DNA of 64,000 nt from Paraburkholderia phytofirmans OLGA172 (GTDB lineage Bacteria > Pseudomonadota > Gammaproteobacteria > Burkholderiales > Burkholderiaceae), in NCBI RefSeq assembly GCF_001634365.1, contig NZ_CP014578.1, positions 992,001 to 1,056,000 on the forward strand. Direction: 5' to 3'. A program made the translations under genes and the position numbers. This document shows positions 1 to 64,000 of the stretch, in pieces. How positions within the stretch are numbered: position 1 is the first letter of the stretch; every line of letters starts with the position of its first letter. The notes under the pieces were generated by a model. That model was not told the origin of the DNA. It worked only from the letters and a program-made list of their open reading frames with translations, and ran no database searches.

Positions 1-426
1 GCGAAGTCCATCTGCTTCGCCCATCAGGTCTTTAACGGCAGCGCGTCAGCTTTCTGAATGGCTATACGGGTTTCCCTGGCCGTGCCGTTGCCGCGGCGTA
101 CGCTGCAATTTGCTGCTATTTGGTGTGAAAGGTTGTGCCTGAAACATAGGATGGTGTAGTGTCGTGCCGTCCAAAACAAGGAATGCCCGCCAGCCTTCGG
201 GCGGCGCCCGCGGCGACAGGAGCCCGGCTTGACGGTTGTGGTCCCGGGCGGCTGCCCACGGCCATGTCCGTCGCCGGTCCACGTGTCTCCAACGCTAACG
301 ATTTACCGCGCACTTGCGTTTTGTCATGCCTGATTTCCGCTTTCCGGACCGATCTTCAGATTGCCGCGTTAAAGCCGCGGCCTCCTTTGTGCATTTGAAC
401 ACTTGTAACAGCGGGGAGCGCGCCTG
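1..426. other. intergenic leader region, no supported gene
   Basis: No convincing gene is seen. The first 57 bases read open on the plus strand and end in TGA, so they could be the tail of a gene that starts outside the window, but 18 codons are too few to judge. A short imperfect hairpin (CCGCG...CGCGG) lies near 371-387, and a GGGGAG ribosome-binding site precedes the ABC permease start at 427. Small ORFs on both strands here look like chance frames of GC-rich DNA. Confidence 0.4.
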
Positions 427-2178
427 ATGGACTTCAGTTTCGACCTGAAACGCACCGCCAATGCTTCGGCGTGGCGATTGCTGCCTAACGGCTGGGATTT
501 CGTCGCCTTCCCGTTGATCATCTGCGTGATCGCGATGGCTGCAATTGGCTTTCATCAGACGCTGGCGCCGATGTCGACGTTGAAGACCCAGGTCATCTCG
601 CTCGACCCGTCGAACCTGCCTGAATATGCAATGCGCACGACGCTGCGCATGCTCGCGGCGATGGTGGCGTCGCTGACCTTTACGCTGATTTACGGCACGC
701 TTGCCGCGAAGAGCCGCCGTGCGGGCCTCGTGCTGGTGCCGATTCTCGACATCCTGCAGTCGGTGCCGGTGCTGGGCTACATTTCGTTTACGGTCACGTT
801 TTTCCTCGCGTTGTTCCCGGGGCGCGTGCTGGGTGCGGAGCTTGCGGCGATCTTCGCGATCTTCACGAGCCAGGCGTGGAACATGACCTTCAGTTTCTAC
901 CAGTCGCTGCGCACGGTGCCGCGCGATCTGGATGAAGTCTCGCGGGGTTTCCATCTGACGGGATGGCAGCGCTTCTGGAAGCTCGAAGTGCCATTCTCGA
1001 TGCCCGGCCTCATCTGGAACATGATGATGTCGATGTCGGGCGGCTGGTTCTTCGTGGTGGCCTCCGAAGCCATCACGGTGGGCAACAACACGATCACCCT
1101 GCCGGGGATCGGCGCGTATCTGGCGCAGGCGATCTCCGACAAGAACATGCACGCGATCGGCTGGGTGATTCTGGCGATGACGGTCGTGATCCTGGCCTAC
1201 GACCAGTTCCTGTTCCGTCCGCTCGTCGCATGGGCGGACAAGTTCCGTATGGAAACGACCAGCTCCGGCAATGCCCCGGAGTCGTGGCTGCTCGACCTGA
1301 TCCGCCGGACCCGCCTGATTCACCGCCTGCTCGTGCCGATGGGCTGGATCTTCGCGAACGCCGCACGCGTGCCGATGCGTCTGCCGGCATTCGACCGCGT
1401 TCGCTTCGCGATTCCGCAGCGCGAGAAATCGTCGCGCGTGGGCGACATTGTGTGGGGGATCCTGGTGATCCTCCTTACCGTGTATGTGGTCTATCGTGTC
1501 GTGGCTTACGTGCGCACCGGCGTGACGCTCGACGAAGTGGGCCACGTGCTCGTGCTGGGCCTCATCACACTGCTGCGCGTGGCGCTGCTGATTGCGATGT
1601 CGTCGCTGATCTGGGTGCCGCTCGGCGTGCTGATCGGACTGCGTCCGGCGCTCGCCGAGAAGATCCAGCCGCTCGCGCAGTTTCTGGCCGCGTTCCCGGC
1701 CAACCTGCTGTTCCCGGTATTCGTGATCGTGATCGTGCGCTTTCACCTGAACCCGGACATCTGGCTGTCGCCGCTGATCGTGCTCGGCACCCAGTGGTAT
1801 ATCCTGTTCAATGTGATTGCGGGCGCCAGTTCCTACCCGAACGACTACCGCGAAGCGGCCACCAACTTCGGCATCCGCGGCTGGCAGTGGTGGCGCAGGG
1901 CGATGCTGCCGGGGATCTTCCCCTACTACGTGACGGGCGCGATTACCGCTTCCGGTGGCGCGTGGAACGCGAGTATCGTCGCCGAGTTCGTCCAGTGGGG
2001 CGATACCAAAGTCGTCGCACACGGTCTGGGCTCATACATCGCGCAGACGACCGCCGCGGGCGATTTTCCGAAGATCATTCTCGGCATTGCCGTGATGTCC
2101 CTCTTTGTGACCTTGTTCAACCGCCTGCTGTGGCGTCCGATGTACGCCTATGCCGAGTCCAAGCTTCGGCTCGATTGA
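427..2178 (+). CDS. ABC transporter permease, fused double-domain (NitT/TauT type)
   Basis: This 583-residue inner-membrane protein carries two copies of the binding-protein-dependent permease domain, roughly residues 30-275 and 330-580. Each half has several hydrophobic spans and an EAA-type cytoplasmic loop: one around 'DEVSRGFHLTGWQRF' and one around 'REAATNFGIRGWQWW'. The loops dock onto the ATPase. Most importers of this family use a homodimer of a single-domain permease, so this is a head-to-tail fusion. The ATPase gene starts 23 bases downstream, so the two form an operon. No substrate-binding protein is encoded next to them, and the substrate (nitrate, sulfonate, taurine or another small anion) cannot be read from the sequence. 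Confidence 0.9.
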   Translation: MDFSFDLKRTANASAWRLLPNGWDFVAFPLIICVIAMAAIGFHQTLAPMSTLKTQVISLDPSNLPEYAMRTTLRMLAAMVASLTFTLIYGTLAAKSRRAGLVLVPILDILQSVPVLGYISFTVTFFLALFPGRVLGAELAAIFAIFTSQAWNMTFSFYQSLRTVPRDLDEVSRGFHLTGWQRFWKLEVPFSMPGLIWNMMMSMSGGWFFVVASEAITVGNNTITLPGIGAYLAQAISDKNMHAIGWVILAMTVVILAYDQFLFRPLVAWADKFRMETTSSGNAPESWLLDLIRRTRLIHRLLVPMGWIFANAARVPMRLPAFDRVRFAIPQREKSSRVGDIVWGILVILLTVYVVYRVVAYVRTGVTLDEVGHVLVLGLITLLRVALLIAMSSLIWVPLGVLIGLRPALAEKIQPLAQFLAAFPANLLFPVFVIVIVRFHLNPDIWLSPLIVLGTQWYILFNVIAGASSYPNDYREAATNFGIRGWQWWRRAMLPGIFPYYVTGAITASGGAWNASIVAEFVQWGDTKVVAHGLGSYIAQTTAAGDFPKIILGIAVMSLFVTLFNRLLWRPMYAYAESKLRLD

Positions 2179-2201
2179 CAGTAAATTTAAGGCAAAACGC
2201 G

Positions 2202-3548
2202 ATGCAAAATCCTAAAGCTGCCGTAACCGCCGCGCCGGTCCAGACGCCGCCGATGCCTCCGCGCCTGGGCGAGGAGATTCTGTGCGTCAAGGACGTGTGC
2301 AGAGGGTTCAACAAGACTCAAGGTGAGTTGCTCGTCCTCGACGATGTGAACCTGTCGCTGCGCGAAGGCGAGATCGTCGGCATGCTGGGCCGTTCGGGAT
2401 CCGGCAAGTCGACCCTGTTGCGCATTATCGCCGGCCTGATCGAGCCGACCGACGGCGAAGTGACGTATATGAGCAAGCCGCTCGCCGGCCCGGCGAAGGG
2501 CGTCGCGATGGTGTTCCAGACCTTCGCGCTGTTCCCATGGCTGACCGTGCTGCAGAACGTGGAAGCGGGCCTCGAAGCGCAAGGCGTGGGTGCGCGCGAG
2601 CGCCGCGAGCGCGCGTTGGCCGCGATCGACCTGATCGGTCTCGACGGTTTTGAAAACGCGTATCCGCGCGAATTGTCGGGCGGCATGCGTCAGCGCGTCG
2701 GCTTTGCGCGCGCGCTGGTGGTCGATCCGACGCTGCTGCTGATGGACGAGCCGTTTTCCGCACTCGACGTGCTGACCGCCGAAACGTTGCGTACCGACCT
2801 GCTCGACCTGTGGACGCAAGGCCGCATGCCGATCAAATCGGTGCTGATCGTCACGCACAACATCGAGGAAGCGGTGTTCATGTGCGACCGCATTCTGGTG
2901 CTGTCGTCGAACCCGGGCCGCGTAATCGCCGAGATCAAGGTGCCGTTCAAGCATCCGCGCAACCGGCTGGATCCGGCGTTCCGCCGTCTGGTCGACGAGA
3001 TCTACGCAAAGATGACCGCGCGCCAGACCGGCGAAGCGACCAAGAAGGGGCTCGAACTCGGCAGCTGGCTGCCGCATGTGTCGACCAACCTGATGGCCGG
3101 TCTGATCGAAACGCTGGCCGCTGCGCCGTACCACGGCCGCGCCGACATGCCGGAAATCGCCCGCTCGCTGCATCTGGAGGTGGACGATCTGTTCCCGGTT
3201 GCCGAAGTGCTGCAGCACCTGGGTTTCGCCGACGTGCGCGAAGGCGATATTTTCCTGACGCCGCCGGCGCGCGTGTTCTCTGAATTCGGCACGCAGGAAC
3301 GCAAGATGATGTTCGCCGAGCACCTGCTGCGCCATGTGCCGTTGGCCGCGCGGATCAAGAAGGTGTTGAACGAGCGCCCGGGGCATCGTGCGCCACGCGT
3401 GCGCTTCGAGCAGGAACTGGAAGATTTCTTGTCGGACAGCGCGGCGGAAGAGACGCTCGACGCAGTGATCAACTGGGGCCGTTATGGCGAGATCTTCTCG
3501 TACAACGACCAGACGGAAATTTTCAGTCTGGAAGACGTGGAGTCTTAA
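2202..3548 (+). CDS. ABC transporter ATP-binding protein with C-terminal AAA-associated domain
   Basis: This 448-residue protein is the energy-coupling subunit of the importer whose permease lies just upstream. Residues 25-280 are a standard ABC ATPase: Walker A GRSGSGKST (63-71), Q-loop VFQTFALFPW, signature LSGGMRQRV, Walker B LLLMDEP and switch histidine VTHN. The remaining 150 or so residues match the AAA-associated C-terminal domain found on a subset of nitrate/sulfonate/taurine ATPases, whose role is unknown and presumably regulatory. I chose the ATG at 2202. The frame stays open far upstream only because it overlaps the permease gene in another phase. The gene ends just before a strong terminator. 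Confidence 0.92.
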   Translation: MQNPKAAVTAAPVQTPPMPPRLGEEILCVKDVCRGFNKTQGELLVLDDVNLSLREGEIVGMLGRSGSGKSTLLRIIAGLIEPTDGEVTYMSKPLAGPAKGVAMVFQTFALFPWLTVLQNVEAGLEAQGVGARERRERALAAIDLIGLDGFENAYPRELSGGMRQRVGFARALVVDPTLLLMDEPFSALDVLTAETLRTDLLDLWTQGRMPIKSVLIVTHNIEEAVFMCDRILVLSSNPGRVIAEIKVPFKHPRNRLDPAFRRLVDEIYAKMTARQTGEATKKGLELGSWLPHVSTNLMAGLIETLAAAPYHGRADMPEIARSLHLEVDDLFPVAEVLQHLGFADVREGDIFLTPPARVFSEFGTQERKMMFAEHLLRHVPLAARIKKVLNERPGHRAPRVRFEQELEDFLSDSAAEETLDAVINWGRYGEIFSYNDQTEIFSLEDVES

Positions 3549-3578
3549 ACCTGGTCGAGTCGATTCAGACGCTTCAGG

Positions 3579-3616
3579 CAAAAAAAGCGGCACGGGAGAT
3601 CCTGCCGCTTTTTTTA
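3579..3616. terminator. bidirectional Rho-independent terminator
   Basis: An A-tract, the stem AAAGCGGCA / TGCCGCTTT with a ten-base loop, and a T-tract follow the ABC ATPase gene. Because both A- and T-tracts flank the stem, it can also serve the convergent minus-strand lipoprotein gene, whose TAA stop overlaps the T-tract. Confidence 0.88.
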
Positions 3617-4135
3617 TTGCAGAGCGCCCCAGCGCTCGACTGCCGGTTCCGCCGACGCCCACTTCCAGCCTTTGTCCTGCAGGCACGCGCTCGCCGTGTA
3701 CCAGTCTTCGTGCGCATTCGGGCCGTCGCCGTCCTGAACCGAGAACACGAAATCCTTGCACAGCGCGAGTGCCGAACTGAACGCGCGCGTCACGCGCACC
3801 TGGCCGTGGCCGTTTTCGATCGGCAGCGTGTGTTTGACCGCCCAGGGCCGCGTCTCGCCAACCGGCATCGCACCCGCCAGCGCGGCGATCATGTTCTGCT
3901 GATCGGTGTGCATGGTGCGCATATAGCGGCCGACGGCTTCGTCGGTCGCGGCCTGCACGGCGATACCGACGCCAATGCCGACTGCCGGGTTGGAAGTCAC
4001 GAGGCCCGACGCGATACCGGCTGCGGCGCCGCTTGCCGCGCCGACCGACGAGCAGCCGCTCGTCAGCAGACTGGCGCCGACGCAGATCGCACCGGCCAGC
4101 ACGAGCCGCAGACGTGGAAGCGACCGCGCCCTCAT
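3614..4135 (-). CDS. putative lipoprotein, tandem paralogue (downstream copy)
   Basis: This 173-residue protein has an N-terminal hydrophobic segment ending in a lipobox-like LLTSGCSS, so it is probably exported and lipid-anchored. A Gly/Ala-rich stretch (GAASGAAAGIASG) resembles a glycine-zipper-like membrane segment. A globular C-terminal half follows and ends in WASAEPAVERWGALQ. The upstream gene encodes a paralogue with nearly the same ending (WASAEPATERWGALQ). The ATG at 4135 overlaps the upstream TGA as ATGA, which indicates translational coupling and decides the start against a longer in-frame option. I do not recognise a named family or function. Confidence 0.75.
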   Translation of the reverse strand: MRARSLPRLRLVLAGAICVGASLLTSGCSSVGAASGAAAGIASGLVTSNPAVGIGVGIAVQAATDEAVGRYMRTMHTDQQNMIAALAGAMPVGETRPWAVKHTLPIENGHGQVRVTRAFSSALALCKDFVFSVQDGDGPNAHEDWYTASACLQDKGWKWASAEPAVERWGALQ

Positions 4136-4728
4136 TGCAGCGCGCCCCAGCGTTCGGTAGCGGGTTCGGCCGACGCCCATTTCCAGTTGTCGCCGTCACG
4201 GCAGATCGACGCGACGTAGAACGCGCTGCTTGCCGGCACATTCCTGGTGGCGGTCTGATCGACCGAGAAGACGATTTCCTTGCAGTCGAGCGCACCGGCG
4301 CTGATCGTGCGGCTGACGGTGACGCGGCCGTGCTCGTCGTCTTCGATCGGCACCGAGTGGGTCACGCTCCAGGCTGCGATTGCGCCGACGTCGAGCGGTC
4401 CGGCGATTTTGGCGATACCGTCCTGCGTATTCTTGTGGACCACGCGCTCCGAGTACTGCACGCCGGCGCGCGCGGCGGCCACTGCGCCGAGACCGATGCC
4501 GGTCGCGACGGCCGCATTGCTGGTGACTTTGGCTGCGAGCGCGGCGCCTGCGATACCCGCGCCGGCGGTGGCGCCTTCCGAATAGAGCGAGCTGCATCCG
4601 CTTAACGCCGACGTGATCGCCACTGCCAATGCGGCGAGCGCCGCTGCATTCGGCCGTGCGCATTTGGCTGCCTTAGACGCTTTGGCTGTTTGTTTTGCCC
4701 AATCGGCCCAGACCTTACTTTTTTGCAT
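4132..4728 (-). CDS. putative lipoprotein, tandem paralogue (upstream copy)
   Basis: This 198-residue protein has a long basic N-terminus and then a hydrophobic segment with the lipobox-like SALSGCSS near residue 45. An Ala/Gly-rich stretch (GAGIAGAALAAKV) follows, then a soluble domain with two or three cysteines and the terminal WASAEPATERWGALQ. It is the first gene of a two-gene unit with its paralogue, joined by an ATGA overlap. The pair looks like a recent tandem duplication that has diverged in the middle but kept both ends. The unusually long pre-lipobox region suggests that the true start could be an internal codon. The function is unknown. Confidence 0.72.
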   Translation of the reverse strand: MQKSKVWADWAKQTAKASKAAKCARPNAAALAALAVAITSALSGCSSLYSEGATAGAGIAGAALAAKVTSNAAVATGIGLGAVAAARAGVQYSERVVHKNTQDGIAKIAGPLDVGAIAAWSVTHSVPIEDDEHGRVTVSRTISAGALDCKEIVFSVDQTATRNVPASSAFYVASICRDGDNWKWASAEPATERWGALQ

Positions 4729-5119
4729 TTCCCTGTCTCTGCTCCTGCAAGCGCCTTTCGCTCAGGCACCGTTGACACATGTGAAGCACGTGAGTGAAAT
4801 GATGTGTGAGCGAAAGGCACGTCTTTCTCATCGTTGCACCGTGCGCTGCCGCATTTTGCAGGATGCCATTTGTAATTGGCAGTGGGAAAGTGCAAGCAAT
4901 TGCAAAAGATGATGCGAGTCAAATCGCTTTCTGGTGAGAGGAAGCCGATTTGATTGGTGGTGCGAACGGATTAATTATGAGATGACAGGTGTGCAGAAAG
5001 GGCGGTTTCGGCAGAGAGGGAAGCACAACAAGCGCACGAGGAGGGCGCAAAAGAGCAGACGGCCAGTACCCAGAAAACACGCGCTCACGCGAACGAACCG
5101 CATGAGCGCCAGGCACGGC
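4729..5119. other. intergenic region between lipoprotein pair and sigma-54 activator
   Basis: This 391-base stretch holds the upstream region of the lipoprotein pair and the 3' flank of the minus-strand sigma-54 activator. I see no convincing ORF, tRNA or GGCA-N6-TTGC site in it. It is slightly more AT-rich than its surroundings around 4850-4980. Confidence 0.4.
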
Positions 5120-6163
5120 TTACTGCTCGGTTTCTTCTTCCGCGCCTTCGTCGCCGTACAAGCTCAAGCGGTTGTAGAGCGTTTTCAGACTCACGCCGAG
5201 CGCTTTGGCGGCGCGCCGCTTGTCGCCGCCGCAATACTTGAGCGTGCCGAGAATGATCTGCTTTTGCGCATCGGCGAGCGGGGTGCCGATCCACACGCTC
5301 ATCGCGTCGCCCTGCGTCACCGGCTTTTTCACGCGCGAGGCGAGATGCGGATGCGGCAACTCGACCGTTTTCTCCGCGAGAATGAACGCGCGATACACCG
5401 CGTTCTTCAACTCGCGCACGTTGCCCGGCCACGACCAGGTCCGCAGGGTTTCGATCGACCGTTTGCTGAAGCTCTTGCTCGTGCTTTCCTGCTGATTCAG
5501 TAAGGCAAGGAAGTGTTGCGCGAGCAGTTCGCGATCGCTCTCGCGCTCGCGCAACGGCGGCGCGCGCAACGGAAAAACCGCGAGCCGGTACATCAGGTCT
5601 TCGCGCAGACCGTTTTCTTTCACCGCTACCGCGGGGTCGCGATTGGTCGCCGCGATCACGCGCACGTCGCCGCTAATCAGTTCGTTGCCGCCGACGCGAA
5701 AAAACGTGCCGGTCTCGAGCGCGCGCAAGAGTTTGACCTGGCGCACCGGCGCCATTTCAGTGATTTCGTCGAGGAACAGCGTGCCGCCGTTCGCATGTTC
5801 GAAGTAGCCGACGCGGCCTTGAACCGCACCGGTGAAGCTGCCTTTTTCGTGGCCGAACAATTCGGCTTCGATGAGTTCGTCGGGAATCGCGCCGCAGTTC
5901 ACGGCGACAAACGGGGCGTCCTTGCGGCTGCTTTGATCGTGGATCGTGCGGGCAATCAGTTCCTTGCCGGTGCCGGATTCGCCGATGATCAGCGCGGTCG
6001 CGTCGGTGCCGGCGACGCGTTCGATCTGTTCGTACAGATCGAGCATCACCGGCGACGAGCCATACAGCAGCCCATACGATTTCAGTCCCGCGACGCCGTC
6101 CGCGACGCGCTGCTTCGTCTGTGCGGCGGAGACGGCGGCCGGGTCCAGATCGATTGACGCCAT
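5120..6163 (-). CDS. sigma-54-dependent transcriptional activator lacking a receiver domain
   Basis: This 347-residue bacterial enhancer-binding protein consists of a short N-terminus (about 30 residues), an AAA+ domain and a Fis-type helix-turn-helix. Walker A GESGTGKE is at 61-68, the sigma-54-contacting loop GSFTGA at 108-113, and LFLDEI Walker B follows. The C-terminal DNA-binding helix reads SLKTLYNRL, identical to that of the second activator at 7499-8899. I chose the ATG at 6163 because the upstream extension has no domain and is poorly conserved in character. With no receiver or sensor domain, activity is probably set by abundance or by a partner, as in PspF. A sigma-54 site at 6386 faces away from it toward the DUF883 operon. 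Confidence 0.9.
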   Translation of the reverse strand: MASIDLDPAAVSAAQTKQRVADGVAGLKSYGLLYGSSPVMLDLYEQIERVAGTDATALIIGESGTGKELIARTIHDQSSRKDAPFVAVNCGAIPDELIEAELFGHEKGSFTGAVQGRVGYFEHANGGTLFLDEITEMAPVRQVKLLRALETGTFFRVGGNELISGDVRVIAATNRDPAVAVKENGLREDLMYRLAVFPLRAPPLRERESDRELLAQHFLALLNQQESTSKSFSKRSIETLRTWSWPGNVRELKNAVYRAFILAEKTVELPHPHLASRVKKPVTQGDAMSVWIGTPLADAQKQIILGTLKYCGGDKRRAAKALGVSLKTLYNRLSLYGDEGAEEETEQ

Positions 6164-6385
6164 AAACGGGGTCCTGTGCAAATGGGGTTCGGTGTTGCGA
6201 CGCGCAGAGTTTGAAGCCTTTGGCGCAAGACGGACCAGTGCGGTCACTATCTCACAAAAATTCGATTTAACCACTTTGACACCGCTTCCGGCAATTCATG
6301 TGACGGTCGGCGAAATAGGCCGCCGCACGCCTGGCCGAAAGTGCCCGAGCCCGTGGCGGTGCCGAATGAGACTGGCAAATATATC

Positions 6386-6400
6386 GGGCACGGCGTTTGC
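6386..6400 (+). promoter_or_regulatory. candidate sigma-54 (-24/-12) promoter of DUF883 operon
   Basis: GGGCACGGCGTTTGC has GG and GC separated by exactly ten bases and matches TGGCACG-N4-TTGC at all but the first base. It predicts a start about 130 bases before the ATG at 6542, and it lies in the divergent region next to a sigma-54 activator gene. Confidence 0.6.
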
Positions 6401-6541
6401 GGAGCGGTTCCGACATGAATGTGCTCTTGAGCGACGCTGTTCAAAGCGCGCCGGCGGCGGATGCGGTTCTCCGATCGTTCGCCATGCGCCGGAAACAAGG
6501 CGCAATCAAGATGCCAACGCCGAACTCAGATACAGGAGTGA

Positions 6542-6862
6542 ATGATGACTGACACCAGGCAACAGCTCGCACTCGGCGGGCAGAAGATGGTCGAGGATCT
6601 GAGAGTGCTGCTGACGGACTCCGAAGAGATGCTGCGGCTTGCCGCCAACGTGCCGGGCGAGGGCGTCGATGCGCTGCGCGAGCGCTTGGGGGCGCATGTC
6701 CAAACGCTGCAATCCGCGCTCGGCGATGCACAACAGAACGCGCAGCGCCGCTATCGGGCCGCGACCGTCAATACCGAACGCTATGTGCGGCACAACCCGT
6801 GGCGCTCGATCGGCATTGCCGCGGGCGCCGGCTTCCTGCTTGGCGTTCTCAGCGCGCGCTAA
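6542..6862 (+). CDS. DUF883/ElaB-YqjD-like membrane-anchored protein
   Basis: This 106-residue protein has an amphipathic, charged helical N-terminal part and a single C-terminal transmembrane helix containing the family's Gly/Ala-rich PWRSIGIAAGAGFLLGVLSA. ElaB/YqjD/YgaM proteins in enterics are stationary-phase, inner-membrane-anchored ribosome-binding proteins, and by homology this one may tether or quiet ribosomes under stress. An AGGAG site precedes the start; two adjacent ATGs leave one residue of ambiguity. It is the first gene of a short unit with the next ORF and sits behind a good sigma-54 site, which fits stress- or starvation-induced expression. Confidence 0.85.
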   Translation: MMTDTRQQLALGGQKMVEDLRVLLTDSEEMLRLAANVPGEGVDALRERLGAHVQTLQSALGDAQQNAQRRYRAATVNTERYVRHNPWRSIGIAAGAGFLLGVLSAR

Positions 6863-6910
6863 CGCGCAGTGTGCGACGCCGATCCGCTTGACGATAACAA
6901 GGAGTTCACG

Positions 6911-7189
6911 ATGGGACGACCCAAAATTGGCATCTTCGGCGCGCTGATGGCTCTCGGCGGCTTTCTGGCCGTGCGCCACGTGCAACGAAACCGTGCCGCG
7001 CAGGCTCCGGCGGCGCGTGAATTGAGCCGCTGGGAAGGCGAGGGCGGCACGGTGATGGCGCCGGCTACGCCGTCCGGCGGCGTGACCGCGGCGAGTGCTG
7101 GCCCGTCTGCGCCAGACATCGCACATGGTGCAAATGGCTCGGCGCAACCAAACGGCGAAGGCGACGCATGGCCGTTTCCGCGTAGCTGA
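6911..7189 (+). CDS. small membrane protein of unknown function
   Basis: This 92-residue protein starts 48 bases after the DUF883 gene, with AAGGAG well placed before the ATG. The N-terminus has one short hydrophobic segment (GIFGALMALGGFLAV). The rest is a polar tail rich in Ala, Gly, Pro and Ser that is probably disordered. It likely belongs to the same sigma-54-controlled transcript. I do not recognise a named family; small 'GRPKIG...' proteins following DUF883 genes occur in related bacteria, but that is recollection, not something shown here. Confidence 0.65.
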   Translation: MGRPKIGIFGALMALGGFLAVRHVQRNRAAQAPAARELSRWEGEGGTVMAPATPSGGVTAASAGPSAPDIAHGANGSAQPNGEGDAWPFPRS

Positions 7190-7259
7190 GGGCTCAATGG
7201 TGACCTTGCGTGCGCCGCTGCGCCGGCGTGCCGCTTCGAGAAGCGGCGCCTGGCGTCCC

Positions 7260-7290
7260 TTGCAAGTTTATCTCGATAAAGCCGTATAAT
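7260..7290 (+). promoter_or_regulatory. possible sigma-70-type promoter upstream of NtrC-like regulator
   Basis: A perfect TATAAT (7285-7290) lies 19 bases after TTGCAA (7260-7265), about 200 bases before the response-regulator start. The spacer is longer than the ideal 17. The rest of the 7190-7498 gap shows no ORF. Confidence 0.4.
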
Positions 7291-7498
7291 AGGCAAATAG
7301 ACAACAATGTCGCGCAATTACGGGGAATTTTGCCGTTGATTGTTGCGATATTGAATCAAGTCAGGCGCTCGGCGCTGCCGTGGAACGTTAGCGTGTGCTC
7401 ACGTCAGGGCGCGCGCGACGCATCGGTAAGCCGCCGGCGGGCAGTTCAGCATGCGCTTTGCATGTCCCCCATTCACGCTTTCGGGCTTTCGAGACGCG

Positions 7499-8899
7499 AT
7501 GCCACACGTACTGATTGTCGATGACGATGCCGGTACCCGCGAGGCGCTTTCCGCCATCATCGGGGAAGACGGTCTGACGACCGCCACTGCGGGCGATTTG
7601 CGCGAAGCGCGCATTCAACTGGTCCGGCAGATGCCGGATGTCGTCTTTACCGACCTGAAGCTGCCCGACGGCAGTGGAGTCGATCTGTTTGAAGATCTCG
7701 ATCCGCGCTCCGGCGTGGAGGTGATTGTGATTACTGGCCACGCCACGGTGGAGTCGGCGGTCAACGCGCTGAAGATGGGCGCCACCGACTACCTGGTGAA
7801 GCCGATCAACATGCAGCGCGTGAAGGCGATCCTGTCGCGCTTGCCGCGCGCCGGCGACCTGAAGGCGGAAATCGGCACCTTGCGCGGCGAGTTGCGCCGC
7901 ATGGGCCGCTTCGGTTTGATGCTCGGCAATTCACCGGCCATGCAGGAGGTCTACGACCAGATCGGCCGCGTCGCACCGACGGCCGCCTCGGTCATGCTGA
8001 TGGGCGAGTCGGGCACCGGCAAGGAAGTGGCCGCACAGACGCTGCATCAGCTCAGCTTGCGCCGCAAGCACGCGTTTCTCGCGGTGAACTGCGGCGCGAT
8101 CTCGCCGAACCTGATCGAATCGGAAATGTTCGGCCACGAGCGTGGCTCGTTCACCGGCGCGGACCGCCAGCACAAAGGCTATTTCGAACGCGCGAACGGC
8201 GGCACCCTGTTCCTCGACGAAATCACCGAAATGCCGATCGAGTTGCAGGTGAAACTGCTGCGCGTGCTGGAAACCGGCATGTTCATGCGGGTTGGCACGA
8301 CCCGGGAAATCGAAACGGACGTGCGCCTGATTGCGGCGACCAATCGCGATCCTGAGCAGGCGGTACTGGAAGGCAAGTTGCGGCTCGACCTGTACCACCG
8401 CCTGAACGTATTTCCGATCAGCCTGCCGCCGCTGCGCGAGCGGGGTAAGGACGTCGAGTTGCTCGCGCAGGCGTTCCTCGACGAGCTCAACGAGCGTCAC
8501 AGCACGAAGAAGCATTTCCCGCCTGCAGTGAAGGACATGTTGATGTCATATCCGTGGCCGGGTAATGTGCGCGAGCTGAAGAACTATGTGCAGCGTGCGC
8601 ACATCATGTCGGGTGCGGATTCGGATAGCACGGCAGCGGTGCCGCTGCAGATCACGTTGTCGAAGCCTGCCGCCGGCACGGCGATTACGATTCCGTTTGG
8701 CACCTCGCTTGCCGAAGCGGATCGGCAGTTGATTCTGGCTACGCTCGAGCAATGTGGCGGTGTGAAGACGCGGGCTGCTGAGATTCTTGGGATTAGTTTG
8801 AAGACGCTTTATAACCGTCTTGTTGAGTATGGCAATGATGCGCGCGATGAGGGTGATGTTGCTGATGAGTCGCGGGCTTTGAGGGGAGCGGATGTTTGA
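7499..8899 (+). CDS. NtrC-family sigma-54 response regulator (REC-AAA+-Fis HTH)
   Basis: This 466-residue activator has a receiver domain at 1-115 with the acidic pair DDD near residue 8, the phosphoacceptor Asp52 (VVFTDLKLPD), Thr79 and Lys101. The AAA+ domain (about 140-370) has Walker A GESGTGKE (169-176) and GSFTGA (216-221). The Fis-type HTH contains SLKTLYNRL, the same recognition helix as in the receiver-less activator at 5120-6163. It should drive sigma-54 promoters after phosphorylation by a histidine kinase, but no kinase gene is adjacent, so it is an orphan regulator. The ATG at 7499 gives the canonical receiver N-terminus MPHVLIVDDD. Confidence 0.93.
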   Translation: MPHVLIVDDDAGTREALSAIIGEDGLTTATAGDLREARIQLVRQMPDVVFTDLKLPDGSGVDLFEDLDPRSGVEVIVITGHATVESAVNALKMGATDYLVKPINMQRVKAILSRLPRAGDLKAEIGTLRGELRRMGRFGLMLGNSPAMQEVYDQIGRVAPTAASVMLMGESGTGKEVAAQTLHQLSLRRKHAFLAVNCGAISPNLIESEMFGHERGSFTGADRQHKGYFERANGGTLFLDEITEMPIELQVKLLRVLETGMFMRVGTTREIETDVRLIAATNRDPEQAVLEGKLRLDLYHRLNVFPISLPPLRERGKDVELLAQAFLDELNERHSTKKHFPPAVKDMLMSYPWPGNVRELKNYVQRAHIMSGADSDSTAAVPLQITLSKPAAGTAITIPFGTSLAEADRQLILATLEQCGGVKTRAAEILGISLKTLYNRLVEYGNDARDEGDVADESRALRGADV

Positions 8900-8965
8900 G
8901 GTTAGGCGGTTTTTTTGCCTTTGGCGGCGCTTGTTGGCTGTATGTCTGCGGCGCTGGCCTTCATT

Positions 8966-8981
8966 CGGCATAGGCCTTGCT
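8966..8981 (+). promoter_or_regulatory. candidate sigma-54 promoter of Pro-rich ORF
   Basis: CGGCATAGGCCTTGCT has GG-N10-GC spacing and matches GGCA-N6-TTGC. The predicted start is around 8992, about 26 bases before the ATG at 9018. Confidence 0.45.
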
Positions 8982-9017
8982 GTGTTCCAAAGGAATGCAA
9001 AATCGAGGATAACCAAC

Positions 9018-9308
9018 ATGCCGGAATACGCCGCCGCTCCCGCACTTCCCCTCCCAAAGCTCGCTCACCGCCCCGAGCCAATCGAACCGCCATCGCCATC
9101 GCCATCGCCGGATCCTGGCGAGCCCGACACGATTCCAGGTCCCAGTCCGACTCCAGATCCGATCGAACCCGTTGCGCCGCCAATCGGCGATCCGCCACCC
9201 CAGCCCACACAAACGCCACAAGCCAGGCGGCATCTGTCGTCGCAAGCGCCACCTATGCCACAAGCCAATCAGCGTCCGCCGTGGCGAGCGTCAGTCGTGC
9301 AACTCTGA
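9018..9308 (+). CDS. small proline-rich hypothetical protein
   Basis: This 96-residue ORF is built on Pro-X-Pro and Pro-Ser-Pro runs (for example EPPSPSPSPDPGEPD), followed by a polar, Gln/Pro-rich tail. It has no signal peptide or membrane span and should be intrinsically disordered. I chose the ATG at 9018 over an upstream in-frame option because a good sigma-54 site ends only about 38 bases before it and the upstream extension has Cys/Trp-rich, non-protein-like composition. The low-complexity sequence means that coding status is uncertain; its place between a sigma-54 activator and otsA, each with matching promoter sites, supports it. Confidence 0.45.
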   Translation: MPEYAAAPALPLPKLAHRPEPIEPPSPSPSPDPGEPDTIPGPSPTPDPIEPVAPPIGDPPPQPTQTPQARRHLSSQAPPMPQANQRPPWRASVVQL

Positions 9309-9458
9309 CATGCTCCGTGCGCTGCATCACATCAGGCGCAGCGAATTTATGTACTTGTTACAAAGCTGGCGCATCTTTTACCGGCAATTTACCGTCGTGA
9401 CCCCTACACTGAATTGATGCCGTCGAGATGGCGGCGGGCTTCCCCGGAGGCATCGATC

Positions 9459-9671
9459 ATGAGACATCCAGCACTGCGACGTTCCGCACGCCACTCCAAG
9501 CGCGATTCCCGGCCTGCCAGCAGCAAGAGCGCCCCGGCAGAGTCGCCGGACCCGGCGGCGCAGAACCGCGTCGCGCCCGATGCGCCCCCAGACGGCGAGC
9601 ACAACCAGGGCGGCGTGCGTCGGGAAGGTCTGGAGTACCAGCGCGATCTCGGCTCGGAACAGGACGCGTGA
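9459..9671 (+). CDS. small basic/acidic hypothetical protein
   Basis: This 70-residue ORF is preceded by a strong GGAGG (9446-9450), which selects the ATG at 9459. The N-terminal third is Arg/Lys/Ser-rich and the C-terminal part is acidic (EGLEYQRDLGSEQDA), an arrangement typical of small disordered proteins of unknown role. It has no membrane segment or motif. It lies 210 bases upstream of otsA and may be co-induced with it. Confidence 0.55.
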   Translation: MRHPALRRSARHSKRDSRPASSKSAPAESPDPAAQNRVAPDAPPDGEHNQGGVRREGLEYQRDLGSEQDA

Positions 9672-9808
9672 GCCCTCTGACGGCCGGTAAGACGGGTCCC
9701 GGTTTCGTCATACAAAGCAGAAAAAATTTCTTCGCGGTGCTTCCATATCGCGTGTTTCTGCTCGTTCGTCACATTTGCATACATTTTTATTTCCGGCATC
9801 TCAAAAAA

Positions 9809-9824
9809 CGGCACGCGATTTGCA
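9809..9824 (+). promoter_or_regulatory. candidate sigma-54 promoter of otsA
   Basis: CGGCACGCGATTTGCA matches the sigma-54 consensus TGGCACG-N4-TTGCA at every specified base except the first, with GG (9810-9811) and GC (9822-9823) ten bases apart. It would start transcription about 45 bases before the otsA ATG. Confidence 0.6.
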
Positions 9825-9881
9825 TGCACCTCTTTGGCACACATCCGTATGCAACGAAACAACTGACTAGGTGGAGCACCA

Positions 9882-11312
9882 ATGAGCAGACTGATCGTGG
9901 TATCGAATCGTGTGGCGCCGACCCAGGAAGGCCGCCCCGCAGCAGGGGGCCTCGCGATCGGCGTGCTGGACGCATTGAAGGAAACCGGCGGAGTCTGGTT
10001 CGGCTGGAGCGGTGAAACCGTGAGCGAGCCGTCCGCTCCGGTGATCGAAAAGCAGGGCAATGTGACGTACGCGACGGTGGGCCTTACCAAGCGCGACTAT
10101 GACCAGTACTATCGCGGCTTTTCGAACGCGACACTGTGGCCGACATTCCATTATCGCAACGACCTGTCGCGCTACGACCGGCAGGAATACGCGGGCTATC
10201 AGCGCGTCAACGCGACGCTCGCCAAACAGCTCAAGGAGCTGCTCAAACCCGATGACATCATCTGGGTGCACGACTATCACCTGCTGCCGTTCGCGCGCTG
10301 TCTGCGCGAGCTCGGCGTGAAGAATCCGATCGGCTTTTTCCTGCATATCCCGTTTCCGGTTTCGGAAGTACTCCGCACGATTCCGCCGCACGAGGAATTG
10401 GTCAAGGCGATGTGCAGCTACGACGTGGTCGGTTTCCAGACCGAGGCGGACCGCCAGTCGTTCGTCGACTTTATCGAGCGCGGCTTGCACGGCACCTCGA
10501 GCGAAGACGGCATGGTGCACGCCTACAACCGTTTCCTTAAAGTGGCGGCGTACCCGATCGGTATCTATCCGGACGCAATCGCCAAGGCTGCCGAACAGTT
10601 CACCGACCGCAAGCCGGTGCGCAGCCTGCGTGACGGCATGCGCGGGCGCAAGCTGATCATGAGCGTCGACCGGCTCGATTATTCGAAGGGTCTGGTGGAG
10701 CGCTTCCAGGCTTTCGAACGTCTGCTGCTGAATGCCCCGGGTTGGCACGGGCGCGTATCGCTGGTGCAGATCGCGCCGCCGACGCGCGCGGATGTGCAGA
10801 CGTATCAGCGCATTCGTCAGACGCTGGAGGGCGAAGCCGGCCGCATCAACGGCCGTTTCGCGCAACTCGACTGGACGCCGATCCAGTACCTGAACCGCAA
10901 GTACGAGCGCAATCTGCTGATGGCGCTGTTCCGTCAATCGCAGGTCGGCTATGTGACGCCGCTGCGCGATGGCATGAACCTCGTCGCGAAGGAGTACGTT
11001 GCATCGCAGGATCCGGCCGATCCGGGCGTACTCGTGTTGTCGCAATTTGCCGGTGCGGCCGAGCAATTACCAGGGGCGCTCGTCGTCAATCCCTTCGATC
11101 TGTCGCAGATGGCCGAGGCGCTGGAGCGCGCACTGTCGATGCCGCTCGCCGAGCGTCAAGCGCGCCATGCGGACATGATGGCGCCGATGCGCGAGAACAA
11201 TCTGTCGGTCTGGCGCGATACGTTCCTGGGCGATCTGCGCAACGTCGCGACCGCCTCGTCGGTGACGGCCAAAGCGGTAAAGCTCGCTGACGTGACGGCA
11301 TCGTCGTCGTAG
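9882..11312 (+). CDS. otsA: trehalose-6-phosphate synthase (GT20)
   Basis: This 476-residue cytoplasmic enzyme transfers glucose from UDP-glucose (or another NDP-glucose) to glucose-6-phosphate to make trehalose-6-phosphate, the first step of osmoprotectant trehalose synthesis. Family landmarks are the N-terminal RLIVVSNR, a GG loop (PAAGGLAIGV), WVHDYHLL, the SVDRLDYSKGL nucleotide-sugar site, and PLRDGMNLVAKE near the C-terminus. The length is normal for OtsA. The partner phosphatase OtsB is not in the window. A sigma-54-like site lies just upstream, an unusual arrangement because otsA in enterics is RpoS-controlled. Confidence 0.97.
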   Translation: MSRLIVVSNRVAPTQEGRPAAGGLAIGVLDALKETGGVWFGWSGETVSEPSAPVIEKQGNVTYATVGLTKRDYDQYYRGFSNATLWPTFHYRNDLSRYDRQEYAGYQRVNATLAKQLKELLKPDDIIWVHDYHLLPFARCLRELGVKNPIGFFLHIPFPVSEVLRTIPPHEELVKAMCSYDVVGFQTEADRQSFVDFIERGLHGTSSEDGMVHAYNRFLKVAAYPIGIYPDAIAKAAEQFTDRKPVRSLRDGMRGRKLIMSVDRLDYSKGLVERFQAFERLLLNAPGWHGRVSLVQIAPPTRADVQTYQRIRQTLEGEAGRINGRFAQLDWTPIQYLNRKYERNLLMALFRQSQVGYVTPLRDGMNLVAKEYVASQDPADPGVLVLSQFAGAAEQLPGALVVNPFDLSQMAEALERALSMPLAERQARHADMMAPMRENNLSVWRDTFLGDLRNVATASSVTAKAVKLADVTASSS

Positions 11313-11357
11313 CCGCATCAGCGGTGGCGCGGTTTCTTCAAGAACCGCGCCTGCTGG

Positions 11358-12770
11358 TCACGTCGAACTGTTTATCACGCGCAACGTGCTGACCACGGCG
11401 GCGACCGCTGAAAAGCACGCGGCCACATACAGCACGATAGTCGGCCCATGCTGCGGCGCGATGCCGAAGATCAGCGCGACCAGCGCGGCGCCGAGCGTCT
11501 GTCCGGTCAGGCGCGCGGTGCCGAGCATGCCGCTCGCGCCGCCGCTGCGCTCACGCGGCGCGGCGGACAACATGGTCCGGTTGTTCGGCGACTGGAAGAT
11601 CCCGAAGCCCGCACCGCACAGCGCCATGCGCCATGCGATCTGCATGGGCTCGGGATGCGCGCCGAGGGTGGCGAGCAGCAGCAGGCCCACGGTCATCGCA
11701 GCGAGTCCGACACCGCCCAGCCAGCCTGACGACACCTTGTCCGACAGCACGCCGGCAATCGGCGCGGCGATGATGATCACCGCCGGCCACGGCGTTATCA
11801 GCAAACCGGTCTCTACCTGCGAGAAACCGAGCGCGTCCTGCAACAGAAACGGCAACGACACGAAGGCCAGCATCTGCGCGCAGAACGAACAGACCGAGGT
11901 GCCGATCGAGAGGGCGAACACTGGAATCCGCAGCAAATCGATCGGCAGCAAGGGCGCGGGCTGGGTCAATTGACGGCGCACGAAGAAGTAGCCGATCACA
12001 ACGGCGCCGAGTGCTTCTGCGGCGACCCAGCCGAAGCGCTCGCCATGACCGAGGCCGTCGACGGCGAAGATCAGCAGGCCGAACACGAACGCGTTCATTA
12101 CCGCGCTCAGATAGTCGTACGGAGAGTCGTGGCCGGGATTCATCGGCAGTGCCTTGAAGCCGCCGACAATCGCCGCGATCCCGATCGGCACATTGATCGC
12201 GAACAGCCACGGCCACGAGGCTACGGCGAGTACGCCGGAGGCGACCGTCGGCCCGAGCGCGGATGACACCGCAACGACCATCGCGTTGATTGCAACGCCG
12301 CGCCCAAGCTGCGTGGGCGGATAGATCATGCGCACGAGCGCGGTGTTCACGCTCATGATGCCCGCCGCGCCGAAGCCCTGAACGACGCGGGCGAGCGCGA
12401 GCGTCGGCAGCGAGGTGGACAACGCGCAACCGAACGACGCCACGGTGAACAGGATCAGCCCGGCCAGATAGATGCGCCGGTAGCCGATGCGATCGCCGAG
12501 CGACGCGAGCGGCAGCAGTGAAATGGTGATGGCGAGCTGGTACGCGTTGACGACCCAGATCGAGCCGGCTGCGCTCGCATGCAGATTGCGCGCGATGGTC
12601 GGCAGCGCCACGTTGGCGATCGCGCTGTCGAGCACCGCCAGCGTGAGGGCGAGCGCGATAACCAGCATCGCCCAGTAGCGTTGCGGAATCGGCAGGCCTT
12701 GTTCGGTGCTGTCTGCGAGCGGCGTGCCGGCGGCGAGTGGGGTAGCCGAGGGGGCACCGGCCGGCATCGA
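11358..12770 (-). CDS. MFS transporter, DHA2 (14-TM) drug:H+ antiporter type
   Basis: This roughly 470-residue inner-membrane protein has the DHA2-type first helix LDSAIANVALPTIA, a motif-A-like loop GDRIGYRRIYLAG after the second helix, and some 14 hydrophobic spans. Such proteins export drugs, dyes or biocides in exchange for protons. I placed the start at the ATG at 12770, which follows AAGGACAG; an in-frame ATG at 12800 is also possible, and longer extensions are not protein-like. The gene is convergent with otsA and runs alone on its strand. The substrate cannot be inferred. Confidence 0.88.
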   Translation of the reverse strand, partial: SMPAGAPSATPLAAGTPLADSTEQGLPIPQRYWAMLVIALALTLAVLDSAIANVALPTIARNLHASAAGSIWVVNAYQLAITISLLPLASLGDRIGYRRIYLAGLILFTVASFGCALSTSLPTLALARVVQGFGAAGIMSVNTALVRMIYPPTQLGRGVAINAMVVAVSSALGPTVASGVLAVASWPWLFAINVPIGIAAIVGGFKALPMNPGHDSPYDYLSAVMNAFVFGLLIFAVDGLGHGERFGWVAAEALGAVVIGYFFVRRQLTQPAPLLPIDLLRIPVFALSIGTSVCSFCAQMLAFVSLPFLLQDALGFSQVETGLLITPWPAVIIIAAPIAGVLSDKVSSGWLGGVGLAAMTVGLLLLATLGAHPEPMQIAWRMALCGAGFGIFQSPNNRTMLSAAPRERSGGASGMLGTARLTGQTLGAALVALIFGIAPQHGPTIVLYVAACFSAVAAVVSTLRVINSST

Positions 12771-12945
12771 ACTGTCCTTGCGCAATGGTTGTGCGTGCAT
12801 CGTTCTGTTGGATTCGGAGTGGGGCGGTTCATCGACCCTGCGACCTGCGATGAACCACGCGCGCTGCGTGCCGCCCTGGAAGACAAGACGGCACGCAGCG
12901 ACGATGCCGGCGCTGCGACAGCGCAACGGCATCGTGTCTCATGCG

Positions 12946-13449
12946 TTATTTGAGCTCGTACAGGCCGGTGTGGGTGGTGGAGTCGAGCTCGTTAAGATGC
13001 GTCATGAAACGCGCGACCGCATTGGTGGTGTCCGCGTTGATCGGCAGGTGCGGCACCTTCAGCGCATGCAGGCGGAAGATGTAGCGATGCGTCCTGTCGC
13101 CACGCGGGGGCGCTGCGCCGCCGAAGCCGACCGTGCCGTAGTCGTTGCGCACCTGCAGCGCGCCTGGCGGCAGCAGCGAGCCATCGGCCTTGCCGGCGTT
13201 GCGCGGCAGTGAGCGGGCGTCAGCCGGAATGTTGACGACAACCCAGTGCCAGAAGCCGCTGCCGGTGGGCGCGTCGGGATCGTGAACGGTGAGCGCGAAG
13301 CTTTGGGTGTCGGCCGGTGGCGCATCCCATTGCAATGAGGGCGAGATATTCTCGCCGTCTACACCGAAGGCCTTGTCGTGGTATTCGTGGGCTTTCGGCA
13401 TAAAGCCATTGGTGGGGAAATCGTCGGACCAGAGACGGAAATCAGCCAT
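12946..13449 (-). CDS. YbhB/YbcL-family Raf-kinase-inhibitor-like (PEBP) protein
   Basis: This 167-residue protein is of the phosphatidylethanolamine-binding-protein fold. The family motifs are seen: SPSLQWDAPP, the ligand-site DPDAP, the HWVVVNIP strand and the GGAAPPRGDRTHRY segment. Bacterial YbhB/YbcL proteins have no settled biochemical role; they are cytoplasmic or periplasmic, and this one has no signal peptide. It ends 176 bases upstream of the MFS gene start on the same strand and may share a transcript with it. Confidence 0.9.
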   Translation of the reverse strand: MADFRLWSDDFPTNGFMPKAHEYHDKAFGVDGENISPSLQWDAPPADTQSFALTVHDPDAPTGSGFWHWVVVNIPADARSLPRNAGKADGSLLPPGALQVRNDYGTVGFGGAAPPRGDRTHRYIFRLHALKVPHLPINADTTNAVARFMTHLNELDSTTHTGLYELK

Positions 13450-13621
13450 CGTGTGCCTCCCTTCGTGAGTGGTTCTGGGATGGTCGGGGCGTGTTTTTTT
13501 GCTGCCGGCTTACCGCCCGATTTCTGCAAGTTCGGCTCGCAAAAATGCCCCGAGCTAGCCAATCGAGTGTATCACCAGCCGCTTGCGGATTCGTTCCAAT
13601 CGGGTGGGCTACAAGCAGCTT

Positions 13622-14068
13622 TCAGCCGCGCTCCTCGAAGCGCGGCGCGTCGCTCTTCAACCACTCGACGAGCCGTTGCAACACGCCCTCGATATCGCGA
13701 TTCGCGCCACGCAAAGCGCATTCCCATACCACCCCGACGCGCCAGCCGCTGGCGAGCAACGCCGCCTGAACTTTGTCGTCGTTGCTGCGATTTCGGCCGA
13801 TCTTGTCGCGCCAGAACTCCGGCCGCGTTTGCGGCCATTTGAAAAGATGACAGTCGTGACCGTGCCAGAAGCAGCCGTGCACCAGTACGACAGCGCGGTA
13901 GCGCGGCAGCACGATGTCCGGGCGGCCCGGCAGGTCGCGTGCGTCCAGACGGAAGCGAAAACCCCGGCCATGCAGCAGGCTGCGGATCAGAATTTCGGGT
14001 TTCGTGTTGCGGCCGCGAATGCCGGACATCATCCGGCTGCGCGTTGCGCTGTCGACGATATCGACCAT
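13622..14068 (-). CDS. vsr: very short patch repair endonuclease Vsr
   Basis: This 148-residue mismatch endonuclease nicks at T:G mismatches produced by deamination of 5-methylcytosine within the partner methylase's site. Visible landmarks are the N-terminal SRMMSGIRGRNTKPE, the catalytic Asp in LPGRPDIVLP, and the zinc/aromatic motif HGCFWHGHDC. It lies 30 bases downstream of the cytosine methylase gene on the same strand, the classic Dcm-Vsr pairing. No restriction endonuclease is next to them. Confidence 0.95.
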   Translation of the reverse strand: MVDIVDSATRSRMMSGIRGRNTKPEILIRSLLHGRGFRFRLDARDLPGRPDIVLPRYRAVVLVHGCFWHGHDCHLFKWPQTRPEFWRDKIGRNRSNDDKVQAALLASGWRVGVVWECALRGANRDIEGVLQRLVEWLKSDAPRFEERG

Positions 14069-14098
14069 CGCTAGCGCCTGGGTAGGGGAACGGGCCGC

Positions 14099-15382
14099 TC
14101 AGGAATAGAGCGAAAGGGCTTGCTTCGAACCATTGTGCGTTTCCTTGGCGAGCAGGGTTTGCACGTGCGGCAGCATGATGCGCGCCATTTCCCGCATCAC
14201 CGGCATGACGACGCTGTTGCCGAATTGCCGGTAAGCCTGCGTGTCGCTGACCGGAATCCTGAAGGTATCGGGAAAGCCCATCAGCCGGGCGCATTCGCGC
14301 GGCGTGAGGCGTCGCGGCCGCAACTGTTCGCCCTGATAGACCAGAATTTCCGAGCCGTCCTTGTGATAACGCGCGGAGAGTGTGCGCGTGACGCTGTCGG
14401 GATAAGCCATGCCGAAGCCAAAGCCGTTCCCCGCTGCACGATGCTTCGCCGCGTAGTTTTGCAGATAGGTCCAGAGATTCGGCGTGAGCGTGTACTTTGC
14501 TTGCACGCGTTTGCCGGCATGGTCGAAGAAGCGATCGTGGTCCCACGGCAGCACCGGTTCGCTGCCGTCGGTGCGATGCAGGATCGAGCCGAGGCGCGGG
14601 CCGCTTTCCGGCAGACGCAGATCGTCCCAGGTGAACGACGTCTTGCCGCGAAAGCCGACAATGATGATGCGTTCCCGGTGCTGTGGCGTGAAATGCTGGC
14701 CGTCGACCACGCGGTAGTGCACTTCGTAGCCGAGTTCGTCGCGCAGGGTCTGCAGGATCACGTCGAAGGTACGGCCTTTATCGTGCGAAAGCAGATTCTT
14801 CACGTTCTCCAGCAGGAACGCGGCGGGGCGCTTTGCCGCAATGATCCTGGCGACGTCGAAAAACAGCGTGCCTTGCGTTGTGCACTCGAATCCGTGCGGG
14901 CGGCCCAGCGCGTTCTTCTTGCTGACGCCGGCGATCGAGAACGGCTGGCACGGAAAGCCGCCGAGCAGCACATCGTGACTCGGCACCGCTTCGGCGGGAA
15001 ACGAAACGATGTCGCCGATCAGCGTGTGTTCGCCGTCGGCCGGGTAGTTCTCGCGATAGGTTTTGGTGGAGAAATCGTTCCACTCGCTCGTGAAGACACA
15101 GTCGCCGCCGTGCGCCTCGAAACCCATGCGAATGCCCCCGATGCCGGCAAACAGATCGATAAAGCGGAACTGGGCGCCGCCCGTAGCCGCGCCGGCCTTC
15201 GTCCGACCGCCGCTGTGCAGCAGATCGCGCAAGGCCGGTTCGAGCATGGACGGACACGGCGTTTCGCCTTTTTCCCAGCGGCGCACCGTCTTGATGTCCT
15301 TACCGACGTGCGCTGCGATTTCGCGTTGGGTGAAGCGGGTGCGCGCCTGTCTGAGCAGGTCGAGCGGTGGGGCGTGGGTCAC
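14099..15382 (-). CDS. dcm: DNA (cytosine-5) methyltransferase with N-terminal HTH
   Basis: This roughly 427-residue C5 methylase has motif [15 protein letters not shown], motif [11 protein letters not shown] with the catalytic Cys, motif [11 protein letters not shown], motif VIII QHRERI, and the C-terminal FGNSVV motif X. The first 45 residues contain a helix-turn-helix-like segment ([20 protein letters not shown]), as in Dcm-type orphan enzymes. I chose the GTG at 15382 because it follows AAGGACCTCT; there is no better ATG, and the upstream frame is not protein-like. It is transcribed with vsr. The recognition sequence cannot be read from the protein, although Dcm-like CCWGG is the obvious guess. 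Confidence 0.92.
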
Positions 15383-15566
15383 AGAGGTCCTTGCTGGGGA
15401 ATTTTTGCGGACATTATGACCTAAGGTCGTCCCATTTTTCCTATTTCCGCGGACAAGGGGCGGAATATTTCCGGCAAGCAAAGCCTGTTCTCGCCTAAAC
15501 GCGGCTGTCACGGTTGGACGTGCAGGCTTGTCGTGTGACGCGAATTCCCCGCGTTGCGACGTGTTC

Positions 15567-15596
15567 AGGCCGCGACAGGGTTCGCGGCCTTTTTTT
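15567..15596 (+). terminator. orphan plus-strand Rho-independent terminator
   Basis: GGCCGCG / CGCGGCC stem followed by seven T residues on the plus strand. Both flanking genes are on the minus strand, so no known plus-strand gene ends here. It could close a small RNA transcribed from the dcm upstream region. Confidence 0.7.
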
Positions 15597-15654
15597 AGCG
15601 GATACGAGTCGGACTGGCCGGCGTGGAAGGCCGGCCATCAAGGCTTGCAGCGTG

Positions 15655-15981
15655 TCAGAAATGGTCGTCGGAGGTCGCGGCCTGTAGCGGCTGGGGCAGC
15701 GCGGCGTCTGCCGGGGGCAGCTCATCCAGAACTGGCTGGGGTGCGGCTTCGAACTGGTCGAGCTGCAGCAGGAGGCTGTCGACTCCGCACAATTGCGCGT
15801 GGGACAGATTGCCGGTGTCGAGCAACTGGTGCAGACGCTTGCGCCAGTAGGCGGTCGGCAGAATCGGTCCGCCCAGGTCGCCGTGTAAAGACGGCCGCAT
15901 CACACGCCCGATATGCGCGATGTCCTGGTCGATCAGCGCCGCCTGGGATGACCCCGTCTGCGTAATGGGTGTGCGTTCCAT
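15655..15981 (-). CDS. conserved-type hypothetical protein (108 aa)
   Basis: This 108-residue soluble protein has no signal peptide or membrane span. The core (residues 20-80) is alpha-helical in character, with RVMRPSLHGDLGGP followed by YWRKRLHQLLD. The C-terminal 30 residues are Pro/Ala-rich. GGAGGAGC lies a few bases before the ATG. No domain is recognised. It is divergent from csbD, which has a sigma-54-type site in the shared upstream region. Confidence 0.65.
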   Translation of the reverse strand: MERTPITQTGSSQAALIDQDIAHIGRVMRPSLHGDLGGPILPTAYWRKRLHQLLDTGNLSHAQLCGVDSLLLQLDQFEAAPQPVLDELPPADAALPQPLQAATSDDHF

Positions 15982-16087
15982 AGCTCCTCCATGGCGCCTT
16001 TACGGCAGGCTGCGGAGGGACTTTAGGGCTTTTTGAAATATTTTTCGCGACCGGCCTGACAGGGCGAAACCGGCTGGCGGCGGGCGC

Positions 16088-16103
16088 GGGCACACCCGTT
16101 GCT
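16088..16103 (+). promoter_or_regulatory. candidate sigma-54 promoter of csbD-like gene
   Basis: GGGCACACCCGTTGCT matches TGGCAC-N5-TTGCT at all but the first base, with GG-N10-GC spacing. The predicted start is near 16114, about 45 bases before the csbD ATG. Confidence 0.55.
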
Positions 16104-16157
16104 GAACAGGGATACTGGCGTAATGTCGCGCCGGCATTCCAGAAATCGGAGCTGAAC

Positions 16158-16349
16158 ATGAACAAGGACCAGGTAAAAGGCGTGGGCGAGCAGGTCAAGG
16201 GCAAGGTCAACGAAGCCGTCGGCAAGGCCACCAACAACCCCGGTAAGGAGCTCAAGGGCGACCTCCAGCAAGCCGCCGGCAAAGTGCAAAAGGCTTATGG
16301 CGACGCTAAGGAAGACGCCAAGGACAATGCAAAGCGCAACGCGCCGTAA
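16158..16349 (+). CDS. CsbD-family stress protein
   Basis: This 63-residue, highly charged protein has the CsbD/YjbJ pattern: MNKDQVKGVGEQVKGKVNEA, then GKATNNPGKELKGDLQQAAGK. The family is among the most abundant general-stress proteins in many bacteria and is predicted to be natively helical or disordered; its molecular role is unknown. It has its own terminator and, unusually, a sigma-54-like site upstream rather than an obvious general-stress promoter. Confidence 0.9.
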   Translation: MNKDQVKGVGEQVKGKVNEAVGKATNNPGKELKGDLQQAAGKVQKAYGDAKEDAKDNAKRNAP

Positions 16350-16375
16350 TGCGGCTCGCGGGGTCGCTTGATGGG

Positions 16376-16399
16376 AAAAGGCGCTTCGGCGCCTTTTGT
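16376..16399 (+). terminator. terminator of csbD-like gene
   Basis: Perfect stem AAAAGGCGC-TTCG-GCGCCTTTT with a UUCG tetraloop, starting about 25 bases after the csbD stop. The A- and T-tracts make it potentially bidirectional. Confidence 0.85.
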
Positions 16400-16496
16400 G
16401 TTCTGGCCTGGGAGTAACCCGGGTTCGGCGCCGCAGACGCTCCGCGCGTCGTGCGCCGCCTTTAGACTGGGCGGATTCAACTAGGGGGAGGCGCCC

Positions 16497-16718
16497 ATGA
16501 CACCCGAAAAAGTGCTTTCGATGTTCGAACGGCAGTATCTGGAGGGCAAAGTACCCGTCGACCTCGAAACCACCTGTGCGAGTTTTGCCACCTGGCTGGC
16601 TGGGGCGTGGGAGCAACTCGATGGCGAGCAGAAGACCCTGCTGCTGACGGTCGGCGCGACGCTGTGGCGCGATGGGTATAACCTGCGCGCCGGTACGGCG
16701 ACCAAAGATTTGTGGTGA
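16497..16718 (+). CDS. small hypothetical protein (73 aa)
   Basis: A strong GGGGGAGG ribosome-binding site precedes the ATG. The 73-residue product is soluble and compact-looking, with regular hydrophobic spacing (FATWLAGAWEQLDGEQKTLL), and ends in ATKDLW. There is no known motif. It sits between csbD and the GST gene as a single gene with no obvious sigma-54 site. Confidence 0.65.
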   Translation: MTPEKVLSMFERQYLEGKVPVDLETTCASFATWLAGAWEQLDGEQKTLLLTVGATLWRDGYNLRAGTATKDLW

Positions 16719-16932
16719 GCCTTGCCGCCGCGGGCGGTTAGGCGGTAAGGAGGCGCGTTGAGTGGCCACGTTCGCACCAGGGTGTTTTGAGGCGGGCTCG
16801 CACGCGTTGTGCTGAGTCGGTTTATATTTGGCGGTCGCGCGTTCGGGTCTTTCTTTTCGGCCATCTGGCCGATCGCGGATTCCCGATTCCGATTTCCAGC
16901 CGAAGCTCTCGCACAAGGTTTACACCCTCACC

Positions 16933-17640
16933 ATGACCGATCTCTCCACCTTCCCGATCACGAAGAAATGGCCTGCCGAGCATCCGGACCGGATTCAGCT
17001 GTATTCGCTGCCGACGCCCAACGGCGTGAAGGTGTCGATCATGCTCGAAGAAACCGGTCTGCCGTATGAGCCGCACCTCGTACGCTTCGATGCGAACGAT
17101 CAGATGTCGGATGCGTTTCTGTCGCTGAATCCGAACAACAAGATTCCGGCGATCATCGATCCGAACGGCCCCGGCGGCAAGCCGCTGCCGCTGTTCGAAT
17201 CCGGCGCGATCCTGATCTACTTGGCGGAGAAGACGGGCAAATTGATTCCTCAGGATGCCGTTGGCCGTTATGAAGCGATCCAGTGGGTGATGTTCCAGAT
17301 GGGCGGCATCGGCCCGATGTTTGGCCAGGTGGGTTTCTTCCACAAGTTCGCCGGCAAGGAATACGAAGATAAACGCCCGCGCGACCGTTATATCGCCGAG
17401 TCGAAGCGGCTGCTTGCGGTGCTGGATCAGCAGCTCGAAGGGCGTGACTGGATCCTGGGCGATGCTTACTCGATCGCCGATATCGCGACCTTCCCGTGGG
17501 TGCGCAATCTGATCGGCTTCTACGAAGCAGGGCATCTGGTCGGGATCGAAGACTTTCCGAATGTGAAGCGGGTGCTGGCGGCGTTCGTTGCGCGTCCGGC
17601 GGTGGCGAAGGGATTGGATATTCCGAAGCGGCCTTCGTGA
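16933..17640 (+). CDS. glutathione S-transferase, YfcG/Ure2p-like
   Basis: This 235-residue cytosolic enzyme has an N-terminal thioredoxin-like domain (residues 18-105), with the glutathione-binding segment NPNNKIPAI and the ESGAILIYLAE motif. An all-helical C-terminal domain follows, with the N-capping motif ADIATFPWV. The opening IQLYSLPTPNGVKVSIMLEE is characteristic of the disulfide-reductase-active YfcG/YghU/Ure2p subgroup. I placed the start at 16933, giving MTDLSTFPITKKW; the longer in-frame start runs through an Arg/Ser-rich stretch unlike this family. Confidence 0.93.
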   Translation: MTDLSTFPITKKWPAEHPDRIQLYSLPTPNGVKVSIMLEETGLPYEPHLVRFDANDQMSDAFLSLNPNNKIPAIIDPNGPGGKPLPLFESGAILIYLAEKTGKLIPQDAVGRYEAIQWVMFQMGGIGPMFGQVGFFHKFAGKEYEDKRPRDRYIAESKRLLAVLDQQLEGRDWILGDAYSIADIATFPWVRNLIGFYEAGHLVGIEDFPNVKRVLAAFVARPAVAKGLDIPKRPS

Positions 17641-17756
17641 TGGGGGGGCGGCCGGGGGCGTGGATCGTTTCCGGCTGTTGTTGGCATCAGAGGCGCAACC
17701 ATGACAGTCGAAGCCATCCGCGACGCCAAAGGAAGCTGTTGCACCCGTGATGGCAA

Positions 17757-17790
17757 CAAAAAGCCCCGTAGCGCAAGGCATGCGGGGCTT
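17757..17790 (-). terminator. minus-strand terminator downstream of tRNA-Arg
   Basis: Read on the minus strand, AAGCCCCG...CGGGGCTTTTTG forms a stem with a T-tract about 35 bases past the tRNA 3' end. It may also limit read-through from the convergent GST gene. Confidence 0.75.
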
Positions 17791-17825
17791 GTCTGGGCAA
17801 ATTTGGGAGACGCTGGGACGCTGAT

Positions 17826-17900
17826 TGGTCCCCCCGACAGGAATCGAACCTGTATCTAGCGCTTAGGAGGCACTTGTTCTATCCATTGAACTACGGGGAG
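17826..17900 (-). tRNA. tRNA-Arg(CCT)
   Basis: The minus strand folds as a complete cloverleaf: acceptor stem CTCCCCG/CGGGGGG (one G-U-type pair), D-arm with AATGGATA, anticodon stem AGTGC/GCGCT around the loop CTCCTAA (anticodon CCT), and T-arm ACAGG-TTCGATT-CCTGT. Discriminator A is followed by an encoded CCA. It reads the AGG codon, which is rare in GC-rich betaproteobacteria. Confidence 0.96.
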
Positions 17901-18132
17901 AGGACCGAACCAAAATAATCGCTGTAATCCCGCCGACGAACAACCCCGGGCAGGGACCAGGCGAGTCCAAATTCGCCAGCGAGCGCAGAGTATATCAAAC
18001 ACGCCCAGCCGCGAGGAGGGCTGCAAAGCCCGTCACACAAAGCAAACGGCCCAGCAGGCTTCACCCACTGGGCCGCGCGAACCGCCCGGCGCACTACATC
18101 AGACAGCGCACCCCCGGTTTAATCGAGCTCAC

Positions 18133-18324
18133 TCAGAATTCCACCACCGCAAACTCCGCCTTGCTTACATCGCACAGCGGGCAGTGCCAGTCGTCCGGAA
18201 TCGCGGCGAAGCGCGTGCCCGGGACGATACCTTCTTCGGGAAGGCCTTCTTCTTCGTTGTAGATCCAGCCGCAAATCAGGCAGACCCAGCTCTTATATTC
18301 AGTCACTTCAATTACTTCGCTCAC
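18133..18324 (-). CDS. rubA: rubredoxin
   Basis: This 63-residue iron protein has the paired CXXC motifs CLICG and CPLCD that bind one tetrahedral iron, with the conserved aromatic core (WIYNEEEG, DDWHCP) between them. It acts as a cytoplasmic one-electron carrier, for example to alkane hydroxylases or reductases; no partner is adjacent. It is a single gene on the minus strand. The GC-rich 232 bases between it and the tRNA contain nothing I can identify. Confidence 0.95.
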   Translation of the reverse strand: MSEVIEVTEYKSWVCLICGWIYNEEEGLPEEGIVPGTRFAAIPDDWHCPLCDVSKAEFAVVEF

Positions 18325-18665
18325 GACGTACTCTTCTTTGGTTCAATGCAATGATCCGCCCAGTCTGCCCCTTTTTGGGGCACGGCGGCGACCCGCAATG
18401 TTACCGGAATTTGTCAAATGCACCGCGTCAAATGCATCGCTAACTACCCATGCGGCAGCGCCGCAAAGCGCCTGAGACGTGTCCGGGCCCGCGTGACGGA
18501 CTCCGTCATACACAGCGTGTATGCTTTGATCCGCAACTCATCTTTTGGACAGGCGCGGCGGGCGCTTGGCATGCGTTGCGACGATCGGCCTCAGGCGACT
18601 TGAGCCGCCATCGACGCCTGCATGGCCGCGCATGACTCTCGTTTCCCAGAAAAAGGAGAAAAACG
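18325..18665. other. intergenic region between rubredoxin and DUF4399 gene
   Basis: This 341-base divergent upstream region has no supported ORF. It contains a CCCC-TTTTT-GGGG mini-hairpin near 18370 and the GGAGAAAAACG ribosome-binding site of the following gene. No strong promoter motif stands out. Confidence 0.4.
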
Positions 18666-19067
18666 ATGTTTAAGAACACATGGTTGGCCGGTACGGTACT
18701 GGCCGGCTTGCTCGCCGTATCGGGCGCGGCGCAGGCCACAGGCGTGTCGTTCGTGCAGCCGGCGGACGGTGCAACCGTCAGCAATCCGGTGCACGTGGTG
18801 TTCGGTGTCGACGGCATGAAGATCGCGCCAGCCGGCACGATGACGGAAGGCACGGGCCATCATCATCTGCTGATCGACGGCAAGCCGCTTCCCAAGGGCG
18901 AAGTGATTCCCGCCAACGACAAATCGCTCCACTTCGGCAAGGGCCAGACCGAAACCGATCTGACGCTGCCGCCGGGCGACCATACGCTGACGCTGCAATT
19001 CGGCGACGGTGCGCATCGTTCGTATGGGCCGGAGATGAGCAAGACCATCACGGTGCACGTGAAGTAA
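18666..19067 (+). CDS. exported DUF4399 protein
   Basis: This 133-residue protein begins with a typical Sec signal peptide cleaved after AAQA (about residue 24). The mature part is a beta-rich DUF4399 domain with FVQPADGATVSNPVHVVF and the His-rich GTGHHHLLIDG, ending in a strand TITVHVK. The family is periplasmic with unknown function; the His triplet suggests metal binding, which is an inference. A GGAGAAAAACG site precedes the start. Confidence 0.88.
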   Translation: MFKNTWLAGTVLAGLLAVSGAAQATGVSFVQPADGATVSNPVHVVFGVDGMKIAPAGTMTEGTGHHHLLIDGKPLPKGEVIPANDKSLHFGKGQTETDLTLPPGDHTLTLQFGDGAHRSYGPEMSKTITVHVK

Positions 19068-19304
19068 CGTGACGGGTGAGACGGCTGGACGTGCGCGAGC
19101 GCCGTCCGGCCGCGTTTTCCGTTTTATATCCTGGCTTGCGCAGGGCTTGAACCCAGTCGGATCCGGTCTGCATCTGGCTTGCGTACGGTTCATCCCCGTT
19201 TTGCAAGCTGGCCATTCAGCCTATCTCTTCCGGCATACAGGCACCCGCCCGCGCGCCCGGTACAATGAGCAGTTCCGACTCATCGCTGTCTTCTCCAATT
19301 CTCC

Positions 19305-19868
19305 ATGTCGCTTTACACCATTACCGGGGCCCAACTGGCGTTCGGTCACGTCGCGTTGCTCGATCACGCGGATTTCTCTCTCGAAGCGGGCGAGCGCGTT
19401 GGGCTGATCGGCCGTAACGGCGCGGGCAAGTCGTCGCTGCTGAAAATCGTCGCCGATCTGACCAAGCCGGACGATGGCCTCATCACGCGCCAACAGGGCC
19501 TGACGTCGGTCTACGTGCCGCAAGAGCCGGAGTTCGATACGGACGACACGGTGTTCGAAGCGGTCGCCGCCGGCCTGACTCACGCCCGCGAGCTGCTGGA
19601 TCAATATGACGCGGTCGCCAATCAGCTGGCCGACGAGCCAGAAGGCCCGGAGCACGACGCGCTGATGTCGCGCATGAACACGCTGCAATCGGCGCTCGAC
19701 CATTCGGACGCCTGGAACTGGAGCACGCGCGTGGCCACCACGCTGCAGCAAATCGGTCTGAATGGCGAGGCGCGGGTCGGTTCGCTGTCGGGCGGGATGC
19801 AAAAGCGCGGGCGTGCGGGTGCGCGGGCCGGGGCCGGACCGCCGCCCGGTCGGCTGCCGCAGTCGTGA
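19305..19868 (+). pseudogene. truncated ABC-F ATPase (Uup-like), broken in the signature motif
   Basis: The first 165 residues or so are a normal Uup-type ABC-F protein: MSLYTITGAQLAFG, Walker A GRNGAGKSSLL, Q-loop VYVPQEPEF and the start of the signature LSGGMQKR. Immediately after QKR (about 19808) the reading becomes Arg/Gly/Ala-rich nonsense and stops at 19868. Family members are about 600-640 residues with two ATPase domains, so Walker B of the first domain and the entire second domain are missing. No downstream continuation is found. Either the gene was cut by the accessory region that begins here, or this is a misassembled or low-quality junction. A TACAAT box near 19260 could be its promoter. 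Confidence 0.8.
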
Positions 19869-21088
19869 AAAAAACTGGTTGGCAGAACGAACGGATTGGC
19901 GATGGCCCGACAGGGGCACCCCAAGGGCAACCGGGGGGCGGGGATGAAAGGGATGCCGGAACCGGGCGGCGGCCACGGGCCCACCCGCACGGCGCCTCCC
20001 TCACCCGGGACGACCTTTGGGGGACGGGGCGCGGCCCCCCTGTCATGCAGGCTTCGTGGGTGCGCAGCGGCACCGGGGTGAGGCACCGCGGTGACCCGTT
20101 GGAGGCCGCCGCCTGAAGCGAGCCCGCCGCCGCCTGGCCGGGGCGGACAGGCCGGGGCGCCCGCGTCAGGGTTTTTTGCCGACAGTGTTTTCTGCCGATC
20201 CGCGCTGGGCCTGCTTCAGTTTGTTGGGCCGCCAGGTCGCGCCGCCGGCGGGATTCCGCACGCGTCCCGGGCCGGTTCAGGAGGCGGTCGAACGGGACCT
20301 GGATCCATCGGGCCGCGCCCCGTCGCGGGTGCTGCACCCTGCGGCTGAACACCCGGAAAGACGCGGCCGCGAAGCCAATGGCGAGAACCGGAATTGCCAG
20401 GACAACGGCTGCATGCACGGCATTGATGCTCATCACCGGCCCCCAGGCCTGAAGCACGCCAGGCTGGCTGCGACGCACGGTAATTCGATGCTCTGTTGCG
20501 TCGTCCAGCCCCACGCGGCCATGGTAGCACGCGCGGTGACGGCTGCCCCGGAGGCCGAGCACACCAGGAAGCCGACCGGGAGTGGGGTATGACGCGGCCT
20601 TCGCCGCGCAGATGCGTCTCAAAGCCAGCGGCAATGAAGGGGTCGATAGTTGGGGCTATCTACCCCTTCATTTGCGGACACTGGCCGTTATATGGACCGG
20701 ATGACGTCGCCGGATGGCATCCTGGCGTGATGACGCGGTGCGCCGACCGTGACCTGAGGACGCGGGGACTGGATTTTGTGACCGCAGCCGCGAAGCGCGC
20801 GGCCACGCGCAATAGAAGACTTTGAAAACGCAGAGACGTGCCCGGCGGTCTGCGGCGGTCGACCCTCGGGGAAGACTGGCTCCGGCGCAGAACCGGGCGT
20901 TGACGTTTCGCGGTCAGCGTCCTCGACCGTGCCCAGGACAGATTCCCCTGGCGACTTCACCCGGTGCGTGCCCGGCACGACAGGACGACGGGCCTGTCGC
21001 GGACCACATGCCGCTGTGTGCCGATTGCGCGAAGGCGCGCCGATCGGGTAGGGTGACGAGATTTCAACCACAACGAGGAAAGTTCACA
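19869..21088. other. 1.2-kb stretch with no readable gene (degenerate or low-quality DNA)
   Basis: No ORF here shows normal codon periodicity or a recognisable product. The sequence is extremely GC-rich, with long G and C runs (for example around 19930-20060), in which homopolymer miscounts or decay would destroy any frame. One minus-strand frame near 20430 opens with a membrane-like MSINAVHAAVVLAIPVLAI and may be the remnant of a small membrane protein. A 40-base hairpin lies at 20633-20672. Confidence 0.5.
20633..20672. repeat. long near-perfect hairpin
   Basis: AATGAAGGGGT (20633-20643) pairs with ACCCCTTCATT (20662-20672), and inside it GATAG pairs with CTATC around a six-base loop, interrupted by a single mismatch. 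There is no T-tract after it on either strand, so it is not an ordinary terminator. No other copy was noticed in the window. Confidence 0.7.
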
Positions 21089-21372
21089 ATGAACAAGCAG
21101 GAACTGGTGGATGCGGTCGCCGCGAAGACCGGGAGACAGCAAGGCCGCGACGGGCGAGACGATTGACGCGGGTGATCGCAGCCATCACCGGTGCGCTGAC
21201 GAACGGAAAGACGGTGCAAACTGATCGGCTTCGGCTCGTTTTCCACCGGTGCGCGTGCCGCGCGGGTCGGGTCGCAACCCCGGCCACCGCGCCGAGATCC
21301 AGATCCCTGCGGCGAAGACCGTCAAGTTCACGGCGGGCAAGGCATTTCAAGGATGCGGTGAACGGCGGCTGA
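21089..21372 (+). pseudogene. HU-family DNA-binding protein gene broken by multiple single-base indels
   Basis: Reading across frames recovers a full-length HU protein: MNKQELVDAVAAKTG, VIAAITGALTNGKTVQ, GFGSFSTGARAARV, then EIQIPAAKTVKFTAGKAF and KDAVNGG before TGA. An AACGAGGAAAG ribosome-binding site is intact. At least six one-base changes disrupt it: GG to GGG (twice), AA to AAA, CCC to CCCC, TT to TTT and one lost G. HU is a histone-like dimeric nucleoid protein of about 90 residues. Because most changes are homopolymer expansions, sequencing error is as likely as true decay. A hairpin with stem GTCGGCAGG/CCTGCCGGC follows at about 21388. Confidence 0.82.
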
Positions 21373-21575
21373 GAGCGGGGCGAACCGTCGGCAGGCTTCC
21401 TGCCGGCGGTACTCAGCGGGGGCACGTCGACCCCACCGTTGGCTGGCGTCAGGGAGCGGGCGTGATTGTGCAAAGAGCCTGGACCTGGGCAAGTCGGCCA
21501 GGTAGCATCGGTAGCGAGATGCTGCGACGTGCCGCGGCCCCTTCGATTCGCTGCACCATCTATAAAGATAGCTGT

Positions 21576-21782
21576 ATGGAAAAGAAACGATCGCCGAGCA
21601 GGCGGGAGCCGCTGTGTCCACCGATCGGTGCGCTGCTGCGCTACCGGACGCGCATCGTGCGCGTGATTGCAGAAGCGCTTGGGCAGCGCGCGATGATCGT
21701 ATCTCTCGATACGACGGGCAGGACCTTCGTCAGCACCGTCAAGTGGATCAGTCTGCGCGATCTCGGCGCTCAGCTTTTCTGA
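21576..21782 (+). CDS. small hypothetical protein (68 aa)
   Basis: This 68-residue ORF has a basic N-terminus (MEKKRSPSRREPL), then a predicted beta-type core (IVRVIAEALGQRAMIVS, TFVSTVKWISLRDL). It has no signal or membrane segment. A TATAAAGAT box lies about 15 bases before the ATG, so the mRNA may have almost no leader. The ORF belongs to the accessory block with the SET protein; no function is recognised. Confidence 0.6.
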   Translation: MEKKRSPSRREPLCPPIGALLRYRTRIVRVIAEALGQRAMIVSLDTTGRTFVSTVKWISLRDLGAQLF

Positions 21783-21967
21783 AGCTGGATCTCTTCGCGG
21801 GCGATCGGTCGGTCATTTCGGGCATGGCTGCGGATCAAATACTTCGACTCTCCAGCTTCGATATGCCCGCCGGTGCCCGAACGTAGCAAGTGCCTGCTTA
21901 TTCCATCGCGCTGGATGCGGAAATTTGCTACTCGTATACTGGCGCTGACATCGGGAAAGGAAAGAGT

Positions 21968-22624
21968 ATGCAGCGCGTAGTTGTCCGGCGGTCTTCAGTT
22001 CACGGTAAAGGCGTGTTCGCCAAGTACGCGCTCGCGGCGGGCGAGCGCGTGCTTGAGTACAAGGGTGAAATCACCTCGTGGCGAAGTGCGGTGCGCCGTC
22101 ATCGGCGCGAAGGCATCGCAGGCCATACGTTTCTTTTCGGCCTGTCGGATGGGCGGGTGATCGACGGCAGCCGTGGCGGCAACAGCGCGCGCTGGCTCAA
22201 TCACGCGTGCGCGCCCAACTGCGAAACCATTGAAGACGGTGATCGCATCTTCATCCACACGCTCCGCTCGATCGGGGCCGGTGAAGAATTGTTCATTGAA
22301 TATCTGCTTGCCACTGACGATCCGCTGGATGAGGACGTCCGGGCGCCAGTACGCGTGCCGGTGCGCCGCGGCGGACTGTCGTCACTCGATGCTGGCGGAC
22401 GCAGCGTGAACAGAGGGGCGGAGGAGCCAGTTGGCAGCATCGCTATCCCGAAAAGCGCCGGCAGCCCGACGCGGGAGAATGAGGGATTTGTCCGGATCGG
22501 CATGGATGTGGTTTTCCATCTCGATGTGCTGAAGTCACCGTTGCTAAAGGGCGATGCATCCGACCGTGCGCCTGGCGCAAATGCGAAGAAACAGATGTCG
22601 CTGGAGCTTGACGATTGGTGGTGA
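21968..22624 (+). CDS. SET-domain protein (putative protein-lysine methyltransferase)
   Basis: This 218-residue protein has an N-terminal SET domain (about 1-120) with SSVHGKGVFA at the start, the catalytic NHxxxPNC motif as LNHACAPNCE, and GEELFIEY with the catalytic tyrosine. SET enzymes transfer methyl groups from S-adenosylmethionine to lysines; bacterial ones are uncommon and their substrates are mostly unknown. The C-terminal 95 residues are variable, with no recognised domain, and end in LELDDWW. AAAGGAAAG precedes the ATG at 21968. It lies in the accessory block, 600 bases after a broken HU gene, which invites the idea of a nucleoid-protein substrate. Confidence 0.85.
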   Translation: MQRVVVRRSSVHGKGVFAKYALAAGERVLEYKGEITSWRSAVRRHRREGIAGHTFLFGLSDGRVIDGSRGGNSARWLNHACAPNCETIEDGDRIFIHTLRSIGAGEELFIEYLLATDDPLDEDVRAPVRVPVRRGGLSSLDAGGRSVNRGAEEPVGSIAIPKSAGSPTRENEGFVRIGMDVVFHLDVLKSPLLKGDASDRAPGANAKKQMSLELDDWW

Positions 22625-22669
22625 GGTCGACGCCAGCGCGTATCTCGACAGCTATAGGGGAGCGGCCTT

Positions 22670-22909
22670 ATGCAGAAGCGGAAGTTCGCAGGAAAGATAG
22701 CAGGGAAGGTGAATCTGCCGGAACTGCTGGACCAGCTTGAACTGGCATTGGCGGCGACGCCGGCTCGCACGTCCGTTTGTCGGGCGCTATCGGATCTATA
22801 CCAGCGGCTCGGTTCGGCTAGCGGGGAAACTGCTCCACGTGCAAGTCGATCTGCGTCGCTGCGGCGTCGGCTCCAATCCGGCCTCGAATCTTTGCCACTG
22901 TTTTCGTAA
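22670..22909 (+). CDS. small hypothetical protein (79 aa)
   Basis: It starts 45 bases after the SET gene with AGGGGAG upstream, so it is probably co-transcribed. The product is basic, with a helical segment NLPELLDQLELALAATPARTS and an Arg/Ser-rich tail. It has no membrane span and no recognised domain. Confidence 0.5.
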   Translation: MQKRKFAGKIAGKVNLPELLDQLELALAATPARTSVCRALSDLYQRLGSASGETAPRASRSASLRRRLQSGLESLPLFS

Positions 22910-23328
22910 TCGCCGCTGGATCGGGCGACCCTATGATCGTTGGGAATAACCCAAGAGCATTCAGCGGCCTCCGCGAATCGTACGCGGCAAGTCTCCCGCA
23001 GCGGACCGAGTTCGGCCAGTTTGAGACATTCAACCCGACCTTCACGCGGACGTTCGAACGTCGGCTCCGCCCAAACAACGGACCTACGCGCGCGATCACG
23101 TCAATCGACGCTCGCCTCCTTGTGCAGCCATCGCCATGTTGGTGGCGTCGGTGTCCGCCAACATCACGAGCAGCGTCGGGTTCCGTATCGCGATAGACCG
23201 GGGGAATTGGCGGTCACCTGGCTGAAGGCGGCGGGCATTAAAGGGTGGCAAACCTGCCCGAGCACGGGCTCGGCGCCACCCCATGGAACGCACCATAGAG
23301 AGAAAGCACAATTCAATGTGCGATTCGA
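22910..23328. other. intergenic, no supported gene
   Basis: No credible ORF lies in this 419-base stretch. It holds a 14-bp perfect palindrome GACGTTCGAACGTC (23049-23062) and a small hairpin TTGGG-aataa-CCCAA near 22943. It looks like degraded accessory DNA. Confidence 0.4.
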
Positions 23329-23690
23329 CTAGCGGAAGCCGTAGACCAAGACCTTTTTACCCTCAAAGCTCACTTGCACACCTAACTGGCAATTCGATGA
23401 GCACGTCGTGCCGTCGGCGGTCGGCCCGGCGGACGGTACGGTCTCCGTGGCGATAATCGCTTTGACGACCGTCCCGTCGTCAGCGACCACCATTTCCAAG
23501 TCAAGCACGACGCCGGCCGGCACGGGGCCGCCAGTGTACGTGATTTGCATGGTACCGGTGCAATCGGCGTTCACCGCGTAGGAGCCGCTCTGATTCGGAT
23601 TGAATGCAGTCTGCCCGCCTTTCGGGACCCCGTTCATATTCCCCTGCCCCTTACTTAGCGTGTTGATGACGGGCAATTTATTTGACGAAG

Positions 23691-23729
23691 AGCCCCGCCG
23701 GTCTTGGATTGGCGGGGCTTTTACTTTTT
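23691..23729 (+). terminator. plus-strand terminator at left end of the 404-bp element
   Basis: Stem AGCCCCGCC / GGCGGGGCT with an 11-base loop, followed by TTTTACTTTTT on the plus strand. It would stop transcription entering the element from the left. Confidence 0.75.
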
Positions 23730-23960
23730 CGAAAATATTTTCCACTTGCATAACGCGGCGAAGACCCCGTCCAGCGGGGCTATAGGGGCTGACGTGGGAG
23801 CGGTGCTTGCACGGTGTTTGAAGCGAGTTTATGCCCAGTTTTGGCGGCCCTGCGACGAGTGCGCATGGGTTGCGCCAACGAGTTGCCGTGCGGAAAGGCG
23901 TCCCATTCGGGCGCTGAGGCGGAAATGCCGGCCTGTTTTTAAATTTTTGGGCCGGTAAGT

Positions 23961-23993
23961 ATAAAAAATGCCGAGGATTTTGGTCCTCGGCAT
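23961..23993 (-). terminator. minus-strand terminator at right end of the 404-bp element
   Basis: ATGCCGAGGA / TCCTCGGCAT forms a ten-base-pair stem. On the minus strand it is followed by six T residues, so it would stop transcription entering from the right. Confidence 0.75.
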
Positions 23994-24255
23994 CGAATCA
24001 GCCCCGCCAGGCAAGGCTCCCGTCAACACGCTAAGTAAGGGGCAGGTCATATTCCCGAAGTCGGTCCGTGCAAAATGACCTGCGCCATCGAACGTCACGA
24101 TGGCGACGTCATTCAGGATGGACGGGGTGGCGAACGGATGCAGAACGCTACCTGTTGTTGTTGCCTCCAGCAATCCAAGAACTTCCCCCTGGGCGCTAAA
24201 CCCATACGGTCCCTTTAACGTTGCGTTCGAGCAAAGGCCGCCGTGGCCGTCGGCC

Positions 24256-25152
24256 TGCGCGGCACCTTCACTGATCCCGCGCAAGCCGGGCGAGCGCGTA
24301 AAGACCGACCGGCGTGATGCCATCAAGCTGGCGCGCTCGCTGCGCGCCGACGACCTGTCGGCCGTGTACGTGCCCGGCATTGAAGACGAGGCATTCCGGG
24401 ATCTCGCCCGCGCGTGGGCGGCTGCCCGCGAGGATCTGCGACGTGCACGGCATCGACTGAAGTCGTTCCTGCTCGCGCATGGCGTCCGTTATACCGGTAG
24501 CGCAAACTGGGGCGAGGCGCACCGTCGCTGGCTGGGCCGCTGTTCGTTTCCCAGCGCCTGGCAGCACCTTGCCTTTGACGAACACCGGCGCACGATCGAG
24601 GACCGGCTTGCGCAGTGCGCCCGTCTCGAAACAGCCCTACGCGAAGCGGTGATCTCCTGGCGCTTCTATCCGGTAGTGCTGGCCCTGCAGGCCATGCGGG
24701 GCGTCCAGTTCGTTACCGCCGTCGGGATGATTTCAGAAGTGGGCGACCTGTCCCGCTTCGAACACCCGCGTCAGCTGATGGCCTGGCTCGGCGTAACGCC
24801 ATCCGAGCATTCATCGGGAGGCAAACGCCGCCAGGGCAGCATTACCAAAACCGGCAACAGCTACGCCCGAAGACTGCTGGTCGAAGCGGCCTGGAGTTAC
24901 CGCCATCCTGCCCGCGTCAGCCCGGAAATCCAGGCCCGTCTCGAAGGTCTGCCCAAGGCCATCATCGACCGCGCCTGGGACGCCCAGGTGCGGCTGTGCC
25001 GACGATTCCCCCGGCTGACCGCGCGAGGCAAGCCCATCAACATCACGATCGTGGCTATTGCCCGCGAACTGGCGGCGTTCATCTGGGACATCAGTCGACT
25101 GGCCATGGCGCTTGCAATACCTCGCAGCGAACCGCCCGCGGCCTGTGTGTGA
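24256..25152 (+). pseudogene. IS110-family transposase remnant, 5' end missing
   Basis: About 298 codons of an IS110 transposase are intact, starting inside the DEDD domain (AAPSLIPRKPGERVKTDRRDA) and running through the C-terminal transposase_20 region with MRGVQFVTAVGMISEVGDL and KTGNSYARRLLVEAAW to the stop. The first 50 or so residues, which hold the first catalytic acidic residues, are gone. The break falls where the exported-protein gene begins on the other strand. It is unrelated in sequence to the full IS110 copy just downstream. The open frame continues upstream only by chance. Confidence 0.88.
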
Positions 25153-25387
25153 TTTCCCGAACAACGGAAGGAGTTTCCTGAAGGCGGCGCAGCCCGGCAT
25201 CCGAGCAACCCGCGATGGTATTACGCAACGGGCATCACCAACTTGCGGCGGAAGTTAGCGGCAGGCTCATGAGGCGGACCTCTGTAATGCGGTATCCAAC
25301 CCGCGGATGTCAGATCCTATGAAGCGAGTCCCTCGCCAAGCTGACGCCTAAAATCAGCATGCTGAGGTTTGCTCACAGGAGAACATC
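25153..25387 (+). other. non-coding flank between two IS110 elements, possible bridge-RNA region
   Basis: No ORF is seen in these 235 bases. IS110 elements are known to carry a non-coding end next to the transposase that is transcribed as a target- and donor-binding bridge RNA. The segment from about 25260 to the transposase start is where such an RNA would lie for an IS110-group element. I cannot verify a fold by eye. Confidence 0.35.
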
Positions 25388-26542
25388 ATGCTTACCGATC
25401 AGGCATACACAGGTAGTGGTGACGGACTGGTGCTGGCAGTGTCGCTGGAACTGGCGGCGGCCAAATGGAAAGTCGCGTTTCACGACGGCCGGCGCGAGAA
25501 GCCGGCCGTCCACACCGTTGGACAGCCGCAGGCTGCGGCGCGCCTGCAGGCAGTGCTGGACCTGATCGAGACCCACAAGGAAAGATGGTCATTACCGACA
25601 GATGTACGGGTTGTCGTGAGCTATGAGGCCGGGCAGGACGCGTTCTGGATCTGGCGCGCGTTACGGGCTCGACACGTCGACTGCTACGTCATTGATCCGG
25701 CCAGCATTCCGGTCGAACGCCACCAGCGGCGCGCCAAGACCGATCGGCTCGATGTCATCAAGCTGGTCATCAATTTGCGCGCGTGGCTGCGCGGCGAGCG
25801 CGATCGCATGCATGTGATTCGCGTACCGTTACCGGAGGACGAGGCATCGCGCCACTTGATGCGAGAGCGCGGGCAACTACAGAAGGAAATCCTGCAGCAC
25901 CAAGATCGCATGCGCAAGCTGCTGGCCACCCTCGGCTGCTGGGATGCTGTCGATCACCGGGCATTCGCGGACCGACTCGAGCGCGACGAAGTACGCTGCC
26001 ACGACGGTGCGCCGTTACCGCGCGAGCTGTATGAGCGGTTACGGCGTGAGTGCGATCGGCTGGCCCTCGTCGAACAGCAACTTGCGGTGTTGGAGAGCAC
26101 GCGAAAGACAAACGTACCAGCAGTCGCGCGCCAGCGTTGCGATGCGCTGGCGCGGCTGAAGGGTATAGGCGAAGTAGGCGCCTCGCGCCTTGCGCTCGAG
26201 CTCTTCTGGCGGAACTTCAACAATCGCCGCGAAGTCGGCTCGTGCGTCGGGCTGGTGCCTCAGCCATACGACAGCGGCGAAAGCCAGATCGATCAAGGGA
26301 TCAGCAAACAGTCAAACCGGCGGGTACGCGCGCTGCTGATCGAGATTGCATGGACGTGGCTGCGCTACCAGCCCGGCAGCGCACTAACAAAATGGTTTGA
26401 CCAACGCACACAGGGCACGGGGCCGAACCGACGTGCGCGACGTATCGCTATCGTCGCGGTGGCGAGACGTCTTGCCATTGCACTGTGGCGCTATCTGAAA
26501 GACGGAGTCATTCCCGAAGGCGCGGATCTTAAGAACGTTTAG
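25388..26542 (+). CDS. IS110-family transposase, apparently complete
   Basis: This 384-residue recombinase has an N-terminal RuvC-like DEDD domain (about 1-160, ending in AKTDRLDVIKLVINLRAW), a coiled middle segment (residues 165-270), and a C-terminal domain with KGIGEVGASRLALE and the serine-containing ISKQSNRRVRALLIEIAW. IS110 enzymes cut and join through a Ser-dependent mechanism guided by a bridge RNA. The first acidic residue position reads SLELAAAKWKV, so Glu appears where Asp is usual. CAGGAG precedes the ATG well. It lies between the IS110 remnant and the group II intron. Confidence 0.92.
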   Translation: MLTDQAYTGSGDGLVLAVSLELAAAKWKVAFHDGRREKPAVHTVGQPQAAARLQAVLDLIETHKERWSLPTDVRVVVSYEAGQDAFWIWRALRARHVDCYVIDPASIPVERHQRRAKTDRLDVIKLVINLRAWLRGERDRMHVIRVPLPEDEASRHLMRERGQLQKEILQHQDRMRKLLATLGCWDAVDHRAFADRLERDEVRCHDGAPLPRELYERLRRECDRLALVEQQLAVLESTRKTNVPAVARQRCDALARLKGIGEVGASRLALELFWRNFNNRREVGSCVGLVPQPYDSGESQIDQGISKQSNRRVRALLIEIAWTWLRYQPGSALTKWFDQRTQGTGPNRRARRIAIVAVARRLAIALWRYLKDGVIPEGADLKNV

Positions 26543-27337
26543 GCATACTTATGTCTACCTGATAGGATGTAGAGGTTTTTCTTGGCATTTTATTTGCGTA
26601 GCAAACACGGTTGGAGTGAACATGCCCGTGATCACGCTGGGTTGCTGAAGCAACCGAATATTTTCAGATGGGGCATGTTCCCGGAAGAGATTCCGGCGTA
26701 ACGCGCATGCAGGATAAGGCTGGCGACACGCCAGCGGATAGAAGGTGGTGACTGCGACACGAAGTTGCTTGCAGGAGCTGTTCCCGCTTCAACATGAGGG
26801 AACCGCCCGTGTCACCGGGCGAGTCTAGGAGTCTGAATAAAGAGCGACTCTGACAATGTAACGAAGCATCGCAAGATGCGGGGTATCAATCGCGAGAGGC
26901 GTACCCTTCTGGCAGCCACACGCCGGATGAGTGCTAGACAGTCGGCATGGCGAACACATGTGAATCTGCGATAAAGGTCGTTATTCTAAACAAGCGGAAG
27001 TGGCTACTGCGCTTGAGCCAAAATGGCAATGGAGGTGGGAAGAGCGTCTTCACTTATACGCTCTCGTGACCCATACGCCTCCCGGTCGACAGCAGGCGCC
27101 TAACCCGACATGCTTTCGCAAGCGGAACGTGGAAATCCCGTATCGCTCCCCTCGGGGACAGCAAGCCGCAAGGCTTGCCCATGGCGATGCGGGCGAAGGA
27201 TTGAGGACAAAGCGAACGCCATCCTGTAATCGGATGGATAGGGGTTGCAACATCATCCCACGCGAAAGCGGGCAAACTTCCTCGTGGTCTCTCATCACAA
27301 GAGAGTAGGTAGAACCATCTTAACGGAAGGGAAGCAA

Positions 27338-28996
27338 ATGGACGCAGCAACACCAGCGTGTGCGCCTTCCGGCGTGGCATGGGACGGCATCAGTTGGGCC
27401 GATGTCCAGCGTCAGGTAAGACGGCTGCAAGCGCGTATTGTGAAGTGGACACAGGCCGGCAGGCACAACAAGGTGAAAGCCTTGCAATGGCTGCTGACCC
27501 ACTCGTTCAGCGGCAAGGCATTAGCCGTCAAGCGGGTGACTGAAAACAAAGGCAAGAACACCCCTGGTGTCGACAAGGTCATCTGGAAAACACCGGGGGC
27601 AAAGACCAACGCGATTGCGTCGTTGAAGAGACGGGGTTACTCGGCTCTTCCGCTTCGGAGGGTAATGATACCGAAGAAGAACGGGAAAATGAGGCCGCTC
27701 GGCATACCCGTGATGCGCTGCAGGGCGATGCAAGCATTGCATCTGCTTGCTCTGGAGCCGGTTGCGGAAACCACTGCCGACCCGAACTCGTATGGGTTCA
27801 GGCCGGAGCGCTCAACAGCCGACGCGGGGGAACAATGCTTCATCGCCCTCGCGAGAAAGACAAGCGCGCAGTGGGTGCTGGAAGCCGACATCAAGGCCTG
27901 TTACGACGAAATCAGCCATCCATGGATGGTCGCTAACATCCCCACGGACAAGGTGATCCTGCAGAAGTGGCTCAAGGCGGGATATGTGTATCAGGACGAA
28001 CTCTTCCCGACCGATGCCGGGGTCCCTCAAGGGGGAATTATTTCACCGGTAGTGGCCAACATGACGTTGGATGGTCTCGAAGCGATGCTGGCAGAGAAGT
28101 TTCCGAAGGCAAAGCGGACAGGCCTGAAAATGCACATGGTGCGGTACGCGGACGACTTCATCATCACTGGCCACTCGAAAGAGTGGCTGGAGCACGAGGT
28201 CAAACCCGCGGTGGTCGCATTTCTGGCGGAACGTGGGCTCGTCCTGTCGCCGGAAAAGACCAAGGTAACGCACATCGACGAAGGGTTTGACTTCCTCGGA
28301 TGGAATATCCGCAAGTACAACGGCAAGCTGTTGATGAAACCGTCGAAAGCGAACGTCAAAGCGCATCTTGACAAGATCCGGGAAGTCATCAAAGGCAACA
28401 AGACGGCCAAACAAGCAAACTTGATACGCCTGCTCAACCCGATTTTGCGGGGCTGGGCGAACTATCACCGCCATGTGGTCGCCAAGGAAACCTTTGCTCG
28501 GGTTGATACATATGTCTGGTCAATGCTGTGGCAATGGGCGGTTCGACGGCATCCAGAGAAAGGCGCCCGCTGGGTCAAAGATAAATACTTCAAAACCCAA
28601 GGCACCCGCAACTGGGTATTTGCCACAACCGAAAAACAAGAGGATGGGGGGAAGAAGGAGCTTGTCCTGCTGAAAGCGGCGGACACGCCGATACAGCGGC
28701 ATGTCAAGATCAAGGCCGGGGCTAACCCGCACGACCCACAGTGGGAACCATACTTCGAGACCCGATGGGGCAAGAGGATGATGAACCTGCCAAGGGGCCG
28801 CGCGAAGCTCTACCGGGTCTGGCTGAGGCAGGATGGCCTGTGTCCGACCTGTCAGGAACCGATCGCAATAGGAACCCCTTGGGTCACCCGCTTCATTGTG
28901 AAAAGAACCGACGGTGGGTCGATTGCAGCGGGCAACATTCAACTGCACCATCCCGGTTGTCATGGAATTCAAAAGTACGCCGGAAATAAGTTGTGA
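27338..28996 (+). CDS. ltrA: group II intron reverse transcriptase/maturase with HNH endonuclease
   Basis: This 552-residue multifunctional protein has reverse-transcriptase blocks from about 60 to 330, with IPKKNGKMRPLGIP, YGFRPERS, GVPQGGIISP and the catalytic YADD. The maturase domain X follows (LNPILRGWANYHRHVV). A C-terminal zinc-type HNH endonuclease has CPTCQEPI and HHPGC. It splices and mobilises its own intron by target-primed reverse transcription. An AAGGGAAGC site selects the ATG at 27338. All catalytic motifs look intact, so the element may be active. Confidence 0.95.
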   Translation: MDAATPACAPSGVAWDGISWADVQRQVRRLQARIVKWTQAGRHNKVKALQWLLTHSFSGKALAVKRVTENKGKNTPGVDKVIWKTPGAKTNAIASLKRRGYSALPLRRVMIPKKNGKMRPLGIPVMRCRAMQALHLLALEPVAETTADPNSYGFRPERSTADAGEQCFIALARKTSAQWVLEADIKACYDEISHPWMVANIPTDKVILQKWLKAGYVYQDELFPTDAGVPQGGIISPVVANMTLDGLEAMLAEKFPKAKRTGLKMHMVRYADDFIITGHSKEWLEHEVKPAVVAFLAERGLVLSPEKTKVTHIDEGFDFLGWNIRKYNGKLLMKPSKANVKAHLDKIREVIKGNKTAKQANLIRLLNPILRGWANYHRHVVAKETFARVDTYVWSMLWQWAVRRHPEKGARWVKDKYFKTQGTRNWVFATTEKQEDGGKKELVLLKAADTPIQRHVKIKAGANPHDPQWEPYFETRWGKRMMNLPRGRAKLYRVWLRQDGLCPTCQEPIAIGTPWVTRFIVKRTDGGSIAAGNIQLHHPGCHGIQKYAGNKL

Positions 28997-29030
28997 AAGC
29001 GGGTGTCGAAAGATGCCTTGGCAGAGGCTT

Positions 29031-29064
29031 GAGCTGTATGCAGGGAAACTTGCACGTACAGTTC
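29031..29064 (+). ncRNA. group II intron domain V
   Basis: A 34-base hairpin beginning GAGCTGTATGCAGGGAAAC and ending ACGTACAGTTC, with the GAAA tetraloop and the two-base bulge (CG) of the catalytic domain V, lies 34 bases after the maturase stop. The AGC catalytic triad is present near its 5' side. A domain VI stem-loop follows. Confidence 0.88.
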
Positions 29065-29153
29065 TTAGGGGGCTAGGTGCGGGCAACCGCGCCTGGCTAC
29101 CCGGCGGGCCAGGCATGAACGCGGCGTGTGCTTCGAAACACAAGCAGCCACAT

Positions 29154-29173
29154 CGTGCGCTTTAAAGCGCACG
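29154..29173. repeat. 20-bp perfect palindrome 3' of the intron
   Basis: CGTGCGCTTTAAAGCGCACG is fully self-complementary with no loop. It lies about 50 bases after the intron end, in the short gap before the CopD-like gene. It may be a protein-binding dyad or a remnant of the original integration target. Confidence 0.6.
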
Positions 29174-29364
29174 CCGCGCGTAGCAAAAATCCGGGGTGTA
29201 ACGCCGTCGCGGCATCGGGCGCGTTGCAATAACAACTACAAGGAATGTTAAGACGCCGCCAGTACATGGAACTGCACGCATAGCGCGCAGTCGAATGCGC
29301 TCAATAGCCGCTACTAATATCACTCGTCACAAGCGGTGTGGCGTCGTCGGGAGAGGAAAACAAC

Positions 29365-29823
29365 ATGAACAAAGCTATCGAACTCGCACTCTTTTTGCAT
29401 CTGCTCGCGGTCGCGGTGTGGGTGGGTGGAATGGTGTTTGCGCATTTCTGTCTGCGCCCGGCCATTGCCGATCTTTCGCCGCAACTTCGTCTGCCTTTGT
29501 GGGAGTCGGTGTTCGGCCGCTTCTTCAACTGGGTCGCGGCAGCCGTGCTGGTGATTCTACTCACTGGCGGTTTCCTGCTGATGCAATTCGGCGGCGGTCA
29601 CGCCACGTGGCCGTTGCATGCCATGGCCGGCATCGGCATCGTGATGATGCTGATCTTCGGACACATTCGCTTCGCCGTGTTCCCGCGCATTCGCCGCGCG
29701 GTGCAGGCGCAGAAGTGGCCGGACGGCGCGCAAGCGGTCGGCACGATCCGGCGTCTGGTGCTGGTGAATATTGTGCTGGGTGTGGTGACGATCGGTGTGG
29801 CGGTGCTGTCGCGCGGGTTCTGA
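29365..29823 (+). CDS. CopD-family integral membrane protein
   Basis: This 152-residue protein has four predicted membrane helices, opening with ELALFLHLLAVAVWVGGMVF, which is typical of the CopD/DUF2269-like copper-resistance membrane domain. Full CopD proteins are larger and import copper with CopC; short versions like this are of uncertain function. GAGAGGAAAAC precedes the ATG at 29365. It is the first core-type gene after the accessory block, on its own, convergent with the chromate transporter gene. Confidence 0.85.
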   Translation: MNKAIELALFLHLLAVAVWVGGMVFAHFCLRPAIADLSPQLRLPLWESVFGRFFNWVAAAVLVILLTGGFLLMQFGGGHATWPLHAMAGIGIVMMLIFGHIRFAVFPRIRRAVQAQKWPDGAQAVGTIRRLVLVNIVLGVVTIGVAVLSRGF

Positions 29824-29945
29824 AGCCCGACTACTTACCGCGACATTCTGCTCGCGTCGTGGAGTACGGCTTCACAGCGCGAGCGTGAGTGACGGCTCTG
29901 AAGCGCGCGAATGAATACCGGTTATCAAGCGCGGGCCACCACCGA

Positions 29946-31154
29946 CTACGGCATGGCGCCGCAGGCAAGCCACAGCCCACACACGATCGCCACAGTCCCG
30001 TACACCACATACACCGGCACCTTGAGTTTCGCGAAGCACATGGCGGAGAACAGCGCCGTCACCAGATACTCAGGTTTGAACGGCACATGCCCCGCGATGC
30101 GCAGTACCGCCACCGCCAGAAACGCGGTGGTGACCGCGCGCAGGATCCGCATGCCGTGCTCGAAACGCGGATTGGCCTTCAACTGATGCAGATGCCGCTG
30201 CGCCAGCACCACGAGGCAGCCCGACGGCACAAAAAGCGCGAGCGTAGCAATCAGCGCGCCCACCCAGCCATCCACCAGATAGCCGAAGAACGGCACCACG
30301 TTCAACAGCGGTCCAGGCGATAACGGCGATAGCGAAAACGCCAAGGTGAAGTCGTTATCCGATACACCGATGGCTGGCGTGACGAATAGCGTCTTGAGCA
30401 CCGGCAACGCCGAGAAACCGCCGCCGAACAACGTCATGCCCGCACCCGCCAGTCGTGGCCATAGCAGCGCCAGCTCATAGCGATGCGGCAACGGCAGTGC
30501 GAATATCGCCAGCAGCACGCACAGTGCGGCCAGCATGTGCCAGTCGCCGCGACCGATCGACACGGCGATGCGTGCATTGCGATCCGTGCTGACCAGCCAG
30601 CCGGTGCCGAAAGCCGTGCTGAGCATCACCACGTACGCCGCGGGACTGTGCGCATAGAAGAGCGCTACACACCCGAGCACCGCCGCGATCCATTCGAGCT
30701 TGCCGCGCACCAGCGCGCGCGTCTGTTTGTACCAGGTGATCGCGATCAGCGTGGCCAGCACCACGCTGAAATGATTGAGCAAAGTTTGAGAGGCAGCGGC
30801 CCGCACGAGCGGCGTGCGATAGAAGATCGCGAACAGCGTCATCAGCATGAAAAAGGGCAGCACGCTTGCGACGCCGGCCACCCAGGCGCCGGCGCGTCCG
30901 CGCAGCGCATGTCCCAGTTGCACGGCGACGTTGCAGCCCACCGGTCCGGGCACCATCCAGGCAAGCGCGATCAGATCGGAAAAGGCCACGCGCGAGAGCC
31001 GCCCTTCGCGTTCCACGTAGTGGTTTTCAAGTTGCGCCATCAGCGCGAGGCCGCCCCACGACAGCGCCGACAGGCCGAACACGACCCGGAACAGCGTCCA
31101 TAGCGGTTCTCGTCTTCCTCGCCTTGCGGCATCCTGGCTCGTGATCGTCTGCAT
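29946..31154 (-). CDS. chrA: chromate transporter, ChrA (CHR) family, two-domain
   Basis: This 402-residue inner-membrane protein has two homologous CHR halves. The first has SALSWGGLALMAQLENHYV and MVPGPVGCNVAVQLG, the second GMTLFGGGFSALPVLKTLF and SPLSPGPLLNVVPFFG. ChrA exports chromate, giving resistance, or handles related oxyanions. The Pro-Gly-Pro motifs in both halves are typical, although the usual FGG at the first position is SWGG here. It is a single gene with no chrB regulator adjacent. Confidence 0.92.
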   Translation of the reverse strand: MQTITSQDAARRGRREPLWTLFRVVFGLSALSWGGLALMAQLENHYVEREGRLSRVAFSDLIALAWMVPGPVGCNVAVQLGHALRGRAGAWVAGVASVLPFFMLMTLFAIFYRTPLVRAAASQTLLNHFSVVLATLIAITWYKQTRALVRGKLEWIAAVLGCVALFYAHSPAAYVVMLSTAFGTGWLVSTDRNARIAVSIGRGDWHMLAALCVLLAIFALPLPHRYELALLWPRLAGAGMTLFGGGFSALPVLKTLFVTPAIGVSDNDFTLAFSLSPLSPGPLLNVVPFFGYLVDGWVGALIATLALFVPSGCLVVLAQRHLHQLKANPRFEHGMRILRAVTTAFLAVAVLRIAGHVPFKPEYLVTALFSAMCFAKLKVPVYVVYGTVAIVCGLWLACGAMP

Positions 31155-31367
31155 GGCGCCGCGGGCGCCGGTACGCGGGCGGCCCGCCCCTTGGGATCAT
31201 CGTTGTGTGTGTTGGTGCGCCGGCAGCCGGCATCGCACTGTAACGCGGTACAGCGTGAATGTAGCGGGTTTTGCGATGCTGCGGTTGGATAAGCGCGGGG
31301 CGCCGCTTATCCGTCTAAAGGCTGGGCGCTGCGCCCGTGTGCTAGGCGCGCCACAGCCGGGCCGCGC

Positions 31368-33734
31368 TCAGCTATTGGTGCTCGCGCTGGTGCTGGACAC
31401 GCTGTTGGTGCTGTCGGTTTCATGCGCGGCGCGGTGACCCTTCATGCCGCATACGCCGAAGCGTTCGAGCAGTGCCGGAATCGCGTCGACCGGCACCGGA
31501 CGCGAGAACAGGAAGCCCTGCGCCTCGATATGGCCGAGCCCGGCGAGCCACGCGATCTGCTCTTCGGTCTCGGTGCCTTCGACTACTACCGTGAGCCCGA
31601 GCGAACGCGCCAGGTTGACGATCGCAGTGACCATCACGCACACGCTGCGGTCACCGGGAATCGCCTGGACGAACGAACGGTCCACCTTCAGCGTGTCGAC
31701 CGAGAAGCGGTTCAGATAGGAGAGCGACGAATAGCCTGTGCCGAAGTCGTCGAGCGCAATGCGCACGCCGAGGCGCTTCAACGCGAAGATCTTCTCCGAG
31801 ACGAGTTCGGGGTATTCCATCATCGCCGTCTCGGTGATTTCAAGTTCGAGGCGGCGCGCGGAGATGCCGCTTTCCTCGATTGCGTGCGCGATGGTTTCGT
31901 ATAGATCGCCGCGCCAGAACTGCACCGCGGAGATGTTCACTGCAAGCGACAGCGTGTCGTAGCCCTGTTGCTGCCACAACGCCAGTTGACGGCAGGCGGT
32001 TTCGATCACGAAGTCGCCGATCGGCACGATCAGGCCGGTCGATTCGGCGACTGGAATGAATTCGTTGGCCGGGATCAGACCGTGTTGCGGATGGTTCCAG
32101 CGCACCAGCGCTTCAAACCCGGTGATGCAGCGGCGCGTCAGATCGATCTTCGGCTGATAGGCGAGAAACAGCTGGCCTTCGGCGAGCGCGACGCGCAACT
32201 GCTGTTCCCACTTCATCAAATGGTCCGCGCGGTGCGACAACTGCGGCGAATAGAACTGGTAGCAGTTCTTGCCCGCGTCTTTGGCGCTGTACATCGCGAG
32301 GTCGGCTTTTTTCAGCAGGTCGATTTCGTTCTCGTTGGCGACCGAGTAGAGCGCGATGCCGATGCTTGCATGCAATACGAACGAGCTGCCGCGCACTTCG
32401 AAAGGCTGGGCGAATACTTCGGCCGCCGCTTCGGCGAGTGTGACCGCGCGCTTCTCGACGTCGTCGCCCTTGATCACCACGACGAACTCGTCCCCGCCGA
32501 TGCGGCTCAGCGTGCCGCAGTCGCCGACCGCGGCGGCGAGGCGCGAGGCCGTCATTTGCAACACGATGTCGCCGGCGTTGTGGCCAAGCGTGTCATTGAC
32601 GGTCTTGAAGTTGTCGAGGTCGATGAAAAGAATCGCGAGGCGGCCGAGATTGGCGGGCTGAACCACGTCGTGCCGCAGCGTTTGCAGCGTCGCATAGCGA
32701 TTGCGCAAACCGGTTAGCAGATCGTATTCGACCAGATGCGTCATTTCCCGCTCGCGCCCGAGCAGCTTGCCGATCAACCCGGTGGCCACCGCGAAGAAGC
32801 TCAGCATCGCGAGCGAGACGAAGCTGGCCATCAGCAGATAGACGTTGCGCGTGTGGTTGTAGTCGGCGAATTCTTCGGCTTGCGACAGGCCCACCAGCAC
32901 GCCGAGCGGATAGCCGTCGATATGCCGGTACGAGACGATGCGCGTGACGTTGTCGATCGAATCGACGTAGGTGCCCGACACATGCTCCGAGGTCGGATAC
33001 GAACCGCTCGCCGAGAATGCACCGTTGGCGCTTTCGGCGCTGCCCGTGCGGCGCGCCAACACCGTGCCGTTGTCCGAGATCACCGCGATCACGCCTTCTC
33101 GGCCGATGGCCGCGTTGTTGTAGAAGTCGCTGGTGAAATAGCTGGGGTCCTCGGAGACCACCACGACCCCCGCGAACGAGCCGTCGGGATGATTCAGGCG
33201 CCGCGTCATCTGCAAGGTCCAGTGGCCGGATATGCGGCCGAGCACCGGCTTGCTGATGTACAACTGGTCGTCGTTCTCGTGTTCGTGGACCTTGAAGTGT
33301 TCGCGGTCCGACAGATCGATGTGTTTGGGATTGAGTTCGGCCGTGTTGGCGATCAGCCTGCCGTGCTCGTCGATCAGCGACACCTGCACCAGTGTCTCGC
33401 TTTGCACCACGCCTTTTTCGACTGTGCTGGAGAGATCGAAGTGATTCGGCGTTTTCTCGAACTCGTATTTGACGAAGCGGGTGATCTGGTCGACCTGGTG
33501 AATCGCCTTGACCGTATGCTGCTCCAGCGCCGCGGAGAGAATCGCAGCGGAGGCCATCGCTTCACGATTCGTGGCTTCTTTCTCAACCGACAGACGCGCG
33601 AAGATCACGGTCCAAAGCAGGATCAGGACCAGCACGCCGAGCGCGGGAATGACGAGCAAGGCACGGCGGCGCGACACGGCAGGGTCGCGGCGGGGCTTGG
33701 CTTCGTGCTGGTCGGAGAAGCGGGACTGGCTCAT
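31368..33734 (-). CDS. membrane dCache-GGDEF-EAL protein (c-di-GMP turnover)
   Basis: This 788-residue inner-membrane signalling enzyme has a membrane helix (26-46), a periplasmic dCache-type sensor (about 50-295), a second helix (298-322), GGDEF (335-500) and EAL (515-765). The diguanylate cyclase site GGDEF (413-417) is intact. The product-inhibition RxxD site is absent (GDCG instead). The phosphodiesterase motif EAL (541-543) and DDFGTGYSS are present, so both activities are possible. The C-terminus is a Ser/Thr/Asn-rich tail. It is a single gene, and its ligand is unknown. Confidence 0.93.
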   Translation of the reverse strand: MSQSRFSDQHEAKPRRDPAVSRRRALLVIPALGVLVLILLWTVIFARLSVEKEATNREAMASAAILSAALEQHTVKAIHQVDQITRFVKYEFEKTPNHFDLSSTVEKGVVQSETLVQVSLIDEHGRLIANTAELNPKHIDLSDREHFKVHEHENDDQLYISKPVLGRISGHWTLQMTRRLNHPDGSFAGVVVVSEDPSYFTSDFYNNAAIGREGVIAVISDNGTVLARRTGSAESANGAFSASGSYPTSEHVSGTYVDSIDNVTRIVSYRHIDGYPLGVLVGLSQAEEFADYNHTRNVYLLMASFVSLAMLSFFAVATGLIGKLLGREREMTHLVEYDLLTGLRNRYATLQTLRHDVVQPANLGRLAILFIDLDNFKTVNDTLGHNAGDIVLQMTASRLAAAVGDCGTLSRIGGDEFVVVIKGDDVEKRAVTLAEAAAEVFAQPFEVRGSSFVLHASIGIALYSVANENEIDLLKKADLAMYSAKDAGKNCYQFYSPQLSHRADHLMKWEQQLRVALAEGQLFLAYQPKIDLTRRCITGFEALVRWNHPQHGLIPANEFIPVAESTGLIVPIGDFVIETACRQLALWQQQGYDTLSLAVNISAVQFWRGDLYETIAHAIEESGISARRLELEITETAMMEYPELVSEKIFALKRLGVRIALDDFGTGYSSLSYLNRFSVDTLKVDRSFVQAIPGDRSVCVMVTAIVNLARSLGLTVVVEGTETEEQIAWLAGLGHIEAQGFLFSRPVPVDAIPALLERFGVCGMKGHRAAHETDSTNSVSSTSASTNS

Positions 33735-34100
33735 CGTGCGGCCCGTGCCCTGGTGCCGGCCAGCTGCAACTGCGCGAGCATCGACTGCGCTAATTTCATG
33801 GGTGGCTGCATGGTGACCAAGGTGCCGGAACTGCTGCGCAGGGGAAGGGGGCGTGGCGTCGTGCCTGACCGTCCGCAGGTCGTCGGGTACGTTTCGATAT
33901 TACTTAATGCCACTGGATTAAGGAAGGGTCCGGGCATCGGGTATACGCGGGCGCGGCCGACCGTCCCATCCGGGTGAATTCGCAGCCGGCGCGGCCAGCC
34001 TTGGGGCCGCAGCCTGGCATTCGTATTCGAATATTTCATCGGGATCCGGAATTCAGGTGTGCCAGGCCTCTCATCATGCATAGCGCATTAATCGCGCCGT
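33735..34100. other. intergenic region, nothing identified
   Basis: These 366 bases lie between the GGDEF-EAL gene start and the PhzF gene stop. An AT-richer patch with ATATTACTTAATG near 33897 could belong to the GGDEF-EAL promoter. No ORF on either strand is credible. Confidence 0.35.
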
Positions 34101-35009
34101 TCATGGCAACCGGAACGTGCCGTCGACGATCGTCACCGACGGCCCACCGATCCACGTCTTGCCGGCTGCGTCGTCGTAGTGCACCGACACGTTGCCGGCG
34201 CGGCCCAGTACGGTGCCTTGGCGGGCCGTGTAGTGTGAGCCCGGGCGCAACTGCTGGGCGCTCAGCAGGCCCGCAAGCGCGGCGTTCGCGCTGCCCGTTA
34301 CCGGATCTTCGCCAATGCCGAAGCCACCGCCTGTCATCAGGCAGCGCACCTCGAAGGTGGCCGGGCCGTCAGCGCCGTGCGGGCCGTAGACGGCGAGACC
34401 ATGAGTGTCCATCGCATGCACGAGGTCGGCGAGCGCAGCGGCGTCGGGTTCCAGCGCGAGACAGTCGCGCGCTGAATTGAGGCGTACTACGAGCCATGGT
34501 GCACCATTGTCGACCGCGCAGGGCGTTGCACTGAAATCGATTGCGTCACTACGCAAAGCTGCAGCCAGTGCCGCGTACCGATCTTGAGGGAGCGCCGTGA
34601 CGCGCGCGGGAGGCGCGGCGAAAGCCCAGCCGCCTTGCACGTTGCCGGCCGATCCAGATTCAGTCAGTGCTTGCAATTCGACGAGACCCACGCCGCATTG
34701 CTGCACCAGTTTGCCGGCCTGCTTCGGTCGATACCCGCTTTCGAGCAGCGCATGCGCGGTGCCGAGTGTCGGATGACCGGCGAACGGCAGTTCGCCATGC
34801 GTTGTGAAAATACGCACGCGATAATCGGCCGCCCGGTCGGTCGGTTTCAGCAGGAAGGTGGTTTCGGACAGATTGGTCCAGTGCGCGATCGCCTGCATCT
34901 GATTCGCATCGAGCGCGTCGGCGTCGAACACGACAGCAAGCGGATTGCCTTTGAACGGCACCGACGTGAATACGTCGACCTGTTTAAAACGAACGGTGTT
35001 GGCGGGCAT
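34101..35009 (-). CDS. PhzF-family isomerase/epimerase
   Basis: This 302-residue protein has the diaminopimelate-epimerase-like double fold. It shows FKQVDVFTSVPFKGNPLAVV at the N-terminus, the catalytic Glu in NLSETTFLL, THGELPFAGHPTLGTAHAL, and the second-half signature GEDPVTGSANAAL. PhzF proteins isomerise small metabolites; outside phenazine clusters their substrates are generally unknown, and there are no other phenazine genes here. I chose the ATG at 35009 because the upstream extension is Pro/Arg-rich and outside the family. It follows RidA by 181 bases. Confidence 0.92.
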   Translation of the reverse strand: MPANTVRFKQVDVFTSVPFKGNPLAVVFDADALDANQMQAIAHWTNLSETTFLLKPTDRAADYRVRIFTTHGELPFAGHPTLGTAHALLESGYRPKQAGKLVQQCGVGLVELQALTESGSAGNVQGGWAFAAPPARVTALPQDRYAALAAALRSDAIDFSATPCAVDNGAPWLVVRLNSARDCLALEPDAAALADLVHAMDTHGLAVYGPHGADGPATFEVRCLMTGGGFGIGEDPVTGSANAALAGLLSAQQLRPGSHYTARQGTVLGRAGNVSVHYDDAAGKTWIGGPSVTIVDGTFRLP

Positions 35010-35190
35010 CGGGCGCAATCCGGCGAATCCAGCAGGTGGGTAGGATTCGCGGATTCTATCCGGTGACAAAGGAACGATCCACCTCTTCACACATGCAAAA
35101 CGCGCCGCGGGTGACTGGCACCTCGCGACGCGTTCAGAATGTTCAGGACGACCCGCTGGGCAAACCAGCGGCCGAACCTGTTGGCGTGCG

Positions 35191-35655
35191 TTACTCGACC
35201 TCGGCGATCATCTCGATCTCGACGCATGCGCCGAGCGGAATCTGCGCCACGCCGAACGCCGAGCGCGCATGCTTGCCGCGCTCGCCGAACACGTCCGCGA
35301 TCAGTTCGGACGCGCCGTTGGTGACCAGATGCTGCTCGGTGAATTCGAGCGTGGAGTTGACGAGGCTCATCAGCTTGACGATGCGCGTGACGCGATTCAG
35401 ATCGCCCACATGCGCGTGCAGCGTGGCGAGCAGGTCGATCGCGATCGAGCGTGCGGCGGCCTTGCCTTCTTCGGTGGTGAGGGTGGCACCGAGCTTGCCG
35501 GCCCACACCTTGCCGTCCTTCTTGGCGATGTGACCGGACAGGTATACCGTGTTGCCGCTTTGCGCGCTCATCACATAGGCGGCTGCCGGAGCGCCTGCGC
35601 TCGGCAGTTCGATGCCCAGTTCCTTAAGCTTGTCGTACACATTCGTTTGAGCCAT
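35191..35655 (-). CDS. RidA/YjgF-like protein (YjgH type)
   Basis: This 154-residue protein belongs to the Rid superfamily, whose members hydrolyse reactive enamine/imine intermediates released by pyridoxal-phosphate enzymes. Seen are GNTVYLSGHIAK, the loop EEGKAAARSIAIDLLATLHAH and the C-terminal GVAQIPLGACVEIEMIAEV. The active-site Arg of RidA proper (usually RxxxxV near residue 105) is not obvious: the segment reads ARSAFGVAQIPLG, with an Arg present. It lies 55 bases after an aminotransferase gene on the same strand, which fits quenching of that enzyme's by-products. Confidence 0.9.
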   Translation of the reverse strand: MAQTNVYDKLKELGIELPSAGAPAAAYVMSAQSGNTVYLSGHIAKKDGKVWAGKLGATLTTEEGKAAARSIAIDLLATLHAHVGDLNRVTRIVKLMSLVNSTLEFTEQHLVTNGASELIADVFGERGKHARSAFGVAQIPLGACVEIEMIAEVE

Positions 35656-35710
35656 GGTGTGTCCTTGGTCAGTAGTGAAATTCGGTAACCCGGCGAGGTG
35701 GCCGGGTCGC

Positions 35711-36907
35711 TTAGACCTTCGCGCGGATCAGCGCCGCAAGACGCGACACGCCTTCGTCGATCTTGGCCGGCGGCACCGTGACGAACGACAGGCGCAGCGT
35801 GTTGTGCTGGGCTTCGCTCGCGAAGAACGGACCGCCCGGCACGAACGCCACATTTTGCGCGACGGCTTCTTCGAGCAGCTTCATGCTGTCGATCTGTGCG
35901 GGCAGATTCACCCACACGAACATGCCGCCTTCCGGCCGGTTCCAGCTTACGCCTTCGGGCATGTAGCGTGCGAGCGAGGCGAGCATCGCCGCGCATTGAT
36001 CGCGATACAGCTCGCGAATGGTCGGCACGTGCGTGTCGAGGAAGCCGTCCTTGATCACTTCGTACACGATGCGCTGCGTGAAGCTCGGCGTGTGCAGATC
36101 GGTGGCTTGCTTGGCCTGCACGAGCTTGAAGATCAATTCTTCGGGCGCAATGATGTAGCCGACCCGCAGGCCCGGCGCCAGCACCTTCGAGAACGAGCCG
36201 AGATGGACGATGTGATCCGGCGCCATCGACAGCATGGTGGGCAGCGGTTCACCGGCGTAGTCGAGCGCGCCGTAGGGATCGTCTTCGATCACCGGGAACG
36301 GTGCGGTCTTCGCAAACGCGGCCAAGGCGCGGCGGCGCTCGACTGGCAGGCGGCGGCCCGTCGGATTCTGGAAGTTCGGTTGTGCATACAACAGGCGCGC
36401 GCCGGCCGTCAGTTCGGGCGTAAGCGCTTCAGGAATCAGGCCTTGCTCGTCGGTCGGCACCTGCACGTAGCGCGGTTCGTACATCGAGAACGATTGCAGC
36501 GCGCCGAGATAGGTCGGCGTTTCGACCAGCACGGGGCTGTCCGGGCACACCAGCACTTTGCCGAGCAGGTCGAGCGCCTGTTGCGAGCCGGTCGTGATCA
36601 GTACCTGCGAAGGGCGAATCTGTGCGCCGTTCACCGAATAGCGTTGCGCGATCCATTCGCGCAGCGGCAGATAGCCTTCAGTCGCGCTGTATTGCAAGGC
36701 CGCGGCGGGCGCGTCGCGCAAAATGCGGTCGGATGCTTCGCGCATGCGCTCGGCCGGGAAGGTCGCCGGCGAGGGCAGGCCACCCGCGAACGAAATGACT
36801 TCGGGCCGTTCCGTGACCTTCAGGATCTCGCGAATCGCCGAGCTCGTGAGCTTGCGTGCGCGTTCGGACAGTTGCCACGTGGGGGCTTTCAAGTCGCTTT
36901 GGTCCAT
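35711..36907 (-). CDS. PLP-dependent aminotransferase, class I fold (2-aminoadipate/LysN-like)
   Basis: This 398-residue fold-type-I enzyme has ISFAGGLPSPATFP at the N-terminus, LQYSATEGYLPLREWI, the cofactor-ring Asp/Tyr region EDDPYGALDY, the Schiff-base Lys in LGSFSKVLAPGLRVGY, and the carboxylate-binding Arg in NTLRLSFV. This pattern is shared by 2-aminoadipate, kynurenine/alpha-aminoadipate and valine-pyruvate aminotransferases; the exact substrate cannot be fixed by eye. It lies between VOC and RidA genes with short gaps (75 and 55 bases), so probably in one operon. Confidence 0.92.
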   Translation of the reverse strand: MDQSDLKAPTWQLSERARKLTSSAIREILKVTERPEVISFAGGLPSPATFPAERMREASDRILRDAPAAALQYSATEGYLPLREWIAQRYSVNGAQIRPSQVLITTGSQQALDLLGKVLVCPDSPVLVETPTYLGALQSFSMYEPRYVQVPTDEQGLIPEALTPELTAGARLLYAQPNFQNPTGRRLPVERRRALAAFAKTAPFPVIEDDPYGALDYAGEPLPTMLSMAPDHIVHLGSFSKVLAPGLRVGYIIAPEELIFKLVQAKQATDLHTPSFTQRIVYEVIKDGFLDTHVPTIRELYRDQCAAMLASLARYMPEGVSWNRPEGGMFVWVNLPAQIDSMKLLEEAVAQNVAFVPGGPFFASEAQHNTLRLSFVTVPPAKIDEGVSRLAALIRAKV

Positions 36908-36982
36908 GGTCTCCTCTGCTGGTATGTCTGGAACCGGTCAAAACTTCAATTATCGCGCGAGTTGATGACCCGCGCGCGCTGC

Positions 36983-37672
36983 TTATTTAAGGGTCCGTAG
37001 ACCCTCGGGTGTTTCAAACTCGGCGACGAGCGCCGCTGCGCCTTCCGTGGGTTCGAGTGCGATCAGGTGCGCCGCGCCCAGCCAGTGCAATTGCGCGGCA
37101 ATCACGTCGGCTTGCGGATGTGTCGCTTTCAAAGCTTTCAGTGCGATGCCTGTTTCCGGCAACGCCGCCGACGGATGCCGCGGCGTGTCCCACTGGATCA
37201 ACGACGGCAGCACGCCTTCGCCGGCGCCTTGCCATGCGGGGAACGCGCCGTCGTCAGGCACCGAGAGGACCCAGCTGAAATCGCCGCGTGTCATTGGCAC
37301 GATCGGCGCAATGCGCTGTGGATACTGCGTCTGCCACGCCGCGAGCCGCTTCGGGGGGGCGACCCGGGCGACCCAGTGCGACAGGTACGGCCCTTTTTCG
37401 AGCCGCGCGTGCGTCGCCGGGTCGTCGAGGGCGAACAGGCGGGCACGGGGTGCGGCACCCTCCGCGGGTTCCGCGGCCTGCGGGTCGACCGCGATCACCT
37501 CCAGATACACGCCGCCCCACAGGTTCAGCAGGCGATTGTGCGTGCGCATCAGCGGATGCGCGCCGCCGCCGGCCGGTGCGACGCCGAGCGTGTCGGCCAC
37601 GTACTGCGTGCCCTCGTCGAGGGTGCGGGCGGAAATTACGAGGTGATCGAGACGGAGCGAATGGGCAGTCAT
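36983..37672 (-). CDS. VOC-superfamily (glyoxalase-3-like) protein
   Basis: This 229-residue protein opens with LRLDHLVISARTLDEG, the metal-binding His of the vicinal-oxygen-chelate fold. THNRLLNLWGGVYLEVIAV supplies the next strand and an acidic ligand. The length and GGAHPLMRTHN loop match the glyoxalase-like domain PF13468, whose substrates are undefined. It is the first gene of the minus-strand cluster and diverges from the MocR regulator, so it is a likely regulatory target. Confidence 0.88.
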   Translation of the reverse strand: MTAHSLRLDHLVISARTLDEGTQYVADTLGVAPAGGGAHPLMRTHNRLLNLWGGVYLEVIAVDPQAAEPAEGAAPRARLFALDDPATHARLEKGPYLSHWVARVAPPKRLAAWQTQYPQRIAPIVPMTRGDFSWVLSVPDDGAFPAWQGAGEGVLPSLIQWDTPRHPSAALPETGIALKALKATHPQADVIAAQLHWLGAAHLIALEPTEGAAALVAEFETPEGLRTLK

Positions 37673-37862
37673 GGCGGATCAGGAAAGCGGTTTCTGCGGT
37701 AAGCCGGAACGCGCGCCGGATGCGGCAGCAGCGTGGCCGGGGGCGTAAGCATAACCGTTTGCCGGGTCGGCGGGACAGGCGGATGGCGTTTGGGCTGGTC
37801 TGGTCCGAGGTCGCTCGTGTGCAATGCATGCCGCTCGGGCCGCTTCGCCATCTGTTGCTTAT

Positions 37863-37940
37863 CTTGAATGTAGCCTTGAATGTAGCGGTGGCGACCGGCA
37901 CAGTAACGGTACAATCGATTCGATACCGTTCGGTACAGTT
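37863..37940. promoter_or_regulatory. candidate MocR operator region in divergent promoter
   Basis: Two tandem 12-base copies of CTTGAATGTAGC-like sequence (about 37863-37886) are followed by ACGGTACA (37906-37913) and the inverted repeat TACCG-TT-CGGTA (37924-37935), all within 90 bases of the MocR start. MocR/PdxR regulators bind direct repeats plus a dyad in such divergent regions. Confidence 0.5.
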
Positions 37941-37950
37941 GGAGCCCGTT

Positions 37951-39405
37951 ATGTCCGTCCCGCTTGCCCAGATTCCCACCCCGCACGATACGGCCTCGCT
38001 GACGTTGGTCGAGCAGCTCGTCCAGTGGGCGCGCCGCCGCATCGAGGAGCGCGTGTTCCGTCCCGGCATGCGCATGCCGTCGATCCGCAAGCTGGCGCTG
38101 GACAAGGGCGTATCGCGCTTCACCGTGGTCGAGGCGTACGAGCGGCTGGTGGCGCAGGGCTACCTGGAGTCGCGGCGCGGTTCCGGTTTCTATGTGCGCG
38201 AACGATTGGGCTGCGCGCCGACGGCTGAGATCCGCACGATCGCCGCGGCGGCGCCCGCGCCGGCGACGATCGACGTTGTCTGGCTGCTGCGCAATATGCT
38301 GCATACGGGCGCGCGCCCCGAGCGCAGCCCGGGCCTGGGCTACCTGCCGGGACGCTGGCTCGACGGCGATCTGATCACGAACGCGCTGCGCACCCTCGGC
38401 CGGCAAAGCGGTGCGCAGATGCTCGGCATCGGCACGCCGCAGGGCTTTTTGCCGCTGCGCCAGCAATTGCAGACGCGGCTGGAGGAGCTCGAAATCGGCG
38501 CTTCGCCGGATCAGATCGTGATGGTCTCCGGCATTACCCAGGCCATCGACCTGATTTCACGAATTTACGTGAAGCCGGGCGATGCGGTGATCGTCGGCGA
38601 TCCGGCCTGGTTTCAGATGTTCGGGCGCTTCGCGTCGCAAGGCGCGCGGCTAGTCGGCATGCCATACACGCCGGATGGGCCGGACCTCGACGCGCTCGAG
38701 TCGCTGGTGGAGACGTGGCGGCCGAAAATGCTGGTGATCAATTCGGTGTTGCAGAATCCAACCGGCACGTCACTCACGGCCGCGCAGGCGTTCCGCATCC
38801 TGCGTCTCGCTGAGGCCTACGACTTCATCGTCGTCGAAGACGATATTTACGGCGATCTGTGCCCGCCGAGCTATCCCGGCACGCGGCTTGCGAGCCTCGA
38901 CCAGTTGAAGCGCGTGATTTACCTCGGCAGCTTTTCGAAGACGCTGGCGCCCAATCTGCGCGTGGGTTTTATCGCCTGCGCCCCGGAGGTGGCCACGGCC
39001 GTCGCCGATCAGAAAATGCTGGTCGGCATGACGAGTCCCGAATTGAACGAGCGTGTGCTCTACAAGATTCTCACCGAGGGCCACTATCGCCGGCATGTCG
39101 AGCGGCTACGCGCGCGGCTCGACGGCGTGCGCGAAAAATCCGTGCGGATGCTCGAGAAGACCGGCCTGAAGCTGTTCCTGACGCCCACGGCAGGCATGTT
39201 TCTATGGGCCGACACCGGCGTCGATGCGAGCGCGCTCGCGGCCGCGGGCCACGAAGAAGGCTTCCTGCTGACGCCGGGGAGTCTGTTTTCTCCGCAGCAA
39301 TCGCCGACCACCTGGATGCGCTTCAATATCGCCAACTGTGGCGATCCTGAGCTGTCGACATTCCTGTGCCGCTATCTGGACGGCGTCGCGCGGCGCGCCT
39401 CTTGA
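37951..39405 (+). CDS. MocR-type transcriptional regulator (GntR HTH + aminotransferase domain)
   Basis: This 484-residue chimera has a GntR winged helix (about 14-85, with RMPSIRKLALDKGVSRFTVV and YLESRRGSGFYV) joined to a class-I aminotransferase-like domain (about 110-480). The latter has the PLP lysine in LGSFSKTLAPNLRVGF and DIYGDLCPP. MocR proteins sense PLP or an amino-acid adduct and control a divergently transcribed gene, here the VOC-aminotransferase-RidA cluster. I chose the ATG at 37951 because it begins just before the HTH; the longer open frame upstream is out of family. Confidence 0.92.
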   Translation: MSVPLAQIPTPHDTASLTLVEQLVQWARRRIEERVFRPGMRMPSIRKLALDKGVSRFTVVEAYERLVAQGYLESRRGSGFYVRERLGCAPTAEIRTIAAAAPAPATIDVVWLLRNMLHTGARPERSPGLGYLPGRWLDGDLITNALRTLGRQSGAQMLGIGTPQGFLPLRQQLQTRLEELEIGASPDQIVMVSGITQAIDLISRIYVKPGDAVIVGDPAWFQMFGRFASQGARLVGMPYTPDGPDLDALESLVETWRPKMLVINSVLQNPTGTSLTAAQAFRILRLAEAYDFIVVEDDIYGDLCPPSYPGTRLASLDQLKRVIYLGSFSKTLAPNLRVGFIACAPEVATAVADQKMLVGMTSPELNERVLYKILTEGHYRRHVERLRARLDGVREKSVRMLEKTGLKLFLTPTAGMFLWADTGVDASALAAAGHEEGFLLTPGSLFSPQQSPTTWMRFNIANCGDPELSTFLCRYLDGVARRAS

Positions 39406-39545
39406 AACCGCGCCGGGCCGCCCCAATTTAGCGCGCAATATGGCGATCCGGCGACACGGCCTCGGCGGTCCATATGATCCATGTGGCCCGCGGCCGAGCG
39501 CCACGCCAGACTAGAACCCATTCGTAACAGAGAGGAAGTCCGACC

Positions 39546-41444
39546 ATGGCACAAGAAACCATGAGCTTTCAGGCAGAAGTTAAACAACTTCTGCACCTGA
39601 TGATCCATTCGCTGTACAGCAACAAGGAAATTTTTCTGCGCGAGCTGATTTCGAATGCGTCCGACGCGGCCGACAAGCTGCGCTTCGAAGCAATCGAAAA
39701 CAGTGCGCTGTACGAAAACGATCCGAATCTGCGGATTCGCGTGTCGTACGACAAGACCGCGCGTACCGTCACCATCGACGACAACGGCATCGGCATGAGC
39801 CGCGACGAGGCGATCTCGCATCTCGGCACGATCGCGCGTTCGGGCACCAAGGAATTTTTCGGCAAGCTCTCCGGCGACCAGCAGAAAGATGCGGCGCTGA
39901 TCGGCCAGTTCGGCGTGGGCTTTTACTCGGGCTTTATCGTCGCGGACAAGATCACGGTGGAAACGCGCCGCGCCGGTTTGCCGGCCTCGGACGGCGTGCG
40001 CTGGGAAAGCGCGGGCGAGGGCGATTTCGCGGTGGAGCAGATAGAACGCGCCGCGCGCGGCACGACCATCACGCTGCATCTGCGTGCGGACGAAGACGAC
40101 CTGCTGTCGTCGCATCGTCTGAAGTCGATCATCCAGAAGTACTCGGATCACGTCGCGCTGCCCATTCTGATGGCGAAGGAGGAGTGGGACGCTGAAAAGA
40201 GCGAGATGGTCACGAAGGACGAGGAAGAGACCGTCAACCAGGCGAGCGCGCTGTGGACCCGTTCGAAGAACGACATCACCGAAGAACAGTACAAGCAGTT
40301 CTATCAGCACCTCTCGCACGATCATCAGGATCCGCTGACGTGGACGCATAACCGCGTCGAAGGCCGCAGCGAGTACACGCAACTGCTGTATGTGCCTACG
40401 CATGCGCCGTTCGACATGTTCAACCGCGATCATCGCGCCGGCCTGAAGCTGTACGTGAAGCGCGTGTTCATCATGGACGACGCGGAACAACTGCTGCCCG
40501 CGTATCTGCGTTTCGTGAAGGGTGTGGTCGATTCGGCCGATCTGCCGTTGAACGTGTCGCGCGAAATCCTGCAGGAAAGCCGCGACGTGAAGGCGATCCG
40601 CGAAGGCGTGACCAAGCGTTCGCTGTCGATGCTCGAAGAACTGGCCAACGCCGAGAACGATGCCGACCGCGAAAAGTACGCCGGCTTCTGGAAGGAATTC
40701 GGTCAGGTGCTGAAGGAAGGTGTCGGCGAAGACTTCGCCAATCGCGAGCGTATTGCGAAGCTGGTGCGTTTTGCGTCGACCCATACGGAATCGCCGGAGC
40801 AGACCGTGTCGCTCGCCGACTACGTCGCGCGCATGAAGCCCGAGCAAACGAAGATCTATTACGTGACCGCCGACGCCTGGCAGGCCGCGACCCACAGCCC
40901 GCATCTCGAAGTGTTCCGCAAGAAGGGCGTGGAAGTGCTGCTGCTGACCGATCGCGTCGATGAATGGATGCTGTCGTTCCTGAACGAATTCGACGGCAAG
41001 CCGCTGCAAAGCGTCGCGCGCGGCGATCTCGATCTGGGCGCGCTGAACGATGAAGAAAAGCAGGCGCAGGAGAAGGTCGGCGAGGAATTCAAGCCGCTCG
41101 TCGACAAGATGAAAGAAGCGCTGAAGGACAAGGCCAAGGACGTGCGCTTGACGTTCCGCCTGACCGATTCGCCGTCCTGCCTCGTGGCCGACGACGGCGA
41201 AATGAGCGGCTATCTGCAGCGCATGCTGAAGGCCGCGGGCCAGGACGCACCGTCGTTCCATCCGATTCTCGAAGTGAATCCGGAGCATGCGCTGGTGAAG
41301 GGCTTGCATGCGGACAGCGCGAGCTTCGACGACTGGTGCCATCTGCTGTTCGATCAGGCGCTGCTTGCCGAAGGTGGCGCGCTGGAAGATCCGGCCAGCT
41401 TCGTGAAGCGTACCAACGCGTTGTTGTTGGCGCGTGCGGGTTGA
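39546..41444 (+). CDS. htpG: molecular chaperone HtpG (Hsp90)
   Basis: This 632-residue cytoplasmic ATP-dependent chaperone has the complete GHKL ATPase N-domain: [38 protein letters not shown] and GTTITLHL. The middle domain has the catalytic Arg region [13 protein letters not shown], and the C-terminal dimerisation domain is present. The length is standard. AGAGGAAG lies eight or so bases before the ATG, and a strong terminator follows. No heat-shock promoter was identified by eye. Confidence 0.98.
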
Positions 41445-41495
41445 GTTTTCGAGTTTGAATTGAGCCTGGGCCGGCGTCGATTTGACGCTTGTGGT

Positions 41496-41529
41496 TGAAA
41501 AATGCGCTGCTTCGGCAGCGCATTTTTTT
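41496..41529 (+). terminator. htpG terminator
   Basis: AAAAATGCGCTGC-TTCG-GCAGCGCATTTTTTT is a perfect stem with UUCG loop about 50 bases after the htpG stop. It is bidirectional in appearance and shared with the convergent small gene. Confidence 0.92.
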
Positions 41530-41600
41530 GCCCAGTACCTTGTCGCCTGACTGCCCGGAGGAGGTTTTGCGACGGTGCTTAGGTGGGCAATGGCGAGGCC

Positions 41601-41870
41601 TTAGCGCGCGGGCGCTTGACCGTGCAAATGCCGCACTTGCGATAGCACGGACCCTGCGAGTTCCTTTGCCTCCAGGCAGGTGAGGTGATCGGCCAGCACT
41701 TTCGCCGCGAGACTGCCGATCACCGCGCTCGTCTGCTTCGACGTGTGATGCTGCGCGAGCGCCGAACCGGCGAGTTCCTTCTCCAGATACAAGGCGCTCG
41801 GACGCCGTAGGACAACCGCCGCCAGATGGGCAATGCGGTCAGAAGTTTCTTTTGTGTTCGTAGTATTCAA
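41601..41870 (-). CDS. small hypothetical protein (89 aa)
   Basis: This 89-residue soluble protein is helical, with a near-repeat in which ALYLEKELAGSALAQ and LTCLEAKELAGSVLSQ are clearly related, separated by about 38 residues. It therefore looks like an internal duplication of a 40-residue unit. A CAGGAGC site precedes the start. There is no known domain. It is convergent with htpG and divergent from the TPR-glycosyltransferase gene. Confidence 0.65.
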   Translation of the reverse strand: MNTTNTKETSDRIAHLAAVVLRRPSALYLEKELAGSALAQHHTSKQTSAVIGSLAAKVLADHLTCLEAKELAGSVLSQVRHLHGQAPAR

Positions 41871-42141
41871 GCCTTTGCTCCTGTGTGTTGGTTGTCGATC
41901 CGGACGATTTCGTGACCCGCTAGAAGTCGACCGGAAAATAATTATGGTTAACTAATCAAATCTGTTCAACAAAACTAAATCGAGATTGATTTGTGGGATG
42001 CGAAATCGCGCAATTGTCTTATGCTCGTGCGATCGAAATTCGGATGCTTAAAGGATTATTTGCAATCTCTAAGCCATTTATGCACCGAGTCTTATTTCTG
42101 CGATTGTGCGCGTCTGCGTGCGACAACCTCTCTGTATTCTT

Positions 42142-43944
42142 ATGTCCGATTCCATCCTGGTGAAATCCGCCGATCCCGTGTATCTGCTGTGGTCGATCTT
42201 GTGCGAGCAAGGTTTCGACGCCGCCGAGCGACGAGCCCTCGAACTCATTGCAGAGGGTGTCACGCCGCAATTGCGCGCCGACCTGTGCGCGAGCGCAGGG
42301 CGTTTTGAAGCGGCATACCACAGTGCCTCGCAAGCGCAGGCGGCAGAAAGCGGTACGCGTCATGCCCGCGTGGCGCTGTTCGCCGACGCACTGGGCCGTG
42401 CCGACGCTGCGCAGCGCAACAGCGAATTGGCGGTAAACATGCAGCCGTCGGCTGCGACGGTCGAATGGATCGTCTGGCTGATCGACCACTGCAGCGCGCC
42501 TTCGGCGGCGGCGCACATGTTGCGCGCGTATGAGCAGCACACGCCGCAAGACGCCCGGGCGCCTTGGTGGTTGGCGATTGCGCTTGCGGCGTTGCCGGAT
42601 GCGGGCGCGCGAGCCGAGCGTCGCGCGGCGCTGTTGCGGGCCTATGCGCTCGACCCGGCAATCCACCCCGCGTTGCCGCTGCAGCTCGTGCTGGCTTTCC
42701 GGGAGATCCGCGATTGGCTCACCGTTGAACGCGTGTGTCGCGAGGTGCTGGCGCGCCATCCCGCCGATGCCGAAATCGCCTGGCAACTAAGCCATGTGCA
42801 ATGGCAGTGCAACGACCCAGCTGCGGCAGAGGCGACCATGCGCGCTGTCGACGCCGCCGCACCCGGCAATGCCCACGTGCTGGCCGCGATCGGTATGTAT
42901 CTTGCCGAGCAGGCGCGGTTTGCGGATAGCGAAGCGGCGCTGCATGCGGCCCTCGCGCTCGACCCGTCCGTGCCGCAGGCGGCCGTCGATCTGGCCGATC
43001 TGAAGTTGCGGCGCGGTGACTGGCCGAACGCATGGCCGCACTTCGCGGCGCGTCTGACGCGCGACGACCGCGAGCCGAACAACGTCGTGACGGTGATGGA
43101 GCGGCTGTGTCCGCGCTGGCAGGGCGAACCGCTGGCCGGCAAGACCCTGATCGTGCACAGCGAACAGGGCAACGGCGACGATATCCAGATGGTGCGCTTT
43201 GTGCCCGAGTTGGCAGCGCACGTACGTGACGAGGGTGGCCGGCTGGTGCTCGCGGTACGCCGGGCGCTACAGCCGCTGCTCGTGCGCTTTTACGCGGATT
43301 GCGTGTCCATCGAGGACGGGCCCCTCGGCAAGCCGAACTTTGGACTGCCAATGATGAGCGTGCCGTCGATGCTTGGTTTGCAGCCTGAGCAGGTGCGCGG
43401 CGCCGCCTATCTGTCTGCCGATGCAAGCCGCGCGGCCGCATGGCGCGAGCGGATCTGTGCATACAGTGGGGAGCCGGCGCGATTGCATGTCGGCCTCGTT
43501 TGGTCGGGCAGCCCGACGCATCGTCGCGACGCGAAACGGTCGATTCCGCTTGCAGCGCTGGCTCCGGTGCTCGCGTTACCCACGGTGGTGTTCCATCCGC
43601 TGACGCCGGGCCGTCACGCCGACGTGACGGCTTTGAGCGCGCAGGGATATTGCGTTTGCGATCTGACTGCGCACTACCAGGCCGGTTTCGATGACGTGGC
43701 CGCGCACGTGGCCGCGCTCGACGCAGTGGTGACCATCGATAGCGCGCCTTTGCATCTGGGCGGCGCATTGGGGCGTCCCGTGCTGGCCATGCTCGATCAC
43801 GTCTCACACTGGTGTTGGGGCAATGAGGAAGCGCAGCCTTGGTACGACACGGTCGAACTGTTCAGGCAGCCGCAGCCGGGGGTGTGGGAGCCGGTGGTCG
43901 AACGCGTGGCGGCCAGATTGCGGGCGATGCCAGACGCGCGATAG
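42142..43944 (+). CDS. TPR-domain glycosyltransferase (GT9/GT41-like)
   Basis: This 600-residue protein has a long N-terminal array of tetratricopeptide-type helices (about 20-320, ending AVDLADLKLRRGDWPNAW). A glycosyltransferase-like Rossmann domain follows, with GKTLIVHSEQGNGDDIQMVR, VGLVWSGSPTHRRDAKRS and DAVVTIDSAPLHLGGALG. This architecture is found in bacterial protein or surface glycosyltransferases. The acceptor is unknown. The start at ATG 42142 (MSDSILVK) is preferred over a longer frame. It is a single gene, its upstream region is AT-rich for this genome (41930-42110), and its terminator carries an insertion. Confidence 0.85.
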   Translation: MSDSILVKSADPVYLLWSILCEQGFDAAERRALELIAEGVTPQLRADLCASAGRFEAAYHSASQAQAAESGTRHARVALFADALGRADAAQRNSELAVNMQPSAATVEWIVWLIDHCSAPSAAAHMLRAYEQHTPQDARAPWWLAIALAALPDAGARAERRAALLRAYALDPAIHPALPLQLVLAFREIRDWLTVERVCREVLARHPADAEIAWQLSHVQWQCNDPAAAEATMRAVDAAAPGNAHVLAAIGMYLAEQARFADSEAALHAALALDPSVPQAAVDLADLKLRRGDWPNAWPHFAARLTRDDREPNNVVTVMERLCPRWQGEPLAGKTLIVHSEQGNGDDIQMVRFVPELAAHVRDEGGRLVLAVRRALQPLLVRFYADCVSIEDGPLGKPNFGLPMMSVPSMLGLQPEQVRGAAYLSADASRAAAWRERICAYSGEPARLHVGLVWSGSPTHRRDAKRSIPLAALAPVLALPTVVFHPLTPGRHADVTALSAQGYCVCDLTAHYQAGFDDVAAHVAALDAVVTIDSAPLHLGGALGRPVLAMLDHVSHWCWGNEEAQPWYDTVELFRQPQPGVWEPVVERVAARLRAMPDAR

Positions 43945-44018
43945 TCGTTCGCGCGAATGGTGCGCATGGCGTGAATCGCGCGGAAACCGGAAAGCCGCAT
44001 CTATAAGAGCACACACGT

Positions 44019-44106
44019 AAAAAACGCCCGCATGACTGAACTGCACCCCAAGTTGTTGGACGGGTGTCCAACTTTGCGGGGTCAGATCATGACCGCGGGC
44101 GCTTTT
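44019..44106. terminator. terminator whose loop has been split by a small insertion
   Basis: AAAAAACGCCCGC (44019-44031) and GCGGGCGCTTTT (44095-44106) are the two arms of a normal bidirectional terminator between the convergent glycosyltransferase and OmpA-type genes. About 57 bases, an IS-end-like mini-element plus a duplicated CATGAC, now separate them. The arms can still pair around the insert. Confidence 0.65.
44037..44087. mobile_element. 51-bp IS3-like end-to-end remnant
   Basis: It starts TGAACTGCACCCCAAGTTG and ends with TTTGCGGGGTCAGAT, so the two halves form an imperfect inverted repeat resembling the ends of IS3/IS150-type insertion sequences, with no transposase between. CATGAC occurs directly on both sides (44031-44036 and 44088-44093), as a target duplication would. 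Confidence 0.55.
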
Positions 44107-44133
44107 ACGAACCTGGCGTCAGGCGGCGAACGC

Positions 44134-44640
44134 CTACTTCTGTCCCATCAGCGTATCCATCGTTTCGCCGCGCACCACGATCTCGGTGCGTCGGTTTAGC
44201 GCGCGCCCTTCTGCTGTGTCGTTGCCGGCGACGGGGTTGTTGTACGCGTAGCCCTTCGTCCGGATCCGGTCCAGCGCCACGCCGCGCGCCACGAGCGCAT
44301 AACCTACCGCCGTGGCGCGCGCTTCGGAAAGCTGCTGGTTATAGTCGAGCGTGCCGACATTGTCGGTGTAGCCCTCGACCAACACCGGCTTCTTGCTGCG
44401 CTTGAGCAGAACGGCTGAACGATTGATGACTGCCGCCGCATCGCCGCGCACTTCGGATTTGCCGAACTCGAACAGCGCGGCTTCGGGCAGCTTGACCGAG
44501 ACACCGTTGGCAACCGGCGTCACTTCGATGCCGACGGCCTTGTTCAACGATGTTTCTTTATCGCGGCTCAGCGGCGCCGCGCACCCCGCCATCAGCAGGA
44601 CAGACATTGCGCACGCGGTGACGCCCAGAAATGTTCTCAT
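44134..44640 (-). CDS. OmpA-family lipoprotein
   Basis: This 168-residue protein has a lipoprotein signal ending LLMAGCAAP (Cys near residue 20). A short linker leads to a C-terminal OmpA-like peptidoglycan-binding domain with FEFGKSEV, LVEGYTDNVGTLDYNQQLS and GRALNRRTEIVV. It probably anchors the outer membrane to peptidoglycan. I chose the ATG at 44640; the upstream in-frame ATG adds nine charged residues that would weaken the signal peptide. It is a single minus-strand gene. Confidence 0.92.
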   Translation of the reverse strand: MRTFLGVTACAMSVLLMAGCAAPLSRDKETSLNKAVGIEVTPVANGVSVKLPEAALFEFGKSEVRGDAAAVINRSAVLLKRSKKPVLVEGYTDNVGTLDYNQQLSEARATAVGYALVARGVALDRIRTKGYAYNNPVAGNDTAEGRALNRRTEIVVRGETMDTLMGQK

Positions 44641-44872
44641 GTTTTCATTTTCTCTTTCAGAATCCAATCACATGGCACGCCCTTCGATTGCGGGCGAACC
44701 GCCGACTTTGCAATGCCCGGAGGTTGTATCGCGCGTCAGCGGGCAGGGAGAATCAGAACTATCTGAAATCGACATCTGGTTAAAAAGCAGGTCAGCGTCC
44801 GAATGGCTGTCAATGGAACTGCCTGAAGGGAAGACGGGTGTGGGGCTGGCAATCCTCTGACGGCGTCGCCGT

Positions 44873-44878
44873 TATAAT
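44873..44878 (+). promoter_or_regulatory. -10 box (TATAAT) 8 bases before ubiC start
   Basis: A perfect TATAAT ends only eight bases before the ubiC ATG at 44887, and no Shine-Dalgarno lies between. It implies an almost leaderless ubiC mRNA. No clear -35 element is seen at the right distance. Confidence 0.5.
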
Positions 44879-44886
44879 CCGACACC

Positions 44887-45657
44887 ATGCCTATCCGTTT
44901 CGATGCCGCCGACGCCCACTGGCGTGTCGCGCCCTTACCCTGCTTTAGCGCCGCCCAGAAAGACTGGTTGACCCGCGGTGGATCGCTGACCGCGCATTTG
45001 CGCGCGCTCGGCGAAGTCGCGGTGCGCGTGACGCGCGAAGCCGTCGCGCTGCCATGGGCCGACGAGCACGCTGCGCTCGGGCTCGTGCCGCGCGCGCCGG
45101 TGTGGGTTCGGGAAGTGGTGTTGTCGGTGGACGGCGTGCCGTTTGTCGCGGCGCATAGTATTGCGCCGCTCGCGGCGAGCGTCGGCGTATGGCAGGCCAT
45201 ACGCCGACTGCGCACACGGCCGCTCGCCGAGTTGCTCTACAGCGATAGCAGCGTCGCGCGTTCGTCGCTGGTAAGCCGGCGACTGACGGCACGTCATCCC
45301 CTGTACCCGTTAGCCGCGCGTGAGATCGGTGAAACGCCGCCGCACGCGCTGGTCGCGCGCCGCTCGGTGTTCGAGCGCCACGGCGCGCCGCTGATGGTGA
45401 CCGAATGCATGTTGCCGGCGCTGTGGGCGCAGCTTGCGCACCTGGCGAATCTAGTCAATGCGGCGAGCACAACGTCTGCGCACCCGGCGCCCGCGCACGC
45501 GCCGCAGCGTACTCATATGCGCGAGCACGGCCGGCCGCTCGAGCATACGGCGTCGCGCGCCCACGGCGCGTCGCGTGCGGAGCAAGAACACCTTTCCGAA
45601 CCGGGTGCGCGAGAATCCGGGCACACACCGGCATCAGACAATCAGGCGAAGCGCTGA
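44887..45657 (+). CDS. ubiC: chorismate lyase (UbiC) with long C-terminal tail
   Basis: It converts chorismate to 4-hydroxybenzoate plus pyruvate, the first committed step of ubiquinone synthesis. The active-site residues known in UbiC are visible: Arg in VWVREVVLS, the PLAELLYSD loop, and Glu in [11 protein letters not shown]. The catalytic domain ends near residue 185. The remaining 70 residues are a His/Ala/Arg/Glu-rich disordered tail absent from the 165-residue E. coli enzyme. Its stop overlaps the next start (TGATG), so three genes form a coupled operon. The promoter appears to give a near-leaderless message. Confidence 0.93.
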
Positions 45658-46130
45658 TGCTGCGTGGCTTTCCCCCCGTTGTCGCGGCGGATACGCATAC
45701 GCTGATTCTCGGCAGTTTTCCCGGCGAGGCGTCGCTTGCGGTGACGCAGTATTACGCGCATCCGCGCAATCAGTTCTGGCGTTTGCTCGGCACCGTGCTC
45801 GACGAACCGCTTCCCGAACTCGCCTATGAAGAACGGCTAAGGCGTTTGCTATCGCACGGCATCGGCGTGTGGGACGTGCTCGCCGCCTGCGAGCGCGAAG
45901 GCAGTCTTGACGCCGCGATCCGCAACGCCAGCCCCAACGATTTCGCTTCGCTGCGTGCCCATGCGCCGGAGCTTGCCAAAGTCTGCTTCAACGGCAAGAC
46001 GGCGGGCCGCTTTGCGCCGGTGATCGGCGAAGCCGGCTACGCCACCCTCGTATTGCCTTCGTCGAGTCCGGCGAATGCTATGCTCTCGTTCGACCAAAAA
46101 TTGCGTCTCTGGCGCGACATCCTTACATGA
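45657..46130 (+). CDS. hypoxanthine/uracil-DNA glycosylase (DNA-deoxyinosine glycosylase)
   Basis: This 157-residue enzyme of the uracil-DNA-glycosylase superfamily, HDG type, removes deaminated bases. The motif-1 region LILGSFPGEASL is followed by YYAHPRNQFWRLLG, and the C-terminal motif is VLPSSSPANA. The ATG at 45657 shares one base with the ubiC stop, and the gene's own stop overlaps the next start as ATGA. A much longer in-frame extension runs back through ubiC in another phase and is rejected. Confidence 0.9.
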   Translation: MLRGFPPVVAADTHTLILGSFPGEASLAVTQYYAHPRNQFWRLLGTVLDEPLPELAYEERLRRLLSHGIGVWDVLAACEREGSLDAAIRNASPNDFASLRAHAPELAKVCFNGKTAGRFAPVIGEAGYATLVLPSSSPANAMLSFDQKLRLWRDILT

Positions 46131-47050
46131 CGAAACTGATCAAGCGCGCCTCGGCTGAAGCCCGTGCATTCCGCAACAAAGACGCTGACGCTGCCGACCA
46201 CACGCCGAACAAACAAAAAGCAGTGCGCAACAAAAAGCGCGCGCTGCACGACGACGGTCTGCACGACGCGCCGCAAATCGAAGCGCCGCGCAAGCCGCGT
46301 TTCGCGCCGGTCACGTTCTCGGAAGAGGGCGGCGTGCGCTTCCTGCACTTCGGCACGGAATGGGTGCAAGGCGCGATGCGTCTGCGCAAGCCGGATCACA
46401 TCGAACTCGAATACGCGCAGCAGATGATGGCCTGGTTGCTGTTCATCGAAACACCCAAGCGGATCGTCCAGCTCGGTCTGGGTGCGGCTGCACTGACCAA
46501 GTTCGCACACCGCTTCCTGAAGCGCGCCAAGGTCGAAGCGGTCGAACTGAACCCGGCCGTGGTCGTGGCCGCGCGCACGATGTTCGAACTGCCGCACGAC
46601 GACGCACGTCTGACCGTGCACGAAATGGACGCATGGGACTTCGTCAACGACCGCGCCAACCACGGCACGATCGGCACGTTGCAAATCGACGTCTACGATG
46701 CAACCGCGCGCGGCCCGGTGCTCGACAGCGTCGGCTTTTATCGTGCGGTGCGTGCATGTCTGACCGAGGCGGGCGTGGTGACGATCAACCTGTTCGGCGA
46801 TCATCCGAGCTTCGTGCGCAACATGAAGCGTCTGAACGAAGCGTTCGACGGCCGCGTCGTCGCATTGCCGGAAGTGCATGACGGCAACCGCATCGCCATC
46901 GCGTTCTCGGGCCCGGCGCTCAACGTGCCGTTCACGGCGCTGCAGGCACGCGCGAAGCTGATCGAAGCGGAACTCGGCTTGCCGGCGCGCAAGTGGATCA
47001 AGGGTCTGCAGGAATCGACCGGGCAGAACAGCGGCTCTTTCTCGATCTGA
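46127..47050 (+). CDS. spermidine synthase-like methyltransferase-fold protein
   Basis: This 307-residue protein has a charged, Lys/Arg-rich N-terminus (1-60) and then a polyamine-synthase/Rossmann domain with IVQLGLGAAALTKFAHRF, VEAVELNPAVVVAAR and LQIDVYDATARGP. The usual acidic motif that binds putrescine (GGGDG...) is replaced by LGLGAAALTKF, so true spermidine synthase activity is doubtful; the Asp in IDVYD is retained. It is translationally coupled to the glycosylase gene. A GC-rich hairpin (GGGCTGGCGAAGCCC) near 47068 may end the operon. Confidence 0.85.
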   Translation: MTKLIKRASAEARAFRNKDADAADHTPNKQKAVRNKKRALHDDGLHDAPQIEAPRKPRFAPVTFSEEGGVRFLHFGTEWVQGAMRLRKPDHIELEYAQQMMAWLLFIETPKRIVQLGLGAAALTKFAHRFLKRAKVEAVELNPAVVVAARTMFELPHDDARLTVHEMDAWDFVNDRANHGTIGTLQIDVYDATARGPVLDSVGFYRAVRACLTEAGVVTINLFGDHPSFVRNMKRLNEAFDGRVVALPEVHDGNRIAIAFSGPALNVPFTALQARAKLIEAELGLPARKWIKGLQESTGQNSGSFSI

Positions 47051-47445
47051 TGAGTGAAGCGGTCGGGCTGGCGAAGCCCGGCCTTCGTTGCGCCCACGCG
47101 ACGGTCCTCAACGTCACAACCCATCGCGCATCGCACAGCCTCCGCGTCGCGCTCAAGGGCTCGCGCGCGAGCCCTGCATCGGTCACCCGGTCCCGGGCCC
47201 GCTGCTGCACGGGGCTCGCGCCGTGCGTTGAAGCAGTGTCCCGCCCGCGTCAACGCCCCGTCCCACTAGCCTCAAACCACTGTCCCGCCTCGGGTCGCCC
47301 CGGCTTGACCGCACGTTCGCCGCTCCTATACTCTTTCGAAGCTTTCGGGGCGCCCCTGGCTATCCGCAGGGCGGCAACCCGCTGTGGGATCCACCACCCG
47401 TCAAAACACGGGCCAACATTTCAATAATAGGGAAGAGGAGACGTC
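47051..47445. other. intergenic region upstream of DUF3311-symporter operon
   Basis: These 395 bases have no credible ORF. They contain the GGGCTGGCGAAGCCC hairpin near the spermidine-synthase-like stop and a GAAGAGGAGA ribosome-binding site before 47446. The TTTCAATAATAGG stretch near 47420 may contain promoter elements. Confidence 0.4.
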
Positions 47446-47694
47446 ATGGCTCACGACGCCGACGCGAACAAGGCCAGCAAACGTTGGTTGTGGTTGCTGC
47501 TGTTGCCCTGGATCGCAATGATCTGGGTGCCGTCATATAACAAAGTCGAACCGCAGCTGTTCGATTTTCCGTTCTTCTACTGGTATCAGCTCCTCTGGGT
47601 GCTGATCAGCGCGATCATCACGGCGCTCGTGTACTTCAAGACCAAGACCCGCTCATCGGGCAACCCGGGCAGCTCGCAAGGGGGCGCACGATAA
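47446..47694 (+). CDS. DUF3311 small membrane subunit
   Basis: This 82-residue protein has two predicted membrane helices (WLWLLLLPWIAMIWVPSYN and YWYQLLWVLISAIITALVYF) and polar ends, the standard DUF3311 layout. Such proteins are almost always encoded immediately before a sodium:solute symporter and are taken to be its small subunit. Here the TAA stop overlaps the symporter ATG (TAATG). GAAGAGGAGA is a strong ribosome-binding site. Confidence 0.93.
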   Translation: MAHDADANKASKRWLWLLLLPWIAMIWVPSYNKVEPQLFDFPFFYWYQLLWVLISAIITALVYFKTKTRSSGNPGSSQGGAR

Positions 47695-49244
47695 TGAACG
47701 CCACCGCAACTTTCGTCTTCGTCCTGTTTTTTATCGGCGTCACCATTCTCGGTTTTATCGCGGCCCACTGGCGCAAGGGCGACCTCGCCCATCTGGAAGA
47801 GTGGGGCCTCGGCGGCCGGCGCTTCGGCACCATCGTCACATGGTTTCTGCTGGGCGGCGACCTGTACACCGCCTACACCTTCATCGCCGTGCCGGCGCTG
47901 GTGTTCGGTGCGGGCGCAACCGGTTTCTTCGCGCTGCCGTACACGATCCTGATCTATCCGTTCGCGTTCGTCGTGTTCCCGAAACTGTGGAGCATCGCCA
48001 AACGTCAAGGCTACGTGACATCGGCCGACTTCGTCTCGGCTCGCTATGGCAGCCGCATGCTGGCGCTGGCGATCGCCGTGACCGGGATTGTCGCGACCAT
48101 GCCGTACATCGCGCTGCAACTGGTCGGTATCGAAGTGGTGATCGGCGCGTTGGGTTTCGACACCAAGGGCTTCGTCGGCGATCTGCCACTGATCATCGCG
48201 TTCGCGATCCTGGCGGCGTACACGTACACGTCGGGCCTGCGCGCGCCGGCCATGATCGCGGTCGTCAAGGACGTGCTGATCTATGTCGTGATCTTTGCCG
48301 CGGTCATCGTGATTCCGCCGCAACTGGGCGGCTTTGGCCATATCTTCAGCGTGGTGCCGCCGGCCAAGCTCCTGCTGAAGGCACCGGACGTGTCGAGCCT
48401 GAACGGCTACAGCGCGTACGCGACGCTTGCGGTGGGCTCGGCGCTCGCGCTGTTCCTGTATCCGCACTCGATCACCGCGGTGCTGTCGTCGAAGTCGGGT
48501 AACACGATCCGCCGCAACATGGCGATGCTGCCGGCTTACTCGCTGGTGCTCGGTCTGCTCGCGCTGCTGGGCTTCATGGCTTTGGCTTCGGGCGTGAAGG
48601 ACATGCCGGAATTCGCGCCGTATTTCAAGGCGTTCGGCCCGAACTTCGCGGTGCCGGCGCTGTTCCTGCACTTCTTCCCGTCGTGGTTCGTCGGCGTGGC
48701 GTTCGCGGCGATCGGTATCGGCGCGCTGGTGCCGGCGGCGATCATGTCGATTGCGGCAGCGAACCTGTACACGCGCAACATCCACAAGGAGTTCGTGAAC
48801 CGCAACATGTCGCATGAGCAGGAGACCAACGTCGCGAAGCTGGTGTCGCTGATCGTCAAGGTCGGCGCGGTCGCGTTCATTCTCGGTTTGCCGCTTACGT
48901 ACGCGATTCAGCTGCAACTGCTGGGCGGCATCTGGATCATCCAGACGCTGCCGGCCATCGTGCTGGGTCTCTACACGCGCGTGCTCGACTACCGTGGCCT
49001 CCTGATCGGCTGGGCGGTCGGCATCGCAACCGGCACGTGGATGGCGATTTCGCTGAAGCTGGCGGGCTCGATCTTCACGATCCACCTGTTCGGCATGGCG
49101 ATTCCGGGCTACGCGGCGGTGTGGTCGCTGATCGTCAACCTGGTGGTGGCGGTGGTGGTGAGCCTGCTAGTGCGCGTGTTCGGCATGCAGCGCGCCGAGG
49201 ACCGTACCCGTCCGGAAGATTATCTGGACGTGGTCGAAGGCTAA
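47694..49244 (+). CDS. sodium:solute symporter (monocarboxylate/MctP-like)
   Basis: This 516-residue inner-membrane transporter of the SSS family has about 13 hydrophobic spans, including LGGRRFGTIVTWFLLGGDLYT, SGLRAPAMIAVVKDVL and the family segment AIGIGALVPAAIMSIAAANL. With its DUF3311 partner it resembles Rhizobium MctP, which imports lactate, pyruvate and other monocarboxylates. The substrate is inferred from that resemblance only. A terminator follows about 30 bases after the stop. Confidence 0.93.
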   Translation: MNATATFVFVLFFIGVTILGFIAAHWRKGDLAHLEEWGLGGRRFGTIVTWFLLGGDLYTAYTFIAVPALVFGAGATGFFALPYTILIYPFAFVVFPKLWSIAKRQGYVTSADFVSARYGSRMLALAIAVTGIVATMPYIALQLVGIEVVIGALGFDTKGFVGDLPLIIAFAILAAYTYTSGLRAPAMIAVVKDVLIYVVIFAAVIVIPPQLGGFGHIFSVVPPAKLLLKAPDVSSLNGYSAYATLAVGSALALFLYPHSITAVLSSKSGNTIRRNMAMLPAYSLVLGLLALLGFMALASGVKDMPEFAPYFKAFGPNFAVPALFLHFFPSWFVGVAFAAIGIGALVPAAIMSIAAANLYTRNIHKEFVNRNMSHEQETNVAKLVSLIVKVGAVAFILGLPLTYAIQLQLLGGIWIIQTLPAIVLGLYTRVLDYRGLLIGWAVGIATGTWMAISLKLAGSIFTIHLFGMAIPGYAAVWSLIVNLVVAVVVSLLVRVFGMQRAEDRTRPEDYLDVVEG

Positions 49245-49271
49245 GTCAGCCGTTCCATCTCGCCGGAAAAG

Positions 49272-49304
49272 CAACGCCCGCAGACAAAAGTTTGCGGGCG
49301 TTTG
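49272..49304 (+). terminator. terminator of DUF3311-symporter operon
   Basis: CAACGCCCGCA / TTGCGGGCGTTTG forms a stem around ACAAAAG, followed by a T-rich stretch. Confidence 0.85.
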
Positions 49305-49368
49305 TCTTTCCGGGGCACTCCAGGGCACGATAGCGGAACCGTCCTTCAAAGCGCCCGTCGCGCGAGCC

Positions 49369-50493
49369 ATGGCTTCTGCCGATTCCCCCCGCGTAATCGC
49401 CCCCCGCTCAGCCATTAGCCGCATGGTGCGCACGATCACGTCGCCGTACTACCGCTATCGCCACGCGAAGATGCTGCATAGCCTGCGCGTCGGCGTCGCC
49501 ATGCTGGTATCGATTCTCGCGACCACCGGTATCAACATTCCTCACGGCATCTGGTCGTCGGTGACCCTGCTGGTGGTGATCGGCGGCTTGCAGCATCACG
49601 GCAATATCCGCAAGAAGGCTGCCGACCGGGCGGCCGGGACACTGCTCGGCGCGGCGATCGGTCTTGCGCTGATCCTGTTGCAGAACCTGACCGGCTCGCT
49701 GCCGCTCACCTATGTGCTGATGTCGATCGTCGCGGCGGTCTGCGCATGGTTCGCGATCGGTTCGTCGGGGTATATCGGTCTCTTGACGGCGATCACGATG
49801 TGCATCGTCGCGGGTCATGGTGACAATCTGATCGACGTCGGCCTCTGGCGTACGCTGAACGTGCTGATCGGCATCGTGATCGCGCTGGCGTTTTCGTTTG
49901 CGTTGCCGCTGCATGCGACCTATTCGTGGCGCTACGGGATCGCCGACAACTTGCGGGCCTGTGCGCAGATTTACACGCGTTTGCTGGTAGGCGAGACGAC
50001 TAGCGAGGAGGATCAGGTCAAACGCTTCCTCGCGATCAACAAGCGGCTGGTTCAGTTGCGCTCGCTGATGCCTTCGGTGGCGAAGGAGATCGATGTGCCG
50101 CAGGCCAGGCTCGAAGAGATTCAGCGGCTGCATCGCTCGGTGCTCAGTTCGCTGGAATTGCTGGCGACCGGCCCGCTGATGCGCGCCGATGCCGCGGCGC
50201 GCGCTGCGTATGCGCAGGGGTGTGGCATCGAGGTGCACGCCGTGCGCGGTATTCTGCTGGCGATGGCGCGCGGCCTGCGTTTTGGCCGCGCGCCACACTT
50301 CGGCATTCCGGCCGCGTTGCCGCTTGCACAGGCGCATCGCGACGCGGCGCTTGAATTGCCGCCCGACTTGCAAGGGCCGTATTGGCTCGGGCAGCGGCTT
50401 GCTGAACAGGTAGAGCGGTTGCGCACTTTGCTGCTGGAGACCGAGCCGAACTGGAACATCGAGCGGCATTCGCGGACTTTGCTGAAGGCTTAG
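49369..50493 (+). CDS. FUSC-family inner-membrane protein
   Basis: This 374-residue protein has six N-terminal membrane helices (about 35-180) with the FUSC pattern GIWSSVTLLVVIGGLQHHGNI and KAADRAAGTLLGAAIGLAL, followed by a cytoplasmic helical domain (185-374). FUSC proteins are related to aromatic-acid efflux subunits (AaeB) and fusaric-acid resistance, but short single-domain versions have unknown substrates. It is a single gene downstream of the symporter terminator. Confidence 0.88.
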   Translation: MASADSPRVIAPRSAISRMVRTITSPYYRYRHAKMLHSLRVGVAMLVSILATTGINIPHGIWSSVTLLVVIGGLQHHGNIRKKAADRAAGTLLGAAIGLALILLQNLTGSLPLTYVLMSIVAAVCAWFAIGSSGYIGLLTAITMCIVAGHGDNLIDVGLWRTLNVLIGIVIALAFSFALPLHATYSWRYGIADNLRACAQIYTRLLVGETTSEEDQVKRFLAINKRLVQLRSLMPSVAKEIDVPQARLEEIQRLHRSVLSSLELLATGPLMRADAAARAAYAQGCGIEVHAVRGILLAMARGLRFGRAPHFGIPAALPLAQAHRDAALELPPDLQGPYWLGQRLAEQVERLRTLLLETEPNWNIERHSRTLLKA

Positions 50494-50573
50494 CGCGCAA
50501 CGGTCAGGACGGCGCGCTCATTCTCGACCGGCTGCCGCGACTGCGGCAGCCCGATCGGCCACGCACAATGGGC

Positions 50574-50990
50574 TTACTCTTCCGGCACCGTCACCATCCA
50601 GCCGAGACCGAAGCGGTCCACCACCATGCCGAAGCCTTTACTCCAGAAGGTGGCCTGGAACGGCATCATGACCTGTCCGCCATCGGCGAGCGCATTGAAA
50701 TACTTTTCGGCCGATGCGGCGTCGTCGGCCGTGAGCGACAGGCTGAAACCGTTCATCGGGGCGGCGTCGGGGTCGCAGTGGCCGTCGGACGCCATCCACA
50801 CCGTCGAGCCGAGCTTGATAGCCGCGTGCATGATCTTGTCTTCCGTGCCGGGGCGCAGCTGGGCTTGCGCGTCGGGCGGCGCGTCCTTGTAGCGCATCTG
50901 GAACGTGACTTCGGCGCCGAGCTTCTCGCCGTAATACTTGAGCGCTTCTTCACAGCGGCCGTTGAAAAATACATAAGGCTGAACGTACAT
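50574..50990 (-). CDS. PhnB-like VOC protein
   Basis: This 138-residue vicinal-oxygen-chelate protein opens with VQPYVFFNGRCEEALKYY and contains the MNGFSLSL strand and FGMVVDRFGLGWMV near the end, the PhnB/YjdN pattern. Despite the PhnB name, there are no phosphonate genes here, and the role is unknown; a metal-dependent small-molecule enzyme or binding protein is likely. It is a single minus-strand gene, convergent with FUSC. Confidence 0.9.
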   Translation of the reverse strand: MYVQPYVFFNGRCEEALKYYGEKLGAEVTFQMRYKDAPPDAQAQLRPGTEDKIMHAAIKLGSTVWMASDGHCDPDAAPMNGFSLSLTADDAASAEKYFNALADGGQVMMPFQATFWSKGFGMVVDRFGLGWMVTVPEE

Positions 50991-51260
50991 GATCGTCTCC
51001 CGGGATATGGGTCAGCGACGCCGCTTTCCTTCGGCGAAGGGTAGCGAGGGAGCGGGCGTGCAGACGATTGTAGTCGTCCGTTGGGGCAGCAATTGTGACT
51101 TTATTTCGTAAGAAGCGGCGGCGCGGCGGCGTAGCGGACGCGCGGCTGTAAACGGCACGCGGCCTCGAACCGGGAGGCTCAGGGCCGCGTATTCGACCAG
51201 ATGCACGACCAGACGCACGACTAACTGCGCGACCGCGTACTTAAGCGGCGAAAGCGAAGC

Positions 51261-52214
51261 TTAACGCAGCGCCTCGATCAGCTTTTCCAGCTTGACGGCG
51301 TCCGCCGCGAACGCGCGGATGCCTTCAGCGAGCTTTTCGGTTGCCATGGCTTCGTCGTTGACGAGGAAACGGAACGACGATTCGTCGACCGGCACGCGTT
51401 CGATGTCCGTACCCGAGGCGAGGTCAGGAGACAGCTTGCGCTCGACCTTGTCGGTGCTCTCCTGCAGCTTTTGCAGCAGATCCGGGCTGATGGTCAGCAG
51501 ATCGCAGCCGGCCAGTTCCAGAATCTGGCCCGTGGTGCGGAAGCTCGCGCCCATCACCTCGGTCTTGTAGCCGAACTTCTTGTAGTACGCGTAAATGCGG
51601 CGCACCGATTTGACGCCCGGATCGTTGGCGCCGCCGTCTTTCGCTTCATCCCACGCGCTGCCGGCGTTCTTCTTGTACCAGTCGTAGATGCGGCCGACGA
51701 ACGGCGAGATCAGTTGCGCACCCGCTTCGGCACAGGCGGCGGCCTGCGCGAGCGAGAACAGCAGCGTCATGTTGCAGTGGATGCCTTCCTTTTGCAGCAC
51801 TTCGGCCGCGCGGACGCCTTCCCACGTGGAGGCCAGTTTGATCAGCACGCGTTCGCGGCCGATGCCGTGGTCTTTGTACAGGGCAATCAGTTCGCGGCCC
51901 TTGGCGATCGACGCTTCGGTGTCGAACGACAGGCGCGCATCCACTTCGGTCGACACACGGCCCGGGATGATCTTGAGAATTTCGCTGCCGAAGGCGATCA
52001 GCAAGTGGTCGATGATCGCGCCGACCGGCTTCGACGCGTGGGCTTTCACGGTCTTTTCGAGCAGCGGCTTGTAGTCGTCTTTCTGGACGGCCTTCAGAAT
52101 CAGCGAGGGATTGGTGGTCGCGTCCTGCGGCTTGTACTGGGCAAGCTGCTGGAAGTCGCCGGTATCGGCCACGACGGTGGTGTACTGCTTGAGTTGATCG
52201 AGTGCGGTTGTCAT
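51261..52214 (-). CDS. tal: transaldolase (TalB type)
   Basis: This 317-residue cytoplasmic enzyme of the non-oxidative pentose-phosphate pathway moves a dihydroxyacetone unit between sugar phosphates. The Schiff-base Lys126 lies in [12 protein letters not shown], the catalytic Asp17 in VVADTGDF, and Glu in [14 protein letters not shown]. The length and motifs fit TalA/TalB. It is a single gene. The 270 bases downstream, to the PhnB-like gene, show no terminator I can identify. Confidence 0.97.
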
Positions 52215-52373
52215 GTTCGAGCCTTCATGGCGCGCGTGCGCCGTGGTTCAGGAGAAATGAGGTCGCCACCGGACAGAAAAGACAAACCACTTCCGGCGGC
52301 CGCGGGTCACGCTGCAGCGTTTCCCGCCATGTCGCCGGGAAACGCTGCCGGATGCTTCTATTCTATGGCGGAT

Positions 52374-53594
52374 TCAGGCGCGCCGGGCGTTCAGCACCAG
52401 CTGCGTCAGCACGCCCGCCACCAGCCCCCAGAACGCCGAGCCGATCGATAGCAGGGTGAGGCCCGAGGCCGTCACCATGAACGTCACCAGCGCCGCCTCG
52501 CGCTGCTTCGTGTCCTGCATCGCGTTGGCGAGACCGCTCATGATTGAGCCGAACAGCGCCAGCGCCGCGACGGAAACCACCAGCGCCTTTGGCAAGGCGG
52601 CGAACAGCGCGGCGATGGTTGCGCCGAAAATCCCGGCGATCAGGTAGAAAATGCCGCACCAGACCGCTGCGGTGTAACGCTTGTCGCGGTTTTCGTGCGC
52701 CTCAGGGCCGGTACAGATCGCCGCCGTAATGGCCGCAAGATTAATGCCGTGCGAGCCGAATGGCGCGAGCAGTAGCGAGGCGATGCCGGTTGTCGAAATC
52801 AGCGGAGCGGAAGGCGTGGTGTAGCCGTCCGCGCGCAGCACGGCGATCCCCGGCACGTTCTGCGACGCCATCGCGACCACGAATAGCGGAATGCCGATGC
52901 TGATGCTCGCCGCGGCCGAAAACGCCGGCATCGTGAACACCGGGTGGGCGAGCGCAACGTGAAAGCGGCTGAAATCGAGCAGCCCTAGCGCACCGGCGGC
53001 GGCCGTGCCGACGATCAGCGTCGTCACGATCGCGTAGCGGGGGGCGAGGCGTTTGACGATCAGATAGGTGAAGAACATCGTCAGCACGAGCGCGGTCTGG
53101 AACTGCGCCGCGCGGAAAATCTCGATGCCGATCTCGAACAGAATGCCCGCCAGCAACGCGGAGGCGATGCCTGCCGGGATTTTCTTCATCAGCGTGTCGA
53201 ACCAGCCGGTCAGGCCGACCACCGTCAGCAGCGCCGCGCAGACGATGAACGCGCCGATCGCCTCAGGGTAGGTCACATGCGGCAGCGACGACACCAGCAG
53301 CGCCGCGCCGGGCGTCGACCATGCAATCACGATCGGCGCGCGAAAGCGAAGCGAGAGGCCGATCGTGCAGAGGGCCATGCCGATCGACAGCGCCCAGATC
53401 CACGACGAAATCTGCGCATCGGTGAGATGCGCGGCCTGGCCTGCCTGGAACATCAGCACGAGCGAACTGGTATAGCCCGTCATCATCGCGACGAAGCCGG
53501 CGACGAGGGCGGACAACGACGTATCGGCAAACGGTCTGAGTGGCCCGGGGCGTACGTCGGCAGGGGACAAATCGGGCGATGAAGACGGATTCAT
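52374..53594 (-). CDS. benE: benzoate/H+ symporter BenE family
   Basis: This 406-residue inner-membrane transporter of the BenE family has about 12 spans. Seen are SALVAGFVAMMTGYTSSLVLMFQ, WSTPGAALLVSS and LLAPFGSHGINLAAITAAICTGPEAH. BenE members take up benzoate or other aromatic acids with protons, but there are no aromatic-degradation genes nearby, so the substrate is uncertain. It starts 40 bases after the VWA gene stop on the same strand. Confidence 0.93.
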   Translation of the reverse strand: MNPSSSPDLSPADVRPGPLRPFADTSLSALVAGFVAMMTGYTSSLVLMFQAGQAAHLTDAQISSWIWALSIGMALCTIGLSLRFRAPIVIAWSTPGAALLVSSLPHVTYPEAIGAFIVCAALLTVVGLTGWFDTLMKKIPAGIASALLAGILFEIGIEIFRAAQFQTALVLTMFFTYLIVKRLAPRYAIVTTLIVGTAAAGALGLLDFSRFHVALAHPVFTMPAFSAAASISIGIPLFVVAMASQNVPGIAVLRADGYTTPSAPLISTTGIASLLLAPFGSHGINLAAITAAICTGPEAHENRDKRYTAAVWCGIFYLIAGIFGATIAALFAALPKALVVSVAALALFGSIMSGLANAMQDTKQREAALVTFMVTASGLTLLSIGSAFWGLVAGVLTQLVLNARRA

Positions 53595-53634
53595 GCGGCA
53601 GCTTTCTTATAGTTGGAGCGAAAACGCGGGTTGC

Positions 53635-54810
53635 TTATTTGCTCAACATGCGCATCGCCGTTTCGAGTCCGGCGAGGGTGAGCGGATACATGCGGTGGCC
53701 GAGCACTTCCCGGATCGCGCTGACCGACTGCCGGTACGCCCACAAACCTTCCGGTTCCGGATTGAGCCACGCGTAATGCGGGAAATGATCGGCTAGGCGG
53801 CGCAGCCAAACGGCGCCGGCTTCAGCGTTGTTGTATTCGACCGAGCCGCCCGGCTGCAGCACTTCGTACGGGCTCATGGTCGCATCGCCGACGAAGATCA
53901 GCTTGTAGTCGGGCGTGAACTTGTGCAGCAGGTCCCACGTCGGCATGCGCTCGGCGTGACGGCGGCGATTGTTCTTCCACAGGAAGTCGTATACACAGTT
54001 GTGGAAGTAATAGAACTCAAGATGCTTGAATTCGGCCTTGGTGGCGGAAAAGAGCTCTTCGGTGCGTTTGATGTGATCGTCCATCGAGCCGCCCACGTCG
54101 AGCAGCATCAGCACTTTCACCTTGTTGTGCCGCTCCGGCACCATCTTCAGGTCGAGCCAGCCGGCGTTTGCCGCGGTGCTGCGGATCGTGTCGGGCAGAT
54201 CGAGCTCTTCGGCGGCGCCTTCGCGGGCAAAACGGCGCAGGCGGCGCAGTGCGATCTTGATGTTGCGCGTGCCGATTTCGACCTGGTCGTCGTAATCGCG
54301 GTAGGCGCGCGCTTCCCACACCTTCACCGCCGTGCGATTGCCCGCCGCGTCGCCACCAATGCGCACGCCCTCAGGGTTATAGCCGCCGTTGCCGAACGGC
54401 GAGGTGCCGCCCGTGCCGATCCATTTGTTGCCGCCTTCGTGGCGCTCTTTCTGTTCGTCGAACAGTTCCTTCAGGCGCTCCATCAGCTTGTCGAGGCCGC
54501 CCATCGCTTCGATCTGCGCTTTCTCTTCGGGCGACAGATCGCGTTGCAGCTTGTTCTTCAGCCAGTCGAGCGGGACGTCGAAGGCGAGCTCCGAGGCCTT
54601 CGCGACGCCGTTGAAATACGCGCCGAACGCCTGGTCGAACTTGTCGAAATACTGCTCGTCCTTGACCAGCGTGATGCGCGCGAGATAGTAGAACTCGTCG
54701 AGCGACGGCGCGATCACATTGGCTTTCAGCGCTTCGAGCAGCGTCAGGTATTCCTTCACCGACACCGGCAGTTTGGCGGCGCGCAGCGAGTAGAAGAAGT
54801 CGATCAGCAT
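53635..54810 (-). CDS. VWA-domain protein (CoxE-like), partner of MoxR ATPase
   Basis: This 391-residue cytoplasmic protein has a charged N-terminal half and a C-terminal von Willebrand A domain. Its metal-ion adhesion motif is LLDVGGSMDDH (D-x-G-x-S), with a second acidic loop IFVGDATMSPYE. VWA proteins encoded directly after MoxR ATPases act with them as chaperone or metal-insertion machines. The MoxR gene lies 72 bases upstream on the same strand. The client protein is unknown. Confidence 0.9.
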   Translation of the reverse strand: MLIDFFYSLRAAKLPVSVKEYLTLLEALKANVIAPSLDEFYYLARITLVKDEQYFDKFDQAFGAYFNGVAKASELAFDVPLDWLKNKLQRDLSPEEKAQIEAMGGLDKLMERLKELFDEQKERHEGGNKWIGTGGTSPFGNGGYNPEGVRIGGDAAGNRTAVKVWEARAYRDYDDQVEIGTRNIKIALRRLRRFAREGAAEELDLPDTIRSTAANAGWLDLKMVPERHNKVKVLMLLDVGGSMDDHIKRTEELFSATKAEFKHLEFYYFHNCVYDFLWKNNRRRHAERMPTWDLLHKFTPDYKLIFVGDATMSPYEVLQPGGSVEYNNAEAGAVWLRRLADHFPHYAWLNPEPEGLWAYRQSVSAIREVLGHRMYPLTLAGLETAMRMLSK

Positions 54811-54882
54811 GCTGTGTCCTCGGCGGCGGGTGGGCGGTGCGCCGCGCTTATCAACGGGTAGTCGCGGTCAATCAACGGTTCA

Positions 54883-55725
54883 TCAACGATTATTGCGGTT
54901 CATGAAGATCAGCCGCTCGAACAGGCTCACGTCCTGTTCGTTCTTCAGGAGCGCGCCGTGCAGCGGCGGAATGATCTGCTTCTGGTCGGACGAGCGCAGC
55001 GCTTCGGGCGGAATGTCCTCGGCGAGCAGCAGCTTCAGCCAGTCGAGCAGTTCCGAGGTGGACGGTTTCTTCTTCAGGCCGGCGACGTTACGCAACTCGA
55101 AAAAGCTCTGCATGGCCGCGGCGAGCAGTTCCTTCTTGATGCCGGGGTAATGCACCTCGACGATCTGCTGCATCGTCACCGGGTCGGGGAACTTGATGTA
55201 GTGGAAAAAGCAGCGGCGCAGAAACGCGTCGGGCAGTTCCTTCTCGTTGTTCGACGTGATGATCACGAGCGGGCGCTTTTTGGCGCGGATCAGCTCGTGG
55301 GTCTCGTACACGTAGAACTCCATGCGGTCGAGTTCGCGCAGCAGGTCGTTCGGAAATTCGATGTCGGCCTTGTCGATCTCGTCGATCAGGAGCACCGTTT
55401 GCTCGTCCGACTCGAACGCCTGCCACAACACGCCCTTCACGATGTAGTTGCGGATGTCCTTGACGCGCTCGTCGCCGAGTTGCGAATCGCGCAGGCGCGA
55501 CACCGCGTCGTACTCGTACAGGCCTTGCTGGGCCTTGGTGGTGGACTTGATATGCCACTGCAGCAGCGGCATGCCGAGCGCGGCGGCGACCTCTTCGGCC
55601 AGCATGGTTTTGCCGGTGCCGGGTTCGCCCTTGATCAACAACGGGCGCTTCAGCGTCATCGCGGCATTGACCGCGAGTTTGAGGTCGTCGGTGGCGACGT
55701 ACTGCGATGAGCCTTCAAAACGCAT
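54883..55725 (-). CDS. MoxR-family AAA+ ATPase
   Basis: This 280-residue AAA+ protein has Walker A GEPGTGKTMLAEEVA, Walker B VLLIDEIDKAD, sensor ASNNEK-type ITSNNEKELPDAFLRRC with the arginine finger, and the helix-2 insert typical of MoxR. It is the first gene of a MoxR-VWA unit that probably remodels a target complex using ATP. No substrate gene such as coxL or nirQ-associated reductase is adjacent. Confidence 0.94.
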   Translation of the reverse strand: MRFEGSSQYVATDDLKLAVNAAMTLKRPLLIKGEPGTGKTMLAEEVAAALGMPLLQWHIKSTTKAQQGLYEYDAVSRLRDSQLGDERVKDIRNYIVKGVLWQAFESDEQTVLLIDEIDKADIEFPNDLLRELDRMEFYVYETHELIRAKKRPLVIITSNNEKELPDAFLRRCFFHYIKFPDPVTMQQIVEVHYPGIKKELLAAAMQSFFELRNVAGLKKKPSTSELLDWLKLLLAEDIPPEALRSSDQKQIIPPLHGALLKNEQDVSLFERLIFMNRNNR

Positions 55726-56067
55726 GGCGAGATGCTCTTTTTTGAGAAAAAACCCAGTATAAGTCAGAAGGCCTGTTGTGCTGAAACGGGCTCGCGTATG
55801 GTTTCACCCGCGACTACGGGCAAGACCGGCCGGATCGCGGCGGGTTGGCACACAGCCATGCGGACGAGGCGCGGCGGAGCAAGAATGGCGCTGGCCGTGG
55901 CTTTGCGGTGGCCGGATGCGCCGCTGGCCCCGCGCGGTGGACGTTCGGCGCGGCGTCGCGGTACAATTAGCCCGATTTTTTTGGCCTGCGTGGCTACCCT
56001 ATAAGAATAACGGCGCGGGCCGTTGCCTTTTCGGGCGCCCGTTTCCCCTCAAGCCAGGTTACATGCT
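55726..56067. other. divergent intergenic region, MoxR / cytochrome c
   Basis: No ORF is supported in these 342 bases. A TACAAT near 55961 and TATAAG near 56001 are candidate -10 boxes for the cytochrome operon. The remainder is GC-rich and featureless by eye. Confidence 0.4.
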
Positions 56068-56436
56068 ATGAATAAATTCGTCGGCAAACACGTCGTGATC
56101 GCAGCGCTGTCGGTGCTCGCGGGTTATGCGGCCGGTGCGCAGGCAGCGGATGTCGTCGGCAACGCGAAGGCGGGCCAAGGCAAGGTCGCGATGTGCATTG
56201 GCTGCCACGGCATCCCCGAATACCGCACGGCTTACCCTGAGGTCTACCGCGTGCCCATGCTGGGCGGCCAGAATCAGGCGTACCTCGAGAACGCCATGCA
56301 CGGCTACAAGAAGGGCGACCGCCACTTCGAAACGATGCGCGCGATCACCACGTCGCTGTCGGATCAGGACATTGCCGACATCGCCGCCTACTACGCAGCG
56401 CAAAATTCCTCTTCGAAGAGCAATCCCGACAAGTGA
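56068..56436 (+). CDS. periplasmic c-type cytochrome (class I)
   Basis: This 122-residue protein has a Sec signal peptide cleaved after AQA (about residue 25), one haem-binding motif CIGCH, and a distal Met in the AITTSLS-preceding segment HFETMRAI. It is a small soluble electron carrier of the periplasm. The ATG at 56068 directly follows an ACATGCT context with a weak ribosome site. It is 59 bases upstream of a second cytochrome c gene of the same kind. No oxidase subunit is nearby. Confidence 0.92.
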   Translation: MNKFVGKHVVIAALSVLAGYAAGAQAADVVGNAKAGQGKVAMCIGCHGIPEYRTAYPEVYRVPMLGGQNQAYLENAMHGYKKGDRHFETMRAITTSLSDQDIADIAAYYAAQNSSSKSNPDK

Positions 56437-56495
56437 TCGGCTGCGGTCATCCGTCCGGTCACTCGGCTATTTATATTCGCGGGATAGGAGAATTC

Positions 56496-56879
56496 ATGAA
56501 TAAGCCCCAACAGGCACTCCACACGGTGTTCAAGGCTGCATGTGCGTCGGCGGCAGTCATCGGTCTGCTTGCAGCGAACGTCGCGCACGCCGCCGACGCC
56601 GGCAACGGCAAGGTGCTGGCGGACAGCCACAACTGCGCGGCTTGCCACGGTGTCAACCTGAACAAGCCGGTGAGCCCGGAATATCCGAAGCTCGCCGGTC
56701 AGCACGCCGATTATGTCTACTGGGCGCTGCGCCAGTACCAGATGGGCAATGGCAACCCGCACCTCGGTCGCAACAACGCGATCATGCAGGCGCAGGTGCA
56801 AAGCCTGTCGCAAGGCGACATGAAGGACATCGCGGCGTACGTCGAATCGCTGAACGGCGATCTGGTGCAGAAGAAGTAA
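56496..56879 (+). CDS. periplasmic c-type cytochrome (class I, cytochrome c553/c4-half-like)
   Basis: This 127-residue protein has a signal peptide ending VAHA (about residue 33), a single haem motif CAACH, the YPKLAGQHADYVYWALRQY segment characteristic of cytochrome c4-type domains, and a Met-containing loop NNAIMQAQ. GATAGGAGA precedes the start. With the upstream cytochrome it looks like a cytochrome c4 split into two one-haem proteins. A terminator follows. Confidence 0.92.
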   Translation: MNKPQQALHTVFKAACASAAVIGLLAANVAHAADAGNGKVLADSHNCAACHGVNLNKPVSPEYPKLAGQHADYVYWALRQYQMGNGNPHLGRNNAIMQAQVQSLSQGDMKDIAAYVESLNGDLVQKK

Positions 56880-56917
56880 TAGCGTCGCGCTGTTTTTGCG
56901 TTGCTAGCAGATTGAAC

Positions 56918-56953
56918 GGCAACACCCCGCTTCGGCGGGGTGTTGCGCTTTTG
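56918..56953 (+). terminator. terminator of the cytochrome pair
   Basis: GCAACACCCCGC-TTCG-GCGGGGTGTTGC is a 12-base-pair perfect stem with UUCG loop, followed by GCTTTT. Confidence 0.93.
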
Positions 56954-56984
56954 AGGCCGTGATTCGTGCGGTGTGGCGAACGGT

Positions 56985-57419
56985 TCAGTCGCGCGTGGCG
57001 CGCTGCTCGATACGCTGCAAGTAGGCGTCTGTGTCCGGCGGGGTGCCGGTGCGCTGGGCTTCCCAGATGGTTTCGCCGAGGCAGTCCATGATCGCGTGCT
57101 GCGCCTCGTGAGTGGAGCCGAGCCGGGCGGCGAGCCGCTCATGTGCCGCGCGGATGCCCGGCGGCTGGTCGATCGACAATTGTTCGGTGATCGCCAGATG
57201 CATCGACAGATGCAGGAACGGGTTGGTCTGGCCGCGATCGGGCGAGTAGTCCTGAGCCTGGGCGGCGTCCGTGTTGGTTAGATCCGCGTGATATTCCGGA
57301 TGCTCGACAATCCAGTCGGCCGCGATCGCTTCGAGCGGCGTCAGAATCTCGCCTTGACGCTGTTTGCGCCAGGTGTCGGTGAAAAATTGACGGACTTCGT
57401 CGCGGCTGGGATTGAACAT
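56985..57419 (-). CDS. DUF1841 protein
   Basis: This 144-residue soluble protein matches DUF1841: MFNPSRDEVRQFFTDTWRK at the N-terminus, PFLHLSMHLAITEQLSIDQPPGI in the middle, and MDCLGETIWEAQR with a conserved Glu. Several conserved His/Asp/Glu residues suggest a metal-binding helical bundle, but the function is unknown. It lies 96 bases after nth on the same strand; rsxB-nth-DUF1841 order recurs in Burkholderiales, from memory. Confidence 0.92.
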   Translation of the reverse strand: MFNPSRDEVRQFFTDTWRKQRQGEILTPLEAIAADWIVEHPEYHADLTNTDAAQAQDYSPDRGQTNPFLHLSMHLAITEQLSIDQPPGIRAAHERLAARLGSTHEAQHAIMDCLGETIWEAQRTGTPPDTDAYLQRIEQRATRD

Positions 57420-57515
57420 CGTGGGAACGGGGCGGTTAGTGTCGGGCGCTTGGGGCGGGCGTGCAGTGCGTCATTTTACGCCGGGGCGACGTAGCTTGCT
57501 GGCGGCGCGCCACCC

Positions 57516-58160
57516 TCAAAGATCCGGCGGCGGCGTCTTCGGCCGGAATTCGCACAGTGGCTCGATCACGCAATGCCAGCATTCCGGCCGGCGCGCTTTG
57601 CATACGTAGCGGCCGTGCAGAATCAGCCAATGGTGGGCATCCTGCTTGAACTCGGCGGGCGTGAATTTCTCCAGCGCCGCTTCCACCGCGCGCACGTCTT
57701 TGCCGGGCGCGAGCCCGGTTCGATTCGCAACCCGAAAGATGTGCGTATCGACAGCGATGGTCGGATGGCCGAACGCGGTGTTCAGGATCACGTTCGCCGT
57801 TTTACGGCCGACCCCCGGCAAGCTTTCGAGCGCTTCACGATCTTCCGGCACGTCGCCGCCGTGCTGGTCGAGCAGAATGCGGCAGGTTGCGATCACGTTC
57901 TTCGCCTTGGTCCGATACAGGCCGATCGTCTTGATGTAGCCGGCAACCCCTTCTTCGCCGAGATCGAACACCTTCTGCGGCGTGTTCGCGACCGGGAACA
58001 TCTTGCGCATCGCCTTGTTCACCGAGACGTCGGTGGCCTGCGCCGACAGCAGCACGGCGATCAGCAGTTCGAACGGTGTGGTGTACTCGAGCTCGGTGGT
58101 GGGATGCGGGTTGAGACTCTGAAGCGTCTCGTAGATGGCGCGGCGTTTGTTCGCGTTCAT
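57516..58160 (-). CDS. nth: endonuclease III
   Basis: This 214-residue DNA glycosylase/AP lyase removes oxidised pyrimidines. Seen are the helix-hairpin-helix LPGVGRKTANVIL with the catalytic Lys, the catalytic Asp in VDTHIFRVANR, and the C-terminal [4Fe-4S] ligands C-X6-C-X2-C-X5-C (CKARRPECWHCVIEPLC). The ATG at 58160 gives the standard MNANKRRAIYETL start; the longer frame upstream overlaps rsxB. It starts 19 bases after the rsxB stop. Confidence 0.97.
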   Translation of the reverse strand: MNANKRRAIYETLQSLNPHPTTELEYTTPFELLIAVLLSAQATDVSVNKAMRKMFPVANTPQKVFDLGEEGVAGYIKTIGLYRTKAKNVIATCRILLDQHGGDVPEDREALESLPGVGRKTANVILNTAFGHPTIAVDTHIFRVANRTGLAPGKDVRAVEAALEKFTPAEFKQDAHHWLILHGRYVCKARRPECWHCVIEPLCEFRPKTPPPDL

Positions 58161-58179
58161 GCGCAGCAAAAGTAAAGGG

Positions 58180-59010
58180 TTAGCGCTTCGTTGGTGGCGT
58201 ATCGGGGGCGTCCGCAGCGAGTCCGAGACGGCGGCGACGTGCTTCGGCAGCGTCGATCTGCGCCTGCACGTCGGCGCTGACGCGTTCCGTATTTTGCGGG
58301 CCCTGGCCCTTGGCGGCCAGTTCTTCTTTCTTCTGGCGCGCACGCTCTAGCGCGGCCTGGATGATCGCGCGTTTTTTCGCTTCGGCGTCGTCCGTTGCGG
58401 GCGCGGAGGGCGTTGCCGCGGCACCGGTTTCCATTGCTTGAGCGGGCGGGCTGCTGACCGCTCGCCGCGCTGCAGCACGCGCTTCGGCCGCTTCGCGTTC
58501 GCGTGCGAGGCGGGCTTCACGCCGGTTGTGACGCTCGCGCGCGGCGTCGGCCTGGCCCTGGCTCCATGCGCCCCAGCCGGTTGCGTCGCCGGTGACCGGC
58601 GGCATCGCGATGCAATCGACCGGGCAGGGGGGCACGCAAAGGTCGCAACCGGTACAGAGCTCGGCGATTACCGTATGCATCTGTTTCGGTGCGCCAACTA
58701 TTGCATCGACCGGACAGGCCTGCATGCACAACGTGCAGCCGATGCAAACTTGTTCGTCGATAACCGCCAGCGGACGCGGCCGTTCGACACCGTTGGCGGA
58801 ATTGAGCGAAATCACCGGCTTGCCGAGCAGTGCGGCGAGGCGCGCGACGCCTTCGGCGCCACCCGGCGGGCACTGGTTGTAGTTGGCTTCGCCGTTGGCG
58901 ACAGCCTCGGCATACGGACGGCACGCCGGATAGCCGCACTTGGTGCATTGCGTTTGGGGCAGCAGATCCTCGATGCGGTCTGCGAGTGTTTTGGAGTCGA
59001 TCACGGTCAC
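58180..59010 (-). CDS. rsxB: electron transport complex protein RsxB-like ferredoxin
   Basis: This 276-residue protein has an N-terminal Fe-S domain ([15 protein letters not shown]), two ferredoxin-type [4Fe-4S] sites ([16 protein letters not shown] and [16 protein letters not shown]) and a long Ala/Arg/Glu-rich charged tail (165-276). It lacks the membrane anchor of gammaproteobacterial RsxB, and no other rsx/rnf genes are adjacent, as is usual in Burkholderia. It probably delivers electrons, perhaps to the Nth cluster or SoxR, but this is inference. It is the first gene of the nth operon. Confidence 0.92.
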
Positions 59011-59235
59011 AACATTGGTGCTTGCCTTGCGGCCGCGTAGCTTGAACTAAATAGCACATTATCGCCGATTTCCCCAATTGCCATCCGCAATCCATGTGCC
59101 ATAATCGAAGCGCTTTTTCGAAAGACCGCCATAAGGGTGTTCCCCCAACCAGCCCGTTCAGTGCTGTCGGTGCAAGGCCCGAGGAGAGGCCGGCGGCGCG
59201 ATCCGGATAACGCGGCTCACGAAGACGATGCCACC

Positions 59236-59868
59236 ATGAATCAGCCGAAAATCAAAAGAGATCCTGAAGGCACGCGGCGCCGCATTCTGCTTGCGGCGGC
59301 CGAAGAGTTTGCAAATGGAGGGTTGTTCGGCGCGCGCGTCGATCAGATCGCCCGCCGCGCGGAAACGAATGAACGCATGCTCTATTACTACTTCGGTAGC
59401 AAGGAGCAGCTTTTCACGGCGGTACTCGAGCACGCATTCAGCGCGCTCAATGAAGCGGAACGAACGCTCGAACTGAACGGTGTCGCTCCGGTGGAGGCGG
59501 TGACACGTCTCGCGCATTTTGTTTGGGATTACTACCGCGATCATCCCGAGTTGCTGCGTCTCGTCAACAATGAGAATCTGCACGAGGCACGCTACATGCA
59601 GAAGTCGACGCGCATCCGCGAAATGATCTCGCCGATCATCGCCACGCTCGGCAGCATTCTTGAGCGGGGTCAACGCGCGGGGCTGTTTCGAGCCAACGTC
59701 GATCCGCTGCGCTTTTACGTGACGCTGTCCGGCATGGGCTACTACATCGTGTCGAACCGCTTCACGCTCGAAGCGACACTCGGTCGCGACTTCAGCAGTG
59801 CGAGCGAACGCAGCGAAGTCATTCAGATGAACACCGAGTTGCTGCTTGCGTATCTGTTGCGGAAGTAG
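59236..59868 (+). CDS. TetR/AcrR-family transcriptional regulator
   Basis: This 210-residue protein has an N-terminal TetR helix-turn-helix (about 14-60: RRRILLAAAEEFANGGLFGARVDQIARRAETNERMLYYYFGSK split over two lines of the usual pattern) and a helical C-terminal ligand domain with HPELLRLVNNENLHEARYM. It usually acts as a repressor released by a small ligand. No obvious target is adjacent; the divergent rsxB is 225 bases away. Similar regulators control fatty-acid or PHA-related genes, and phaZ is convergent downstream, but no link is shown. Confidence 0.92.
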   Translation: MNQPKIKRDPEGTRRRILLAAAEEFANGGLFGARVDQIARRAETNERMLYYYFGSKEQLFTAVLEHAFSALNEAERTLELNGVAPVEAVTRLAHFVWDYYRDHPELLRLVNNENLHEARYMQKSTRIREMISPIIATLGSILERGQRAGLFRANVDPLRFYVTLSGMGYYIVSNRFTLEATLGRDFSSASERSEVIQMNTELLLAYLLRK

Positions 59869-59925
59869 GCTGCGGCGCGGCTGCGCATCTACCGCACAAG
59901 AAGCAGCATAGAAAGCGTTAAAAGC

Positions 59926-59960
59926 GACAACGGCCTCGGAAGAAGAGGCCGTTGTTTTTA
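59926..59960. terminator. bidirectional terminator between TetR and phaZ genes
   Basis: CAACGGCCTC / GAGGCCGTTG stem around GGAAGAA, with T-tract on the plus strand and a T-rich flank on the minus strand, serves both convergent genes. Confidence 0.88.
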
Positions 59961-59974
59961 TCCGCGCGCGGTGC

Positions 59975-61252
59975 TCAGGCTTCGACTTTTTCCTTTGCTA
60001 CCTTCGGCGCCTTGTTGTGCTCGAGGATGAAGTCGCGCAACTGCGGATAGATGATGGTGCGCCAGCGGCGGCCCGAGAAAATGCCGTAGTGGCCGCATTT
60101 TTCCGCGGTGAAGTGACGCTTGTCCTCTTCCGGAATGCCACTGCACAACTCTTGCGCGGCGAACGTCTGACCGTCGCCGGAGATATCGTCCAGCTCGCCT
60201 TCAATCGTGAAGAGCGCGGTCTTCGTGATGTCCTGCGGACGCACCCGTTCTCCGGCGACGTCCCATGTGCCTTCGGCCAGACGGAATTCCTGGAACACCA
60301 CGCGGATTGTGTCGAGGTAATAGTCCGCGTCCATGTCGAGCACGGCGTTGTACTCGTCATAGAAGCGGCGATGTGCTTCCGCGTCGTCTTCGTCGCCGCG
60401 CAACAGGCTCTGGTAGTAGTCCCAGTGGGATGCCGCGTGCCGTTCCGGGTTCATTGCGACGAAACCGGTGTGTTGCAGGAAGCCCGGGTAAACCTTGCGG
60501 CCCACGCCCGGATAATTCGGCGGCACCGTGAAGATCACGTTGTTTTCGAACCACTCATACGAGTGCTGCGTGGCGAGCGAGTTGACCGAGGTCGGACTCT
60601 TGCGCGCGTCGATCGGGCCGCCCATCATCGTCATGGTGCGCGGCGTGTCTTCGCCGCGGCTCGCCAGCAACGAAATGGCGGCGAGCACCGGAACAGTGGG
60701 CTGACACACCGAGATCACGTGCAAATTCTTTGCGCCGATGTGACGGATGAATTCCTGGATGTAGGCGATGTAGTCGTCGAGGTGAAACTCGCCTTCTTCG
60801 AGCGGTACCATGCGTGCGTCGATCCAGTCGGTCAGGTAGACCTTGTGGTCTTGCAGCAACGTGCGCACGGTGTCGCGCAGCAGCGTGGCGTGGTGGCCTG
60901 ACAACGGTGCGCACACCAGCACGACCGGTTCATCTTTCAATTGGGTGACAGCGTCGCTGTCGTCCGCGAAACGCTTGAAGCGCATCAGGCGGCAAAACGG
61001 CTTTTCGATGATTGTTTGTTCAATGATCGGAATGTTATGACCGTCTTTGACAATCTGATGCAGATTGAACTCAGGCTTTTCGTAATCCTTGCCGAGCCGG
61101 TAGAGCAGTTCGTAACCGGCGGACAGGCGTGTGGCGCCGGGCACATAGGCCAATGGGCTGGCGGGATTCGCGAACGATTTCGACGCGGCCTGGGCCCAGG
61201 CGGTAAGGGGGCTCAACATCGCCCGTTGGAATTCGTGCAGTTGGTAGAGCAT
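59975..61252 (-). CDS. phaZ: intracellular polyhydroxyalkanoate (PHB) depolymerase
   Basis: This 425-residue alpha/beta-hydrolase degrades native PHB granules inside the cell. The nucleophile is Cys183 in SVCQPTVPVL, the position and motif known for Ralstonia/Cupriavidus PhaZ1, in place of a lipase Ser. GELDDISGDGQT supplies the Asp region and KCGHYGIFSGRRW the His. There is no signal peptide. The ATG at 61252 gives MLYQLHEFQRAML, the family's normal N-terminus; the upstream open frame is not protein-like. It is a single gene. Confidence 0.97.
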   Translation of the reverse strand: MLYQLHEFQRAMLSPLTAWAQAASKSFANPASPLAYVPGATRLSAGYELLYRLGKDYEKPEFNLHQIVKDGHNIPIIEQTIIEKPFCRLMRFKRFADDSDAVTQLKDEPVVLVCAPLSGHHATLLRDTVRTLLQDHKVYLTDWIDARMVPLEEGEFHLDDYIAYIQEFIRHIGAKNLHVISVCQPTVPVLAAISLLASRGEDTPRTMTMMGGPIDARKSPTSVNSLATQHSYEWFENNVIFTVPPNYPGVGRKVYPGFLQHTGFVAMNPERHAASHWDYYQSLLRGDEDDAEAHRRFYDEYNAVLDMDADYYLDTIRVVFQEFRLAEGTWDVAGERVRPQDITKTALFTIEGELDDISGDGQTFAAQELCSGIPEEDKRHFTAEKCGHYGIFSGRRWRTIIYPQLRDFILEHNKAPKVAKEKVEA

Positions 61253-61430
61253 AGGTGCTCCGTTTAGGCGGTTCGCATGGGGCTTGGCAAACACGCGTGT
61301 GGCGTTGCGGCAGGCCGTACTGGTTGTGGGCACATTGATTTTCGGCCAACAGTCTGCTGGATCATACTGAACAAAGCGTGCTTGTGCAACGCAGCAATTT
61401 ACGCGAACTGCGGCGCAAAGTGTCATTAAA

Positions 61431-63311
61431 TCATGGTACTGGCGATGCTGCCGCGCCGCTATCGGGGGTTGCCACAGCCTCAAGTTCTGCTGCCACGCTT
61501 TCGTTATGCGGCGGCTGCCCGGTCGCCTGGGCCATCGCCTGTTCGTGTTTCATCAGGTTCAGGCCGGTGTGCACCAGCGCCACATGCGAAAACGCCTGCG
61601 GGAAGTTGCCGACGAGGCGCTTCGCGGCCGGATCGTACTCTTCCGCGAGCAGGCCGACGTCATTGCAGAGGCCAAGCAGGCGTTCGTACATCGCGACGGC
61701 TTCATCGATGCGGCCCTGCAATGCCAGGTTGTCCACCATCCAGAACGAGCACGCGAGGAAGGTGCCTTCGCCGGGCGGCAGGCCGTCGTCGTATTCGGTG
61801 GTGCGGTAGCGCATCACGAAGCCGTCGTGCATCAGGTCCTTTTCGATTGCAGCTACCGTGCCCGTGACGCGCGGATCCGCGGGCGGGAGGAAGCCGACCA
61901 GCGGCATCAGCAGGACGCTCGCATCGAGCTGGTCGCTGCCGTAGGACTGGGAGAACGCGTTGAGCGCCGGATTCCATGCCTTTGCGCAGATTTCCGCGTG
62001 GATTGTCGCGCGGGTTGCACGCCATTCATCGAGTGGGCCTTCCAGCTTGAACATTTCGGCCGACCGAATGGCGCGGTCGTAGGCGACCCACGCCATCACC
62101 TTCGAGAAGGTGAAGTGCTGGCGGCCGCCGCGGGTTTCCCAGATGCCTTCGTCCGGCTCTTGCCAGATCGTGTCGAGATGGCTGAGCAACGCGCGCTGCA
62201 CGTTCCATGCGGTGTCGTCCGCCTGCAGGCCGCCGACGCGCGCGAGATGCAGCGCGTTCATCACTTCGCCGTAAACGTCGAGCTGGCGCTGCCCGACCGC
62301 GTTGTTGCCGATCCGCACGGGTTTGGCATCCTGATAGCCCGGCAGCCAGTCGATTTCGAACTCGGGCAGGCGCCGCTCGCCGGCGATCCCGTACATGATC
62401 TGCAACTGATCGGGCGCGCCGGCCATCACGCGGCCGAGCCAGCTGCGCCACGCGCGGGCTTCGTCGTAGTAGCCGCCGCGCATCATCGCGAGCAGCGTGA
62501 TGGTGGCGTCGCGCAGCCAGCAGTAGCGGTAGTCCCAATTGCGCGTGCCGCCCAACTGTTCCGGAAGCGACGTGGTGGGCGCGGCGACGATGCCGCCGGT
62601 CGGCTCGTACGCAAGCGCCTTCAGCGTAATCAGCGAGCGGCGGATCGGCGCGGCCCATTTGCCTTCGACGGTGCTGCGCGCCGACCATTCGAGCCAATGG
62701 TTCTCGGTGCGGGCGAGCGACGTGTGCGGATCGCGGCCCGGCGGAATGCGTAGGTGCGACGCGGCATAAGCCAGCGAAAACGGCACGCGTTCGCCTTCGG
62801 TCACGGTGAACTCCGCAACGGTCTTCATCTTCTCGCCGCGCAAGTCGACCGGCGTGCGCAGCACCGCGGTGTCGGGGCCGACAATCGCCTTGATGCCGCT
62901 GTCGTGCGTCAGGCGGTCGACCCACGGAATCGAAAAGCCGTAGTCGAAGCGCAGCACCAGTTCCATCTGCATACGCACCGTGCCGCGTTTGCCGACCACG
63001 ATCCGCACCACTTCCGACCAGCCGTTGCCCGGCGGCATGAAGTCGATCAGCGTGACCGCGCCTTCGGGCGTTTCGAAATCGGTTTCGAGAATGAGCGTTT
63101 CGCCGCGATAGCGGCGCGTGATGCTGGGTGGCGTATCCGAAACTGGCGCAATCAGCCAGCGGCCGTTGTCGGGTGTGCCGAGCAGGGCGGCGAAGCAGGC
63201 GCCGGAGTCGAAGCGCGGCCAGCACAGCCAGTCGACGGACCCATCCCGGGAGATGAGCGCGGCAGTGTGGCCGTCGCCGATGAGCGCGTAGTCTTCGATG
63301 AGTGCGGGCAT
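61431..63311 (-). CDS. glycoside hydrolase family 15 protein
   Basis: This 626-residue protein opens with LIEDYALIGDGHTAALISRDGSVDWLCWPRFDS. It has an N-terminal beta-sandwich domain (to about 220) and a C-terminal (alpha/alpha)6 barrel with GTRNWDYRYCWLRDATITL, a catalytic Glu region QEPDEGIWETRGG and the second catalytic Glu near GLLAEEYD. Members are glucoamylases, glucodextranases or trehalases, and are often found with trehalose genes. With otsA 50 kb away, trehalose or an alpha-glucan is a reasonable but unproven substrate. It has no signal peptide, so it is cytoplasmic. Confidence 0.93.
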   Translation of the reverse strand: MPALIEDYALIGDGHTAALISRDGSVDWLCWPRFDSGACFAALLGTPDNGRWLIAPVSDTPPSITRRYRGETLILETDFETPEGAVTLIDFMPPGNGWSEVVRIVVGKRGTVRMQMELVLRFDYGFSIPWVDRLTHDSGIKAIVGPDTAVLRTPVDLRGEKMKTVAEFTVTEGERVPFSLAYAASHLRIPPGRDPHTSLARTENHWLEWSARSTVEGKWAAPIRRSLITLKALAYEPTGGIVAAPTTSLPEQLGGTRNWDYRYCWLRDATITLLAMMRGGYYDEARAWRSWLGRVMAGAPDQLQIMYGIAGERRLPEFEIDWLPGYQDAKPVRIGNNAVGQRQLDVYGEVMNALHLARVGGLQADDTAWNVQRALLSHLDTIWQEPDEGIWETRGGRQHFTFSKVMAWVAYDRAIRSAEMFKLEGPLDEWRATRATIHAEICAKAWNPALNAFSQSYGSDQLDASVLLMPLVGFLPPADPRVTGTVAAIEKDLMHDGFVMRYRTTEYDDGLPPGEGTFLACSFWMVDNLALQGRIDEAVAMYERLLGLCNDVGLLAEEYDPAAKRLVGNFPQAFSHVALVHTGLNLMKHEQAMAQATGQPPHNESVAAELEAVATPDSGAAASPVP

Positions 63312-63541
63312 GGAGGAGCGTGTCGGTTTTACGCGAGGCGGGGACCGCCGCGCAAAAGGTGGTTATTTTTACCGAACCCGTGCGATGCGCTTTGGTTCAG
63401 CACGCAATACGGCAAAACGCGAGTTGGTAATTGTCAAATCACTGCCTACAATCGTTTTTCATGCCGATGCGCCGAGCTCTCCGGATCATGCACCGGCCTT
63501 CCCCTTGGCGCATAGAGACGCCACTTTCGAGGACCCAAGCA

Positions 63542-63787
63542 ATGCTGAACCCGTCGAAATCCGATTGCATCACGATTCTCTCGGCCGCCAGCGAATTGGC
63601 CGACGATTCGATGTTGCCGCTCGATCATGGCCGGCTGGGCCTGAGCCGCAACGGAATGCTGGCCGCTGCGGCCTTTCTGATCGAACGGGCCTGCTTCCGC
63701 CGTCATCATGAAGGTGACGGTCATTATGCCGTCGGCGGATTGTCGTTGCAGGGGCGTTTGCGGCTCGACCAGCTTTCGAACGGCTGA
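63542..63787 (+). CDS. small hypothetical protein (81 aa)
   Basis: This 81-residue soluble protein contains LSAASELADDSMLPLDHGRLGLSRNGMLAAAAFLIERACFRR and ends in a LQGRLRLDQLSNG segment. GAGGACCC precedes the ATG at 63542, which is preferred over an upstream in-frame ATG because the extra residues are Arg/Pro-rich. It has no known domain. It is divergent from the GH15 gene. Confidence 0.65.
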   Translation: MLNPSKSDCITILSAASELADDSMLPLDHGRLGLSRNGMLAAAAFLIERACFRRHHEGDGHYAVGGLSLQGRLRLDQLSNG

Positions 63788-64000
63788 CTGTCCGCTGCGC
63801 GGCTGTCTTGCACGCGGCACGCCGCGTCTGGCGCGCACTTGTCGTTTTGCCATGCCGCTTTGCCATGCCGCTTGTTGCGCTGCTGCAACCGGCGTCGATA
63901 CGCGTGCCATTTTTCATCGCGGTACCCCGTTCGTGCGAGACGTTGCCGGGCCGGCACTGCGCCCGGCCGCGCGCTCTTTCCTGCTCATCTTGCCGACTGC
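63788..64000. other. window end, no supported gene
   Basis: Contains only GC-rich sequence with short frames of biased, low-complexity composition. A CATGCCGCTTTGC repeat occurs twice near 63850-63875. Any gene here would continue beyond the window. Confidence 0.35.

What the first reader, a model, noticed from the sequence alone, without database searches (positions are those of the whole stretch)
5120..16349. Candidate self-contained sigma-54 stress regulon around otsA
Seen: four intergenic plus-strand sites (6386, 8966, 9809, 16088) each match GGCA-N6-TTGC with exact GG-N10-GC spacing. Each stands before a start codon: the DUF883 operon, a Pro-rich ORF, otsA and a CsbD gene. No such site turned up in other upstream regions I checked by eye. 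Known: DUF883/YqjD-ElaB, CsbD and trehalose synthesis are stress/stationary-phase functions usually under RpoS or sigma-B-type control. Inference: two locally encoded sigma-54 activators run this locus as an RpoN-driven stress module, which I have not seen described.
Basis: partly seen in the sequence, partly recalled or inferred. Interest (0 to 1): 0.8.

Follow-up and report, generated by a model that had tools for sequence, protein, structure and literature searches.

The report
A sigma-54 stress-gene control locus
Soil bacteria related to Paraburkholderia keep a conserved gene block in which trehalose-making and other stress-protection genes appear to be switched on through sigma-54, an alternative transcription factor better known from nitrogen metabolism, and in several sister genera the block also carries its own second sigma-54 gene.

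Summary
The four sites are real and strongly conserved. GGCA[CT][AG]-N4-TTGC precedes otsA within 300 bp in 46 of 47 non-redundant loci (window included, 7 genera) that carry the activators; the 47th (an 8th genus) has it at -337, before an intervening Pro-rich ORF. No strict site precedes 69 other OtsA genes or 6 paralogues. The Pro-rich ORF (9 of 9 loci) and CsbD (6 of 7) sites are conserved; the DUF883 site is looser (40 of 49 sense, 6 of 49 antisense).

A sigma-54 stress module is well supported. 'Self-contained' is not: in this genome strict sites also precede PRC-barrel, BON, DUF883_C, DUF1328 and DUF3309 genes elsewhere.

New: rpoN2, a second sigma-54 gene, lies in the same stretch as the activators in 33 of 69 loci and has its own sigma-54 promoter in 50 of 53 (rpoN1: 1 of 31). 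In the window's genus it is elsewhere. In print its role in Ralstonia 'remains enigmatic'; a stress role is a testable answer.

That the two activators act on these promoters is inferred. I found no shared enhancer motif and had no expression data for this strain.

The parts
5120..6163 (-). E1: sigma-54 activator of 347 aa with AAA+ and Fis-type HTH but no N-terminal sensing domain (PspF/HrpS-like architecture, recalled)
   Evidence: Pfam; conserved divergent to DUF883/E2; below the cut-off of all 25 NCBIfam models shown of 30
6250..6295 (-). Conserved block upstream of E1 that reads as a sigma-70-like promoter for E1 (TTGCCG-N18-TTAAAT); assignment inferred
   Evidence: Block in 42 of 49 E1-E2 gaps
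6386..6401 (+). Sigma-54 promoter GGGCACGGCGTTTGCG of the DUF883 operon
   Evidence: best sense score 11 or more in 40 of 49 loci against 6 of 49 antisense (sites listed)
6542..6862 (+). DUF883 / ElaB-YqjD-like stress protein
   Evidence: PF05957, PF19029; ElaB model below its cut-off
6911..7189 (+). orf92, conserved gene after DUF883, no Pfam or NCBIfam family
7499..8899 (+). E2: NtrC-type response regulator (REC-AAA+-Fis HTH), 466 aa; no kinase gene identified beside it
   Evidence: Pfam; GSFTGA or GAFTGA, Walker A and the receiver lysine in 69 of 69
8966..8981 (+). Sigma-54 promoter CGGCATAGGCCTTGCT of the Pro-rich ORF
   Evidence: strict in 9 of 9 loci with the ORF
9018..9308 (+). Small Pro-rich protein, no Pfam or NCBIfam family
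9459..9671 (+). orf70, small conserved protein before otsA, no Pfam or NCBIfam family
9809..9824 (+). Sigma-54 promoter CGGCACGCGATTTGCA of otsA
   Evidence: strict in 46 of 47 linked loci, 7 genera, 31 different N4 spacers; 0 antisense
9882..11312 (+). otsA, trehalose-6-phosphate synthase (one of three copies in this genome)
   Evidence: PF00982; TIGR02400 over cut-off; paralogues
16088..16103 (+). Sigma-54 promoter GGGCACACCCGTTGCT of csbD
   Evidence: strict in 6 of 7 loci that keep csbD here, the 7th scores 12.7
16158..16349 (+). CsbD-family (YjbJ-like) stress protein
   Evidence: PF05532

Best explanation
The locus is the regulatory core of a sigma-54-dependent stress regulon of Burkholderiaceae. 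E1 is probably made from a sigma-70-like promoter. Under stress or starvation the response regulator E2, with E1, remodels sigma-54 RNA polymerase at -24/-12 promoters in front of the DUF883 operon, the Pro-rich ORF, otsA and (in the window's lineage) csbD. In several sister genera the same block also contains rpoN2, a second sigma-54 gene whose own promoter is of the -24/-12 type, often with a divergent BON/OsmY-like gene of the same promoter type. This would be an amplifying loop: RpoN1 plus activators turn on rpoN2, which adds sigma-54 for the stress genes. In the window's genus rpoN2 with its BON neighbour lies elsewhere, and further sites spread the regulon over the genome. Shown by comparison: promoters, linkage, conservation, the rpoN2 promoter. 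Inferred: that E1 and E2 act on these promoters, the inducing signal, the loop, and that the block was split in Paraburkholderia.
For: Linked otsA: strict site in 46 of 47 loci, 31 spacers, 0 antisense, 0 for the backward pattern. Other OtsA loci: 0 strict of 69; paralogues: 0 of 6; seven neighbour genes of the same loci: 2 of 269. Pro-rich ORF 9 of 9, csbD 6 of 7; DUF883 gap 40 of 49 sense, 6 of 49 antisense. E1/E2 keep GSFTGA-type loops and Walker A, E2 the receiver lysine. rpoN2 lies in the stretch of 33 of 69 E2-centred loci, and has a sigma-54 site in 50 of 53 read; rpoN1 in 1 of 31. BON neighbour 26 of 33 sense, 1 of 33 antisense. RpoN2 of this genome has all three sigma-54 domains. [quoted passage not shown] In a Caballeronia relative one otsA copy is 12-fold up in symbiotic cells, the other two are not, and the otsA mutant is osmosensitive (PMC10100943); gene order suggests it is the E1/E2-linked copy.
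Against: No shared enhancer (UAS) motif was found. Not every stress gene has a site: BON 1 of 30 domain matches, DUF883 1 of 3 (the window's) in this genome, CsbD 2 clear plus 1 weak of 7. rpoN2 is absent from the stretch in 36 of 69 E2-centred loci, including all 19 of the window's genus. G085 has one rpoN yet keeps the otsA site, so rpoN2 is not required. Three of 53 rpoN2 genes lack a good site. The strain also has rpoS, which may control the same genes. No cognate kinase was identified.
Confidence: 0.72

Rival explanations
1. The promoters are true sigma-54 promoters but are activated by another enhancer-binding protein (NtrC or one of the many others), and E1/E2 control something else nearby.
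For: No enhancer motif ties E1/E2 to the four promoters. An E2 paralogue (49% identical) next to another csbD shows that related activators may share targets.
Against: The otsA promoter follows E1/E2 linkage: 46 of 47 linked loci against 0 strict of 69 others and 0 of 6 paralogues. NtrC-like boxes are not enriched upstream of otsA (2 of 47 against 4.8 in shuffles), while one of the two PII promoters of this genome has one.
Confidence: 0.15
2. The signal is nutrient limitation and the locus is a starvation or minimal-medium response, stress protection being a by-product.
For: Ralstonia rpoN2 is induced in minimal medium (PMC4371752). Trehalose genes of the Caballeronia relative are higher in stationary phase (PMC10100943).
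Against: The target families (trehalose synthesis, BON, CsbD, DUF883, PRC-barrel) are protective rather than assimilatory. The otsA mutant phenotype is osmotic, and growth in rich and minimal medium did not differ.
Confidence: 0.2
3. One reading: a closed regulon confined to this locus.
For: Four sites in 9.7 kb against 0.15 expected.
Against: Strict sites in front of PRC (4 of 11), BON, DUF883_C, DUF1328 and DUF3309 genes elsewhere in the genome, and rpoN2 with its BON neighbour on another contig.
Confidence: 0.06
4. Chance matches; the genes are transcribed by sigma-70 or RpoS.
For: RpoS is encoded. The otsA region has another conserved block, TCACATTTNCATACA, in 18 of 47 loci that could be a second promoter.
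Against: Strict -24/-12 sites at otsA with freely varying spacer in 46 of 47 loci, none antisense.
Confidence: 0.03

Closest known systems
Sigma-54 regulon of Paraburkholderia phymatum / Burkholderia cenocepacia (PMC5979394, PMC5748707, PMC5491218; passages read)
   Same: Same promoter motif, GGCACG-N4-TTGC, and same sigma factor family
   Different: Those papers centre on nitrogen; trehalose and CsbD occur in the main text of none of the three; their supplements were not readable here
rpoN2 of Ralstonia solanacearum (PMC4371752, passages and sections 20-21 read)
   Same: Second sigma-54 gene with its own -24/-12 promoter, RpoN1-dependent, non-redundant with rpoN1
   Different: Role called enigmatic there; no link to stress genes or to two activators is drawn in the parts read
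RpoS general stress regulon of E. coli (otsBA, osmY, elaB/yqjD, yjbJ; recalled)
   Same: Similar target families
   Different: Sigma-54 with ATP-dependent activators instead of sigma-S; both factors are encoded in this genome
BerB / berA of B. cenocepacia (PMC5552954, passages read)
   Same: A sigma-54 activator near its target, tested with promoter mutants
   Different: c-di-GMP effector controlling exopolysaccharide; not compared by sequence here
HrpR/HrpS or PspF type activators (recalled)
   Same: E1 lacks a sensing domain, like PspF and HrpS
   Different: E1 is below the PspF cut-off (265 against 444 bits)

Membership tests
Sigma-54 (-24/-12) promoters | GG and GC dinucleotides 10 bp apart within GGCAYR-N4-TTGC | tested here: met
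Sigma-54 (-24/-12) promoters | Conserved upstream of orthologous genes with free spacer | tested here: met
   46 of 47 for otsA, 31 spacers
Sigma-54 (-24/-12) promoters | Transcription start 12 bp downstream and rpoN dependence | not testable with these tools
   no expression data for this strain; rpoN1 dependence published for Ralstonia rpoN2 only
Bacterial enhancer-binding proteins (E1, E2) | Sigma54_activat AAA+ domain with Walker A and GxFTGA loop | tested here: met
   E2 loop and Walker A 69 of 69; E1 loop 56 of 61, the other 5 not read because my expression hit another place; E1 Walker A 60 of 61; Walker B as GGTLFLDE in 62 of 69 E2 and 49 of 61 E1
Bacterial enhancer-binding proteins (E1, E2) | DNA-binding HTH and upstream enhancer sites | tested here: inconclusive
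   HTH_8 present; no enhancer motif found
NtrC proper | NCBIfam NtrC equivalog cut-off | tested here: not met
   E2 385.7 bits against 558.6
NtrC regulon | NtrC boxes upstream of otsA | tested here: not met
   2 of 47 against 4.8 in shuffles
General stress regulon | Target families known as stress proteins | tested here: met
   OtsA, CsbD, DUF883; PRC, BON, DUF883_C, DUF1328, DUF3309, DUF4142
General stress regulon | Induction by several stresses | not testable with these tools
   only published data on a relative
Dedicated second sigma-54 system | rpoN2 carrying its own sigma-54 promoter | tested here: met
   50 of 53 rpoN2, 1 of 31 rpoN1
Dedicated second sigma-54 system | rpoN2 linked to the two activators | tested here: inconclusive
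   33 of 69 E2-centred loci: full in g7, g10, g14, g16, g17, g24, g25, 1 of 3 in g18; 0 of 19 in the window's genus and 0 in g3, g5, g8, g11, g12

The most novel reading that the evidence does not exclude
Burkholderiaceae own a second, dedicated sigma-54 (RpoN2) that serves as a general stress sigma factor: switched on through RpoN1 and the E1/E2 activators, it would amplify itself and drive a regulon (trehalose, BON/OsmY, PRC-barrel, DUF883, CsbD) whose families in E. coli belong largely to RpoS. The window shows half of an ancestral block that has been split between two replicons in Paraburkholderia.
Probability: 0.42. Interest if true: 0.86.

Novelty: new variant of a known kind. Interest (0 to 1): 0.76.

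Why it matters
Sigma-54 is usually linked to nitrogen, flagella and virulence, and general stress to RpoS, SigB or EcfG. A conserved block with two sigma-54 activators, trehalose synthesis, small stress proteins and, in several genera, a second sigma-54 gene would add a separate, ATP-gated route to stress protection in a large bacterial family. It also offers a concrete hypothesis for rpoN2, described in print as non-redundant but of enigmatic role, and could explain why one of three otsA copies responds in an insect symbiont.

Tried and rejected
Enhancer search: dyad counts upstream of the otsA and DUF883 promoters were dominated by orf70 coding sequence and by the E1 block. A palindrome Gibbs search on 19 promoters of this genome gave 9.39 bits (width 14) against 7.9-8.86 in four shuffles, 9.30 against 8.4-9.24 (width 16) and 9.58 against 8.88-9.35 (width 18). 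The gap is small and I do not claim a UAS.

NtrC and NifA boxes: not enriched upstream of otsA (2 of 47 against 4.8, 1 of 47 against 1.0). 'All stress families carry sites': rejected; BON 1 of 30 domain matches (many are inner domains of one protein), DUF883 1 of 3, CsbD 2 clear plus 1 weak of 7. Obligatory rpoN2: rejected by G085 (L154), which has one rpoN but keeps the otsA site. 'Self-contained': rejected.

A control that was wrong and was redone: the rpoN1 upstream regions lay about 300 bp too far upstream, because the query carried an N-terminal extension. Redone with the right start, rpoN1 has 1 of 31 at 12.9 or more (L410, -222), not 0 of 31; the odds above are unchanged. The 31 are the best-scoring rpoN1 genes, mostly of g3, g11 and g24, not a random set.

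Literature: searches found no paper. Searches showed, among the rows listed (up to 20 of as many as 343), none whose title or abstract start describes a sigma-54 general stress regulon in this family. The library lacks most subscription journals, and supplements could not be read.

Limits. The sigma-54 score matrix was set by hand from a recalled consensus, so scores rank sites and are not probabilities. Gene calls in my scripts are heuristic: 49 of 131 catalogued sites were called intergenic-like, and some true intergenic sites were called coding. Of the 69 control OtsA loci 23 were checked for E1/E2: none has both in full, and L051 and L059 show only weak partial hits (35-49%); 46 were not checked, and many are from other families of bacteria. 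In distant genera sites near E1/E2-like pairs precede BON, short-chain dehydrogenase and thiamine-enzyme genes, and a DUF883_C-like gene below its cut-off; several lie in open frames and I lay no weight on them.
Full report
What was checked first. The published RpoN box of Paraburkholderia phymatum is GGCACG-N4-TTGC (PMC5979394, passages). The genome is close to Paraburkholderia rhynchosiae, whose OtsA is 98% identical. It encodes two rpoN genes and rpoS. Within the 9.7 kb, 0.15 sites were expected and four are found. The remark that no other upstream region has such a site fails at 59087-59101.

The locus is conserved. The order E1 - (DUF883) - orf92 - E2 - orf70 - otsA recurs in Paraburkholderia, Caballeronia and further genera, with losses of single small genes and, in two g17 loci, of otsA from the stretch. 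I removed three loci identical over the first 900 bp of E2. In the remaining 47 loci with E2 and otsA, the window included, 46 have a strict sense site within 300 bp of otsA, none an antisense one and none the backward pattern; they come from 7 genera (named loci assigned to genera by name), and the N4 spacer takes 31 forms. GGCA and TTGC are fixed by the search pattern, but a search that could have failed in any locus failed in one. That one, L182 of an eighth genus, has CGGCACGAACCTTGCG at -337, before an intervening Pro-rich ORF. This is phylogenetic footprinting of a -24/-12 promoter.

Controls. Of 69 OtsA homologues in other loci none has a strict site and one (L052) passes a loose score; 23 of these 69 were checked for E1/E2 and have no such pair, the other 46 were not checked. 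The two further otsA copies of this genome and the four of two g10 genomes have no strict site, best score 9.8. Upstream regions of seven neighbour genes in the same loci have 2 in 269. L040, a Burkholderia otsA at 78% identity with no E1/E2 in the 4.9 kb available upstream, has no site.

The other three promoters. The Pro-rich ORF has a strict site in 9 of 9 loci and csbD in 6 of 7, the seventh being one mismatch away. The DUF883 promoter is looser: best score 11 or more in 40 of 49 sense and 6 of 49 antisense gaps, 12.9 or more in 27 against 1. In many loci it reads TGGCACG-N4-CTGC.

The activators. E1 has an AAA+ domain and a Fis-type HTH but only about 33 residues before the AAA+ domain; E2 is a full REC-AAA+-HTH regulator. 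E2 keeps the GSFTGA or GAFTGA loop, Walker A and the receiver lysine in 69 of 69; E1 keeps GSFTGA or GGFTGA in 56 of 61 rows, the other 5 not being read correctly by my expression. Their recognition helices are nearly identical in the window (LGVSLKTLYNRL and LGISLKTLYNRL). Neither reaches a cut-off among the 25 NCBIfam models shown for each (of 30 and 115). A block upstream of E1, found in 42 of 49 gaps, reads as TTGCCG-N18-TTAAAT towards E1 in the window. I take it as a sigma-70-type promoter for E1; this is inference.

Not self-contained. A catalogue of 131 distinct strict sites of the genome includes one before a DUF883_C and Transgly_assoc pair and one before a PRC-barrel gene within a six-site cluster at C1:1776-1787 kb, and others before three more PRC genes, a BON, a DUF4142, a DUF1328 and a DUF3309 gene. 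Two more precede PII genes, a nitrogen control. PRC genes: 4 of 11 with a strict site within 450 bp, P about 5e-8 if sites fell at random. Against this, only 1 of 30 BON domain matches and 1 of 3 DUF883 matches have one, so the regulon is a subset of these families. A second csbD with site TGGCACAGTCCATGCT lies directly before an E2 paralogue of 49% identity.

rpoN2. A search for the sigma-54 DNA-binding domain in 150 genomes of the family showed that the second rpoN often lies on the same contig as E1/E2. In 69 non-redundant E2-centred stretches (14 to 21 kb as a rule) rpoN2 is present in 33: 10 of 10 in g10, 7 of 7 in g25, 3 of 3 in g14, g17 and g16, 1 of 1 in g7, 5 of 5 in g24 and 1 of 3 in g18; it is absent from all 19 of the window's genus and from g8 (3), g3 (5), g12 (4), g5 (1) and g11 (2); E2 and rpoN2 starts are 1.6 to 11.6 kb apart. 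With 20 further loci chosen around rpoN2 (one a duplicate) and the window genome's own, I read 53 rpoN2 genes: 50 have a sigma-54 site (exceptions L177, L180, L181); of 31 rpoN1 genes one has a match, 222 bp upstream. Antisense matches occur at 17 of 53 rpoN2, as expected where the divergent BON gene has its own site. The BON gene nearest by sequence has a site in 26 of 33, antisense 1 of 33. L163 shows E1, orf92, E2, otsA, rpoN2 and BON in one run, with sites before otsA, rpoN2 and BON. In the window's own genome rpoN2 (with all three sigma-54 domains), BON, DUF4142 and PRC genes sit together on contig 2, each with a site.

Published data that fit. In Ralstonia solanacearum rpoN2 (site TGGCACAGCCTTTGCA) is silent in complete medium, induced in minimal medium and off in an rpoN1 mutant; no phenotype was found and the authors call its role enigmatic (PMC4371752, sections 20 and 21). 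I infer, without a name in the data, that g24 is Ralstonia, from its similar rpoN2 promoter and second-replicon location. In Caballeronia (Burkholderia) insecticola one of three otsA genes (ACDS08420) is 12-fold up in symbiotic cells, the other two are not, and an otsA deletion causes osmotic sensitivity (PMC10100943, passages). In genome G081 the three copies lie at 0.82, 1.39 and 1.94 Mb in the order of those locus tags, and the first is the E1/E2-linked copy with the sigma-54 site. This mapping is inference.

How it most likely works. E1 is present at a basal level. E2 is phosphorylated by an unknown kinase under osmotic or starvation stress, and E1 and E2, perhaps together, open sigma-54 promoters of the stress genes and of rpoN2, which then adds sigma-54. 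Shown: promoter conservation, linkage, motif retention, the rpoN2 promoter. Not shown: which activator acts, the signal, binding sites. NtrC is unlikely at otsA.

Verdict. Observation confirmed, interpretation partly right. It is a new variant of a known kind, the sigma-54 regulon with enhancer-binding activators. The surprising parts are the stress targets and the self-promoted second sigma-54 that is linked in several genera. My searches of the held library listed no paper that describes it, but that library is incomplete.

Noticed in passing
window 59087-59101 (-): A further strong sigma-54-like match, TGGCACATGGATTGC, 77 bp before the GTG of an iron-sulfur (RnfB-like) ORF at 58180-59010.
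   Followed up: partly
L233 (own genome C1:1768500-1788000): Six strict sigma-54 sites in 10 kb around DUF883_C, Transgly_assoc, PRC-barrel, holin-like, ParB-like and BrkB-like (by eye) genes, beside a long sensor-like ORF and a response regulator.
   Followed up: partly
L234 about 7181-9146: csbD with a sigma-54 site directly before a paralogue of E2; csbD matches also lie next to E2-like genes in G040, G020 and G017.
   Followed up: partly
window 9769-9783: Second conserved block upstream of otsA (TCACATTTNCATACA, 18 of 47 loci, 0 in shuffles), about 41 bp before the -24 element; could be a protein site or a second promoter.
   Followed up: partly
window 13622-15409: A Vsr endonuclease gene and a Dcm-type methyltransferase gene sit between the otsA part and csbD; csbD at this place was found in 7 of the loci read.
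   Followed up: no
[quoted passage not shown] whether it is related to E2 was not tested.
   Followed up: no
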